64,000 bases of DNA from Pseudomonas bijieensis (GTDB taxonomy: Bacteria > Pseudomonadota > Gammaproteobacteria > Pseudomonadales > Pseudomonadaceae). Shown here one piece after another: positions 1-64,000 of this stretch. The stretch lies in NCBI RefSeq assembly GCF_013347965.1, contig NZ_CP048810.1:3657501-3721500 (forward strand). Direction: 5' to 3'. A model generated the notes under the pieces. It saw nothing but the letters and a program-made list of their open reading frames with translations, was not told the origin of the DNA and made no database searches. The translations under genes and the position numbers were made by a program. How positions within the stretch are numbered: the first letter of the stretch is position 1; the number at the start of each line of letters is the position of its first letter.

Positions 1-50
1 ACCAGCACCAGCCTCGGCAGACGGCTGTCGACCCGAAACGACAGGCTCAC
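1..50 (-). CDS. 5' end of an unidentified protein (partial)
   Basis: A GTG at 50-48 overlaps the TGA stop of the upstream cytochrome b561 gene in a GTGA arrangement, typical of translational coupling. The frame then stays open to the window edge and gives about 16 residues beginning (V/M)SLSFRVDSRLPRLVLV. That looks like a short basic N-terminus leading into a hydrophobic segment, so an inner-membrane protein is possible. The fragment is too short to name a family. This call rests only on the overlap and the open frame. Confidence 0.35.
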   Translation of the reverse strand, partial: MSLSFRVDSRLPRLVL

Positions 51-589
51 CGTTGCGCTCGCTCAAGCGTGCCCGCAGGCTTGGCAAAGGACATTCGCCG
101 CACCACTCTGCGCCCGGAAAACTCATGCCAGAGCACCGCGCACAGGTGCAGCGCGACGAGCATCGAAAGCACCACGCAAGACAGGGTGTGGACGGTGTTG
201 GCCAGCTCGATCAACGTCGGATCAGCCAATGGCTGGGGGAAGCGAACAAGGCCGAAGACACTGATGGCGCTTTTCATCATCAGCACGCCGGTCACCAGCA
301 CGACGCCGATGACCAGGTAGATCAGCGCATGCACCGCCGAGGCCAGCCTCTTGCTCCCTGAAAGCGCCGTCCCGCGCGGCTCCAGTTCGTAAAAAAACAG
401 CCAGGCCCGCCACACGAAAAACGGAATGAACAGCGTGGTCAGCGACACATTGAGTGACCCAACCCACTGTTCGGTCGAAGCTGGCACCGGATTGAACGCC
501 ACATAAAAACCGGACGCCAACGCCCATAAGATAATGACCGCCGACAGCCAGTGCAGCAGCACCCGGCGCCTGGAGTAATGGATAGACAT
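47..589 (-). CDS. Cytochrome b561 family protein
   Basis: A 180-aa integral membrane protein with four hydrophobic helices. Histidines sit where b561/Ni-Fe hydrogenase b-type proteins bind two haems: LLHW near residue 13, AVHALIYL near 87, the NTVHTL helix near 133 and ALHLC near 146. Family members carry electrons across the inner membrane, usually from quinol to a periplasmic partner; the partner here is unknown. A GTG lies directly before the ATG at 589, and I take the ATG. The stop overlaps the start of a further leftward gene by GTGA, so the two are probably one operon. Confidence 0.85.
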   Translation of the reverse strand: MSIHYSRRRVLLHWLSAVIILWALASGFYVAFNPVPASTEQWVGSLNVSLTTLFIPFFVWRAWLFFYELEPRGTALSGSKRLASAVHALIYLVIGVVLVTGVLMMKSAISVFGLVRFPQPLADPTLIELANTVHTLSCVVLSMLVALHLCAVLWHEFSGRRVVRRMSFAKPAGTLERAQR

Positions 590-656
590 CACTGCGCACT
601 CGTCTGAAGGCCCCAGGCAACCCGTGTGGATCGCCTGGGACCATGCCTGTCAGGAC

Positions 657-2123
657 TTACAGCTTGTCCCAGGCGCTTTGCCAGGAGGCACCGACACCCG
701 GTTCGAAACCGTTCGACGTCGGGCTGTACTGTTTGCAGTAGCCAGACGCAGGGAACGGCTTGCACTCGAAGACTTCGTCAGTCTTGGGCTGCAGCACTTT
801 CGTGCCTACGGTGTAGTCGCTGATGCCTTCCGGGAACACGAAGTCGTACTCGATGCCGGCGCCTTCGCCAGTCAGGGTGACGGCTTGGGTATCCTGGCGA
901 GTGGTGCGTCCGTCTTCGGTGGTCCCCACCAGCGTCAGGGTGTGGGCGCCGGGGGCGCTGCGCACATCCAGGTTCAGGCCGGTGCTGCCTTCACCCACAG
1001 TCTGGCTCACGGCACCGACCTGTTTGTTCTTCTCATCGAACAGCGTGGCTTCAAGGTTCATCCGGCGGTTTGCCTGCGCAGTGAACGCCATGCTGATCCG
1101 ACCTTTGTCGAGGACGTACTCTGGTTGCAGGGAGGAAATCTCCATGCTGGCGCTGGCGTCTTCCTGCATGTCCAGTTGCACTTCATAGCGATTCACACCG
1201 CTTTCTTTCTGGGCGTACAGGCTGTTGGCGCCCTTGACCGGCGTGATATTGCCCTCATCATCACGAATACCGGCACGAATCAGGGCATGGGCGTTGTTGA
1301 TGGCTTCGGCCAGTTTGAACGACCAGTTCTCAGCCTTGCCTTCCTCGGCGTTGTCGATGCTGATTTCTACGCTGTACTGGGCATTTTCGCCGGTGGCGGT
1401 GAATGCCCGGGCCTTGACCTTGTCACCCACCAGCAGCTGGGTCGATGGCGCAATGCTGCCCACCGCCGACCAGCCGCCCGGCAACGCGGCTTCGGCGAGG
1501 ATGTTTACATCGACCGGGTCGTAGAACGCGTTATCGGTGTCGCCTACTGTCCAGACGGCCAGGATGACGTGATGACCCGACTTGCTGTCAGGAATGACGC
1601 AGTTATGCGGGGCACCGCCTACCGGCACTTGATTGCCACCTTCCACCGTACAGAACGGCGCGCTGTCGAACGAGGCACGCTTGAGCGCTTCGTTCGGGTT
1701 CCAACCGTCGCGGGTAATGAAGTATTCGTGTTTGGTCGCCGGGTGCGCGGCGGAGTATTGCCATTGAAAGGTAATGTCCCGGTCCCTGATTTCAGTCAGG
1801 TGCCAGCGCGAAGCCGATTGCGCATCGAGGGCAGAGAACCGGGCAATGCCGCCACTGGCGATTTTACCGTCGATAGGGCCTTGCAGCGGCGCACCACCTG
1901 CACCATTCGGGAAGCCCTTGAAGGTTTCACCGGTACTCTGCGGTTCGTATTGCGCGCCACCGCACTGTTGGTTGACACCTTTCTGGCACAACAGCGCACG
2001 GGAAGGCGGCACTTCGACGAAACCGTGGGCAAACACACCCTGGGACGCCACCATCGCCGACAACAGAACTAACGACGAAGCACACCCCGTTAACACACTG
2101 TTCTTCTTGAAGTTGTTGTTCAT
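657..2123 (-). CDS. Secreted chitin-active lytic polysaccharide monooxygenase (AA10, GbpA-like)
   Basis: A 488-aa copper enzyme that oxidatively cleaves chitin. Residues 1-32 are a signal peptide (KK, hydrophobic core, cleavage after VFA). Cleavage leaves His33 as the mature N-terminus, the first arm of the histidine brace. His127 (SAAH before a TKHEYFIT stretch) is the likely second arm and Phe200 (NAFYDPVDV) the axial residue. The catalytic domain spans roughly 33-215. It is followed by a GbpA-like middle region and a C-terminal CBM73/CBM5-like chitin-binding module (about 425-488, with Cys and Trp). The total length and module order match GbpA-type proteins. It is monocistronic, and its mRNA start carries an AACAACAAC motif suggestive of Hfq/Crc control. 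Confidence 0.93.
   Translation of the reverse strand: MNNNFKKNSVLTGCASSLVLLSAMVASQGVFAHGFVEVPPSRALLCQKGVNQQCGGAQYEPQSTGETFKGFPNGAGGAPLQGPIDGKIASGGIARFSALDAQSASRWHLTEIRDRDITFQWQYSAAHPATKHEYFITRDGWNPNEALKRASFDSAPFCTVEGGNQVPVGGAPHNCVIPDSKSGHHVILAVWTVGDTDNAFYDPVDVNILAEAALPGGWSAVGSIAPSTQLLVGDKVKARAFTATGENAQYSVEISIDNAEEGKAENWSFKLAEAINNAHALIRAGIRDDEGNITPVKGANSLYAQKESGVNRYEVQLDMQEDASASMEISSLQPEYVLDKGRISMAFTAQANRRMNLEATLFDEKNKQVGAVSQTVGEGSTGLNLDVRSAPGAHTLTLVGTTEDGRTTRQDTQAVTLTGEGAGIEYDFVFPEGISDYTVGTKVLQPKTDEVFECKPFPASGYCKQYSPTSNGFEPGVGASWQSAWDKL
2112..2123 (-). promoter_or_regulatory. Putative Hfq/Crc CA-motif at the LPMO start codon
   Basis: Directly after the ATG the mRNA reads AACAACAAC, matching the AAnAAnAA signature that Hfq-Crc binds in pseudomonads to block translation under good carbon supply. 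Repression of a chitin-degrading enzyme by preferred carbon sources would make sense. The motif is seen; the regulation is inferred. Confidence 0.4.
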
Positions 2124-2411
2124 ATAAATTCCAGACTACTCATCGAGATTGAAAAGACGTATCACCGTCATCTTGAAAGGTGCGCTGGGTCGTTCAGCGC
2201 TGAACCTGACAAGCGCCGAACCTTATAGAAAGTTGAATATTTCCTATGTAGGAAAAATCTCTCAAAACAGAAGGAATGATCTCTGAAGCCATTTCTATTA
2301 CATAGTTCGAGAAACTTCTTACGAATAGAAATAACTATCAAACAAACACAAACAGATACTTCATACAAAACAACTAACGAGTTTCACATTGAGCCGAATA
2401 AACAACCGGGC
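2124..2411. other. AT-rich intergenic region upstream of the LPMO gene, with a near-perfect palindrome
   Basis: This gene-free stretch is much more AT-rich than its surroundings, especially 2220-2380, and must hold the LPMO promoter (leftward). At 2240-2255 it contains TTTCCTA-TG-TAGGAAA, a 7-bp inverted repeat with a 2-nt centre and the size of a dimeric regulator operator. I see no convincing -35/-10 pair that can be tied to it. Confidence 0.5.
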
Positions 2412-2447
2412 AAAAAAAAGCCTGTCCGGCACGGGTCCGGACAGGCT
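2412..2447 (-). terminator. Rho-independent terminator of hemE
   Basis: An 11-bp perfect stem (AGCCTGTCCGG / CCGGACAGGCT) with a 7-nt loop. On the leftward transcript it is followed by a run of eight U. It lies 20 bases past the hemE stop. Confidence 0.92.
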
Positions 2448-2466
2448 GGGTGACACAGGGTGGCGA

Positions 2467-3534
2467 TTACGGGTGATATTGCGCCGACAACTCATGTACC
2501 GCCCGCAGGAAGGCACCGGCGTGTTCCGGGTCGACTTCCGGGGTAATGCCATGGCCGAGGTTGAACACATGGCCGCTGCCGCTGCCGTAGCTGGCCAGGA
2601 TGCGTCCGACTTCAGCGCGAATCGCTTCGGGCTTGGCGTAAAGCACGGTCGGGTCCATGTTGCCTTGCAGGGCGACCTTGTGACCGACACGCTCGCGGGC
2701 GTTGCCAATGTCGCAGGTCCAGTCCAGGCCCAGGGCGTCGGCGCCGGCATCGGCGATGCTTTCCAGCCACAGGCCGCCGTTCTTGGTGAACAGGATCACC
2801 GGGACTTTACGACCTTCATGCTCGCGGATCAGGCCACTGACGATCTTGCGCATGTAGGCCAGGGAAAACTCCTGGTACGCTGCCGCCGACAGGTTGCCGC
2901 CCCAGGTGTCGAAGATCTGCACCGCTTGCGCACCGGCCAGGATCTGGCCGTTGAGGTAGGACGTGACCGATTGGGCCAGCTTGTCCAGCAACAGGTGCAT
3001 GGCTTGCGGGTTGTCGTAGAGCATCGCCTTGGTCTTGCGGAAGTCCTTCGACGAACCGCCTTCGACCATGTAGGTGGCCAGGGTCCAAGGGCTGCCGGAG
3101 AAACCGATCAGCGGCACGCGACCGTTGAGTTCACGGCGAATGGTGCTGACCGCGTCCATGACGTAACCCAGGTCCTTCTGCGGATCGGGAATCGGCAGGG
3201 CCTCGATATCAGCCAGGGTGCTGATGACTTTCTTGAAGCGCGGACCTTCGCCGGTCTCGAAGTACAGGCCCTGGCCCATGGCATCGGGAATGGTCAGGAT
3301 GTCGGAGAACAGGATCGCCGCGTCCAGTTGCGGATAGCGATCCAGCGGCTGCAGCGTGACTTCACAGGCGAACTGGGGGTTCATGCACAGGCTCATGAAG
3401 TCACCGGCCTTGGCGCGGCTGGCGCGGTACTCCGGCAGGTAGCGACCGGCCTGGCGCATCATCCATACGGGGGTGACGTCCACGGGTTGCTTGAGCAGGG
3501 CGCGAAGGAAACGATCGTTCTTCAGGGCAGTCAT
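2467..3534 (-). CDS. hemE: Uroporphyrinogen decarboxylase
   Basis: A 355-aa cytosolic enzyme of haem biosynthesis that converts uroporphyrinogen III to coproporphyrinogen III by removing four carboxyl groups. The N-terminal signature [16 protein letters not shown] (about residues 19-34) carries the conserved arginines that hold the substrate carboxylates. A second signature, [17 protein letters not shown], lies near 143-159, and Asp/Tyr active-site positions are present. The length equals the family norm. The gene stands alone with its own terminator and follows gltD on the same strand, about 280 bases away. Confidence 0.97.
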
Positions 3535-3581
3535 GTCGGCATCCGGAAAAAAAGTGCGGGCATTTTCTCAGAGCGCGACGC

Positions 3582-3609
3582 AAAAGGCACGGCAAGAGCC
3601 GTGCCTTTT
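3582..3609. terminator. Bidirectional terminator hairpin between gltD and hemE
   Basis: AAAAGGCACGGC and GCCGTGCCTTTT form a 12-bp stem with a 4-nt loop. It is symmetrical, so both strands end in a U run. It can stop leftward transcription coming out of gltBD before hemE. Confidence 0.75.
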
Positions 3610-3680
3610 ATCTATCGGGGCAATTTGTCGCGGTGCAACTCGATCTGCTTAACACTGCAAAATGACTGTGGGAGGCATTT

Positions 3681-3785
3681 TTGTGGGAGCAAGGCTTGCC
3701 CGCGATGAAAACACTGCGGTCTCCTGGGTACCGAGGCGCCTGAATCGCGAGCAAGCTTTGCTCCCACAAAGCTCGCTCCCACAGG
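3681..3785. repeat. REPIN (two inverted REP sequences) downstream of gltD
   Basis: Inverted arms of the GTGGGAGCAAGGCTTGCCCGCGAT type enclose a ~45-base spacer, followed by a partial extra REP (GCTCGCTCCCACAGG). The spacer and arms closely resemble the copy near 62986-63076. Confidence 0.85.
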
Positions 3786-3813
3786 TTTACTCCATTGCAA
3801 CTCTGGATCGAGG

Positions 3814-9714
<5,901 letters not shown>

Positions 9715-10063
9715 AGACACTTTCTCACCAGGCTGCCTCTAATCGAGGCAAATTTCTTTTCAATTCAACCAGTTGCATGCCGCGCCGAACGTACGCCAGC
9801 TTTGCGGGGGCCAAAGGGAGGTCATTGTACACACCGACACAGAGGCTCACAAATTTGACGACGAACTGTCGCAAATCCATGTCGCATTTGTGAAAGGTTT
9901 AAAGCTATATGCTGTGCTAGTCAAAACTTTTTTGGGTTCGACCGCTACGACTCAAACACTACTGTGACGCAGACACCACAAGGCGCGCGGCCTGAAAGGT
10001 CGCCCGCCCTTGCGGAATTTTGAGGTTGCCGGGAGAGGCGGCCTGGGTAAGGCCGCCGAATCT
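9715..10063. other. Intergenic region between the AAA/SPOR gene and gltB
   Basis: About 350 bases with no gene. It holds the gltB leader and promoter region and, at 10037-10057, a GC-rich hairpin (GGCGGCC / GGCCGCC) just past the AAA/SPOR stop with no U run behind it. That hairpin may be a weak or Rho-assisted terminator. Confidence 0.5.
9896..9924 (-). promoter_or_regulatory. Possible sigma70 promoter of gltBD
   Basis: On the minus strand TTGACT (9924-9919) is followed after 15-17 bases by an AT-rich TTTAAACC segment that could serve as -10. The -35 is good and the -10 is poor. It is the best candidate in the gap but remains speculative. Confidence 0.3.
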
Positions 10064-11647
10064 TCAGCGAGTTGCAGCCAGTTCCTGTTGGACGCTGGCG
10101 ACAGTGCGAGGCCAAGGTTTACCAGCCTGAACCTTCGCTGGCAAGGCCTTGATAGCGGAAACGGCTGCATCACGACTGGCAAAGCTGCCGTAGGTGATGA
10201 CATACAGTGGCTTGCCGTTGAGCACTTTCTTGAAATAGCGGTACTCGCCGCCCTGCTCCTTGACGAAGTTCTGCGCCGTGGCTTCAGAGCTGGTGCCGAG
10301 GATCTGCACCACGTAGTTACCCGGTGCCTGGCCGGCGTACCAGCTACCGCCCGCGGCCTTGGCCGGAGCAGCAGGCTTGGCGGCCGGTGCTGGCGCGGCA
10401 GGCTTGGTCGCGGGCGCTGGAGCCGGGGCAGGCTTGGCGGTGGCTATCTGGGTCGGTGCCGGAGTCGGCTTGGCCGCCGGAGCAGGCGTTGGCGTCGGCG
10501 CAGGACCGGCCGGCACGCCCGCCGGTGGTGAGGTGGTGGTCACGGTCGGCGGCACGTCGCTGCTGTCGTCGATCGGTGGCGCCGCGCCGTCGTCGCCTTC
10601 GGTGATGCCACCGGCCGCTTCGGCCAGCGGGCCGCGCATGACCGGCTGCGACTGGCCGACCAACGGCAGCGGCATCGGCTGGGTGTTGCCGGCGAATTCC
10701 ACTGCCGGAGCACCACCGTTGGGTTGCGGCGTACCCTGACCGAGGGGCAGTTGCGCCTGCTCGTTGGCAGGAGTGCCCGTGGTCGGCGCCTTGTTGCGAC
10801 CCGGCATTAGCCAGGCGGCGGCAACCGCGACCACGACGACAGCGGAAATTGCCAATACGTGTTTCTTCGGCATGTTGAACCCCATACTTGGACGCTTCAC
10901 CGCTGAGCGGCTGGCAATCATGACTTCGATCAGAGCATCGCGGGCGACCTGGTTGATGTTGCCAGGCCAACCACCTGCGCTTTCGTGAATCTCAGAGATC
11001 TGATCGGCGGTAAAAAGTTCGATACCCCGGCCCGCCCCCTCAAGACGCTGGGCCAGGTATTCACGCGTCTCTTCCTCGGTGTAGGGCGCCAGCTCGATAA
11101 CGTGGAAGCGCTCTTCCTCAAGACTCAGTTGATCCAGATCAGCGATCAGCGACGACTCGCCGAACAGGAACACATGGGGACGACCTTCCGGCGCACCGGC
11201 AGCCAGGGCCAGCAGGGCTTCCAGGGCCGACTCGTCGAGCTGCTCGGCGTCGTCCACCAGCAGATAGACTTCCTGCCCGGTCAGCGCCAACTGCACGATC
11301 TGATCGAGAATCGCCCCGATTTCGGCCTGGGCGACATTCAGCGCCTGGGCCACCTGGCGCAACACACCGGCGGCATCGCCGGCGCCGCGGGCGGAGACCA
11401 CCACGCTTTGCACCGACTGCTTGTTGGTACTGGCCACCAGGGCCTGGCGCAGCAAGGTCTTGCCGCTGCCCTGGGGACCTGTGACCACCAACAGCAACTG
11501 GCTGTAGCGTGCCAGGTGATGCAACTGGCCCAGCACCGGTTTGCGCTGGGCGGGAAAGAACTTGAAGCCCGGGACCCGTGGAGCGAAAGGGTCATGACTC
11601 AATTGGAAATGGCCGAGGAAAGCCTCGTCGGCATGCAAACTAGTCAT
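10064..11647 (-). CDS. AAA ATPase with C-terminal SPOR domain (DamX-like)
   Basis: A 527-aa protein. The N-terminal half is a GspA/ExeA-like AAA domain with Walker A GPQGSGKT (57-64) and a Walker B YLLVDD near 130. A transmembrane helix follows (about 258-280, rich in A and V), then a long Pro/Ala/Thr-rich periplasmic linker. The SPOR domain at about 435-510 (YVVQILG ... YVITYGSF) binds denuded peptidoglycan glycans at the septum. It sits where damX sits in other gammaproteobacteria, 10 bases behind aroB, so a role in division or cell-wall processes is likely. The ATPase half is a pseudomonad feature that E. coli DamX shows only in altered form. Confidence 0.88.
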   Translation of the reverse strand: MTSLHADEAFLGHFQLSHDPFAPRVPGFKFFPAQRKPVLGQLHHLARYSQLLLVVTGPQGSGKTLLRQALVASTNKQSVQSVVVSARGAGDAAGVLRQVAQALNVAQAEIGAILDQIVQLALTGQEVYLLVDDAEQLDESALEALLALAAGAPEGRPHVFLFGESSLIADLDQLSLEEERFHVIELAPYTEEETREYLAQRLEGAGRGIELFTADQISEIHESAGGWPGNINQVARDALIEVMIASRSAVKRPSMGFNMPKKHVLAISAVVVVAVAAAWLMPGRNKAPTTGTPANEQAQLPLGQGTPQPNGGAPAVEFAGNTQPMPLPLVGQSQPVMRGPLAEAAGGITEGDDGAAPPIDDSSDVPPTVTTTSPPAGVPAGPAPTPTPAPAAKPTPAPTQIATAKPAPAPAPATKPAAPAPAAKPAAPAKAAGGSWYAGQAPGNYVVQILGTSSEATAQNFVKEQGGEYRYFKKVLNGKPLYVITYGSFASRDAAVSAIKALPAKVQAGKPWPRTVASVQQELAATR

Positions 11648-11657
11648 CGGAATCTTA

Positions 11658-12758
11658 TTAACCTTTAAGCTGAGCCAGGGCGCGGTAGTCCGCTCCCAGC
11701 GTGGCCTGTAGAACTGCTTTCGGATAATCGTCGGTCACCACCGCTTCGCCCATGTGGCGCAGCAGCACCAGACGCAGACGACCGTCGATCACTTTTTTGT
11801 CGATTGCCATGTGTTCAAGGAAATCCGCCTCAGTCATTTCCTCGGGCGGAACCACCGGCAGCCCGGCGCGCTGGAACAGACGAATGCCGCGATCGCGCTC
11901 CTGCTCGCTGATCCAGCCCAGGCGCGCAGACATCTCCAGGGCCATGACCGTGCCGGCCGCAACCGCCTCGCCATGCAGCCAGACACCATAGCCCATATGG
12001 GTTTCGATGGCATGGCCAAAGGTGTGGCCCAGGTTGAGCGTGGCCCGCACTCCCGACTCCCGCTCATCGGCACCGACCACGGCGGCCTTGGCGGCGCAGG
12101 AACGTTCAATGGCGTAGGTCAGGGCCGCCTGATCCAGTGCACGTAGACGGTCGACATTCTCTTCGAGCCAGCCCAGGAACGGCTCGTCGCAGATCAGCCC
12201 GTATTTGATGACCTCCGCCAGCCCCGCAGACAGTTCACGGGCAGGCAAGGTGTTGAGGGTAGCGGTATCGATCAGCACCACGTTGGGCTGATAGAAAGCC
12301 CCCACCATGTTCTTGCCCAGCGGATGGTTGATCCCGGTCTTGCCGCCCACTGACGAATCGACCTGGGACAGCAGCGTGGTGGGGATCTGGATGAAATCGA
12401 CGCCACGCTGATAGCAGGCGGCGGCAAAACCGGCCATGTCGCCGATCACGCCGCCACCGAGGGCAATCACCGTGGTGCGCCGATCGTGCCGCGCACTCAG
12501 CAGGCCGTCGAAAATAAGCTGCAAGGTTTCCCAATTCTTGAAGGCTTCACCGTCGGGCAACACCACGGAAATGACCGAGAAGGCCGACAGGCTGCGGGTC
12601 AGACGTTCCAGATACAGGGGCGCGACGGTTTCATTGGAAATGATCGCCACTTGCCGCCCGGCGATATGCGGCGCCAGCAGTTCGGGCTGGTCCAGCAAGC
12701 CTTCGCCAATATGAATCGGGTAGCTGCGCTCGCCCAGGTCGACCTTAAGTGTCTGCAT
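11658..12758 (-). CDS. aroB: 3-dehydroquinate synthase
   Basis: A 366-aa enzyme, second step of the shikimate pathway, converting DAHP to 3-dehydroquinate with NAD and a divalent metal. Visible signatures are [14 protein letters not shown] and [18 protein letters not shown], which form the NAD/substrate site, and the metal-ligand histidines in [12 protein letters not shown]. The start is the ATG at 12758 ([15 protein letters not shown]). An in-frame ATG 14 codons upstream lacks family support. It follows aroK in the same operon. Confidence 0.96.
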
Positions 12759-12906
12759 GTGTCCCCACAGTGAAGATGGAATCAGGCGTCCTGCCTGCAA
12801 TTAACGAAAGTCCACGGTGCTTGTTCTGACGCCAGTTAATGGCCATCCGCCACGCCCCAGCCGGGCCACGACGGGACGTCGAGGATAGCGCATTTCGCCA
12901 AGCGCA

Positions 12907-13425
12907 TTAACGGGGAGGCAGTTGCTGAAGACGATCAAGGATGTCGAGCACCACCATCCGCGGCGGCCGCTCGTCGGTTTCCACCACCAGGTCGGCGATC
13001 TCCCGATACAACGGGTCACGCAGCTCCAGCAGATCCCGCAGGGTTTTGGCCGGGTCGGCGGTACGCAACAGCGGACGGTTGCGATCCCGGGCCGTGCGGC
13101 CGACCTGTTGTTCGACGGAGGCATGCAGGTAGACCACTCGTCCGCCGGCATGCAGCGCCCGACGATTGGCTTCGCGCATGACCGCGCCGCCGCCGGTGGC
13201 CAGCACCACGCCATCGAACGCGCACAGCTCGGCGATCATCGCCTGCTCACGGTCACGAAAGCCCGGTTCGCCTTCCTTGTCGAAAATCCATGGGATATTA
13301 GCGCCCGTGCGCAATTCAATTTCCTTGTCGGAATCTTTGAATGGCAGGCGCAGCTCTTTGGCCAGCAAACGGCCGATGGTGCTTTTTCCAGCGCCCATCG
13401 GCCCTACAAGAATCAAATTTCGCAC
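12907..13425 (-). CDS. aroK: Shikimate kinase
   Basis: A 172-aa kinase phosphorylating shikimate at O3. It has P-loop GPMGAGKST (about 9-17), the substrate-binding Asp and Arg of the SDKEIE and FRDRE segments, and the GGGAVM shikimate-binding loop. The start is a GTG four bases after the pilQ stop, so the gene is translationally linked to the pilMNOPQ operon. Length and start agree with other pseudomonad AroK proteins. Confidence 0.96.
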
Positions 13426-13429
13426 AGAA

Positions 13430-15517
13430 TCAACGACTCACAGCAATCGCCTGGTTGTTCATGATACGCGGAGTGAGGAACACCAGCAGCTCGGATTTTT
13501 TCTCCGAGACTACATCACGCCGGAAAAGGCGGCCAAGATACGGCACATCGCCAAGAAATGGCACCTTATCTACAACCTTGCTCTGAGTATTTGAGAAAAC
13601 CCCGCCAATCACAATGGTCTCGCCGTCATTGACCAAGACCTTGGCGTTGACCTCGTTTTTCTTGATTGGCGGCACATCCTGCACCTTGTTCAAGTAGTCC
13701 GGTTCATCCTTGGTGACTTTGACCTCCATGATGATGCGGTTGTCCGGGGTGATCTGCGGAGTCACCTCCAGCGACAGCGAAGCCTCCTTGAACGACACCG
13801 ACGTGGCACCGCTGGAACTGGCTTCCTGATAAGGGATTTCCGTGCCCTTGAGGATTTTTGCCGTCTCCTTGTCGGAGGTCACCACCTTGGGCTGGGAGAC
13901 GATTTCGCCGTTGCCGGTCTTTTCCATGGCCGTCAGTTCAAGGTCCAGCAAGACGTTGTCGGTAATGAACGCAATGCCGATGCCCGAGGTATTGCCCGAG
14001 GCCCCCATGTCGACGAACGGCTGGTTGGTGCTGGTGCTGCCTGGCGTGCCAATGGTGGTGGAATCGCCGGTGGTCACCCCTGAGGTGTTCCAGTTGCCCT
14101 TGTTCTGAATCGACCCACCCCAGCGCACACCCAGGCTTTTGTCGTAGTCGACGTTGGCCTCGACAATCCGCGCCTCGATCATCACCTGGCGCACCGGAAT
14201 ATCCAGTTGCGCCACGATCCTGCGCAGTTCGTCGAGCCGGTCCTGGGTCTGGTAGGCAATGATGTTGTTGGTGCGCTCATCGACCGTGATCGTGCCGCGC
14301 TCGTCGGCTTTCGCCTCGGCACTGGTCACCGACTGGAACAGCTTGGCGATGTCCGCCGCCTTGGCGTAGTTGACCTGCAACAGCTCACGCCGCAGTGGTG
14401 CCAGGTCGGCAATCTGCTTCTGCGACTCCAGCTCCTGGCGCTCGCGAGCGGCAATTTCATCGGCCGGAGCCACCAGCAGCACGTTGCCGACCTTGCGCTT
14501 GTCCAGACCCTTGGTCTTGAGCACCAGATCCAGCGCCTGGTCCCAAGGCACGTTCTGCAAGCGCAGGGTGATGCCGCCCTGCACCGTGTCGCTGGCCACC
14601 AGGTTCAGGTTGGTGAAATCGGCGATCAATTGCAGCACCGAGCGCACCTCGATGTCCTGGAAGTTGAGCGAGAGCTTCTCGCCACTGTAGGCCGCGCGGT
14701 CGGCGTTGCGTTTTTGCAGGTCGTCGACGGTCATGGGACGGACGCTGACGGTGAGCTTGTTGTCGGTCTGGTAGGTCGAGTAGTCGAAGGTGCCGCTGGG
14801 TTCGATGCTGATGGTCGCCCGGTCGCTGCCGGCGCTGGCATTGACGAACTGCACCGGGGTGGCGAAGTCCTTGACGTCCAGGCGCACCCGCAATGGCTCG
14901 GGCAACTGGGTCCTGGCGAAATTGAGGATGATCTTGCCTTCGCGCTCCTGGATGTCCGGGGCGATGGACGGATCAGACAGATCAATTACCACGTTGCCTT
15001 CGCCCTGGGTCCCACGCTGGAAGTCAACCCCACGGATCGCCTTGCCCACTGGCGCACTGGCCCTCGCGGGCGCCGCGCTGGCAACCGCCGTGCGCGGGGC
15101 CTGGACGGTGTTCTTCGCAGCAGCGCTCTTCGCAGAGCCCCCCTTGCCGACCACCACGAACAGATGGTTACCTTCGACCCGGGTATCGTACGGCGCCAGT
15201 TGGGTAAGGCCGATGATCAACCGGGTGCGATCCCCGGCCTCGACCACGGTGGCGCTGCGTGCATTGCCCCCGCCCAGGTCGTGGTTCTTGCTGGCCAGTT
15301 GATTGGTCACCCCGGGCAGGTCCAGGGCAATCCGGGCCGGTTGTTCGGTGGTGTAGCCCCGAGGAGTCGGCGGCGGACCATCGAAGGTAAGCTTCAACTC
15401 GACACGGTCTCCCGGCAACGCCGCCACATCCAGCGTCTTCAGACTGGCCCCATGAACCATCGGCGACAACAGCGCTATCCATAGCGAAATACCGAGGGCT
15501 GAAAAAATCCTGTTCAT
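13430..15517 (-). CDS. pilQ: Type IV pilus secretin PilQ
   Basis: A 695-aa outer-membrane secretin through which type IV pili extend. It has a signal peptide (about 1-23, ending HGA). Two AMIN domains follow (about 28-125 and 160-260) that anchor to peptidoglycan, then an STN/N0 domain (near 290-360), an N1 domain, and the C-terminal secretin domain ([15 protein letters not shown] then [11 protein letters not shown]). Gene order pilM-N-O-P-Q is complete upstream. Confidence 0.96.
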
Positions 15518-15530
15518 TGTTCGAGTTCCA

Positions 15531-16058
15531 CTATGAATGCTCTTTCAAAGGAATGGTCCGTGGTCGCTCCAGCCAGGCACCCTCGCCATCGGGAACGATT
15601 TCGACCACATCGACCTGAGTGGCACTGATGGCGACGATCCGCCCGTCGTTGCGACCCAGATAGTCGCCGACCTTGAGCCGATGCACCCCGCCCGCGCCAC
15701 GCAGGAGCGCGAAGGAGCCACTGACGTTGGAGATCGTACCGACCATTTCGAACTGCTCGATGTTGAAGCCCTCCAGGTACTGCTTGACCCGGTTGGGGTC
15801 GGGCCGGACATTGCGCGAGCCCCGCTGCCGGTCGGCCTGGTCCACGCGAACCTGCCGGGAAAACGGACTGCGCAGGTTCGCGGCGCTGTAGGTAAAGGTT
15901 TCGTAGGGCCTGAACGTGGGTGTCGGCTCGATCTTGCCAGGCGGGCGCAGGCGCACTTCGTTCATATAGGCGTCCAGGTCGCTGAAACCATTGTCGTTGT
16001 TGCAGCCCGCCAGCGCGACCAGGCCTGCCAGCAGGCAGATGCGACACACCGGCCTCAT
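15531..16058 (-). CDS. pilP: Type IV pilus inner-membrane lipoprotein PilP
   Basis: A 175-aa lipoprotein with lipobox LAGC (Cys19), which anchors it in the inner membrane, a disordered linker and a C-terminal beta domain that contacts the PilQ N0 domain. It joins the PilMNO platform to the secretin. Its ATG overlaps the pilO stop (ATGA), and pilQ begins 13 bases after its stop. Confidence 0.95.
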   Translation of the reverse strand: MRPVCRICLLAGLVALAGCNNDNGFSDLDAYMNEVRLRPPGKIEPTPTFRPYETFTYSAANLRSPFSRQVRVDQADRQRGSRNVRPDPNRVKQYLEGFNIEQFEMVGTISNVSGSFALLRGAGGVHRLKVGDYLGRNDGRIVAISATQVDVVEIVPDGEGAWLERPRTIPLKEHS

Positions 16059-16678
16059 GGTTGCGCCTCCTGCTCGTTGTACCGGTAGGTCTTGGCCTGG
16101 ATACTCATGCGCAGCTTCGTGCCCGCCTCGGGCTCCATCGGAGCGATTTCGAAATCGTGCAGCGTGACGATTCGGGGCAACCCGGCCACTCCACTGACGA
16201 ACGTCGCCAGGTCGTGGTAGCCGCCGGTCACGGTGATCTGGATCGGCAACTCGATGTAGAACGGCTGGGTGACCTCCGGCAGCAGCTTGATTTCCTCGAA
16301 CTCCAGGCCGCTGCCCAGGCCGGTGCGAGTGATGTCCTCCAGCAGGCCCGGCACTTCGGTATCGCTGGGCAATTGCCGCAACAGCACACCAAAAGACGTT
16401 TCCATCTGCTTCATCTGCTCGGTGTAGCGCTCCAGGTTCGCGGCCATGTGGGCCTTGCCCGCGAATTGCGCCTTGAGGGTGTTTTCTTCCTCGCGCACCT
16501 GCTGCAACTGGTTTTCCAGGTCACTCAAGGCAAAGTTATAGCCCAGCCCCAGCACCAGGACCACCAACAGGACGCCGGCCAGCCATTTGATGGGCGCCGG
16601 CCAGGAACCGATGTTGTTGGTGTCCAGGTCACTGAGGTCGATCTTGCGCAGCGCGTCGAACCACTCCCCTGGTTTCAT
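16055..16678 (-). CDS. pilO: Type IV pilus assembly protein PilO
   Basis: A 207-aa bitopic inner-membrane protein. It has a short cytoplasmic N-terminus, a transmembrane helix (about 29-51, WLAGVLLVVLVLGLGYNFAL), a coiled coil (about 52-95) and a ferredoxin-like periplasmic domain. It heterodimerises with PilN in the pilus alignment complex. It overlaps both neighbours by four bases. Confidence 0.95.
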   Translation of the reverse strand: MKPGEWFDALRKIDLSDLDTNNIGSWPAPIKWLAGVLLVVLVLGLGYNFALSDLENQLQQVREEENTLKAQFAGKAHMAANLERYTEQMKQMETSFGVLLRQLPSDTEVPGLLEDITRTGLGSGLEFEEIKLLPEVTQPFYIELPIQITVTGGYHDLATFVSGVAGLPRIVTLHDFEIAPMEPEAGTKLRMSIQAKTYRYNEQEAQP

Positions 16679-17240
16679 TGGGCGTCCTCCGCATCGGCCG
16701 GGCGGGTCTGGCGCACCGTCAGTTGGAAAACGTTGGCCTGGTCGAGTTGCCCGGCGGTGGTGGCCTTGACCTCCGTCAGGTTGGGCGTGTCGAACAGGTC
16801 CGACGAGTCCAGGTTGCGCATCAGGTCCGAGACCCGGTTGTTCGATTCAGCGGCCCCCTTGATCGAGAGCGTGTGGTCTTCCATCTTCACTTCGGTGAAA
16901 TAAACACCTTCCGGCAAGGTCCTCGCCAACTGGTCGAAAATGCGCCCGCTGACCGGCCGGTTCCCCTGCAAGTCCTGAATGATGCGCATACGCTCCAGCA
17001 ATTGCTGGCGACGAGCCTTCAATTCGCTGATCTGCTTGATGCGCTCGTCCAGCACGGCGATCTGCTCCGAGAGATGGTTATTGCGAGCGACCTGGTGGTC
17101 GATGGCGCCGTCGATGTATCGGACCGCAACCAGGACCACGCCGACCGCACCGACCAGCGCGCCCACCAAGGCCAGCAAAAAGCGTTTGCGCCGTTCTTCG
17201 CGCAGTTCTTCGCGCCAGGGTAGCAGGTTGATCCGCGCCA

Positions 17241-17241
<1 letters not shown>
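16675..17241 (-). CDS. pilN: Type IV pilus assembly protein PilN
   Basis: A 188-aa inner-membrane protein. Its conserved cytoplasmic N-terminus (INLLPWREELR, residues 4-14) docks into PilM. A transmembrane helix (about 22-43), a coiled coil and a periplasmic domain follow. Its ATG shares one base with the pilM stop and its stop overlaps pilO. Confidence 0.95.
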
Positions 17242-18332
<1,091 letters not shown>

Positions 18333-18509
18333 TTACGGACTCTCTAATATGCATTGCGTTCAATCACTCCGGTCCGACGGACGTCCGGATGGCATTCGCG
18401 ACGAAAAAAAATGCTTATAATGCCCAGCGTTTTTTTCGCTTTGTTGCAAGCACGGGTCCATCCCTGCACCTGGCGCCTTTTTCATTCTTTGCCTGGATAT
18501 CCAAAAGCC

Positions 18510-20957
18510 TTGATTCGTCTGCTGAAATTTTTCGGATGGTCCATCGTCGCCGTTTTCTGCGGACTGCTCTTGGGCCTGAGCGGCGCCTTCCTTTACCTTA
18601 GTCCGGGATTGCCGTCCGTGGAGGCGCTGAGAAGTATTCAGTTGCAGATTCCTCTGCGGGTGTACAGCAGCGATAACAAGCTGATCGCCGAATTTGGCGA
18701 AATGCGCCGCACACCGATCCGTTTCGCCGACATTCCCCCCAATTTCATCAATGCGTTACTAAGTGCTGAAGACGATAACTTCGCCAACCACTATGGCGTC
18801 GATCCCGGCAGCCTGATGCGCGCCGCCAGCCAGTTGGTCAAGAGCGGGCACATCCAGTCCGGCGGTAGCACCATCACCATGCAGGTGGCCAAGAACTTCT
18901 TCCTGACCAGCGAGCGCAGCTTCTCGCGCAAGACCACCGAGATCCTCCTGGCCCTGCAAATCGAGCGACAGCTGACCAAGGATGAAATCCTCGAGCTGTA
19001 CGTGAACAAGATTTACCTGGGCAACCGCGCCTACGGCATCGAGGCGGCCGCACAGGTGTACTACGGCAAGTCGATCCGCGATGTGAGCCTGGCGCAGATG
19101 GCGATGATCGCCGGCCTGCCCAAGGCACCGTCACGCTTCAACCCGCTGGCCAACCCGGCGCGCAGCAAGGAGCGTCGCGACTGGATCCTGGGGCGCATGT
19201 ACAAGCTCGGCAAGATCAGCGAGGCCGACTACACCGCAGCGATCAATGAACCGCTGAACGCCAGCTATCACGTACCGACCCCGGAAGTGAACGCCCCGTA
19301 TATCGCCGAGATGGCCCGTGCCGAGATGGTCGGGCGCTATGGCAGCGACGCTTATACCGAAGGTTTCCGCGTGACCACCACGGTACCGAGCAACTTGCAG
19401 GAAATGGCCAACACCGCCCTGCACGAGGGCCTGATGACCTACGACCAGCGCCACGGCTACCGCGGCCCTGAATCGCGCCTGCCGGGCAAGACCAAGGAAG
19501 CCTGGGCCCTGGAGTTGACCAAGCAACGCACCATCAGCAGCCTGGAGCCGGCGATCGTCACCTCGGTGGACAAGGACGGCATCAAGGTGCTGACCCGCAA
19601 CGGCGAGCTGGAAGAGCATGTGGCCTGGGACACCATGAAATGGGCCCGTCCGTTCCTCAATACCAACAGCATGGGCGCCAACCCACGACAGCCATCCGAC
19701 GTGGCCCAGGTCGGCGACCTGATCCGCGTCCAGCGCCAGGCGGACAACACCCTCAAGTTCAGCCAGATCCCGGCCGCCCAGGGCGCGCTGGTGTCCCTCG
19801 ACCCGCAGGACGGTGCCATCCGTTCGCTGGTGGGTGGTTTCGCCTTCGAGCAGAGCAACTACAACCGGGCGTTGCAGGCCAAGCGCCAGCCGGGCTCGAG
19901 CTTCAAGCCGTTCGTCTACAGCGCCGCCCTGGATAACGGCTACACCGCCGCCAGCCTGGTGAACGATGCGCCGATCGTGTTCGTCGATGAGTACCTGGAC
20001 AAGGTCTGGCGGCCGAAGAACGATACCAATACATTCCTCGGCCCGATTCGCCTGCGTGAGGCGCTGTACAAATCCCGCAACCTGGTATCGATCCGCCTGT
20101 TGCAGGCACTGGGCGTGGACCGCACCATCGACTACATCAGCAAGTTCGGCTTCAACAAGCAGGACTTGCCGCGCAACCTGTCCCTGGCCCTGGGCACCGC
20201 GACCCTGACGCCGATGGAAATCGCCACGGGCTGGAGTACGTTCGCCAACGGCGGGTACAAGATCACCCCGTACATCATCGACAAGATCGAAAGCCGCAAC
20301 GGCGAGACGCTGTTCGTTGCCAACCCGCCACGCGTGCCCACGGGCGAGCAGGCCAGCGATGGCCTCGCCGCGCCGTCCACCGAGACGTTCACGGTCAATG
20401 CGACGCCGGGCGAAGCCACGACGGCCCCAGGCCTGCCGCAAGCGCCCGCCGTCGCGGAGCGCATTATCGATGGCCGCACCACCTATATCCTCAACAGCAT
20501 GCTCCAGGACGTGATCAAGCTCGGCACCGGTCGCCGCGCACTGGCCCTGGGCCGCACCGACCTGGCGGGCAAGACCGGTACCACCAACGAATCCAAGGAC
20601 GCCTGGTTCTCCGGCTACAACGCCAATTACGTGACCACCGTCTGGACCGGTTTCGACCAGCCCGAAAGCCTGGGCCGCCGTGAGTTCGGTGGCACCGTGG
20701 CGCTGCCGATCTGGATGAGCTACATGGGTGCCGCCCTCAAGGACAAACCGCCTCACACCCAGCCGGAACCGGAAGGCATCCTCAGCCTGCGGGTCGACCC
20801 GGTCAGTGGTCGCGCAGCCACGCCAGGTACCCCGGGCGCGTACTTCGAACTGTTCAAGAGCGAAGACACGCCACCGTCGGTCAACGAGCTGGGCAACGGC
20901 GCTGCGCCGGGCAGCCCGCTGCCGGCGGACGAGGCGGCGCCGATCGATCTGTTCTGA
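18510..20957 (+). CDS. ponA: Penicillin-binding protein 1A (bifunctional transglycosylase/transpeptidase)
   Basis: An 815-aa class A PBP that polymerises and cross-links peptidoglycan. It has an N-terminal transmembrane helix (about 7-30), a GT51 transglycosylase domain (about 55-230, with EDDNFANHYG and the QVAKNFFL region) and an OB-like insert (about 320-420). The transpeptidase has SSFKPF (SxxK serine), SRN (SxN) and KTGTTNESKD (KTGT). The start is assigned to a TTG at 18510, since homologues begin with IRLLKFF; the frame is open 52 codons further upstream without family-like sequence. A strong terminator follows. Confidence 0.95.
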   Translation: MIRLLKFFGWSIVAVFCGLLLGLSGAFLYLSPGLPSVEALRSIQLQIPLRVYSSDNKLIAEFGEMRRTPIRFADIPPNFINALLSAEDDNFANHYGVDPGSLMRAASQLVKSGHIQSGGSTITMQVAKNFFLTSERSFSRKTTEILLALQIERQLTKDEILELYVNKIYLGNRAYGIEAAAQVYYGKSIRDVSLAQMAMIAGLPKAPSRFNPLANPARSKERRDWILGRMYKLGKISEADYTAAINEPLNASYHVPTPEVNAPYIAEMARAEMVGRYGSDAYTEGFRVTTTVPSNLQEMANTALHEGLMTYDQRHGYRGPESRLPGKTKEAWALELTKQRTISSLEPAIVTSVDKDGIKVLTRNGELEEHVAWDTMKWARPFLNTNSMGANPRQPSDVAQVGDLIRVQRQADNTLKFSQIPAAQGALVSLDPQDGAIRSLVGGFAFEQSNYNRALQAKRQPGSSFKPFVYSAALDNGYTAASLVNDAPIVFVDEYLDKVWRPKNDTNTFLGPIRLREALYKSRNLVSIRLLQALGVDRTIDYISKFGFNKQDLPRNLSLALGTATLTPMEIATGWSTFANGGYKITPYIIDKIESRNGETLFVANPPRVPTGEQASDGLAAPSTETFTVNATPGEATTAPGLPQAPAVAERIIDGRTTYILNSMLQDVIKLGTGRRALALGRTDLAGKTGTTNESKDAWFSGYNANYVTTVWTGFDQPESLGRREFGGTVALPIWMSYMGAALKDKPPHTQPEPEGILSLRVDPVSGRAATPGTPGAYFELFKSEDTPPSVNELGNGAAPGSPLPADEAAPIDLF

Positions 20958-20969
20958 CCGCCCCCCCCA

Positions 20970-21006
20970 AAGCCCCGCCTTCGGAAGAAGTGCGGGGCTT
21001 TTTTTT
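20970..21006 (+). terminator. Rho-independent terminator of ponA
   Basis: AAGCCCCGC pairs with GCGGGGCTT over a 13-base loop, and an eight-base T run follows. It begins 12 bases past the ponA stop. Confidence 0.93.
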
Positions 21007-21018
21007 GCAGGCTATCTC

Positions 21019-21149
21019 GTGGCGAGGGGATTTATCCCCGCAGGGCTGCGCAGCAGCCCAAAAACCAGGCAGCACGGAACAACAGATGAACCGGCGCCAG
21101 CCGGATTACGACTGCTGTGCAGCCGAGCGGGGATTTATCCCCTCGCCAC
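21019..21149. repeat. REPIN of the GTGGCGAGGGGATTTATCCCC type
   Basis: Two inverted 23-bp arms (GTGGCGAGGGGATTTATCCCC plus GC, and its reverse complement) lie at 21019-21041 and 21127-21149, separated by ~85 bases. It lies between the ponA terminator and the 3' end of the group II intron. Confidence 0.85.
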
Positions 21150-21230
21150 GGGTTCTGACTTCTGGAAAGATTTCTAACCACCCACAACCCCACAGGATCG
21201 AGTAGGAGACGGATTTACATCCGCCGTCCT

Positions 21231-21272
21231 CTCACACCACCGTACATACGGTTCCGTATACGGCGGTTCAGG
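21231..21272 (-). ncRNA. Group II intron domain V catalytic hairpin
   Basis: On the minus strand ACCGCCGTA pairs with TACGGTGGT around an upper stem TACGG/CCGTA with a GAA-type tip, the layout of domain V. The lower strand contains CGC in place of the AGC triad of IIA/IIB introns. Confidence 0.75.
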
Positions 21273-22658
21273 CTATGCGGTTAAGCCAGTTTATCGTATC
21301 CAGTATCGAGACCAGTCCGAGTCGATTCCACAGCTTCTTCGGTAGCGCCTGATTCACATGTGGCGCTCCGGAGTTCCACCACGGGCCTCGGCCATTGAAC
21401 GCTGATTTACAGGCGCGTCCTTCGTCGAGCCCCAGGCGCATCAGGTTGCGCGCCCTCGTAGAGGGCTGCTTCCATTGCCGCCAGATGACACAACGAAGTT
21501 TGCGTCTCACCCAACCATCCAACTCCTCAAGTGGTCGTTTGCTCTGACTGAGCTTGAAGTAGCCAGCCCAACCTCGCACTACGGGTTTATCCGCTCGATG
21601 ACGTTCGCCATCTTGTGACCCCGTACTCCGCGCAGCAGCTCTCTGAGTCGGTCGCGCAAGCGACCCAGACTCATCGTTGCCACTTTCAGCTTCGGCTGTT
21701 TGTGCCAGCTCATCCCATAGCCCAAGTAATCACAGGTCCAAGGCCGTGCCACACGGCTCTTTTCCCGGTTCACCGTCAGTTTAAGACGCTGATTCAGGAA
21801 ACGCTCAACACTGGTCATGACCCGTTCGCCTGCACGATGACTGCGTACATAAATGTTCGCATCGTCTGCATAGCGCACGAAGCGATGGCCCCGCCGTTCC
21901 AGCTCGCGGTCGAGTTCATTAAGCAGGATGTTCGACAGCAACGGCGAGAGCGGGCCGCCTTGCGGAGTCCCTTCCTGCCGTCGGCTGGCGATGCCACCCG
22001 ACATGATCCCGGCTTCGAGGTAACGGCGGATTAGCCTGAGCACTCGCTTGTCTTCGACTTGGCGCTCTATATGGGCCATCAGAACGTCGTGGTTAACACG
22101 ATCAAAGAACTTCTCAAGATCAAGTTCCACGCACCAACGCTGACCCGCCGCCACGTGGGCACGGGCTGTTTCGATGGCTTGATGAGCGCTTCTGCCCGGA
22201 CGAAAACCGTAGCTGTAGTCCGAAAACAGGGGGTCGAAAATCGGCGTGAGCTGTTGCAGCAAGGCTTGTTGGATCAGACGATCCACGACGTTGGGAATAC
22301 TCAACTGCCGAGTTCCACCTTTGGGTTTGGGGATGTCAACGGCGCGCACACCTTGCGGCTGGTACTCACCGGCCAGCAGTCGGGCTTTGAGGATCGGCCA
22401 ATACTGTTTCACGTAGCCTGCCAATTCGGCGACCGTCATGCCATCGGCACCCGGCGCGCCCTTGTTACTGACCACGCGTTGATACGCACGTCTGAGGTTG
22501 GCGGGTGCGAGCACCCGTTCCATCAGCGTGTCCAGCTCCGCGTTCGTCCACACCACAGACGCCGCCGATGTCTGCGCACTGCCAGCCACAAACCCCGGAT
22601 TCCGTCCGGGACTTGGGGTTACAGCCCTCTTGTGGAGAGATTTCTGCTTTTTCGACAT
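21268..22658 (-). pseudogene. ltrA: Group II intron reverse transcriptase/maturase, frameshifted
   Basis: The first frame (22658-21579) encodes 359 aa with the RT fingers and palm. It shows SYGFRPGRSAHQAI, QGGPLSPLLSN and the catalytic FVRYADD, and stops right after VIERINP. The next frame (21579-21268) continues with RGWAGYFKLSQ, the maturase X/thumb domain, and a C-terminal region ending NWLNRIA. One missing base in the AACCCGTAGTG stretch at about 21580-21586 explains the break: with it, RINP-(V)V-RGWAGY reads through. As written, the protein would lack the maturase domain, so the intron may be unable to move or splice by itself. A sequencing error cannot be excluded. Confidence 0.88.
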
Positions 22659-23120
22659 TCGACGAGACTCTGACGCCTACTGGCGGCATAACCTGTTCGG
22701 CCCTTGGTGACTGGGTTACTCGTCACTTACTACGGCCTCGGCTGACTTCTGCACGCTCATCCCGTCGCCTCTCGACGCCCGGTAGCACAGTGGCAAACGT
22801 GCAGATCTCCCAGGGTAATTCGCGCGACCTTCCTGCTTATGCCTGTCGGATCTACGTCACAGCGTTCCGTGCAAGTATTGGGCTTTGAAGATATTGGCCT
22901 TCTTACCCCGCTGCGCCGCCTCTATCCGCTTCCTGTTCGTCAGGCCAGCATTTTGCCTCGGGCTTCCTTCAGATTCGCGGTCACCCGCGACACCCTTGCC
23001 TCTGGCTAACACTTCCCCTTGCCGGGTGTGTAGAGGACTTTCACCTCCAAGTCACCAGCGTGGCCACCATAGCCAAACTGGTTGCGCTTCGCGCAACGCG
23101 CCATGCCTGGCGCACCAATA

Positions 23121-23152
23121 AAAAACCCCGACTCACAGGAGCCGGGGTTTTT
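23121..23152. terminator. Terminator of maeB, split from downstream DNA by the intron
   Basis: AAAAACCCCG and CGGGGTTTTT form a 10-bp stem with a 12-base loop, giving a U run on either strand. The intron begins about five bases past it on the leftward transcript. Confidence 0.9.
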
Positions 23153-23172
23153 CGTTGAAGCGCTACAACGGC

Positions 23173-24441
23173 TTAGCCGTTGAACACGTCATCCACGCTC
23201 TTGAGCGGGTAGTTCTTCGGATACGGCAGGGTCGCCACGCCAGTCTCGATGGCGGCCTTGGCCACGGCGTCGGAGATCAGGGTGATCAGGCGGGCGTCCA
23301 TTGGTTTCGGAATGATGTACTCACGACCGAACTCCAGCTTGATACCGCCGTAGGCGTCGCACACTTCCTGTGGCACCGGCAGCTTGGCCAGTTCGCGCAG
23401 GGCGTTGGCGGCCGCGACTTTCATTTCTTCGTTGATGCGCTTGGCGCGAACGTCCAGGGCACCGCGGAAGATGAACGGGAAGCCCAGTACGTTGTTGACC
23501 TGGTTCGGGTAGTCCGAACGGCCGGTGGCCATGATCACGTCGCTGCGGGTAGCGTGAGCCAGCTCCGGGGAGATTTCCGGATCCGGGTTCGAGCAGGCGA
23601 ACACGATCGGGTTCGGCGCCATGCGCAGCAGGTTTTCCGGGCTCAGCAGGTTCGGACCCGACAGACCGACGAATACGTCGGCACCGTCCAGCGCGTCCGC
23701 CAGGGAGCGCTTGTCGGTCGCGTGGGCGAACACGGCCTTGTACTGGTTCAGGTCGTCACGGCCGGAGTGGATCACGCCGGTACGGTCGACCATGAAGATG
23801 TTTTCGATCTTGGCGCCCATGCTCACCAGCAACTTCATGCAGGAGATGGCCGCGGCGCCGGCACCCAGGCAGACGATCTTGGCTTCAGGCAGGGTTTTGC
23901 CAGCGATTTCCAGGGCGTTGATCATGCCGGCCGCGGTGACGATGGCGGTGCCGTGCTGGTCATCGTGGAATACCGGGATGTCGCACTGTTCGATCAGGGC
24001 GCGCTCGATCTCGAAGCACTCAGGTGCCTTGATGTCTTCCAGGTTGATGCCGCCGAAGGTGATGGAGATACGCTTGACGGTGTCGATGAAGGCTTGCGGG
24101 CTCTCGGAGTCGACTTCGATGTCGAATACGTCGATACCGGCGAAGCGCTTGAACAGCACACCCTTGCCTTCCATGACCGGCTTGGAGGCCAATGGGCCGA
24201 GGTTACCCAGGCCGAGAATCGCGGTGCCATCGGAAATGACTGCAACCAGGTTGCCTTTACCGGTGTATTTGTAGGCCAGTTCAGGGTCGCGAGCGATTTC
24301 GCGTACTGGTTCGGCTACGCCGGGGCTGTAGGCCAGCGACAAGTCGCGAGCAGTAGCGGTGGCCTTGGTGAGCTCGACACTCAGCTTCCCTGGACGAGGA
24401 TTAGCGTGATATTCGAGAGCGGCAGTTTTCAGATCAGACAT
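23173..24441 (-). CDS. maeB: Malic enzyme, NAD(P)-dependent (MaeB type without phosphotransacetylase domain)
   Basis: A 422-aa enzyme decarboxylating malate to pyruvate with NAD(P) reduction, feeding pyruvate and NADPH from the TCA cycle. It shows SLAYSPGVAEPVREIA (N-terminal catalytic region), HDDQHGTAIV (metal/substrate site) and a Rossmann GAGAAAISCMKLL. At 422 aa it is the short form, lacking the C-terminal PTA-like domain of E. coli MaeB. The start is ATG 24441 (MSDLKTAALEYH); an open extension of 24 codons upstream lacks family-like sequence. NAD versus NADP preference cannot be settled from sequence. Confidence 0.92.
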   Translation of the reverse strand: MSDLKTAALEYHANPRPGKLSVELTKATATARDLSLAYSPGVAEPVREIARDPELAYKYTGKGNLVAVISDGTAILGLGNLGPLASKPVMEGKGVLFKRFAGIDVFDIEVDSESPQAFIDTVKRISITFGGINLEDIKAPECFEIERALIEQCDIPVFHDDQHGTAIVTAAGMINALEIAGKTLPEAKIVCLGAGAAAISCMKLLVSMGAKIENIFMVDRTGVIHSGRDDLNQYKAVFAHATDKRSLADALDGADVFVGLSGPNLLSPENLLRMAPNPIVFACSNPDPEISPELAHATRSDVIMATGRSDYPNQVNNVLGFPFIFRGALDVRAKRINEEMKVAAANALRELAKLPVPQEVCDAYGGIKLEFGREYIIPKPMDARLITLISDAVAKAAIETGVATLPYPKNYPLKSVDDVFNG

Positions 24442-24670
24442 GTGGGCATTCCGCTTTTTACTGTGTTGGACAGACGGACCGCCGAGGATACGCGCCTCGT
24501 AAAATCCCCACAAGACTGACCAGTCACTACTGTCAAGCGCCCTGCCCTACGACTTTGGGCCAAGAGCCATGAAACACAAGGGCTACATGCATACAATCAG
24601 ATAGAAAAATGTCTACAATTTTTAATCAAGCCCTCTCGCGCAGCCCGATACCTTGCTTTATCGCAGGCAC
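24442..24670. other. Intergenic region upstream of maeB
   Basis: Holds the maeB leader and promoter region. A perfect TTGACA is read leftward at 24536-24531, but no good -10 follows at 16-18 bases. The part nearer rpmE (24590-24660) is AT-rich and shows nothing else. Confidence 0.4.
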
Positions 24671-24697
24671 AAAAAAGGCGTCCACAAGGGACGCCTT
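24671..24697 (-). terminator. Terminator of rpmE
   Basis: AAGGCGTCC pairs with GGACGCCTT around a 5-base loop, with a six-U run on the leftward transcript. Confidence 0.88.
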
Positions 24698-24744
24698 CTT
24701 TATCAATCTGGAAGGGTCGAGACGACCTTCCAAAATGATCAGCC

Positions 24745-24969
24745 TCAGGCTTTTGGAGTAACTTTGCCGAAAGCACCGAAACGATCGGCGAACTTCTGAA
24801 CGCGGCCGCCGGTATCCAGAGTCTTTTGCTTACCGGTGTAGAACGGGTGGCATTCGTTGCAAACGTCGATCGCCAGGGCTTTGCCGTAGGTCGAACGCGT
24901 TTCGAACTTGTTGCCGCAGCTGCAGGTTACGGCAATTACTGGGTATTCCGGATGGATATCGGTTTTCAT
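24745..24969 (-). CDS. rpmE: 50S ribosomal protein L31 (zinc-binding form)
   Basis: A 74-aa ribosomal protein. Four cysteines (TCSCGN near 16-18 and [13 protein letters not shown] near 37-40) mark the zinc-containing C+ paralogue rather than the zinc-free YkgM type. It has its own promoter and terminator, and is divergent from priA. Confidence 0.96.
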
Positions 24970-25039
24970 GCTGTTTTCCTCAGGCTAGCGTGCCGCCACC
25001 CAACACTATTGTTGAATACCGCACGTAAATAGGCCGCGG

Positions 25040-25067
25040 ATTCTACCAGACAACGTCAATCACGCAA
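25040..25067 (-). promoter_or_regulatory. Probable sigma70 promoter of rpmE
   Basis: On the minus strand TTGCGT (25067-25062), a 16-base spacer, then TAGAAT (25045-25040), about 70 bases before the rpmE start. The -10 is strong and the -35 moderate. Confidence 0.5.
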
Positions 25068-25176
25068 GCTATGACTTGCACCAACCGTCTGCTAGGCTCC
25101 CCGCCTCATGCGCAAGCTCTTCCACAAGGGTTGTGCCAAGCCTTCTGAATTTGTCTGTATATCGAGACCCTCCCGC

Positions 25177-27396
25177 GTGCCCGACGCCATCCTGCGCCTC
25201 GCCCTGCCTTCGCCCCTGCGCCGCCTGTTCGACTACCGCGCCCCGGCCGGGGTCCTGCGCGCCCAGTTGCAACCAGGCATGCGCCTGCGGGTACCGTTCG
25301 GCCGCCGGGAGATGATCGGGATCCTGGTTGAGGTCACCGATCACAGCGAAGTGCCGGCCGACAAGCTCAAACCGGCCCTGGCCCTGCTCGATGCCACGCC
25401 ACCCTTGCCGGCGTCGCTGTTCAAGCTGTGCCTGTGGACCTCCCAGTATTACCAGCACAGCCTCGGCGATACCTTGAGCTGGGCGCTGCCGGTACTGCTG
25501 CGCCAGGGCGAACTGGCCGAGGCGCGCCAGGAGCGGTTCTGGTCGGTGGCCCCGGGAGCCTCGCTGGACGATCCGCGCATCGCCCGTGCCCCGCGCCAGC
25601 GCGAAGCCCTGGCGACCCTGGCCCAACATCCCCACGGTGTGGCCCATCAATTGCTGAGCAAACTGATGCTCAGCAAGGACAGCCTCGACCTGCTGCTGGC
25701 CAAGGACCTGGTCCAGGTGGAGATCCGCAGGCACGCTCCCGGCGCCCGCCACGAACATTGGCTGGCCCAGCCGGAACTGCCGCTCAACGCCGAACAACGG
25801 GCCGCTTGCGAAGCGATCCGGGCAGGCTTCGACAGTTATCACGCTTTTCTGCTGGCGGGCGTCACCGGCAGCGGCAAGACCGAAGTTTATCTACAGCTGA
25901 TCCGCCAGACCCTGGAAGCCGGCAAACAGGCCCTGGTGCTGATTCCGGAAATCAACCTCGGCCCGCAAACCCTGGCGCGCTTCGAACAACGCTTCAACGC
26001 CCGGATCGCCCTGGTGCACTCGGCGGTCAACGACCGCGAACGCCTGGAGGCCTGGCTGGCCGCCCGCGATGGCGAGGCCGACATCATCATCGGCACCCGT
26101 TCGGCCCTGTTCACGCCGATGAAAAACCCCGGCCTGATCATCATCGACGAAGAACACGACGGCTCCTATAAACAGCAGGAAGGCCTGCGCTACCACGCCC
26201 GCGACCTGGCGCTGGTGCGCGCGCGCCAGGAAAACATCCCCATTGTCCTGGGCTCGGCGACGCCGTCCCTGGAAAGCCTGCACAACGCCTATACCGGCCG
26301 CTACGGCCTGCTGCGCCTGAACGAACGGGCCGGCGGCGCCAAGCAGCCGCGCTTCCTGCGCCTGGATGTGAAAAGCCGTCCGCTGGACAGCGGTATTTCC
26401 GGGCCGATGCAGCAAGCCATCGGCCAGACCCTGGCCGCCGGGCAGCAGGTCCTGGTGTTTCTCAATCGCCGCGGGTTTGCCCCGACCCTGTTGTGCCATG
26501 ACTGTGGCTGGATGTCCGGTTGCGAACGCTGCGACGCGCGGATGACCGTGCATCAGCGCCACGGCGAACTGCGTTGCCACCATTGCGGCCACGTCGAGCG
26601 CGTGCCAAGGCACTGCCCACAGTGCGGCAAAGTGGATTTGCGCCCGGTCGGCGCCGGCACCGAACGCGCCGAAGAACGGCTGGGCATCCTGTTCCCCGAT
26701 TACCCGGTATTGCGGGTGGATCGCGACAGCACCTCGCGCAAGGACGCGATGAACCAGTTGTTCGCCACGATCCAGAAGGGCCAGCCGTGCATCCTGGTGG
26801 GCACGCAGATGCTCGCCAAGGGGCACCACTTTCCCCGGGTCACGCTGGTGTCGATCCTCGACGCCGATGGCGGCCTGTTCTCCGGTGACTTCCGCGCCAG
26901 CGAGCGCATGGCGCAGTTGATCGTCCAGGTCGCGGGGCGGGCCGGACGGGCCGAGGAGCCGGGCAAAGTGATTATCCAGACGCACCTGGCCGATCACCCG
27001 TTGTTGATCCAACTGACCGAACAAGGTTATTTCGCCTTCGCCGAACAGGCCTTGAGCGAACGGCGCAGCGCTGGTCTGCCGCCGTTTGCCCACCTGGCAT
27101 TGCTGCGGGCCGAAGCCCACAAGCCGGGGCAGGCCGAAGCATTCCTCGACGAGGCCTGCAGCGAGGCAGAACGCTTGCTGGCAGAGCAGAGCCTCACCGG
27201 CATCGAACTGTTGGGCCCGGTACCGGCACCGATGGAACGGCGGGCCGGGCGCTATCGCGCGCAGCTTTTATTGCAAGCCAATGCCCGGGCGCCACTGCAT
27301 CGTCTGCTGAGTGCCTGGCTGCTGGTGCTGGAACAAATGCCCAGCGGGCGAGCGGTGCGCTGGTCGCTGGATGTGGATCCGGTGGACTTGTATTGA
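25177..27396 (+). CDS. priA: Primosomal replication protein N' (replication-restart helicase PriA)
   Basis: A 739-aa superfamily 2 helicase that loads the replisome at repaired forks. It has an N-terminal DNA-binding domain (about 1-110), Walker A GVTGSGKTE (about 227-235) and Walker B IIDEEHDGSYKQQ. A cysteine-rich zinc-binding stretch follows (CHDCGWMSGCERC ... CHHCGH ... CPQCGK, about 440-485), then the second RecA fold with VAGRAGRAEEPG. The GTG at 25177 is preferred: homologues begin (M)PDAILRLALP and the length then matches the family. The upstream 23 codons look non-coding. Confidence 0.95.
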   Translation: MPDAILRLALPSPLRRLFDYRAPAGVLRAQLQPGMRLRVPFGRREMIGILVEVTDHSEVPADKLKPALALLDATPPLPASLFKLCLWTSQYYQHSLGDTLSWALPVLLRQGELAEARQERFWSVAPGASLDDPRIARAPRQREALATLAQHPHGVAHQLLSKLMLSKDSLDLLLAKDLVQVEIRRHAPGARHEHWLAQPELPLNAEQRAACEAIRAGFDSYHAFLLAGVTGSGKTEVYLQLIRQTLEAGKQALVLIPEINLGPQTLARFEQRFNARIALVHSAVNDRERLEAWLAARDGEADIIIGTRSALFTPMKNPGLIIIDEEHDGSYKQQEGLRYHARDLALVRARQENIPIVLGSATPSLESLHNAYTGRYGLLRLNERAGGAKQPRFLRLDVKSRPLDSGISGPMQQAIGQTLAAGQQVLVFLNRRGFAPTLLCHDCGWMSGCERCDARMTVHQRHGELRCHHCGHVERVPRHCPQCGKVDLRPVGAGTERAEERLGILFPDYPVLRVDRDSTSRKDAMNQLFATIQKGQPCILVGTQMLAKGHHFPRVTLVSILDADGGLFSGDFRASERMAQLIVQVAGRAGRAEEPGKVIIQTHLADHPLLIQLTEQGYFAFAEQALSERRSAGLPPFAHLALLRAEAHKPGQAEAFLDEACSEAERLLAEQSLTGIELLGPVPAPMERRAGRYRAQLLLQANARAPLHRLLSAWLLVLEQMPSGRAVRWSLDVDPVDLY

Positions 27397-27405
27397 CCCG
27401 GGCAT

Positions 27406-27477
27406 CGTCATCGCGAGCAGGCTCGCTCCCACATAGGAATGCAATTTTCTGTGGGAGCGAGCCTGCTCGCGATGACG
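27406..27477. repeat. REPIN between priA and argS
   Basis: Perfect inverted arms of 28 bp (CGTCATCGCGAGCAGGCTCG... and reverse complement) surround a 16-base spacer. A strong hairpin at the priA 3' end that may also protect the mRNA or help termination. Confidence 0.88.
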
Positions 27478-27606
27478 CCCGAATAGTCACCACACATCCC
27501 CAACCGACCCGCTACAGTTGGCAAGCCCGCCTTCGCCACGGATAATGCCCAGTTTTTCCACCAGCGCATCGAAGCGCCGCCGCGCCTGCGGTTGAAAGAG
27601 AAGACC

Positions 27607-29343
27607 ATGAAAGACACCATTCGCCAGCTCATCCAGCAAGCCATCGCCCAACTCGTCGCTGAAGGTGTGCTGCCAGAAGGCCTGTCGCCGGCGATTCAGG
27701 TCGAAAACACCCGCGACAAGACCCACGGCGACTTCGCCAGCAACATCGCGATGATGCTCGCCAAACCGGCCGGCATGAAACCGCGGGACCTGGCGGAAAA
27801 AATCATCGCCGCGCTGCCGGCCGACGAAAATGTCAGCAAGGCGGACATTGCCGGCCCCGGCTTCATCAATTTCTTCCAGAACACCCAGGCCCTGGCTTCG
27901 CGCCTGGACGCGGCCCTGGCCGACGCGCGCCTCGGCGTGCGCAAGGCCGGCCCGTTGCAGCGCACCGTGGTCGACCTCTCGGCGCCCAACCTCGCCAAGG
28001 AAATGCACGTCGGCCACCTGCGCTCGACCATCATCGGCGACGGCGTGGCCCGGGTCCTGGAGTTTCTTGGCGACACCGTGATCCGCCAGAACCACGTCGG
28101 CGACTGGGGCACCCAGTTCGGCATGCTGATGGCCTACCTGCAGGAAAACCCGATCACCAGCGACGAACTGTCGGACCTGGAGAACTTCTATCGCGCCGCC
28201 AAGCAACGCTTCGACGAGTCGCCCGAGTTCGCCGACCGCGCCCGTGGCCTGGTGGTCAAGCTGCAGGCCGGCGATGCCGAGTGCCTGGCGCTGTGGAGCA
28301 AGTTCAAGGACATTTCCCTGTCCCACTGCCAGAAAATCTACGAACTGCTGAACGTCAAATTGACCATGGCCGACGTGATGGGCGAAAGCGCCTATAACGA
28401 CGACCTGATCAACGTGGTCAACGACCTCAAGGCCAAGGGCATGCTGGTGGAAAGCAACGGCGCCCAGTGTGTGTTCCTCGACCAATTCAAGACCGCCGAT
28501 GGCGAGCCGCTGCCGGTGATCATCGTCAAGGCCGACGGTGGCTACCTCTACGCCACCACTGACCTGGCGGCCGTGCGCTACCGCAACGGCGTGCTCAAGG
28601 CCGATCGAGTGCTGTACTTCGTCGACCAGCGCCAGGCCCTGCACTTCCAGCAGGTGTTCGAAGTCGCGCGCCAGGCCGGTTTCGTGACCCGTCCAATGGA
28701 AATGGAGCACATGGGCTTCGGCACCATGAACGGCGCCGACGGTCGTCCGTTCAAGACCCGTGACGGCGGCACGGTGAAGTTGATCGACCTGCTGACCGAA
28801 GCTCAGGAGCGCGCCTACATCCTGGTCAAGAGCAAGAACCCGGACCTGGCCGAAGACGAACTGCGCAAGATCGCCAAGGTCGTGGGCATCGACGCGGTGA
28901 AATACGCCGACCTGTCCAAGCATCGCACCAGCGACTACAGCTTCAACTTCGACCTGATGCTCAACTTCGAAGGCAACACCGCGCCGTACCTGCTGTACGC
29001 CTACACCCGCGTGGCCGGGGTGTTCCGCAAGCTCGGCAAAAGCTTCAGCGAAGTGGACGGCCAGATCGTGCTTGAAGCCGCCCAGGAACAGGAGCTGGCG
29101 GCGAAACTGGCGCAGTTCGGTGAAGTGCTGAACAACGTCGCCGACAAGGGCACACCGCACATCCTGTGCGCCTACCTGTACGATGTGGCCGGCCTGTTCT
29201 CCAGCTTCTACGAGAACTGCCCGATCCTCAATGCGCAAACCCCAGAGCAAATGCAGAGCCGCCTGCGCCTCGCCGCGCTGACCGGGCGTACGCTCAAGCA
29301 AGGCCTGGAGCTGCTGGGCCTGGAAACCCTGGAGCGCATGTAA
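27607..29343 (+). CDS. argS: Arginyl-tRNA synthetase
   Basis: A 578-aa class Ia synthetase charging tRNA-Arg. It has the N-terminal Add1/tRNA-recognition domain (about 1-95), the HIGH-type motif HVGH ([13 protein letters not shown], near 130-140), and the [11 protein letters not shown] segment that replaces a canonical KMSKS. A DALR anticodon-binding domain lies at the C-terminus (about 460-578). The start is ATG 27607, with AGAGAAG just upstream. The TTG start of the next gene lies one base past its stop. Confidence 0.96.
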
Positions 29344-29344
29344 G

Positions 29345-30040
29345 TTGGCCGCCAAGAAAAAACCTGCACCCAAGCGCGGCGCCAGTCGTTACCAGCCTCC
29401 AGCCAAGAAACCGATTCCGGGCTGGTTGTGGATGGCCATCGGCCTGACCGTCGGCGCTTTCATTGTGTTCCTGATGAAGCTGGAGCCGGGCCAGGGCGAT
29501 GACGTCAAGCGCGTCCGGCAGGAGCAGCAGAAAGCCACGCGCATCGCCGAGGCCAACAAGACCCCGCCGAGTCCGACGCAACCGGTGAAGCCGAAATACG
29601 ACTTCTACACCTTGCTGCCGGAATCGGAAGTCATCGTGCCGCCCGATGCCGTGCCGGAGAAAACCCTGCCGACACCGCAAGTGCCCACTACACCGGTGAC
29701 CCCGGCCGAAGCGGCGAAAATCGACACCGCTCGCGCCCAGGCAGCCCTGGCCGGCATCACGCCGCCACCGGCCCCGCCGGTGCAGAAAGCCGCGCCGGTG
29801 ACCAAGTTCTTCCTCCAGGCCGGATCGTTCCGCAAGGAGGCCGACGCCGACAAGGTCCGGGCGCAGATCATTCTGCTGGGCCAGTCCGTGTCGGTGGAGT
29901 CCGGCACCGTCAAGGACGAAACCTGGTACCGGGTATTGGTCGGCCCGTTCAGCAACCGCGAAGAACTGACCAAGGCCCAGAAACAACTGGCCGGCAGCGG
30001 TTTCAGCAACCTGTTGTTACAACAACGCCAGAGCCGCTGA
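29345..30040 (+). CDS. SPOR-domain membrane protein (FtsN-like)
   Basis: A 231-aa protein with a TTG start one base after the argS stop. It has a basic cytoplasmic N-terminus ([11 protein letters not shown]), one transmembrane helix (about 24-43, [19 protein letters not shown]), a Pro-rich periplasmic linker and a C-terminal SPOR domain (about 152-228, KFFLQAGSF ... YRVLVGPF). The layout matches FtsN, the late division protein, whose gene sits between argS/priA and hslV in many gammaproteobacteria. By position and domains this is probably the FtsN equivalent, but sequence beyond the SPOR domain is not decisive. Confidence 0.85.
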
Positions 30041-30074
30041 TTTCTGCTGAAAACACCCGGTGCTGTGGGGCTTT

Positions 30075-30168
30075 TGTGGCGAGGGAGCTTGCTCCCGCTG
30101 GGCTGCGTAGCAGCCCCAAAAGCTTGGGACCGCTGCGCGCTCCAACGGGAGCAAGCTCCCTCGCCACA
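30075..30168. repeat. REPIN of the GTGGCGAGGGAGCTTGCTCCC type upstream of hslV
   Basis: Inverted arms (TGTGGCGAGGGAGCTTGCTCC... and its complement) flank a ~45-base spacer with its own GGGCTGCGTAGCAGCCC hairpin. Confidence 0.85.
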
Positions 30169-30306
30169 GTGAATGCCTTTGCCACAAACTTGATTGCCCC
30201 CAGGGCGCCGCTCGTCCCCTCTCCCTCCCCGCAGTTGAAAAACCCCGCGCCACCCCCATATGAGTTCCATCCGGGCATTTTCGCCCCGCTGCGTGGAGAC
30301 TCTCCC

Positions 30307-30837
30307 TTGACCACCATCGTTTCAGTCCGCCGTCATGGCAAAGTCGTCATGGGCGGTGACGGCCAGGTTTCACTGGGCAACACCGTGATGAAAGGCAACG
30401 CGAAGAAAGTCCGCCGCCTGTATCACGGCGAGGTCATCGCCGGTTTTGCCGGTGCCACTGCCGACGCCTTCACGTTGTTCGAACGTTTCGAAGGCCAGCT
30501 GGAAAAACACCAGGGCCATCTGGTCCGTGCCGCCGTGGAACTGGCCAAGGAATGGCGCACCGACCGCTCTCTGAGCCGCCTCGAAGCCATGCTCGCGGTC
30601 GCCAACAAGGACGCCTCCCTGATCATCACCGGCAACGGCGATGTCGTTGAGCCCGAGGACGGCCTGATCGCCATGGGTTCCGGCGGCGCCTACGCCCAGG
30701 CGGCGGCCAGCGCGCTGCTGAAAAAAACCGACCTGTCGGCCCGTGAGATCGTCGAGACTGCCTTGGGCATCGCCGGCGACATCTGCGTCTTCACCAATCA
30801 CACCCAGACCATTGAGGAGCAGGACCTCGCCGAATAA
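30307..30837 (+). CDS. hslV: ATP-dependent protease subunit HslV (ClpQ)
   Basis: A 176-aa proteasome-like peptidase forming dodecamers with HslU. The TTG start at 30307 puts Thr2 ([10 protein letters not shown]) directly behind the initiator, as needed for the N-terminal threonine nucleophile. The [20 protein letters not shown] segment and length are typical. It lies 50 bases upstream of hslU, and the pair forms one heat-shock-type operon. Confidence 0.96.
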
Positions 30838-30887
30838 GCCTGCCACTTGCGCACCGGCTCATTCATGCTTGAGGACCGCCAATTACT

Positions 30888-32225
30888 ATGTCCATGACTC
30901 CCCGCGAAATCGTCCACGAACTCAATCGCCATATCATCGGCCAGGACGATGCCAAGCGCGCCGTCGCCATTGCCCTGCGCAATCGCTGGCGGCGGATGCA
31001 GTTGCCCGAAGAGCTGCGCGTCGAGGTGACCCCCAAGAACATCCTGATGATCGGCCCGACCGGTGTCGGTAAAACCGAAATCGCCCGGCGCCTGGCCAAA
31101 CTCGCCAACGCGCCGTTCATCAAGGTCGAGGCCACCAAGTTCACCGAAGTCGGCTATGTCGGCCGCGACGTCGAGTCGATCATCCGTGACTTGGCCGATG
31201 CCGCCATCAAGCTGCTGCGCGAACAGGAAATCACCAAGGTTCGCCACCGCGCCGAAGACGCCGCCGAAGAGCGCATCCTCGACGCCCTGCTGCCACCGGC
31301 GCGCATGGGCTTCAACGCCGACTCTGCCGCAACCCAGGACTCCAACACCCGCCAGCTGTTCCGCAAGCGCCTGCGCGAAGGCCAGCTGGATGACAAGGAA
31401 ATCGAGATCGAAGTCGCCGAAATGGCCGGCGTCGACATTTCCGCGCCACCGGGCATGGAAGAAATGACCAACCAGTTGCAGAGCCTGTTCGCCAACATGG
31501 GCAAAGGCAAGAAAAAGAACCGCAAGCTCAAGGTCAAGGAAGCGCTGAAACTGGTGCGCGATGAAGAGGCCAGCCGCCTGGTCAACGAAGAAGAGTTGAA
31601 GGCCAAGGCGCTGGAGGCGGTCGAGCAACACGGCATCGTGTTCATCGACGAAATCGACAAGGTCGCCAAGCGCGGCAATGTCGGCGGCGCCGATGTGTCC
31701 CGCGAGGGTGTACAACGCGACCTGCTGCCGCTGATCGAAGGCTGCACGGTCAACACCAAGCTGGGCATGGTCAAGACTGACCACATCCTGTTCATCGCTT
31801 CCGGTGCCTTCCACCTGAGCAAGCCGAGCGACCTGGTGCCGGAGCTACAGGGTCGCCTGCCGATCCGTGTCGAGCTCAAGGCGCTGACGCCGGAAGACTT
31901 CGAGCGCATCCTGAGCGAGCCTCACGCGTCCTTGACCGAACAGTATTGCGCACTGCTCAAGACCGAAGGCCTGAACATCGAGTTCACGCCAGAAGGCATC
32001 AAGCGCCTGGCCCAGATCGCCTGGCAGGTCAACGAAAAGACCGAGAACATCGGTGCCCGTCGCCTGCACACGCTGCTCGAACGCCTGCTGGAGGAAGTCT
32101 CGTTCAGCGCCGGCGACCTGGCCAGTGCCCATAATGAAGCGCCGATCCTGATCGACGCCGAGTACGTCAACAGCCACCTGGGTGAACTGGCGCAGAACGA
32201 AGACCTGTCGCGGTATATCCTGTAA
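30888..32225 (+). CDS. hslU: ATP-dependent protease ATPase subunit HslU (ClpY)
   Basis: A 445-aa AAA+ unfoldase that feeds substrates to HslV. It has Walker [10 protein letters not shown] (about 56-64), pore loop GYVGRDVES, the I-domain insertion (about 110-240), Walker B VFIDEIDK (near 250) and the C-terminal tail ending YIL that activates HslV. Full length. Confidence 0.97.
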
Positions 32226-32250
32226 GCCACACGCTATGTGAGTGGGCTCT

Positions 32251-32381
32251 TGTGGCGAGGGAGCTTGCTCCCGCTGGGCCGCGAAGCGGCCCCAAAACCC
32301 GTGGCCGCCGCTTATCAGGAACTGGTCGCGATTTTTTTGGGAGGGCTTCGCCCTCCAGCGGGAGCAAGCTCCCTCGCCACA
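32251..32381. repeat. REPIN between hslU and the DUF971 gene
   Basis: Inverted TGTGGCGAGGGAGCTTGCTCC-type arms at 32251-32273 and 32358-32381, with a ~85-base spacer holding two smaller hairpins. Confidence 0.82.
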
Positions 32382-32417
32382 TATCGTTCACGCAAGCTTG
32401 CAAGAGACTGACGCCCC

Positions 32418-32795
32418 ATGACCAAACTCCCCACCGCCATCAACCTGCACAAAGCCTCCAGGACCCTGACGCTCAAGTACGCGCCAGACGAGGAGTACCA
32501 CCTGCCCGCCGAATTCCTGCGAGTGCACTCGCCTTCCGCCGAGGTCCAGGGCCATGGCAAACCCATCCTGCAATACGGCAAGCTCAACGTCGGCCTGACC
32601 AAGGTCGAACCGGCCGGCCAGTACGCACTGAAACTGACCTTTGACGACGGCCACGACAGCGGACTGTTCACTTGGGATTATCTCTATCAGTTGGCGGTGC
32701 GCCAGCAAGACCTGTGGAACGATTATCTTGGCGAACTCAAGGCCGCCGGAAAAACCCGCGATCCGAACGAGTCCGTCGTCAAGCTGATGCTCTAG
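32418..32795 (+). CDS. DUF971 (GBBH-like N-terminal domain) protein
   Basis: A 125-aa small protein of the DUF971 family, related to the N-terminal domain of gamma-butyrobetaine hydroxylase. The typical pattern is a beta-rich core with EYHLPAEFLRVHSPSAEVQGHG and a terminal FTWDYLYQLAVRQQDLW. Members often lie next to hslVU, as here. Links to Fe-S metabolism have been proposed for the family, but I see no metal ligands that settle it. Confidence 0.85.
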   Translation: MTKLPTAINLHKASRTLTLKYAPDEEYHLPAEFLRVHSPSAEVQGHGKPILQYGKLNVGLTKVEPAGQYALKLTFDDGHDSGLFTWDYLYQLAVRQQDLWNDYLGELKAAGKTRDPNESVVKLML

Positions 32796-33073
32796 CTCAA
32801 GGGCTGGCGCTTTAGGGGGAATTTTCTAGACTCATCTGCTTGAATGCCCGCGCAGCAACGTCAATGACTGGCCTGCTTGCGAAAAAAATTAAACTCGGGT
32901 AACCAATGGAGCTGGCAAGTTACCTGCAAAGGAACCGACGAGTTCCTGGCATACGTTTCCTCATTGGCCCTCGATGCGGAATTAATGGTCACCCGAGCAG
33001 CGTACCTGGTATTGGCTGTGTGGCTTCATGGCACGATACGGGTACTCGTCTGAAGGACAATGGAGCGTCGTAG

Positions 33074-34754
33074 ATGAGCAACAAGAACAACGATGACCTG
33101 AAGTACCAGGCCTCGGAAAATACCCTGGGGTTGAATCCCGTCGTCGGCTTGCGCAGGAAAGACCTGCTGGCCTCTGCCCGCATGGTGCTGACCCAGGCCA
33201 TCAAGCAACCGCTGCACAGCGTCAAGCACGTCGCTCATTTCGGCGTCGAACTCAAGAATGTCCTGTTCGGCAGATCCGAACTGCAACCGGCCGGTGACGA
33301 CCGTCGCTTCGTCGACCCGGCGTGGAGCCAGAACCCGCTCTACAAACGTTACCTGCAAACCTACCTGGCGTGGCGCAAGGAGCTGCACGCCTGGATCGAC
33401 GACAGCAACCTCTCGCCGGCGGACATCAGCCGCGGGCATTTCGTGATCAACCTGATGACCGAAGCCATGGCGCCGACCAACTCGGCGGCCAACCCGGCGG
33501 CGGTCAAGCGCTTCTTCGAAACCGGCGGCAAGAGCCTGCTGGACGGCCTGTCCCACCTGGCCAAGGATCTGGTGCACAACGGCGGGATGCCGAGCCAGGT
33601 CAACATGGGTGCGTTCGAGGTCGGCAAGAGCCTGGGCGTGACCGAAGGCGCCGTAGTGTTTCGCAACGACGTGCTGGAGCTGATCCAGTACCGGCCCATC
33701 ACCGAGCAGGTCCACGAGCGACCGCTGCTGGTGGTGCCACCACAGATCAACAAGTTTTACGTTTTCGACCTGAGCCCGGACAAGAGCCTGGCGCGCTTCT
33801 GCCTGCGCAGCAACGTGCAGACCTTCATCGTCAGTTGGCGCAACCCCACCAAGGAGCAGCGCGAGTGGGGCCTGTCGACCTACATCGAGGCACTCAAGGA
33901 AGCGGTGGACGTGGTCACGGCCATCACCGGCAGCAAGGACGTGAACATGCTCGGGGCCTGCTCGGGCGGCATCACCTGCACCGCGCTGCTGGGCCATTAC
34001 GCCGCCCTCGGCGAGAAAAAGGTCAACGCCCTGACCTTGCTGGTGAGTGTGCTCGACACCACCCTGGACACCGACGTGGCGCTGTTCGTCGACGAGCAGA
34101 CCCTGGAAGCGGCCAAGCGCCACTCCTACCAGGCCGGCGTACTCGAGGGCCGCGACATGGCCAAGGTGTTCGCCTGGATGCGCCCCAACGACCTGATCTG
34201 GAACTACTGGGTCAACAACTACCTGTTGGGCAACGAACCGCCGGTGTTCGACATCCTGTTCTGGAACAACGACACCACGAGGCTGCCGGCGGCGTTCCAC
34301 GGCGACCTCATCGAAATGTTCAAGAACAACCCACTGATCCGTCCCAATGCACTGGAAGTGTGCGGCACGCCCATCGACCTCAAGCAGGTCACCGCCGACA
34401 TCTTCTCCCTGGCCGGCACCAACGACCACATCACACCGTGGAAGTCCTGCTACAAGTCGGCGCAGTTGTTTGGCGGCAAGGTGGAGTTCGTGCTGTCGAG
34501 CAGCGGCCATATCCAGAGCATCCTCAACCCGCCAGGCAACCCCAAGTCACGCTACATGACCGGCGAGGACATGCCGGCCAAGGCCGAGGACTGGCAGGAA
34601 AACTCCACCAAGCACACCGATTCCTGGTGGCTGCACTGGCAGGCCTGGCAGGCCGAGCGCTCGGGCAAACTGAAAAAAAGCCCCTACCGTGCTGGGCAAC
34701 AAGGCCTACCCGGCCGGTGAAGCGGCGCCTGGCACCTATGTGCATGAGCGGTAG
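33074..34754 (+). CDS. phaC1: Class II poly(3-hydroxyalkanoate) synthase PhaC1, frame broken near the 3' end
   Basis: Polymerises (R)-3-hydroxyacyl-CoA of medium chain length on the PHA granule. Cys296 in the lipase-like box GACSGG is the nucleophile, and Asp and His of the triad lie in the C-terminal half (NDHITPWKS, SGHIQS). The uninterrupted frame ends at 34720 (548 aa) with the odd tail SPYRAGQQGLPGR. Removing one A from the seven-A run at 34673-34679 gives APTVLGNKAYPAGEAAPGTYVHER, ending at the TAG at 34754 with 559 aa, the normal class II length. An AACAAGAACAAC motif follows the ATG. First gene of the pha operon. Confidence 0.93.
33080..33091 (+). promoter_or_regulatory. Putative Hfq/Crc CA-motif in the phaC1 mRNA
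   Basis: AACAAGAACAAC immediately after the start codon matches AAnAAnAA. Crc/Hfq repression of phaC1 translation is known in P. putida from a motif in this place. The sequence is seen; the function is inferred from that precedent. Confidence 0.55.
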
Positions 34755-34870
34755 GAAATGCAACTCGTCTGCTGCGGGAATGAGCTTGCTCACGAATACA
34801 TCCCGCCAGCCGACACCGAATGCAAGGCCCACAGCGCTGGGGAACATAAAACCCATGTTCACAGCAGATC

Positions 34871-34966
34871 CCCTGTGGAGCGAGCCTGCTCGCGATAACG
34901 GTGTGTCAGCCCACATTGATGTTGGATGTACCGCCGTCATCGCGAGCAGGCTCGCTCCCACAGGGG
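34871..34966. repeat. REPIN between phaC1 and phaZ
   Basis: Inverted GTGGAGCGAGCCTGCTCGCGAT / ATCGCGAGCAGGCTCGCTCCCAC arms with a ~45-base spacer. The left arm lacks one G of the usual GTGGGAG. Confidence 0.82.
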
Positions 34967-35014
34967 ATAGGGGAAAAAATGAAAGACAGCGATCCAACCC
35001 ATAGGGCTTGAAGC

Positions 35015-35869
35015 ATGCCGCAACCGTACATCTTCCGTACCGTCGATCTGGATGGCCAGACCTTGCGCACCGCGGTACGTCCCGGCAAGCCTCACTTGAC
35101 GCCCCTGCTGATTTTCAACGGCATCGGCGCCAACCTCGAGCTGGTGTTCCCGTTCATCCAGGCCCTGGACCCGGACCTGGAAGTCATCGCCTTTGACGTG
35201 CCCGGTGTCGGCGGCTCATCGACGCCCAACCGGCCGTATCGCTTTCCCGGGCTGGCAAAACTCACTGCGAGGATGCTCGATTACCTGGACTACGGGCAGG
35301 TCAACGTGATCGGCGTGTCCTGGGGGGGCGCCCTGGCCCAGCAGTTCGCCTATGACTACCCGGAGCGCTGCAAGAAGCTGGTCCTGGCGGCCACGGCGGC
35401 TGGGGCGGTGATGGTGCCGGGCAAACCGAAGGTGCTGTGGATGATGGCCAGCCCTCGGCGCTATGTTCAACCGTCCCACGTGATGCGTATCGCACCGCTG
35501 ATCTACGGTGGCTCGTTCCGCCGCGACCCGAGCCTGGCGGCCAGCCATGCGGCCAAGGTTCGTTCGGCGGGCAAGCTTGGGTATTACTGGCAACTGTTCG
35601 CCGGTCTGGGCTGGACCAGCATCCACTGGCTGCACAAGATCCACCAGCCGACCCTGGTGCTGGCCGGCGACGACGACCCGCTGATTCCACTGATCAACAT
35701 GCGCATGCTGGCCTGGCGCATTCCCAACGCCCAATTGCACATCATCGATGACGGCCATCTGTTCCTGATCACCCGGGCCGAAGCGGTGGCACCGATCATC
35801 ATGAAATTCCTGGAGGAAGAACGTCAGCGTGCAGTGATGCATCCGCATCCCTCGCCGCTGGGCGGCTGA
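35015..35869 (+). CDS. phaZ: Intracellular PHA depolymerase
   Basis: A 284-aa alpha/beta hydrolase that mobilises stored mcl-PHA inside the cell. Nucleophile Ser102 lies in GVSWGG, the acid is in LVLAGDDDPLIP and the histidine in IDDGHLFLI. Length and spacing agree with pseudomonad PhaZ. It lies between the two synthases, transcribed with them. Confidence 0.96.
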   Translation: MPQPYIFRTVDLDGQTLRTAVRPGKPHLTPLLIFNGIGANLELVFPFIQALDPDLEVIAFDVPGVGGSSTPNRPYRFPGLAKLTARMLDYLDYGQVNVIGVSWGGALAQQFAYDYPERCKKLVLAATAAGAVMVPGKPKVLWMMASPRRYVQPSHVMRIAPLIYGGSFRRDPSLAASHAAKVRSAGKLGYYWQLFAGLGWTSIHWLHKIHQPTLVLAGDDDPLIPLINMRMLAWRIPNAQLHIIDDGHLFLITRAEAVAPIIMKFLEEERQRAVMHPHPSPLGG

Positions 35870-35981
35870 AACCGCCCATTAGCGCCTGGCAGGACGCCGG
35901 ACCGCGCAACGACCCGAAACAGCGACTATGTTGTCTGGTTCGGTGTGTTTGTTTTTAGCCTGATGACGAAGGAGTTGACTC

Positions 35982-37664
35982 ATGCGCGACAAACCGGCGA
36001 AGGGTTCCATGCCCGCCCCTGCCAGCTTCATCAACGCACAAAGTGCAGTCACCGGCTTGCGTGGCAGAGACCTGCTGTCCACCTTGCGCAGCGTGGCCGC
36101 ACATGGCTTGCGCAACCCGGTGCACAGTGCCCGGCATGCGTTGAAGCTGGGCAGTCAACTGGGCCGTGTGCTGCTGGGCGAGACCCTGCACCCCACCAAC
36201 CCCAACGACCAGCGTTTCGCCGACCCCACCTGGCAGCTCAATCCGTTCTACCGCCGCAGCCTGCAGGCCTACCTGAGCTGGCAGAAACAGGTCACGAGCT
36301 GGATCGACGAAAGCACCATGAGCCAGGATGACCGCGCCCGCGCCCACTTCGCCTTCGCCCTGCTCAACGATGCCGTGTCGCCGTCCAATACCTTGCTCAA
36401 CCCACTGGCGGTCAAGGAACTGTTCAACTCCGGCGGCGCCAGCCTGGTTCGAGGTATCAGCCACCTGGTAGACGACCTGCTGCACAACGACGGCTTGCCG
36501 CGCCAAACCACGCCCCACGCCTTTGAAGTCGGCAAGACCCTGGCGACCACACCCGGAGCGGTGGTGTTTCGCAACGAATTGCTCGAGCTGATCCAGTACC
36601 GGCCCATGAGCGAAAAACAGTACGCCAAGCCCTTGCTGATCGTGCCGCCGCAGATCAACAAGTTCTACATTTTCGACCTGAGCCCTTCCAACAGCTTCGT
36701 TCAGTACGCCCTGAAAAACGGTTTGCAGGTCTTCATCATCAGTTGGCGCAACCCGGATGTACGCCACCGCGAATGGGGCCTGTCCAGTTATGTCGAGGCT
36801 GCGGAGGAGGCCATGAATGTCTGCCGGGCGATCACCGGCGCCCGCGAGGTCAACCTGATGGGTGCCTGCGCCGGGGGCATGACCATCGCCGCCCTGCAAG
36901 GCCACCTGCAAGCCAAGCGCCAGCTACGCCGGGTCGCCAGCGCCACGTATCTGGTGAGCCTGCTGGACAGCCAGATCGACAGCCCGGCCACGTTGTTCAT
37001 CGACGAACAGACCCTAGAAGCCGCCAAGCGCCGCTCCTACCAGAAGGGCATCCTCGATGGTCGCGACATGGCCCGGGTATTCGCCTGGATGCGCCCCAAC
37101 GATCTGATCTGGACCTACTTCATCAACAACTACCTGCTGGGCAAGGAGCCGCCGGCCTTCGACATCCTCTACTGGAATAACGATTGCACCCGGCTGCCGG
37201 CGGCTTACCACGGTGACCTGCTGGACTTCTTCAAGCACAACCCACTGACCCATCCCGGCGGCCTGGAAGTGTGCGGCACGCCAATCGACCTGCAGAAAGT
37301 GACGGTGGACAGTTTCAGCGTGGGTGGCATCAACGACCACATCACGCCCTGGGACGCGGTGTACCGCTCGACGCTGTTGCTCGGTGGCGAAAAACGCTTC
37401 GTGCTTTCCAACAGCGGCCATGTCCAGAGCATCCTCAACCCACCGGGCAACCCCAAGGCCAATTACATCGAAAGCGCGAAACTGAGCAGCGACCCACGGG
37501 CCTGGTACTACGACGCCAAGCACGTCGAAGGCAGTTGGTGGACCCAGTGGCTGGGCTGGATCCAGGAGCGCTCCGGCGCCCAACACGAAACCCAAATGAC
37601 CTTGGGCAACGCGAACTACCCGCCTCTGGACGCAGCCCCGGGGACCTATGTTCGCGTGCGCTGA
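35982..37664 (+). CDS. phaC2: Class II poly(3-hydroxyalkanoate) synthase PhaC2
   Basis: A 560-aa second mcl-PHA synthase, a paralogue of PhaC1. The nucleophile is Cys296 in GACAGG, with the same conserved blocks (PPQINKFYIFDLSPSNS, FAWMRPNDLIW, SGHVQSILNPPGNPKANY). The C-terminus AAPGTYVRVR is intact, which shows what PhaC1 should look like. A good AAGGAG site lies 7 bases before the ATG. Confidence 0.96.
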   Translation: MRDKPAKGSMPAPASFINAQSAVTGLRGRDLLSTLRSVAAHGLRNPVHSARHALKLGSQLGRVLLGETLHPTNPNDQRFADPTWQLNPFYRRSLQAYLSWQKQVTSWIDESTMSQDDRARAHFAFALLNDAVSPSNTLLNPLAVKELFNSGGASLVRGISHLVDDLLHNDGLPRQTTPHAFEVGKTLATTPGAVVFRNELLELIQYRPMSEKQYAKPLLIVPPQINKFYIFDLSPSNSFVQYALKNGLQVFIISWRNPDVRHREWGLSSYVEAAEEAMNVCRAITGAREVNLMGACAGGMTIAALQGHLQAKRQLRRVASATYLVSLLDSQIDSPATLFIDEQTLEAAKRRSYQKGILDGRDMARVFAWMRPNDLIWTYFINNYLLGKEPPAFDILYWNNDCTRLPAAYHGDLLDFFKHNPLTHPGGLEVCGTPIDLQKVTVDSFSVGGINDHITPWDAVYRSTLLLGGEKRFVLSNSGHVQSILNPPGNPKANYIESAKLSSDPRAWYYDAKHVEGSWWTQWLGWIQERSGAQHETQMTLGNANYPPLDAAPGTYVRVR

Positions 37665-37724
37665 AGGCCCCACTCCACGGCCAGGTTATTGGCCGTGGCA
37701 CGACTTGATCACTAAGAAGAACGG

Positions 37725-38345
37725 ATGAAAACCCGCGATCGCATCCTCGAATGTGCCCTGCAGTTATTCAACGAAAAGGGCGAACCGAACGTATCCACCA
37801 TGGAAGTTGCCAACGAAATGGGCATCAGCCCGGGCAACCTCTACTACCACTTCCATGGCAAGGAGCCGCTGATCCTCGGGTTGTTCGAGCGGTTCCAGAG
37901 CGAACTGGCACCGCTGCTGGACCCTCCGGCGGACGTGCAGTTGGCGCCGGAAGACTATTGGTTGTTCCTGCATCTGATCGTCGAGCGTCTGGCCCAGTAC
38001 CGGTTTCTGTTCCAGGACCTGTCGAACCTGGCCGGGCGCTTGCCGAAGCTGGCCAAGGGCATTCGCCAACTGCTCAATGCCCTGAAGCGAACCCTCGCCT
38101 CGTTGCTGGCGCAACTCAAGGCCCAGGGGTTGCTGGTCAGCGATACCCAGGCCCTGGGGCAACTGGTGGAACAGATCACCATGACCTTGCTGTTCTCGCT
38201 GGACTATCAGCGGATCCTCGACCGTGAGGGTGAGGTCCGGCTGGTGGTCTACCAGATCATGATGCTGGTAGCCCCGCACCTGCCGCCGGCGACCAAGGTG
38301 GCGACCGAGCAATTGGCGTTGCGCTACCTGGAAGAACACGAGTAA
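37725..38345 (+). CDS. phaD: TetR-family regulator of the PHA locus
   Basis: A 206-aa regulator with an N-terminal TetR helix-turn-helix (about 1-50: TRDRILECALQLFNEKG, then ISPGNLYYHFHGK) and an all-helical ligand domain. In P. putida PhaD activates the phaC1 and phaI promoters and responds to a fatty-acid-derived CoA intermediate. Last gene of the rightward pha operon. Confidence 0.94.
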   Translation: MKTRDRILECALQLFNEKGEPNVSTMEVANEMGISPGNLYYHFHGKEPLILGLFERFQSELAPLLDPPADVQLAPEDYWLFLHLIVERLAQYRFLFQDLSNLAGRLPKLAKGIRQLLNALKRTLASLLAQLKAQGLLVSDTQALGQLVEQITMTLLFSLDYQRILDREGEVRLVVYQIMMLVAPHLPPATKVATEQLALRYLEEHE

Positions 38346-38351
38346 GTACCT

Positions 38352-38440
38352 TGTGGGAGCGAGCCTGCTCGCGATGACGGTCGCACATCCAACATCAATG
38401 TGGCTGACACACCGCAATCGCGAGCAGGCTCACTCCCACA
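38352..38440. repeat. REPIN downstream of phaD
   Basis: Inverted TGTGGGAGCGAGCCTGCTCG-type arms, the right one with an A in CTCACTCCCAC, and a ~45-base spacer. Confidence 0.83.
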
Positions 38441-38502
38441 TTATTTTCTGGGTGATTTCAATATTTGCACCACCACTCCCACAGGTTGACCTGCGTACAA
38501 AC

Positions 38503-38536
38503 AAAAACGCCCGACCTTCACAGGCCGGGCGTTTTT
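38503..38536. terminator. Bidirectional terminator between phaD and phaF
   Basis: AAAAACGCCCG and CGGGCGTTTTT form a perfect 11-bp stem with a 12-base loop and a U run in both directions, placed between convergent operons. Confidence 0.92.
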
Positions 38537-38551
38537 GCATGTCCTCAAGAA

Positions 38552-39466
38552 TCAGGACTGGGTGGGAGGCGTCGTTGGAGCCGGCGCGGTAGTCGGAGTG
38601 GCGACCGGGGTCGGCGCTGCGGCGGAGTTCGCCGTGCTCACCGGGGTAGCCGGTTTGGCGGCCGCGGTCGGCGCCTTCGGTGCAGTTGCTTTTGGCGCCG
38701 CCGGTTTTTTCACAGCCGGTTTTTTTGCCACCGCAGGTTTAGCGGCTGCTTTGGCAGCAGGCTTGGCGGCAGGTTTGGCTGCCGCTTTGGCCGTAGCAGG
38801 TTTGGCCGCTGCGGTTTTAGCAGCAGGTTTGGCCGCTGGCTTGGCTGCCGCTTTCGCCGCCACCGGTTTGGCCGCCGCTTTGGCAGCAGGTTTGGCCGCT
38901 GCGGTTTTAGCCGCGGGCTTGGCCGCTGCTTTGGCAGCAGGCTTGGCGGCGGTTTTTGCCGCGGCCTTGACCAATGGCTTGGCTGCCGTTTTGGTCGCCG
39001 GCTTGGCCGCTGCCGGCTTGGCCGCTGCCGTCTTGGTCGCTACCGGTGCGACTTTGGCGCCAGTGAGTTTTTCGATCTGCTTGGTCAACGTATCGACCTT
39101 GCTGTGCAGCGCCTTCACTTCATTGCGGCTCGGCACGCCCAGACGCGAGATCGCACTGTTCAGGCGCTTGTCGAAAGCCCCTTCCAGTTCGTCCCATTTG
39201 CCCAGTGCACGATCCTTCACGCCGCCGATTCGCGACTTGGCGGACTCGGCAGTGCCCTTGGCCGCATCGACTTGTTTGCCGACGGCCGTCTTGGTGAGTT
39301 TTTCGGCCTTTTCGCCGTCCTTAACCAGGGACTCGAAGAGTTTGCTGCCGTCAGTGTCGATCTTCGAGTACACGCCTAAACCAGCAAGCCAGATTTTGCG
39401 GGAGTATTTTTCAATCTTCCCGGCCCACGAGCTGCCTTCTTTTTCAGTGATCTTTTTGCCAGCCAT
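38552..39466 (-). CDS. phaF: PHA granule-associated protein PhaF (phasin with histone-like tail)
   Basis: A 304-aa phasin. Residues 1-140 form the granule-binding phasin domain (KIWLAGLGVYSKI) with a leucine-zipper-like coiled coil near 118-140. From about 148 a long tail of AAKPA-type repeats, almost only Ala, Lys and Pro, resembles histone H1 and binds DNA non-specifically. This places granules and segregates them at division. The start is ATG 39466 (MAGKKITEKEG). It is transcribed after phaI. Confidence 0.95.
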   Translation of the reverse strand: MAGKKITEKEGSSWAGKIEKYSRKIWLAGLGVYSKIDTDGSKLFESLVKDGEKAEKLTKTAVGKQVDAAKGTAESAKSRIGGVKDRALGKWDELEGAFDKRLNSAISRLGVPSRNEVKALHSKVDTLTKQIEKLTGAKVAPVATKTAAAKPAAAKPATKTAAKPLVKAAAKTAAKPAAKAAAKPAAKTAAAKPAAKAAAKPVAAKAAAKPAAKPAAKTAAAKPATAKAAAKPAAKPAAKAAAKPAVAKKPAVKKPAAPKATAPKAPTAAAKPATPVSTANSAAAPTPVATPTTAPAPTTPPTQS

Positions 39467-39476
39467 CCCGTTCTCC

Positions 39477-39899
39477 TTAATGTTTACGCGCGACACGTTC
39501 GAGCAATGCTGTCAGCTCATCGAGCTTAGCAGAGAGTGTCTCAACGTCATGTTTAGACGGAATGCCGATACGATTCAAGGCACTTGCAACACGGGCATCA
39601 AATACCTTCTCGACTTTATCGAGTTGTACTTCAACCCGGGCCTTGAAAGTATTGACGTCGGTCTTGGCTTCAATCAATTCGCTGTTGGCCGCTTCAAGTT
39701 TCCCGGCAATTTTCTTTTTGCCTTTTGTTTCAATAACTTCGCCAGCCTTTACCAACTCCTGGAAGTACTCGCTGCCTTCCTGGCCGACCTTCGTGTAGGC
39801 GCCCAGGCCAGCCAGCCAGATCTTGCGCGCGTACGTTTTTACGTCGCTGAGCGTGGAAGATTCAACGTCGGTTTTTTTCTTCAGAATAACTTTGGCCAT
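39477..39899 (-). CDS. phaI: PHA granule-associated phasin PhaI
   Basis: A 140-aa phasin covering PHA granules, paralogous to the N-terminal domain of PhaF (shared KIWLAGLGAYTK and SALNRIGIPSKHDVETL). A long amphipathic helix and a short coiled coil near the C-terminus are evident. The start is ATG 39899 with GAGGTG upstream. It lies 10 bases upstream of the phaF start. Confidence 0.94.
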   Translation of the reverse strand: MAKVILKKKTDVESSTLSDVKTYARKIWLAGLGAYTKVGQEGSEYFQELVKAGEVIETKGKKKIAGKLEAANSELIEAKTDVNTFKARVEVQLDKVEKVFDARVASALNRIGIPSKHDVETLSAKLDELTALLERVARKH

Positions 39900-40028
39900 G
39901 GTGCACCTCACTCGAAAAAAGGTTTGAGGAACTGCCCGCGCATGGACGGGCTCAGGCACAAAGTAGTGACAATAATTAGAAAGGGCACCCTAACAACTGA
40001 CAGACATCCTGTTGGCGCTGACTTCCCA

Positions 40029-40117
40029 TGTGGGAGCGAGCCTGCTCGCGATAGCGGAGCGTCAGCCAACTTTGATGTGACTGATGCAATGCAATCGCGA
40101 GCAAGCTCGCTCCCACA
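40029..40117. repeat. REPIN upstream of phaI
   Basis: Inverted GTGGGAGCGAGCCTGCTCGC / GCGAGCAAGCTCGCTCCCAC arms with a ~45-base spacer, between the phaI promoter region and the PHA small-protein gene. Confidence 0.83.
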
Positions 40118-40168
40118 GGTGAATAGGTGGTGAACTTGAGTCACGCATTCCATCCACCCTTCGATCAA

Positions 40169-40444
40169 TCAAACCAACGCCTTATCCAGCGCCTTTTCGA
40201 TTTCCGTCTTGATCGTGCCGCTCATGGCCGACATCAACATGCCCAGCTCCACATCGACGCGGATCGAATCCTCGCCCACATGCACTTCGCCCTTGACCCC
40301 GGAACGCTTGAGTTTCAGGGTATCGCCCTCCCACTGCGGCTCCAGGCCATAGCTGTCGGACAACTTCTGGGCCAGCTTGTCGGCCTTCTCTCGCGCCGCT
40401 TCCTTGCCCAGGCCATGGGCACGCTCAACAGTTATACGGGCCAT
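40169..40444 (-). CDS. Polyhydroxyalkanoic acid system family protein
   Basis: A 91-aa small protein of the PHA_gran_rgn family, found beside PHA loci. It shows an N-terminal helix with repeated charged residues (HGLGKEAAREKADKLAQKL) and a C-terminal helix ending EIEKALDKALV. Its molecular role is unknown; regulation of or association with granules is assumed from context. It is divergent from ubiE. Confidence 0.85.
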   Translation of the reverse strand: MARITVERAHGLGKEAAREKADKLAQKLSDSYGLEPQWEGDTLKLKRSGVKGEVHVGEDSIRVDVELGMLMSAMSGTIKTEIEKALDKALV

Positions 40445-40599
40445 CGGGTGACTCCTGTTTTATCGGGACTTGCCTGAACGTTTCAGACCCTGGCTGCGTC
40501 AAAACGTCCCGGCGGTAGCCCATCTTACCTTCAGCCTTGCCAAGACAAAGCCCTCCACCGGGATTAGAATGTCCCGCATTCTTTTTTGGTGACCGCGAT

Positions 40600-41370
40600 A
40601 TGACTGATCAGCGCAAAGGCAGCGATGCCGAACCCACCACTCACTTCGGCTTCAAGAACGTGCCGGAAAGCCAGAAAGCGGAAAAAGTCGCCGAGGTTTT
40701 CCACTCCGTGGCCGCCAAGTATGACTTGATGAACGACCTGCTCTCGGGCGGCATGCACCGCCTGTGGAAGCGTTTTGCGATCGAGCTGTCGGGCGTGCGC
40801 AGCGGCAACCGCGTACTGGACATCGCCGGCGGCACGGGCGACCTGACGAAGAAGTTTTCCCACATCGTCGGGCCGACCGGCCAGGTGGTGCTCGCCGACA
40901 TCAACGAATCCATGCTCAAGGTCGGCCGCGACCGCCTGCTGGACCTGGGTGTGGCCGGCAATGTCGAGTTCGTCCAGGCCGACGCCGAGAAGCTGCCGTT
41001 CCCCGACAATCATTTCGACTGCGTGACCATCGCCTTCGGCCTGCGCAACGTCACCCACAAGGAAGACGCCCTGCGCTCGATGCTGCGCGTGCTCAAGCCC
41101 GGCGGCCGCCTGCTGGTGCTGGAATTCTCCAAGCCAACCAACGCGCTGATGTCCAAGGCCTACGATGCCTACTCGTTCGCCTTCATGCCGCTGATGGGCA
41201 AGCTGATCACCAATGACTCGGAAAGCTATCGCTACCTGGCCGAATCGATCCGCATGCACCCGAACCAGGAAACCCTGAAGTCGATGATGGTCGAGGCCGG
41301 CTTCGACCGCGTGACATACCACAACATGACCGCAGGCATCGTCGCCCTGCATCGCGGCATCAAACCCTGA
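40600..41370 (+). CDS. ubiE: Demethylmenaquinone/2-octaprenyl-benzoquinol C-methyltransferase
   Basis: A 256-aa class I SAM methyltransferase of ubiquinone synthesis. It has motif [15 protein letters not shown] (about 75-88), the family signature [23 protein letters not shown] and a late [15 protein letters not shown]. The start is ATG 40600 ([12 protein letters not shown]); 21 open codons upstream lack family-like sequence. Its TGA overlaps the ubiJ start ATG (ATGCTG after the shared A), and ubiE-ubiJ-ubiB form one operon. Confidence 0.96.
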
Positions 41371-41987
41371 TGCTGCTCACCGGCCTGCTCGCCAGCGTCG
41401 AACTCGGCCTCAACCGGGTGCTGCGCCTGGACAGCACGGCGCTCGCGCGCCTGGCGCACTTGAGCGGCACAGTGATCGCCGTGGACTGCCGCAGCCCGGC
41501 GTTGCGGCTGTTCATCCTGCCCAGCGACGAAGGCCTGATGCTCGCCGCCCACTGGGAAGCCGAGGCCGACTGCACGCTGCGTGCCCCGGCGTCGAGCCTG
41601 CTGAACCTGGCCCTGGGCAAGGACAAGACTGCCGTGCTGCACAGCCCTGACGTGGAACTCGACGGCGACAGTGGCGTGCTGCTGGAGCTGGCGGCGATTC
41701 TCCAGGACCTGGAGCTGGATTGGGAATACGAAGTGTCTCGCTGGATCGGCCCGGTGGCGACCCAATTGCTCAGCGGCCATTTGCGTAGCCGCGGCCGCTG
41801 GTATCGCCAGGGCTTCGCCAGCCTGGGGCAGAATCTGAGTGAATACCTGGCCGAAGAATCGCGTACCCTCGTAGGCCAACGCGAAGCCCAGGCCCGCTTT
41901 AATGAACTGGACCAGGTCAAGCTTGACCTGGAACGTCTCGAGGCGCGTTTCGAGCGCCTTTCCCGATCCCTTGAAACCAAGCGATAA
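41370..41987 (+). CDS. ubiJ: Ubiquinone biosynthesis accessory factor UbiJ (SCP2 domain)
   Basis: A 205-aa protein with an SCP2-like lipid-binding fold (about 1-115) and a C-terminal coiled coil (LDQVKLDLERLEARFERL). In E. coli UbiJ holds the hydrophobic quinone precursors within the Ubi complex. It lies between ubiE and ubiB, as is standard, and overlaps the ubiE stop by one base. Confidence 0.92.
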   Translation: MLLTGLLASVELGLNRVLRLDSTALARLAHLSGTVIAVDCRSPALRLFILPSDEGLMLAAHWEAEADCTLRAPASSLLNLALGKDKTAVLHSPDVELDGDSGVLLELAAILQDLELDWEYEVSRWIGPVATQLLSGHLRSRGRWYRQGFASLGQNLSEYLAEESRTLVGQREAQARFNELDQVKLDLERLEARFERLSRSLETKR

Positions 41988-41990
41988 CGC

Positions 41991-43595
41991 ATGAAGCTGC
42001 TTGCCGTCCGCCGTTTGTTGCGCATCCAGCGCGTCGTGATCCGCTACCGCCTCGATGACCTGCTGTTCGCCCTGCCATTGCCCTGGTTTCTCCTGGCACT
42101 GCGTTTCGTGCTGCCGTGGCGCTGGTTCCCCCGGCGAACGCTGGACCTGACGCGCGGCGCACGCCTGCGCCTGGCCTTGCAGGACCTGGGCCCCATCTTC
42201 ATCAAGTTCGGGCAGATTCTCTCGACCCGTCGCGACCTGTTGCCCGAAGACATCGCCGATGAGCTGATGCTGCTGCAGGACCGCGTGCCGCCGTTCGACT
42301 CCAAGCTGTCGGTGGCGCTGATCGAAGAGCAACTGGGCAAGAAGGTCAGCGAAGTCTTCAGCCGTTTCGACGTCGAGCCCCTGGCCTCGGCCTCGGTGGC
42401 CCAGGTGCATGCCGCGCAGCTCAAGAGCGGCGAAGAAGTGGTGGTCAAGGTCATCCGCCCGGGCCTCAAGCCGATCATCGCCCAGGACCTGGCGTGGCTG
42501 TTCATCCTCGCCCGCGCCGCCGAGCGGCTGTCGGCCGACGCCCGCCTGCTGCATCCGGTGGACGTGGTCCAGGACTACGAAAAAACCATCTACGACGAAC
42601 TCGACCTGCTGCGCGAAGCCGCCAACGCCAGCCAGTTGCGCCGCAACTTCGAGGGCTCGCCGCTGCTCTATGTGCCGCAAGTGTATTGGGACTGGTGTCG
42701 CCCGAAAGTGTTGGTGATGGAGCGCATCTACGGCATCCAGGTCACCGACCTGGCAACCCTGGCCGACCAGCGTACCGACATGAAGCTGCTGGCCGAGCGT
42801 GGCGTGGAGATTTTCTTCACCCAGGTATTTCGCGACAGCTTCTTCCACGCCGACATGCACCCGGGCAACATTTTCGTCAGCACCGTGCAACCGTGGAGCC
42901 CGCAATACATTGCCATCGACTGCGGCATCGTCGGCAGCCTGACTCCCGAGGACCAGGATTACCTGGCGCGCAACCTGTTCGCCTTCTTCAAGCGTGATTA
43001 CCGTCGTGTCGCCCAACTGCACATCGATTCGGGCTGGGTCCCGGCCGAGACCAAGCTCAACGAATTCGAAGCGGCGATCCGTACCGTGTGCGAACCGATC
43101 TTCGAAAAACCGTTAAAAGATATTTCCTTCGGCCAGGTGCTGATGCGCCTGTTCCAGACCGCGCGCCGCTTCAACATGGAGGTTCAGCCACAGCTGGTAC
43201 TGTTGCAGAAAACCCTGTTGAACATCGAAGGCCTCGGCCGCCAGTTGTATCCGGACCTCGACCTGTGGAACACCGCCCAACCGTTCCTCGAACGCTGGAT
43301 GCGCGAGCGCGTCAGCCCCAAAACCTTGCTGGGCAACGTGCAAAGCCAGTTCGAGCAGCTCCCGCACCTGGCCAACATGACCCGCGACCTGCTCGAACGC
43401 ATGTCCCAGCCCCATGCCCACGACCCGGCGCCACCGTGGCACCGACGCAAGGATGACTGGTTCCTGCGCCTGCTCGGCGCAGCTCACCTGGGAGGTGGCG
43501 CAATGCTGGCGGCTGGTGGGCCGTTGAGCGAATTGGGCCATTGGCCCGCCGCAATCATGGTGATCGTCGGCTTGTATCTGGTCGTTCGCCGATAG
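41991..43595 (+). CDS. ubiB: Ubiquinone biosynthesis regulatory protein kinase-like UbiB
   Basis: A 534-aa member of the atypical ABC1/ADCK kinase family. It has the KxGQ motif [16 protein letters not shown] (about 70-85), the Ala-rich loop ASASVAQVH, catalytic-loop [12 protein letters not shown] and metal-binding IDCGIVGSL. Two C-terminal hydrophobic segments (about 490-532) anchor it to the inner membrane. The family has ATPase activity and is thought to extract quinone intermediates from the membrane. It starts three bases past the ubiJ stop. Confidence 0.96.
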
Positions 43596-43676
43596 CCAGC
43601 ACCGGTTCGCGCTGGCACACTGTTTCAACGCTGGGCCCGCCGACTTCAGGTGCGTGGCCCATGGTCGGAGTCAAAG

Positions 43677-44075
43677 ATGAAAAACTGGCAGGACGAGATC
43701 AAATGGGACGCTGACGGCCTGGTGCCAGCCATCGCCCAGGACCACAAGACCGGGCGCGTACTGATGATGGCCTGGATGAACCGCGAAGCACTGGCCCTGA
43801 CCGCCGCCGAGAACCGCGCCATCTATTGGTCACGTTCCCGTGGCAAGCTGTGGCGCAAAGGTGAAGAATCCGGGCATGTGCAGCACCTGCATGAGATGCG
43901 CCTGGACTGCGACGGCGACGTCATCATCCTGATGGTCGAACAAGTCGGTGAGATTGCCTGCCACACCGGCCGTCAAAGCTGCTTCTATCGCGTCTTCGAG
44001 AACGGCGACTGGAAAACCGTCGACCCGGTGCTCAAGGACCCGCATGCCATTTATTCAGGACATACCCATGAGTGA
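43677..44075 (+). CDS. hisI: Phosphoribosyl-AMP cyclohydrolase
   Basis: A 132-aa zinc- and magnesium-dependent enzyme of histidine synthesis that opens the adenine ring of PR-AMP. Conserved parts are [23 protein letters not shown], the Asp cluster RLDCDGDV and the Cys pair CHTGRQSC. HisI and HisE are separate here, as in other pseudomonads. The start is ATG 43677. It overlaps hisE by 8 bases. Confidence 0.96.
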
Positions 44076-44400
44076 CACCCTGACCCGCCTGGCCCAGGTG
44101 CTGGAAGAGCGCAAAGGCGCCGCGGCCGACAGTTCCTATGTCGCCAGCCTGTACCACAAGGGTTTGAACAAGATTCTGGAAAAAGTCGGCGAAGAGTCGG
44201 TCGAGACCATCATCGCCGCCAAGGACGCCGCCATCAGCGGCGATTGCAGCGACGTGATCTACGAGACCGCCGACCTGTGGTTCCACAGCCTGGTCATGCT
44301 GGCCCAACTGGGGCAGCATCCGCAGGCCGTACTGGATGAACTGGACCGTCGCTTCGGTCTGTCCGGGCACGTCGAAAAAGCCTCGCGCCCGTCCGCCTGA
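44068..44400 (+). CDS. hisE: Phosphoribosyl-ATP pyrophosphatase
   Basis: A 110-aa all-helical MazG-like enzyme that hydrolyses PR-ATP to PR-AMP, the step before HisI. The metal-binding signature is present: [14 protein letters not shown] and [13 protein letters not shown]. The ATG at 44068 lies inside the end of hisI. It is followed after 24 bases by tatA. Confidence 0.96.
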
Positions 44401-44424
44401 TCAACTTTTGAGAGGAATAGCCAC

Positions 44425-44712
44425 ATGGGTATCTTTGACTGGAAACACTGGATCGTCATCCTGGTTGTCGTGGTGCTGGTATTCGGTACCAAGAAACTGA
44501 AAAACCTCGGCACCGATGTCGGCGAGTCGATCAAGGGCTTTCGCAAAGCCATGAACGATGACGAAAAACCGGCCGACCCGACGGCTGCCCCGGCGCAACC
44601 GGTACAGCCAGCCCAACCGGTACATCCCCAGGCCACCCAGCCTGTGAATGCGCCGCACACCATCGACGTGCAGGCACAAAAAGTCGAAGAGCCCGTCCGC
44701 AAAGACTCGTGA
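44425..44712 (+). CDS. tatA: Sec-independent translocase protein TatA
   Basis: A 95-aa pore-forming component of the twin-arginine export system. It has one N-terminal transmembrane helix (about 6-21), the hinge FGTKKL, an amphipathic helix ([17 protein letters not shown]) and a Pro/Gln-rich acidic tail. A good AGAGGAA site precedes the ATG. First of tatABC-rsmE. Confidence 0.95.
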
Positions 44713-44722
44713 GCACTGACTA

Positions 44723-45142
44723 ATGTTTGGGATCAGCTTCACTGAACTGCTGCTCGTCGGCCTCGTCGCCTTGCTGGTACTGGGCCCAGAGCGCCTGCCG
44801 GGTGCTGCGCGTACCGCCGGTCTGTGGATCGGGCGCCTGAAGCGCAGCTTCAATGCGATCAAACAGGAAGTTGAACGTGAGATCGGTGCCGACGACATCC
44901 GTCGGCAACTTCACAACGAACATATCCTGTCCCTGGAGCAGGAAGCGCGGAAAATCTTCACGCCGACCCAACAGGAGCCGACGCCGGTTCAGCCTGCGGT
45001 CGAGCCGACGATTGCGCCACAGGCGTCGGTGGACAACACGACGCCCGTGGTGGCCGAGCCGGCCCAACCGGTGGAACCCGCCGCGACAGTAACAACGCCA
45101 GCAGCTCCCAACGACCCTACTTTGCCGCCGCGAGCCCCATGA
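44723..45142 (+). CDS. tatB: Sec-independent translocase protein TatB
   Basis: A 139-aa receptor component. Its N-terminal helix begins [20 protein letters not shown] with Glu8, then GPERLP, which distinguishes TatB from TatA. An amphipathic helix and a long Pro/Ala/Thr-rich tail follow. Its stop overlaps the tatC start (ATGA). Confidence 0.95.
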
Positions 45143-45936
45143 GCGATATCCCTGAAAACGACCAGCCGATGCCGCTGGTATCGCACCTCACCGAGTTGCG
45201 CACCCGCCTGCTGCGTTGCGTCGCGGCGGTTTTCATCATCTTCGCCGGGCTGTTTTCCTTCACCCAGCAGATCTACACCTTCGTTTCCACGCCGCTGCGC
45301 CAGTACCTGCCGGTAGGGGCAACGATGATCGCTACCGACGTGTCGTCGCCGTTCCTGACGCCACTGAAGCTGACGATGATGGTCTCGCTGTTCCTGGCGA
45401 TCCCGGTGATCCTGCACCAGATCTGGGGCTTCATCGCACCGGGCCTGTACAAGCATGAAAAACGCATCGCCGTGCCGCTGCTGGTGTCCAGCATCCTGCT
45501 GTTCTATACCGGCATGGCCTTCGCCTATTTCCTGGTGTTCCCGCTGATCTTCAAGTTCTTCGCCGCCGCTACGCCGGCAGGCGTGGAGATGATGACCGAC
45601 ATCACCAGCTACCTGGATTTCGTCATGACGCTGTTCTTCGCCTTCGGCGTGGCGTTCGAAATCCCCGTGGCGGTGGTCCTGCTGGTGTGGATCGGCGTGG
45701 TGGACGTGGCCTACCTGAAGAGGATCCGCCCCTATGTGATCATCGGCTGCTTCGTGGTCGGCATGATCCTGACCCCGCCGGATATCTTCTCCCAGACCCT
45801 GCTGGCCGTTCCGATGTGGCTGCTGTTCGAGATCGGTATCCTGTTCGGTGGCCTGGTGCGCAAGCGCCGGGAAGAAGAGCCCGAGGACCAGCCGGTCGAT
45901 GACCACAACGACCAGCCGCCTGCGACCCAAGCGTGA
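45139..45936 (+). CDS. tatC: Sec-independent translocase protein TatC
   Basis: A 265-aa polytopic receptor for twin-arginine signal peptides. Six transmembrane helices can be seen. The N-terminal [16 protein letters not shown] contains the conserved Glu for RR-motif binding, followed by the [19 protein letters not shown] helix. Its stop overlaps the rsmE start (GTGA). Confidence 0.96.
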
Positions 45937-46640
45937 ACCTGCTGCTGCTCGAAGAGGCCGATTTCATCGGGCCTGACCGGGTCGTGCTGAGCGATCGCCG
46001 GTTGACCCACATGCAGGAAGTCCATCGCAGCGCTGTCGGCGACAGCCTGCGGGTCGGGCGTATCGGCGGCTTGATGGGCACGGCCCAGGTGCTGCGCCTG
46101 GAGGCTCGCGAGGCCGAACTGCAAGTGACCCTCGACCAGCCGCCACCGGCCAAGTTGCCGCTGACCCTGGTGCTGGCGCTGCCGCGTCCGAAAATGCTCA
46201 GGCGAGTGTTCCAGACCGTCGCCACCATGGGTGTGCCGCGGGTGGTACTGGTCAACAGCTATCGCGTGGAAAAGAGCTTTTGGCAGACGCCGTTCCTCGA
46301 ACCCGAGGCTATCCGCGAGCAACTGATCCTGGGCCTGGAACAAGCCCGGGACAGTGTGCTGCCAGACATCATTATCGAAAAACGCTTCAAACCCTTCGTC
46401 GAGGACCGCCTGCCGGCCATCGCCAACGGCACCCTCGGACTGGTCGGGCACCCTGGCAACCACCCGCCCTGCCCGCGAGCGCTAACAGAACCGGTGACCT
46501 TGGCCATCGGCCCCGAAGGCGGTTGGATTCCCTACGAGATCGACCTGCTGGGCAAGGCCGGCTTGCAACCGGTGCAGTTGGGCGAGCGGATCCTGCGGGT
46601 CGAGACCGCGGTTACGGCGCTGCTCGCACGACTGTTCTGA
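45933..46640 (+). CDS. rsmE: 16S rRNA (uracil1498-N3)-methyltransferase
   Basis: A 235-aa SPOUT-family methyltransferase with GTG start overlapping tatC. It has an N-terminal PUA-like domain (about 1-70) and the knotted SAM site with [15 protein letters not shown] and [16 protein letters not shown]. It methylates N3 of U1498 in the ribosomal decoding region. Confidence 0.95.
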
Positions 46641-46754
46641 TCCCTTTGGTTTACCACGGTATTCAAAACGCATCTAACTCATTTCTCCTGTTCCCCCTTT
46701 CTGGGCCGATAACGCTTTATACAAAGCAGTTCCGCCCTTCAAGGGAGTATCAGC

Positions 46755-48659
46755 ATGTTCCAATGGCTAGGTAACGTAGGCGTTAATCGCAAACTTGGCT
46801 TCGGTTTCGGCCTGGTGCTGTTCTTAACCTTGATGATCGCTTTCACCGGATGGATCGGCCTGGGCCGCGTGATTGCCCACGGCGACATGCTCGGGCTCAT
46901 TGCCAGCCTGAACGACCAGACCAAGGACCTGCGTACCGCGCGCATGGACTATTTTTCGACCCGCGGCGAAAAGGGCCCAGGGGAAATCAACGATCTGCTC
47001 GGAAAATTGGAGCCTGGGCTCCAAACCGCCCGTCAATCGATCGAGCAGCCAGCCGACATGGCGCTTCTCGACAAACAACTGGGGGCTATCGCCGACTACA
47101 AAGTTGCCTTCACCGAACTGACCCACGCCATTGCCAATCGTGAGGATGCACGCGGCAAACTGGGCGCCAATGCCGATAACGCCGTAGCCCGTGTCGCCAC
47201 CGTTGAAAACGCCCTGCGGCAAAGCGACAACGTGGCTCAATTCGACAGCGTGGTCAGCCTGAGCAAGGCCATCCAGCAAGCCCGCTATCAGGTTCGTGGC
47301 TACACCTACAGCGGCCAGGCCGACGCCGAACAGCCTGCCCTGGATGCCATCGATAACGCGTTGAAAATCCTCGCCAGCCTGCCGCCCCAACTACCAGACG
47401 AACACGCCGCCAACCTGCAGCAGGCCAACGAATCGTTCAAGACTTATCGTGCAGCGGTCGGCCAGTTCCGTGATGCCCAGACCGCAAGCGCTGCCGCGGT
47501 CAAGCGCATGTCCGACTTGGGGGTGGTGCTACGCGAGGCCAGCAGGAATCTCACCCAGTCCCAGACCATCGTGCGCGACCATGAAGCCAGCGATGCCAAG
47601 ATTTTGCTGGCATCGGCCGCCGCGCTGGCCTTCCTGTTCGGCGTGATCGCCGCCCTGGCGATCACCCGGCAGATCGTCACCCCGCTGGAGCAGACCCTCA
47701 AGGTCGCCGAACGCGTGGCGGCAGGCGACTTGACCCACAATCTCACCTCCGAGCGCCGCGACGAACTGGGCCAACTACAGCGCGCCATGCAGAGCATGAC
47801 CGTGGGCCTGCGGCAATTGATCGGCGGCATCAGCGAAGGCGTCACGCAAATCGCCAGCGCCGCCGAACAGCTTTCAGCCGTTACCGAACAGACCAGCGCC
47901 GGGGTCAACAGCCAGAAGGTGGAAACCGATCAGGTCGCCACCGCCATGCACGAAATGACCGCTACGGTGCAGGAAGTGGCGCGCAATGCCGAGCAAGCGA
48001 GCGAAGCAACGGCCGCCGCGGACCAACAGGCTCGCGAAGGCGAAAAGGTGGTCGGAGAAGCCATCGCCCAGATCGAGCGCCTGTCCAACGCGGTGGGCAA
48101 TTCCACCGATGCCATGGGCCACCTCAAACGCGAGAGCGACAAGATCGGCAGCGTCCTGGACGTGATCAAGTCCGTGGCCCAGCAAACCAACCTGCTGGCC
48201 CTCAACGCGGCCATCGAGGCGGCCCGGGCCGGTGAAGCCGGGCGTGGGTTCGCGGTAGTGGCCGACGAGGTGCGCAGCCTGGCCCAGCGCACCCAGAAGT
48301 CCACCGAAGAGATCGAGCAACTGGTCCTTGGCCTGCAGACCGGAACCGAACAGGTCGCGACCAGCCTGGACAACAGTCGCAGCCTGACCGACAGCAGCGT
48401 CGAACTGACCCGCCGTGCCGGTGGCTCACTGGAAAACATCACCCGCACCGTCTCGGCGATCCAGTCGATGAACCAACAGATCGCCGCCGCGGCCGAGCAA
48501 CAGAGCGCCGTGGCCGAAGAGATCAACCGCAGCGTGCTGAATGTTCGCGACGTGTCCGAACAAACGGCTGCTTCCAGTGAAGAAACCGCCGCCTCCAGCG
48601 CCGAACTGGCGCGGCTTGGGGTTCATTTGCAGACGCTGGTGGGACGCTTCAAGGTCTAA
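46755..48659 (+). CDS. Methyl-accepting chemotaxis protein with HBM sensor domain (copy 1)
   Basis: A 634-aa transmembrane chemoreceptor. TM1 is about 12-36, the periplasmic helical bimodular (HBM) domain about 37-282, TM2 about 283-305, HAMP about 305-357 and the MA signalling hairpin to 634. The highly conserved tip is [20 protein letters not shown]. No CheR/CheB pentapeptide is present at the C-terminus. HBM receptors of pseudomonads such as McpS and McpK sense TCA-cycle acids; Arg60 and Arg63 on the first sensor helix (DLRTARMDY) would suit carboxylate binding. The leader AAGGGAGTATCAGC is shared with copies 2 and 3. Position downstream of rsmE corresponds to mcpK in P. aeruginosa. Confidence 0.93.
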
Positions 48660-48664
48660 CCTGA

Positions 48665-48740
48665 AGGGCAGGCATAAAACCCGTGGCGAGGGCGCTTGCT
48701 CCCGCTAGGGCGCGAAGCGGCCACCGGCGGGCGTTCGGAG
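48665..48740. repeat. Single degenerate REP sequence between receptor copies 1 and 2
   Basis: CGTGGCGAGGGCGCTTGCTCCCGC followed by GGGCGCGAAGCGGCC, a lone REP of the GTGGCGAGGG family without its inverted partner. Confidence 0.55.
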
Positions 48741-48864
48741 GGGCAACGACTTCGCAGCCGAGTGCCCTCACCAAGGAAACGCCCCTACCTATTTCCTACA
48801 GATCCCCGTCACATGGTCGATACTCTTCTCATAAGACCTATAAAAGGTTCCAGGGAGTATCAGC

Positions 48865-50781
48865 ATGTTCAGTTGGCTGACCGAAAAGCTGGGAAACGTA
48901 AGCGTCAATCGCAAACTGGGTTTCGGTTTTGGCCTGGTACTGCTCATGACCCTCCTGAGCACCTTCGCGGGCTGGAACAGCCTGGGCAGCGTGATCAGCC
49001 GCGCTGACAAGCAGGCGTCTATCGCCAGTCTCAATGAGTTGGCCAAGGATTTGCGAGTCGCCAGTCTCGACTATGAGATGCGGCGTGGCGAACAGGGACC
49101 CGCTGTCGTCAGCGAGTTCTTGGGCAAGCTTCAGGAAAGCATACAAGCTGCCCTCAAACAGTTTGTACGTCCGGCAGACCAGGAGTTGCTCAATCAGCAA
49201 CTGGCTATCCTCGACGAGTACAAACGCGCCTTCGGCGACCTGACCCAGGCGACGCAGAACCGCGAATCGGCCCGATCCAAGCTTGGCGCCAACGCCGACA
49301 ATGCCGTGGCCAAAGTGAAGGAGGTCGAAAATGCCTTGCGCCAAGGCGACAGTGTTGCGCAATTCGACAGTGTGATCGAGCTGAGCAAACTGCTCCAGCA
49401 AGCGCGCTACCAGGTTCGCGGCTACACCTACAGTGGCAAGGCCGATGCCGAGCAACCGGCGCTGGAGGCCATCGATAGTGTCTTGAAAAACCTTGAAAGC
49501 CTGCCGGGCAAACTGCCGGAACAACACACCGCCAACCTGCAACAAGCCACTGAATCGATGAAGGCCTATCGTGCCGCCGTCAGCCAGTTCCGCGATTCGC
49601 AGGTGGCCAGCGCATCAGCCCTCAAGAGAATGGTCGACCAGGGCGCCCGTTTGAATGACCTGAACAACCATTTGACTACCTCGCAGATTGAGAAACGCGA
49701 CCTGGAGACGACGCATGCGAAAGAAGTGCTGATCATCGTCACCATCCTGGCATTGGCGTTTGGCCTGCTGGCGGCCTGGATCATTACCCGGCAGATCGTT
49801 GTTCCACTGCAGCAGACCTTGGTTGCCGTTGAACGTGTCGCCTCCGGCGACTTGAGCCATAACCTGGTGGTCACCCGCCGTGACGATATGGGCCAATTAC
49901 AAGGCAGCCTACAGCGAATGGTGATCAGCCTGCGGCAACTGATCGGAGGCATCGGCGAAGGCGTTACGCAAATCGCCAGCGCCGCTGAACAGCTCTCCGC
50001 CGTCACCGAGCAGACCAGCGCCGGGGTCAACAGCCAGAAAGTGGAAACAGACCAGGTCGCCACCGCCATGCACGAAATGACCGCCACGGTGCAGGAAGTG
50101 GCGCGCAACGCCGAAGAAGCCTCCGAAGCGGCCGTCGCTGCTGACCAACAGGCTCGCGAAGGCGAAAAAGTCGTGGGCGAAGCCATTGCCCAGATCGAAC
50201 GCCTGTCCAAGGAAGTGGGCAATTCCACCGAAGCGATGGGCCATCTCAAGCGCGAGAGCGACAAGATCGGCAGCGTGCTGGATGTGATCAAGTCCGTGGC
50301 CCAGCAAACCAACCTGCTGGCCCTCAACGCGGCGATCGAGGCGGCCCGTGCCGGTGAAGCCGGACGTGGGTTCGCGGTGGTGGCCGACGAGGTTCGCAGC
50401 CTGGCCCAGCGCACCCAGAAGTCCACCGAAGAAATCGAAGAGCTTATCCTCGGCCTGCAATCGGGCACCGAACAGGTCGCGACCACCCTGGACAACAGCC
50501 GCAACCTGACCGATAGCAGCGTCGAATTGACCCGCCGCGCCGGTGGCTCGCTGGAAAACATCACCCGTACGGTCTCGGCAATCCAGTCGATGAACCAACA
50601 GATCGCCGCCGCCGCCGAGCAGCAGAGTGCCGTGGCCGAAGAGATCAACCGCAGCGTCGTGAACGTTCGCGATGTGTCCGAACAGACGGCTTCTTCCAGC
50701 GAAGAAACCGCCGCCTCCAGTGCCGAACTGGCACGGCTGGGGGTTCATTTGCAGACGCTGGTAGGACGCTTCAAGGTCTGA
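48865..50781 (+). CDS. Methyl-accepting chemotaxis protein with HBM sensor domain (copy 2)
   Basis: A 638-aa paralogue of copy 1 with the same layout (TM1 about 16-40, HBM sensor to ~285, TM2, HAMP, MA domain). The signalling half is nearly identical to copies 1 and 3, while the sensor half has diverged. The first-helix segment reads DLRVASLDY, keeping the first arginine but with Ser in place of the second, and the helix around 90-105 is changed ([14 protein letters not shown]). A different ligand or affinity is likely. The leader CAGGGAGTATCAGC is conserved. Confidence 0.93.
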
Positions 50782-50802
50782 CCCAAAAGAGCTGGCATAA
50801 GC

Positions 50803-50832
50803 CTGTGGCCAGGGCTTGCTCCCTCGCCACAG
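50803..50832. repeat. Short REP hairpin between receptor copies 2 and 3
   Basis: CTGTGGCCAGGG and CCCTCGCCACAG form a 12-position stem with one C/C mismatch and a 6-base loop. Confidence 0.6.
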
Positions 50833-50922
50833 GAATGCATTACGTCTATTTTTCTACAGATCCCGGCAAAACCGCCGATACAACCCTGATAAAACCAATC
50901 AGCGCTACAAGGGAGTATCAGC

Positions 50923-52840
50923 ATGTTCCGGTGGCTTGCCCAGGGTCTGGGAAACGTAGGCGTTAATCGCAAACTCGGCGCAGGCTTCGGCCTGGTGCTG
51001 TTCCTCACCTTGATGATTGCATTCACCGGCTGGTCCGGCCTGGGCAATGTCATCAGTCGGGGCGACAAACTGGGCTTCATTGCCAGTCTCAACGACTTGA
51101 GCAAAGACTTGAACCTGGCCAGCATCGACTACAACACCACGCGGGGCGAGAAAGGACCGCAAGCGGTCAACGACCTGCTGGGCAAGCTCGAAGAGGGCCT
51201 GAAGACTGCTCGCCAGTTGATCGAACAACCGGCCGACGTCGCGCTGATCGATGCGCAACTGGCCGCCGTCGCCGAATACAAGGGCGCCTTCGCCCAGATG
51301 ACCCGCGCCACCGTCAACCGCGAAGATGCCCGTAGCAAACTCGGCGCCAGCGCCGACAACGCCGTGGCCCGCGTCGCTGAAGTTGAAAAGTTGTTGCTGC
51401 AAGCCGGCGACATCACCCCGTTCAACAGCGTGGTCACCCTGAGCAAGGCCATCCAGCAAGCCCGCTACCAGGTTCGTGGCTACACCTACAGCGGCAAGAG
51501 CGAAGCCCAGCAACCGGCCCTCGATGCCATCGACACCGTCCTCAAACTGCTCGCGCGCCTGCCAGACCAATTGCCCCAGGAACACGCCGCCGACCTGCAG
51601 CAGGCCAGCGACTCGTTCAATCTCTATCGCGCGGCGGTCGCCCAATTCCGCGACTCGCAAATCGACAACGCTGCGGCCCTCCAGCGCATGACCGAGCAAG
51701 GTCAAATACTGATCGACGCCAGCCAGAAGCTGACCGTATCCCAGACCGCCGTGCGTGACCACGACGCCGCCCAAGCCAAGACGGTCCTGATCGTAGCGGC
51801 CGCCCTGGCGCTGCTGTTTGGCGTGATCGCCGCCCTGTTCATCACCCGGCAGATCGTCGGCCCGCTCGGCCAGACCTTGAAGGTTGCCGAACGCGTGGCC
51901 GCCGGTGACCTGACCCACAACCTGACCTCCGAGCGTCGCGACGAACTCGGCCAGCTGCAACGCGCCATGCAAAGCATGACCGTGGGCCTGCGGCAGTTGA
52001 TCGGTGGCATCAGCGAAGGTGTGACCCAGATCGCCAGCGCCGCCGAACAGCTCTCGGCCGTGACCGAACAGACCAGCGCCGGGGTCAACAGCCAGAAAGT
52101 GGAAACCGACCAGGTCGCCACCGCCATGCACGAAATGACCGCCACCGTGCAAGAAGTCGCACGCAACGCCGAGGAAGCTTCCGAAGCCGCCGTCGCTGCC
52201 GACCAACAGGCCCGCGAGGGTGACAAAGTGGTTGGCGAGGCCATTGCCCAGATCGAACGCCTGGCTAAGGAAGTCGGCAACTCCACCGCCGCCATGGGCG
52301 ACTTGAAGCGTGAAAGCGACAAGATCGGCAGCGTCCTGGACGTGATCAAGTCCGTGGCTCAGCAGACCAACCTGCTAGCCCTCAACGCCGCCATCGAAGC
52401 CGCCCGCGCCGGCGAGGCCGGACGTGGTTTTGCGGTGGTGGCCGATGAAGTCCGCAGCTTGGCCCAGCGTACCCAGAAGTCCACCGAAGAAATCGCAGAA
52501 CTGATTGTCGGCTTGCAAAGCGGCACCGAACAAGTCGCGACCATCATGGACAACAGCCGCAGCCTGACCGACAGCAGCGTCGAACTGACCCGCCGCGCGG
52601 GGGGCTCGCTGGAGAACATTACTCGCACGGTTTCGGCGATCCAGTCGATGAACCAGCAGATCGCCGCGGCGGCGGAGCAGCAGAGTGCGGTGGCTGAGGA
52701 GATCAACCGTAGTGTGCTGAATGTGCGTGATGTGTCGGAGCAGACGGCGTCGTCCAGTGAGAAGACTGCCGCTTCGAGTGCTGAGCTGGCGCGGTTGGGG
52801 GGTTCATTTGCAGACGTTGGTGGGGCGGTTCCGGGTCTAG
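50923..52840 (+). CDS. Methyl-accepting chemotaxis protein with HBM sensor domain (copy 3), frameshifted at its 3' end
   Basis: A third tandem receptor. The sensor segment reads DLNLASIDY, so both arginines of copy 1 are replaced (Asn64, Ser67). HAMP and MA domains match the other copies. Near the end, a run of six G at 52797-52802 holds one G more than in copies 1 and 2. With five G the protein would finish [13 protein letters not shown] at the TAG 52838-52840 (638 aa). As written, the frame leaves the receptor after AELARLGG and runs on to 53340 through repeat DNA, giving an 805-residue reading frame with a meaningless tail. Core signalling regions are unaffected. Confidence 0.9.
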
Positions 52841-52967
52841 CAGGCCTACGCAAAACCTGTGGCGAGGGAGCTTGCTCCCGCTTGAGTGCGCAGCGCTCAC
52901 AATATTGCAGGGAGCAGCGGCTGCGCCATCTTGAGCTGGTGGTCTGTGGGTATAGGTATTCTTGGGT

Positions 52968-53841
52968 GTATATCCGTTATTTAGGTAACGGCTACTTAGG
53001 GTTCCGCCCTTACGGCGGCTCACTTTTGAAAAGCGCAAAAGTAAGCAAAACGCTTCTGCTTCTGCCCCACCACTCGGCACCTCGCCTAGGCTCGGTGTGC
53101 CCTCACTCCGGCATTGCTCCGTGGGCCGCCGCGAAGGGCCATCCATGGCCCAGCGCGGCTAACCCGGCATCCATGCCGGGTTGCCCACTGCGCAATGCCT
53201 GCGTTCGGCCAGCGTGGTTTACGGGGCGCCGAGATCAACGTCCACCGCGAGGCGGCCTGATAGCCGACCTGGCTCTTGGTAAAACCGCGTTCCTCCTGTG
53301 GGAGCGGGCTTGTTCGCAAAGACCATGTCACAGCCAATGAAGATATCGAATGTGCTGGCCTCTCACCGTTGATCTTCAGCGGGCACAACATTCATGTACA
53401 CCGCAAAGCCATTGTGGGAGCGAGCTTGCTCGCGAAGGCGGTGCCACAGTGGATGAAGATGTCGGATGTGGTGGCCTCATCGCGAGCAGGCTCGCTCCCA
53501 CAGGGGAGTGCGGTCACCCAGAACCAGGTCGGCTACTAGGCCGCCTCGCGGTGGACGTTGATCTCGGCGCCCCGTTAACCACGATGGCCGAACGCAGGCA
53601 TTGTGGAGTGGGCATCCCGGCATGGATGCCGGGATAGCCGCGCTGGGCCATGGATGGCCCTTCGCGGCGGGCCCACGGAGCAATGCCGGAGTGAGGGCAT
53701 GCCGAGCCTAAGCGAGGCACCGAGTGGTGGGGCAGGAGCGTTTTGCTTACTTTTGACTGGGCCGGCTTCCGGGCTTCTCAAAAGTGAGCCGCTGTAAGAG
53801 CGGAACCGTCAGCAGCCGTTACCTAAATAACGGATATACAC
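52968..53841. repeat. Large inverted repeat with ~310-bp arms
   Basis: The left arm (52968-53274) and right arm (53523-53841) are imperfect reverse complements over about 310 bases. Shared landmarks include CCGTTATTTAGGTAACGG, CACTTTTGA with AAGTAAGCAAAACGCT, CCATCCATGGCCCAGCGCGG, the inner palindrome CCGGCATCCATGCCGG and GAGATCAACGTCCACCGCGA. The arms carry small indels and substitutions, so they are old or independently inserted copies. The 248-base loop holds REP sequences. Similar blocks occur in intergenic regions of other fluorescent pseudomonads as far as I know. No transposase is present. Confidence 0.85.
53413..53502. repeat. REPIN in the loop of the large inverted repeat
   Basis: TGTGGGAGCGAGCTTGCTCG and CGAGCAGGCTCGCTCCCACA arms with a ~45-base spacer. 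A further degenerate REP (TGTGGGAGCGGGCTTGTTCGC) lies upstream at about 53297-53317. Confidence 0.83.
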
Positions 53842-53954
53842 ACAAAAATCCCCCTCCCACAATCCGTCATCCCAAGGCTACGGCGCCTTGCGCCATTGCC
53901 TACAACTACGCCAGAATCCGCCGGCTTGTACGCCTTAGGCCTGGGCTTTAACGT

Positions 53955-54191
53955 TTGCAGGTCGCTGTCAGTTCAGCGATCGGGTTTAGCAGCCTGAACA
54001 ATCCTAGACGTACGCTCTCCACATGCGTGAGCAGGCTTCAGCGCCTGCACATCTATGTCATGGCGGTTGTGCGTGGGAGACCTTCGGGTCTGCCGGGTTC
54101 TAGGGTCCCGGTCTGCTAACCCGCGTACAGTCGCCACCCTTCTCGTTTAGCAGCGATATCTGGCGGCTCCATTACCCTAGGAGCGTCAACT
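53955..54191 (+). promoter_or_regulatory. Highly structured leader with alternative pairings upstream of the 111-aa gene
   Basis: Local hairpins: TCGCTG/CAGCGA (53962-53979), GCAGGC/GCCTGC (54031-54048), AGACC-TTCG-GGTCT (54078-54091) and CCGGG/CCCGG (54093-54111). A middle strand CTGCTAACCC (54113-54122) can pair with GGGTTTAGCAG upstream (53982-53992) or with GTTTAGCAG downstream (54145-54153). CGCCA (54132-54136) can likewise pair with TGGCG upstream (54061-54065) or downstream (54161-54165). GTACGC (54010-54015) matches GCGTAC (54123-54128), which crosses the first long-range helix as a pseudoknot. The arrangement looks like a switching RNA or a folded DNA site. The class is unknown to me. 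Confidence 0.6.
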
Positions 54192-54527
54192 ATGTACAAG
54201 GTCACACCCAACCCACCAGAACCAGAAACCGACCCCAAGAAACTCCAGGAAGCCGCTGATCGCACGCTCGATTACTACCTGAACCCCAAACAGGCCAAAT
54301 CCGAGAATAAACCCTCGCCAGGCCAACTCTTCACCGTCGTCGACGGCATCGACACCGAAAGCCTGCTGGCCAACCTCAGCGAAACCCTGGCCTCAGCCGA
54401 TGCCATGGTCAGCGACCTTGCGTTCGACCTGAAAGGCACGCGACGCCATGTTGCCCTTGGCATCCTACAACTGATCGAACTGAGTGGATTGTTGGCGAAT
54501 CGGCTGTTGGACAGCGTCAACCCCTAG
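54192..54527 (+). CDS. Small protein of unknown function (DUF6124/DUF3077-like)
   Basis: A 111-aa cytosolic protein with no signal peptide or membrane helix. The N-terminal PNPPEPETDPKKLQEAADRTLDYYLNP segment is followed by LFTVVDGIDTESLLANLSETLASADAMVSDLAFDL. The C-terminal helix ends ELSGLLANRLLDSVNP. This pattern is familiar from many small pseudomonad proteins with one or more copies per genome, often with a similar 5' leader. A TAGGAG site sits 8 bases before the ATG. Function unknown; the family name is from memory. Confidence 0.8.
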   Translation: MYKVTPNPPEPETDPKKLQEAADRTLDYYLNPKQAKSENKPSPGQLFTVVDGIDTESLLANLSETLASADAMVSDLAFDLKGTRRHVALGILQLIELSGLLANRLLDSVNP

Positions 54528-54582
54528 ACCATAGCTCCCTCGCCACAAAGTCCGGGGCCATCGGTAAAAAAATGCACCCAAC

Positions 54583-54619
54583 AAAAAGCCCCGCTTCCTT
54601 CCAGAAGCGGGGCTTTTTT
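54583..54619. terminator. Bidirectional terminator between the small gene and opgH
   Basis: AAAAAGCCCCGCTTC and GAAGCGGGGCTTTTT form a 15-bp perfect stem with a 6-base loop, U-rich on both strands. Confidence 0.93.
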
Positions 54620-54624
54620 GCGTA

Positions 54625-57195
54625 TCAGGCCACTTGAGGCTGCACGCTCACCGGCTGTAGCGGCAGCAGCGGTGCATGGGGATCGGCCTTGACCGATTCA
54701 CGCCACGCAGCCAGCCACTCGGGATGCGCCTCGCTCCAAACCTGCTCGTGCAGGCGGGACAAGGCCACCGGATCGCTCAGCAGTGCCAGTCGCTCGGCGT
54801 TGCTGAGACCGGCAGGACCGGCCTTCAAGGCGTGACGAACACGTTCGACCCGCAGCCATTCAATCGGCTCGGCCTGGCCGTGACGCGAAGTGGCCAGGGC
54901 ATACGCCAAGGCATTCTGTTGTGGATCGACCACTGCCCGGATGAAGCCGTCGTTCAGCGCGTGCCAACGGTTTTCATGGGTGTACTGGTCCGTCGACAGC
55001 AGTTCCTGCGGCGGTGCGTATTCCTCAGGGATCAGGAACAGGCTCTCATCACGGGACTTCAAGCCCAGGCCCACGCGACTGGAGATCACCGACACCGGGA
55101 TCGACAGCATCAGCGAACCGACGATCGGCACCAGCCACCACAGGAAGCTCGGGTTCAGCCAGATAACCAGCAAGGCCCAGAAGAAGCCCAGCAGGGTCTG
55201 CGGACCGTGGCGCTTGACCGCTTCGCTCCAGGGCGTGGAGTCGTCGTCACGTTGTGGCGAGTTCCAGGTCGCGGCCCAGCCCAGGAACGCGGCGAGCACG
55301 AAGCGGGTGTGGAAAATCATCCGCACCGGCGCCAGCAACATGGAGAACAACATCTCCAGCAGCATCGACAGCGTCACCTTGAACTTGCCACCGAACTCCT
55401 TCGCACCCTTGGCCCAGATCAGCACGATGCTCAGCAGCTTGGGCAGGAACAGCAGCACGATGGTCGTCGAGAACAAGGCGATGGCCTTGTCCGGATGCCA
55501 TTGCGGCCACAGCGGATAAAGCTGGCGTGGTTCGAGGAAGTATTGCGGTTCCATCAGGGTGTTCACCGCCAGCAGCGCAGTGGAGAGCACCAGAAAGAAG
55601 AACCACAGCGGCGCCGACAGGTAGGACATCACGCCCGTCAGGAACACCGCACGGTGCACCGGGTGCATGCCCTTGACCAGGAACAGCCTGAAGTTCATCA
55701 GGTTGCCGTGGCACCAGCGACGGTCACGCTTGAGTTCGTCCAGCAGGTTCGGCGGCAGCTCTTCGTAGCTGCCCGGCAGGTCATAGGCAATCCACACGCC
55801 CCAGCCGGCACGGCGCATCAGCGCTGCTTCGACGAAGTCGTGGGACAGGATCGCACCGGCGAACGCGCCTTTACCGGGCAACGGCGCCAGGGCGCAGTGC
55901 TCGATAAACGGTTTCATGCGGATGATCGCGTTGTGGCCCCAGTAGTGGGATTCGCCCAACTGCCAGAAGTGCAGGCCGGCGGTGAACAGCGGACCGTACA
56001 CCCGGGTGGCGAACTGCTGCATGCGCGCATACAGCGTGTCCATGCCCGAGGCACGTGGCGCTGTCTGGATGATGCCAGCGTCCGGAGTGGCTTCCATCAG
56101 GCGCACCAGGCTGGTCAGGCACGTGCCGCTCATGACGCTGTCGGCGTCGAGTACGACCATGTACTTGTAGTCGCTGCCCCAACGACGGCAGAAGTCGTCG
56201 AGGTTGCCACTCTTGCGCTTCACGCGACGGCGACGGCGGCGATAGAAGATCTTGCCGAAGCCGCCGGCTTCACGGCAGACGTCCAGCCAGGCCTGTTGTT
56301 CGGCGACGCAGATGTCGGTTTCGTTACTGTCGCTGAGGACGAAGAAGTCGAAGCGATCCAGGTCACCGGTAGCGGCCACCGACTCGAACGTCGCGCGCAA
56401 ACCGGCAAATACCCGTGGCACGTCTTCGTTGCAGATCGGCATTACCAGCGCGGTGCGGGCGTCCTTGGGAATCGGCTCGTTGCCGGCGCTGGCACCAGAG
56501 ATCCGGTACTTGTCGTGGCCGGTGAGCAATTCGAGGAAGCCCATCAGCGCCGTCCAGAAACCTGCCGACACCCAGCAGAACAGGATCCCGAACAGAATCA
56601 GGATGCTGGTTTGCAGCGCATAAGGCAGCACTTGCGTGGCGGTCTGCGATAGCGGTTGGTGCAGGACTTCGTCCAGGTCCACCAGCGACCAGCCCTGGTA
56701 CGGCATGATGCCTTTCATGTACCAGCCGGCGACGATGGTCTGGCCGAGCATCAATATCAGCAGGATGTAGCGACGGGTCGAACCCACGGTGCGCCAGCGT
56801 GCATGAGGCAGCACGCGCTCATCCTTGGGCGGCTTCGGCGGGTTGGTACGACCGGTCAGGCGCCGCCAGGCGCGCACCAGGATATTGGTGCGCCACGGCT
56901 CCGGCACGACCTTGGTCCGACGGATCGGCGGCGTCGCCTTGAGGCACACCCGACCACTGGCGTCGAGCCCGAGCATTTCGGCTTCTTCGAGCTCTTCGGC
57001 GGTGCTCAGGGTCAGTCGGCGGCCTACCGAGGCTTGCGCCGCCTCGGCGGGCGCGTCGAAGGTCGAAGACGACAGGCGTTCATGCAATTCGCTGAAGGAC
57101 TTGCAGCCCGCCAGTTCGGCGCGCTGCTCGTCGGTCATGGGCAAATGGGCCAGGTACTCGCTGAGTGTCTCTGGCTGTACTGGAGTATTACTCAT
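54625..57195 (-). CDS. opgH: Glucans biosynthesis glucosyltransferase H
   Basis: An 856-aa inner-membrane GT2 transferase that builds the beta-1,2-glucan backbone of osmoregulated periplasmic glucans from UDP-glucose. It has several transmembrane helices (near 145-170, 195-220, 515-560 and 575-700). The cytoplasmic catalytic domain lies in between, with [10 protein letters not shown] (DxD), [15 protein letters not shown] and the DRRWCHGN (RxxRW-type) motif. The ATG lies inside the end of opgG, an 8-base overlap. Length matches the family. Confidence 0.96.
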
Positions 57196-58957
57196 CGGCT
57201 GGCAACTGATAGCTCCAGGTCTCGGTCAGGACTTGTTCAGTCGGTTCCGGTTCCTGCGGGGTTGGGGTCGGTTCAACAGCAGCATCCGCCGCCTTGACGG
57301 CTTTGGCTTCGTCTTTCGCTTTTTCTATCGCGAGTTCTTTTTCGGTCTGCTGGCGGGCGACTTTGTCGGCCTTGGCCAGGGTCGTGGTCACGGAGTGCGA
57401 GGCGGCCGGGGCTTCGACAGGCGTCAATGGACGCACGAGCGCCGCGCGCATTTCGGTGGCCTGTTTCGAATCCTTGATCTTCAACCGCAGGGTCAAGCGC
57501 CAGCCCTTGGTTTCAGGGTTGTAGCGCACGCTATTCTCGACGATCTCACCGTTTTCGCCGACGCTCACCTGGCTACGCACATCGGCGTCTTCCGGCAAGG
57601 CTTGCAAGGACGGGCCTTCGAAATCCACCAGGTAGGCCACGCTACCATCCGGCTGACGGATCAGGTTGGATTGCTTCACGTCACCGGTGGAACGCAGGGT
57701 CTGCTTGACCCAGGCACTGTCCGGCGAGTGCAGGCTGGCTTCGTCGAGGGTCCAGTGCAGGCGGTAGCTGAAGTCCAGCGGCTGGCCTGGCTCAGGCAGT
57801 TTTTCCGGGCTCCAGAAGGCAACGATATTGTCGTTGGTTTCGTCGGCAGTCGGAATCTCTACCAGGTCGACGGTACCCTTGCCCCAATCGCCCTTCGGTT
57901 CGATCCAGGCACTTGGGCGCTTGTCGTAGCGGTCGTCCAGGTCTTCGTAGTGGCTGAAGTCACGGCCACGTTGCAGCAGACCGAAACCGCGCGGGTTTTC
58001 CACCGAGAAGTTGCTCACGGCCAAGTGCTTGGGATTGTTCAGCGGGCGCCAGATCCACTCGCCATTGCCGGCATGGATCGACAGGCCGCTGGAGTCATGC
58101 AGCTCGCGACGATAGTTCAGCACCTTGGACGGCTGGTTGGCGCCGAACAGGTACATGCTGGTCAACGGGGCCACACCCAGCTTGGTCACGCGGTCACGCA
58201 GGAACATGCGCGATTTCACATCGACCACGGTGTCGGTGCCCGGACGCACGGTCAGGCGATAGGCGCCGGTAGCCCGTGGCGAATCCAGCAGGGCAAAAAT
58301 CACCAGGTGCTTGTCGGTCGGTTTCGGACGTTGGATCCAGAATTCGCGAAAGCGCGGGAATTCCTCGCCCGATGGCAGCGCGGTGTCGATGGCCATGCCA
58401 CGTGCGGACAGACCGTAGGTCTGGCCTTTGCCGATGACGCGGAAATAACTCGCGCCCAGCATGGTCATGATCTCGTCCTGCTTGTCAGCCTTGTTGATCG
58501 GGTACAACACGCGGAAACCCGCGTAACCCAGCTGCTCAGTGGCCTTCGGATCGAATGTCACATCGGCGAAGTCGAAGCGCGACGGGTCGTACTTGATCTC
58601 CTCGACGGTCGTCGCGGTGATTTCGTTGATCTTCACCGGCGTGTCGAAATGCATGCCCTGGTGATAGAAGGACAGCCTGAACGGCGTCTTCTGGTCGGCC
58701 CATTCGGCTTTTTCGGTGCGGAAACGGATTTTTTGATAGTCAGCGAATTTCATCTCGCGGAATTCGTTCGGCAGATTGCTGCGCGGGGCTTCGAATTTTT
58801 GCCCGGCCAGTTCTTGAGCCTTCGCCGATACATCATCCAGGCTGAATGCCCACAGTTGGCCCGCGCCAAACAGGCACAACAGGGCCGAGCCCGCTACCAG
58901 AGCGTTTCTAAACCGTTTGGCAGTCATTTTTGGTGCATTACAGGGACTAACAATCAC
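57188..58957 (-). CDS. opgG: Glucans biosynthesis protein G (periplasmic)
   Basis: A 589-aa periplasmic protein needed to shape and branch the glucans made by OpgH. It has a signal peptide with hydrophobic core ([13 protein letters not shown]) and cleavage after LWA. The GTG at 58957 is chosen since GAGGG lies 6 bases before it and homologues begin (M)[12 protein letters not shown] 58927 is the alternative. The beta-sandwich body runs to about residue 515. Unlike the ~510-aa E. coli protein, a charged, coiled-coil-like tail rich in Ala, Lys and Glu (about 525-589) follows. Co-transcribed with opgH. Confidence 0.93.
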
Positions 58958-59277
58958 GAGCAACCCTCGCCGAAAACAGATCAAAAAACCAACGGCCAGA
59001 TAAAGTATCCACACGGTATCGGCATTGAAAAACCGATCCTGCAGACCACTCTTGCCAAGTTGGCGAGCATTGTTCCGACTCCGGTGGGAGAAAATGATTC
59101 CCCAAACGGACCAGGACAAGTCTCTACCTAAGTCAAATGGACCAGCGAACGCTGGTCCCCCGTAGCGCGCGATTATCTAGTAGCCCGCGTGACAACGCAT
59201 CAGGGATAGCAAAGTATTTATCGAGAAAACTCCCCGTTTAGCCTCGAAACAGATCCGAAAAGATGTTTCAAACGCTT
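58958..59277. other. Intergenic region between dtd and opgG
   Basis: About 320 bases containing the opgG promoter and leader. It is AT-richer around 59160-59270. The opgG frame remains open to 59119 but without protein-like conservation. I see no terminator hairpin with a U run for dtd. Confidence 0.5.
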
Positions 59278-59715
59278 TCAGGCCTGTAACAGGAAGGTTA
59301 CCGGGCCATCATTGACCAAATGCACTTGCATGTCGGCGCCGAATCTACCTGATGCCACAGTGCCATGCACCTGTTTCGCCCGGGTTAGCAAATAGTTGAA
59401 CAACTCTTCTCCCAGGGCCGGAGGCGCGGCGGTCGAAAAACTCGGGCGCAAACCGCTTTTGGTGTCTGCCGCCAAGGTGAACTGCGACACCAGCAGCAAC
59501 CCGCCACCGACATCCGCCAGGGACAGGTTCATCTTGCCGTCGGCGTCGCTGAACACTCGGTAGTTAAGCAGCTTATGCAGGAGCTTGTCGGCGCTGGCCC
59601 GGGTATCCCCGGGCTCGACGGCCACCAACACCAGCAAACCCTGGTCCACCGCCCCGACGATCTCGCCTGATACTTCGACCCGTGCGCCGCGAACTCGTTG
59701 CAACAGCCCCTTCAT
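59278..59715 (-). CDS. dtd: D-aminoacyl-tRNA deacylase
   Basis: A 145-aa enzyme that removes D-amino acids (and Gly from tRNA-Ala) from tRNA. Both active-site signatures are present: [17 protein letters not shown] (SQxT type) and NDGPVTFLL (GPxT). Its ATG overlaps the pip stop (ATGA), so both are one operon. Confidence 0.95.
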
Positions 59716-60683
59716 GCTTCTTCAGGCGGCAGGTCAAGCAAGCGCCGGGCCATTTGCGCCGCGGCGCGCACCAGGGCGTCGGTGATCCCTGGCTCCGAAG
59801 CGGCGTGGCCGGCGTCGCGAATCACCTGCAGTTCGCTGTTGGGCCAGTTCTGGTGCAGCTCCCAGGCATTGTCCAACGGGCAGATGACGTCGTAGCGACC
59901 ATGCACGATGACACCCGGCAAATGGGCGATCTTGCCCATGTCGCGAATCAACTGATTAGGCTCGAGGAAGGCATTGTTGGTGAAGTAGTGGCATTCGATC
60001 CGGGCGATCGACAGAGCCCGCTGCGGCTCGGAGAAGCGATCGACCACCAGCGGATTCGGACGCAGGGTCGCGGTGCGGCCCTCCCAGGTGGACCAGGCCT
60101 TGGCCGCGTGCATCTGGGCGATCTGGTCGTTGCCGGTCAGGCGCTTGTGGAAGGCGCTGAGCAGGTCGTCGCGCTCGTCCAATGGGATCGGTGCAATGTA
60201 ATCCTGCCAGTAGTCGGGAAACAGGCGACTGGCGCCAGCCTGATAGAACCACTCGATTTCCTGCGGACGGCAGAGAAAGATCCCACGCAGGATCAGGCCA
60301 TGCACCCGCTCCGGGTGGGTCTGGGCATAGGCCAGGGCCAGGGTCGAGCCCCAGGAGCCACCAAACAGCACCCATTTTTCGATGCCCAGGTGCTTGCGAA
60401 TACGCTCCAGGTCTTCGACCAGATCCCAGGTGGTGTTGTTCTCCAGGCTCGCGTGGGGGGTGGACCGACCGCAGCCGCGCTGGTCGAAGGTGACGATGCG
60501 GTACAGGTTCGGATCGAAGTAGCGGCGGCTCTGTGCATCGCAGCCAGCACCCGGGCCGCCGTGAATGAACACCACGGGCAGGCCTTCCGGGGAACCGCTT
60601 TCATCGACGTAGAGCGTGTGGGTGTCATCGACAGCCAGATCGTGCCGGGCATGGGGTTTGATCTGCGGGTACAAAGTCTGCAT
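59712..60683 (-). CDS. pip: Proline iminopeptidase
   Basis: A 323-aa S33-family alpha/beta hydrolase releasing N-terminal proline from peptides. It has an oxyanion region HGGPGAG, nucleophile Ser in GGSWGS, Asp in HGRYDVICP and His in [10 protein letters not shown]. The ATG at 60683 ([11 protein letters not shown]) is chosen; nine open codons upstream lack family support. Confidence 0.94.
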
Positions 60684-60788
60684 TGAGCGCTCCGTAAGGG
60701 GTCGAGTCATCCCTGTGGGGACTTCTATTTAGTCTGCCGTCCGGCATCATAAACCCGAATTACCTTAATGAGCATGCCCCCTGCGCAG

Positions 60789-61703
60789 TCAAAGCGTGTC
60801 AGCCAGGTACGCCAGCAGCGTGCGATACATCTGATCGACCTCCGGCACCAGACTCCGACCGCGCAGGCAACCATGGACCAACCCTTCGCCGACATACAAC
60901 ACGGCATCCACCCCTGCGGCGTTCAGCCGCTCGCTGTAAAGGACGCCATCGTCACGCAGCGGGTCCCACTGCGCCACGACGATCAACGCCGGCGGCAGCC
61001 CGCTCAGGTCATCGGCGAGCAATGGCATGGCGCCAGGCGACGGTGCGAGGCCGCCCAGGTAAAGCGCGTGATAGCTGTCCAGGTCGCGGCTGCTCAACAG
61101 CGGCGCATTGGCATGTTCGCGGCGCGACGGCAGAGGCGCCGGGCCAGCGAGCGCCGGGTAGATCAACACCTGGGAACGGGGCAACGGTTGCCCGGCATCG
61201 CGCAAGGCCAGGCATAACGCAGCGGCGAGATTGCCTCCGGCACTGTCACCAGCCACCAGCCGGCGACGCGGGTCGATGGCAAAGGGGGCGGCTGCCAGAT
61301 GGCGCCACACGGCGAGGCAATCGTCCAAGCCTGCCGGAAACGGATGCTCTGGCGCCAGCCGATAATCCACGGCCACCACCAACGCGCCCAGGGCGGCAGC
61401 CAGTTCCATACAGATGAAGTCATGGGAGTCCAGGTCTCCCACCACCCAACCACCGCCGTGCAAATAGAGGATGCACGGCCAGCCTGCGGGCGGCGCTGCA
61501 CGCCGTGGGTGATAAGCACGTACGCCCACACCGGCCCACTCGAAATCCTCGATGGCCAGCGTTGGCGGATATGGCGGGGTGAACGCCCGGCACATCTGAC
61601 TGTAGGCCTGGCGCAAACCGGCGAGGCTGTCGTCCGGGCTGGTGAAGCTCAGGGTTTTGTCGATGAAGGCGGACATCTGTTCAGAGAGTGGATATGAGGC
61701 CAT
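60789..61703 (-). CDS. Alpha/beta hydrolase of the hormone-sensitive lipase (HSL) family
   Basis: A 304-aa esterase/lipase-type protein. The HSL family's HGGGWV oxyanion motif and the GDSAGG nucleophile elbow are present, with Asp in QWDPLRDDG and His in GLVHGCL. No signal peptide, so probably cytosolic. The natural substrate is unknown. ATG 61703 (MASYPLSEQM) is preferred, with a start four codons upstream possible. It stands alone with a REPIN upstream. Confidence 0.85.
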   Translation of the reverse strand: MASYPLSEQMSAFIDKTLSFTSPDDSLAGLRQAYSQMCRAFTPPYPPTLAIEDFEWAGVGVRAYHPRRAAPPAGWPCILYLHGGGWVVGDLDSHDFICMELAAALGALVVAVDYRLAPEHPFPAGLDDCLAVWRHLAAAPFAIDPRRRLVAGDSAGGNLAAALCLALRDAGQPLPRSQVLIYPALAGPAPLPSRREHANAPLLSSRDLDSYHALYLGGLAPSPGAMPLLADDLSGLPPALIVVAQWDPLRDDGVLYSERLNAAGVDAVLYVGEGLVHGCLRGRSLVPEVDQMYRTLLAYLADTL

Positions 61704-61724
61704 GAAGAACACCACCTATTGAAA

Positions 61725-61816
61725 TGTGGGAGCAAGGCTTGCCCGCAATGGCAGCGGTACATCCAATAGTTATGTCGACTGATACATCGCTATCGCGGGC
61801 AAGCCTTGCTCCCACA
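61725..61816. repeat. REPIN upstream of the HSL-family esterase gene
   Basis: TGTGGGAGCAAGGCTTGCCC and GGGCAAGCCTTGCTCCCACA arms with a ~45-base spacer, the GCAAGGCTTGC subtype. Confidence 0.85.
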
Positions 61817-61864
61817 GATAAATCACTCCACCACAGATGAATCACCCCGCCACAGCCAGGTAGG

Positions 61865-62812
61865 TCAATTCTTGAGACTGGCCTGCACCGCCGCCACGCC
61901 ATCCTTGCCGTCGAAGCTGGTGACACCGGCCAGCCAGCGCTGAAGATCCTCGGGATGGTCACGCAGCCATTGCCGGGCGACGTCCTGGGGCGTCTTGCGT
62001 TCCATGATCGGCACCATCAACTGGCTTTCCTGGGCGGCGGTGAAGGTCAGGTTCTCCAGCAGGCGATTCACATTCGGGCAGCGCTGGGCGTAGTCCGGCG
62101 CAGTCACGGTGGAGACGGTCGCCGCGCCCTCGTTCGGGCCGTAGACGTCCTCACTGCCGGTCAGGTAGGTGATGTTCATGTTGATGTTCATCGGGTGCGG
62201 GGTCCAGCCGACGAATACCACGAACTCCTTGCGATTCACCGCCCGTTGCACCGCGGCCAGCATGCCCGCCTCGCCGGATTCGATCAGCTTGAAGTCCTTG
62301 AGGCCGAAGTGGTTGGTTTCGATCATGGTCTTGATGGTGGTGTTGGCTCCACTGCCCGGCTCGATGCCGTAGATCTTGCCACCCAACTGATCCTTGAACC
62401 GGGCGATGTCGGCAAAGGTCTTGAGCCCCGCCGCCGCCACATAGTCGGGCACGGCCAGGGTGGCTTGGGCATCGGCCAGGCTCGGTTTGTCCAACACCTT
62501 CACCTGGTTGGCCGCCAGGAACGGGGCGATGTTCTTGTCCATCGCCGGTTTCCAGTAGCCCAGGAAGATATCGAGGCGCTTGTCGCGGATGCCGGCGAAG
62601 ATGATCTGTTGCACCGCGCTGGTCTGCTTGCTTTCGTAGCCCAGGCCCGTGAGCAGTACATCGGCCATGCCGCTGGTGGCGATCACATCGGTCCAGTTGA
62701 CCACGCCCATGCGCACGGTCTGGCACGACGCTGGCTCGGCGGCCATGGCCCCGCCGCTCAGGATGGCGGTACCGCAGAGGATCGACAGACAGCGTTTGAA
62801 CAGTCTTTTCAT
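61865..62812 (-). CDS. Choline/glycine-betaine ABC transporter substrate-binding protein
   Basis: A 315-aa periplasmic binding protein. It has a signal peptide (about 1-24, ending AMA before AEPASC) and two OpuAC-type lobes. Aromatic residues that could form a cation-pi box are present (NWTDV, LGYWKPAMD, FVGWTPHPMN). Cys29 and a later Cys (AQRCPNV) may form a disulfide, as in ChoX-type proteins. Sequence pattern fits the choline-binding (ChoX/BetX/CbcX) branch. No permease or ATPase gene lies next to it, so it probably feeds a shared transporter encoded elsewhere, as pseudomonads are known to do. Confidence 0.85.
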   Translation of the reverse strand: MKRLFKRCLSILCGTAILSGGAMAAEPASCQTVRMGVVNWTDVIATSGMADVLLTGLGYESKQTSAVQQIIFAGIRDKRLDIFLGYWKPAMDKNIAPFLAANQVKVLDKPSLADAQATLAVPDYVAAAGLKTFADIARFKDQLGGKIYGIEPGSGANTTIKTMIETNHFGLKDFKLIESGEAGMLAAVQRAVNRKEFVVFVGWTPHPMNINMNITYLTGSEDVYGPNEGAATVSTVTAPDYAQRCPNVNRLLENLTFTAAQESQLMVPIMERKTPQDVARQWLRDHPEDLQRWLAGVTSFDGKDGVAAVQASLKN

Positions 62813-62970
62813 CGGGAAGGTCTCGTGCGGCAGCGATTATTGTAGGTCGGTGTCTTGGTGCACCGTGACCGGAACATTACGCAGCGTCGAGGGGCTGAAG
62901 ATGAACTGTGGCGACGCGGTTTTGCACGGTGGCGACCGTTCCCCTCCGAGGTTCAAGGACAACACAACCC

Positions 62971-63091
62971 TGTGGCGAGGGGATCTGTGGGAGCAAGGCT
63001 TGCCCGCGATGAAGACACCGCGGTTCCCCTGAAACCGAGGCGCCTGTATCGCGAGCAAGCTTTGCTCCCACAGATGACTCCCCTCGCCACA
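62971..63091. repeat. Nested REPINs: one REP family inside another
   Basis: Outer arms TGTGGCGAGGGGA / TCCCCTCGCCACA (62971-62983 and about 63079-63091) enclose a complete inner REPIN with TGTGGGAGCAAGGCTTGCCC and AGCAAGCTTTGCTCCCACA arms (about 62986-63074). Its spacer is very similar to that of the REPIN at 3681-3769. Confidence 0.82.
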
Positions 63092-63109
63092 GAGGAATCG
63101 CGCAGGTGT

Positions 63110-63913
63110 TTATTTTTTGTAAGCCTGCTGCCCCCACGCCAGCAAACCTTCCAGCAATTGCTTGAGCACCACCTGGGTCGGTTCCGCCAAGTCCGCGCGG
63201 TAGTTGAACGGTTCGAACTCTTCCATGTAGGTGCTCTGGCACAGCTCCAGTTGCACCGCGTGGATGTCTTCGGTCGGGTTGCCATAGTGCCGGGTGATGT
63301 GTCCGCCCTTGAATCGCCCGTTGAGCACATGAGTGAATTGATCGTGGCGGGCACAGATGGCTTCGAGCTGGCTGGCCAGGGTCGGGTCGCAACTGACGCC
63401 GTTGAACGTGCCAAGGTTGAAATCCGGCAGTTTGCCGTCGAACAGGTGCGGGATCACCGAGCGGATCGAATGGGCATCGAACAGCAAGGCATAGCCGAAT
63501 TCGGCCTTGAGCCGCGCCAGTTCCTGCTGCAGCGCCTGGTGATAAGGCATCCAGACCTGTTGCAGATAAGTCGCCCGCTCCTCGGCCGACGGCTCCAAGC
63601 CTTCGCGAAACAATGGCACGCCATCGAACAACGTCGCCGGGTACAAACCGGTGGTGGCGCCAACGTACATCGGCTTGTCATCGGAGGGTCGGTTCAGGTC
63701 GATGACGAACCGCGAGTACTCCGCGGCCAGGGTGCTGGCGCCCAGCTCGGCGGCAAATTCGTAGAGCCTTGGGATGTGCCAGTCGGTATCCGGCAGGCTT
63801 TGCGCCTCGGGGATCAACCCGGCCTGTACCGCCGGGGTCAGGCGCAGGCCGGCGTGGGGCATGCTGATCAACAGCGGCACGCGCCCTTGCTTGAAATTCA
63901 GGACCTTCTCCAC
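63110..63913 (-). CDS. hutG: N-formylglutamate deformylase
   Basis: A 267-aa zinc hydrolase, last step of the five-step histidine degradation route, splitting N-formylglutamate into formate and glutamate. Motifs are ISMPHAGLRL near the N-terminus, VIDLNRPSDD and LLFDAHSIRS. The GTG at 63913 is preferred because GAGGAG lies 7 bases before it and homologues begin (M)xKVLNFxQGRVP. It lies 11 bases behind the preceding hut gene, i.e. in the hut operon. Confidence 0.93.
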   Translation of the reverse strand: MEKVLNFKQGRVPLLISMPHAGLRLTPAVQAGLIPEAQSLPDTDWHIPRLYEFAAELGASTLAAEYSRFVIDLNRPSDDKPMYVGATTGLYPATLFDGVPLFREGLEPSAEERATYLQQVWMPYHQALQQELARLKAEFGYALLFDAHSIRSVIPHLFDGKLPDFNLGTFNGVSCDPTLASQLEAICARHDQFTHVLNGRFKGGHITRHYGNPTEDIHAVQLELCQSTYMEEFEPFNYRADLAEPTQVVLKQLLEGLLAWGQQAYKK

Positions 63914-63924
63914 AACCGTTCTCC

Positions 63925-64000
63925 TCAATCGATTTCAACGCCGTGACGCACGACGCGCTTTTCCAGATCGCCACCAAGCCAGTACGCCAGGTCGGCCGGG
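63925..64000 (-). CDS. hutI: Imidazolonepropionase, C-terminal fragment (cut by window edge)
   Basis: The minus strand from 64000 reads PADLAYWLGGDLEKRVVRHG and VEID before a TGA at 63927-63925. This matches the C-terminus of pseudomonad HutI (ADLAYWLGG ... RVVRxG) and the expected gene order hutI-hutG. Only about 24 residues are in the window. Confidence 0.75.
   Translation of the reverse strand, partial: PADLAYWLGGDLEKRVVRHGVEID

Follow-up and report, generated by a model that had tools for sequence, protein, structure and literature searches.

The window, that is, the whole stretch of 64,000 nucleotides of the Pseudomonas bijieensis chromosome that was analysed, carries a small gene whose product matches the DUF6124 family. 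Its neighbours, recognised by eye, are presumably a chemoreceptor-like gene, opgH and opgG. An initial annotation had singled out the leader of the small gene as a structured, switch-like element of an undescribed system. The leader is indeed structured, with a minimum free energy of -97.1 kcal/mol compared to -81.9 +/- 4.9 kcal/mol for 200 shuffled sequences (z -3.13), one of which folded equally well. It is not undescribed, however. An Rfam scan placed a C4 antisense RNA (RF01695) at 54056-54141 with 82.3 bits (cut-off 45), far above chance (E = 1.7e-16, region search), and the match covers the model in full (positions 1-87 of 87). A c4-a1b1 element (RF03163), the a1 target of C4, was found at 53948-54000 with 50.8 bits (cut-off 46.7). 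Since both families exceed their cut-offs and follow the order of the c4-icd-ant locus of phage P1, the initial view of an undescribed system does not hold. The gene is preceded by a phage regulatory RNA of a described kind together with its targets, and not by an undescribed riboswitch. Judged by its sequence, the leader is almost certainly a full C4 antisense-RNA module of the type found in phages P1 and P7, residing in a bacterial chromosome. Both families are listed by Weinberg et al. 2010 (PMC2864571), and P1 C4 is summarised in PMC8198154 and PMC12197685. In the open-licence PMC literature, we found no paper linking C4 with DUF6124 or DUF3077; a single paper naming DUF3077 came up.

Table 1. 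Features of the C4 module and its surroundings (positions refer to the window).
Feature	Position	Strand	Remarks
Conserved block CTTGCGCCATTGCCTACAACTACGCCAGAATCCGCCGGCTTGTACGCC upstream of the leader	53887-53934	+	Fixed place in 18 of the 32 C4 loci of the genome
-35-like TTGTAC	53926-53931	+	Putative; from conserved block and spacing
-10-like TAACGT	53949-53954	+	Putative; 17 bases after the -35-like sequence, just before the a1 hairpin
a1 target element (RF03163)	53948-54000	+	Two hairpins, a1 in the second loop; 50.8 bits
a1 GTTTAGCAG	53984-53992	+	Upstream target of a'
b1 AATCCTAGAC	54000-54009	+	Upstream target of b'; -10.4 kcal/mol
Spacer hairpin between b1 and C4	54021-54058	+	No U run; absent from the other same-site allele
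C4 antisense RNA (RF01695), stems P1-P3	54056-54141	+	82.3 bits; covariation over 32 copies
Probable mature C4, 77 bases, GG start	54062-54138	+	By analogy with the 77-base c4 annotated in P1
b' TTCTAGGGT in the loop of P3	54098-54106	+	Antisense to the Shine-Dalgarno region
a' CTGCTAACCC, shared central strand	54113-54122	+	
a2 GTTTAGCAG	54145-54153	+	Downstream target of a'
TGGCGGC	54161-54167	+	Can pair with the P1 3' strand instead; none of 5000 permutations as good
b2 TACCCTAGGAGCG	54173-54185	+	Target of b', -13.6 kcal/mol; includes Shine-Dalgarno AGGAG (54179-54183)
DUF6124 gene, 111 aa	54192-54527	+	PF19619, 101.3 bits; C-terminal helical hairpin predicted
Terminator-like hairpin common to the gene and its convergent neighbour	54586-54619		Seen in the sequence

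The module runs in the order a1, b1, C4, a2, b2 over the ribosome site and ATG, as in the annotated P1 locus, and directly precedes the DUF6124 gene (Table 1). The a' and b' strands of C4 are complementary to a1 and b1 upstream and to a2 and b2 downstream, with b2 at the ribosome site. The initial annotation had proposed a central strand with two possible partners for each of its parts, and part of this proposal stands. The stretch GGTTTAGCAG (53983-53992) is 90% complementary to CTGCTAACCC, GTTTAGCAGC is repeated exactly at 54145-54154, and a1 and a2 are identical; duplicated partners do surround one shared complement, and a' can pair with either of them. For the other part of the strand, the downstream TGGCG (54161-54165) was supported as a rival partner of the P1 3' strand over 32 genomic copies (cognate -13.70 versus permuted -12.44 kcal/mol, 0 of 5000 permutations as good), although the longest exact match amounts to only 0-4 bases in several of the 32. 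The upstream TGGCG (54061-54065), in contrast, is no separate target, as it forms the 5' strand of the C4 closing stem P1 in the model alignment. A crossing helix GTACGC/GCGTAC found no support either: cognate pairing gave -8.74 compared to -8.88 for permuted partners, 3584 of 5000 permutations were as good, and the helix occurs in the alleles of the window and L284 but is missing from the others shown. L284 carries the allele of the window, its position at the same site being unconfirmed. What had been overlooked is b' in the loop of P3, which pairs with b1 and b2.

Strong folding and alternative pairings had also suggested a ligand-sensing riboswitch or a folded DNA recognition site. We consider this extremely unlikely, since C4 and c4-a1b1 explain the conserved structure, none of the four Rfam matches to the region at E up to 1 is a riboswitch family, and the varying positions are a', b', a1, b1, a2 and b2, as would be expected of antisense pairing rather than of a ligand pocket.

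The likeness to the C4 RNAs of P1 and P7 comprises the model score, the three stems, the places of a' and b', the target order, the GG start and the 77-base core. In the P1 record, a1, b1, a 77-base c4, a2, b2 and the start of icd are annotated in this order with spacing similar to that in the window, and the P1 sequence likewise has a' positioned after P3 and b' in the loop of P3. The start of b2 is 18 bases before the icd start in P1 and 18-19 bases before the gene start here. The P1 record labels b1 as putative; P1 C4 lacks the complete 8-base complement of b1 but contains that of b2. The locus differs from P1/P7 c4-icd-ant (immI) in that the gene belongs to DUF6124 instead of being icd or ant, and it lies outside a phage immunity operon.

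The -10 of the P1 promoter P1c4 sits just before the a1 hairpin, the same relative place as the -10-like sequence of the window. A sigma-70 consensus scan of the leader region returned no promoter site; from the conserved upstream sequence and the P1 precedent, a putative promoter can be placed at approximately 53926-53954. A block of 45-48 bases just upstream of this promoter (53887-53934 in the window) is common to 18 of the 32 C4 loci of the genome, the window's included. It is conserved far beyond the needs of a plain promoter and might be a regulator site or a trace of module duplication. A terminator scan of 53800-54700 gave no terminator-like site and also missed the hairpin at 54586-54619, which is present as well in L248, a locus without the C4 module. 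T-runs between b1 and C4 were seen in some other C4 copies of the genome.

The P. bijieensis genome (6.73 Mb, one contig) contains 33 C4 matches, 32 of which are above the cut-off; 14 control genomes contained none. The 33rd match (39.3 bits, 2558290) was taken for a REP-like hairpin and excluded from every count that follows. On the same strand, 26 of the 32 C4s precede a DUF6124 (24) or DUF3077 (2) gene, with the domain 157-222 bases after C4, and the genome holds 29 DUF6124 and 2 DUF3077 matches in total. The proteins downstream of c01, c07, c14, c18 and c21 form one separate BLAST cluster, the ORF assigned to c01 being a heuristic choice, and c22 is followed by a gene with a DUF6124-like start only. 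In having many chromosomal C4-like RNAs with variable a', P. bijieensis resembles Acinetobacter baumannii AB5075 with its Group 1 sRNAs; PMC5320573 reports numerous C4-like sRNAs from Acinetobacter, together with the roles of a' and b'. Unlike the AB5075 sRNAs, whose targets are described there as unknown, each copy here has a matched gene in cis. A further difference from P1 and P7 is that a single chromosome harbours 32 copies, among which 16 a' codes occur.

For a' and b', a simple duplex program was used to calculate duplex energies with the flanks of the same copy and of other copies, and the values were compared with 5000 permutations. Permutations do not fully remove relatedness; comparisons within groups and at the same site are the better controls. 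All four pairings favoured the cognate partner over the 32 copies, with none of the 5000 permutations as good: a' gave -12.57 (permuted -8.30) kcal/mol upstream and -9.13 (-7.05) downstream, and b' gave -11.88 (-9.50) upstream and -13.54 (-8.57) downstream. The a' strands fall into 16 different six-base codes. Within groups sharing an a' code (23 loci, 7 groups), b' retained its preference both downstream (-14.24 versus -10.01) and upstream (-12.17 versus -10.20), again with 0 of 5000 permutations as good. When a' and b' were combined, the own downstream target ranked among the top three in 26 of 32 copies and first in 20, so crosstalk is to be expected. The rank of the own upstream region for b' was 31st for c06 and 24th for c21, and b1 of these two copies therefore looks weak or lost.

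The C4 helices themselves covary. Over the 32 copies, 95.4% of the cells are paired, the three stems show compensatory changes, and 17 of the 27 pairs are changed on both sides compared to 8.5 in shuffles (0 of 500 as good on each of five measures), the shuffles not removing relatedness among the copies. Stem P3 is the weakest, with 88.8% of cells paired and changes on both sides in 1 of 5 pairs. In 68 distinct elements parsed from named Pseudomonas genomes, none of 2000 permutations was as good as the cognate arrangement for any of the four pairings. Covariation, which the initial annotation had named as the test of its helices, is present.

A query from the neighbour gene that we take, by eye, to be opgH was found in 51 of 59 genomes. 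Among the 30 loci examined, C4 is at the site in three (this genome, L247 and L249) and the site is empty in 27; L248, for example, retains the neighbour (91%) without the module. The named loci L282, L285 and L286 have a module at the same opgH-side site, and L247 may duplicate the strain of one of them. The b' loop at this site is of the CTAGGG type in the window and of the CCTTGATT type in L247, L282, L285 and L286, in which b1 and b2 are altered to match. In L249, a', a1 and a2 have also all changed together. This one site thus shows compensated pairing changes between species.

Part of the gene family appears to be decaying, since the genes of three of the 32 copies, c08 (6255624), c22 (1971915) and c28 (4371696), look frame-broken or are out of frame with the leader start. 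These genes, the empty sites in 27 of 30 relatives and the loss of C4 from some copies could be taken to mean that the modules are decaying leftovers of phage DNA that has multiplied and no longer serves a role. At the window site, however, the gene is intact, a', b', a1, b1, a2 and b2 all match, relatives carry compensated changes, and the copy numbers of C4 and DUF6124 move together over 119 genomes. We regard a mere leftover as highly improbable.

Within the genus, C4 was detected in 110 of 119 genomes (109 above the cut-off), with at least 33 copies in the richest genome, and DUF6124 in 95. Copy numbers of the two correlate (Spearman 0.886, C4 counts being taken from the best 33 matches per genome). 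None of the 119 genomes has DUF6124 without C4, and 15 have C4 without DUF6124. Across the phylum, where the best 14 matches per genome were scored, C4 was found in 42 of 299 genomes, ten of them of the same genus or family. In named Pseudomonas genomes, 75 of the 80 related gene loci retained out of 126 have C4 upstream (nhmmer); the 68 parsed elements mentioned above are these 75 minus six that could not be parsed by patterns and one duplicate. The initial annotation was right that similar leaders stand in front of related small genes in pseudomonads.

On viral contigs, 116 stretches matched the C4 core pattern, and 82 C4s were parsed from 80 of them. The a' code TCGCCAA occurs in 52 of 61 viral C4s before other genes and in 0 of 21 before DUF6124 or DUF3077 (hand count, with heuristic ORF choice and cluster labels given by eye). 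In this genome, three of 32 C4s carry TCGCCAA, none before DUF6124 or DUF3077. The a' codes look diverse mainly in the DUF6124/DUF3077 families, the viral set being a biased test in that it was picked by the exact core pattern and includes chromosomal flanks. No DUF6124 match was obtained in plasmids, and one phage record, EU982300, contains the domain. At L055, L067, L078 and L086 and at viral loci such as L142, C4 stands before proteins of 52-69 residues with an HRAMA motif; the one tested had no Pfam match.

These data bear on the idea that the chromosomal C4s are mainly immunity RNAs directed against phages with C4-controlled genes, with DUF6124 as a passenger. C4 is described as the immunity RNA of P1 and P7, many viral contigs carry C4, and phage targeting is one of two roles proposed in PMC5320573 for the Acinetobacter C4-like RNAs. 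However, phage-type genes go with almost one a' code, which is rare in this genome and not found before its DUF6124 and DUF3077 genes, and b' tracks the local gene and not a common phage target. A primary immunity role is therefore improbable.

We are rather confident that this C4-type antisense RNA module serves to silence translation of the downstream DUF6124 gene; on grounds of homology, repression of DUF6124 by C4 is very likely. A single transcript starting just before the a1 hairpin would contain a1, b1, C4, a2, b2 and DUF6124. C4 would fold into its three stems and, by homology, would probably be cut out as a 77-base RNA, as by RNase P in P1. Covariation suggests that a' would then pair with a2 and the P3-loop b' with b2; because the b':b2 pairing covers the Shine-Dalgarno sequence, ribosomes would be excluded. 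Alternatively, a' and b' may pair with a1 and b1 in the 5' part. Such pairing would either keep C4 occupied or affect the nascent transcript in the manner of P4 and Gifsy-1 IsrK. Pairing of the 3' strand of stem P1 with TGGCGGC after a2 may open C4, giving the two-state behaviour sensed in the initial annotation. Given 16 a' codes and locus-specific b' loops, each C4 would have its own gene as the main target and would in part also affect code-mates, among them family genes with a target hairpin but without C4.

The same RNA might act mainly through another step, with the a1/b1 part as the active control and the a2/b2 pairing as secondary. There are precedents in PMC4825925, where the C4-like CI RNA of P4 is described as pairing with seqA and stopping transcription, and the Gifsy-1 IsrK, a short a1/b1 RNA, as binding a long mRNA and turning translation on. 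Like Gifsy-1 IsrK/STnc1160 and P4 seqA-CI-seqC, the module has two partners round an antisense core in one transcript with alternative structures. The a':a1 pairing was rated the strongest of the four (-12.57 kcal/mol) and ranks its own target first in 25 of 32 copies, the presumed promoter is followed directly by the a1 hairpin, a weak match to the IsrK model (RF01394) overlaps a1, and family genes without C4 retain an a1-type hairpin. Against this stand the score of that match (23.4 bits), which is far below the cut-off of 50, and the region between b1 and C4 in the window, where no intrinsic terminator of the IsrK kind is evident. Moreover, the clearest cognate preference is that of b' over the Shine-Dalgarno sequence, indicating translation as the controlled step. 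Control mainly through a1/b1 is hence conceivable but rather unlikely.

Several family genes have the target hairpin alone, unlike the known setting of c4-a1b1 (RF03163). Three DUF6124 genes (2670466, 3545497, 5517916) lack C4 but carry an a1-type hairpin immediately ahead of the start, as do three genes of the family linked to c01, c07 and c14 (3282308, 2497366 and the truncated 6138104). The latter three carry GTTTGGCGA, the code of c01, c07 and c14, with -14.0 to -15.7 kcal/mol as the best of the 32; their b elements match poorly, except for 6138104 with c01. For 2670466, the best fit is c08, and for 3545497 and 5517916 no convincing a' partner was found among the 32 C4s. The hairpin abuts the ribosome site, without C4, in L277 and L278 (3282308 and 2497366), L276 (6138104) and L050, L051 and L052. 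Of the 80 related loci, five are without C4, and four of these have the same hairpin types, so such states persist between species; similar C4-less forms recur in L347, L353, L359 and L360. Genes of this kind are candidate trans targets. At L304, an a2-like GTTTAGTAG and the ribosome-site region are kept upstream of the match and no C4 was found; it seems that C4 was lost here and the downstream target retained.

We tentatively propose that Pseudomonas chromosomes may hold a network of dozens of specificity-coded C4s that have departed from phage immunity. Each C4 would be tuned to its own DUF6124-type gene by a two-part a'/b' code, diverging codes would insulate siblings, codes would be replaceable as alleles at one site, comparable to the heteroimmunity of P1 and P7, and C4-less genes would be controlled in trans by code-mates. 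This is plausible, if somewhat short of probable, and its clearest case would be the GTTTGGCGA genes that match three C4s elsewhere in the genome. If true, a phage immunity RNA would have given rise to an extensive regulatory family on the chromosomes of one of the best-studied bacterial genera. Should the pairing code work as covariation suggests, a single genome would provide about 32 naturally occurring versions of the same antisense switch, together with targets that match and targets that do not, making specificity, crosstalk and insulation of antisense RNAs directly measurable.

DUF6124 and DUF3077 are families with almost no literature, and the link to C4 would provide a handle on both. 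The DUF6124 protein of the window has 723 relatives, and the named ones among the 120 listed are from Pseudomonas. Its AlphaFold2 model (mean pLDDT 76.5; blocks within 61-100 over 90) consists of three helices with a confident C-terminal hairpin. A fold search with this model returned helical hairpins only (best E 0.81), and a sequence search of solved structures gave one match at E 0.91, which is not meaningful. A toxin, defence or phage family was considered and rejected, as there was no PHROGs or PADLOC match and the best NCBIfam match (0.12) is not meaningful. Profile comparison detected no relation to P1 Icd, which has no Pfam match above the cut-off; the function of Icd can therefore not be transferred to DUF6124.

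Elsewhere in the window, TwoAYGGAY RNA (RF01731) matches lie upstream of the C4 module at 53610-53674 (+) and 53123-53185 (-), group II intron matches (RF02001, RF01998, RF00029) at 21197-22990 (-), and an asponA antisense RNA (RF02812) match at 18488-18782 (-; 122.7 bits, cut-off 113). The ORFs 48865-50781 and 50923-53340, which by eye we take to be chemoreceptor-like, adjoin each other and share long near-identical stretches, and the second has an unusual C-terminal extension.
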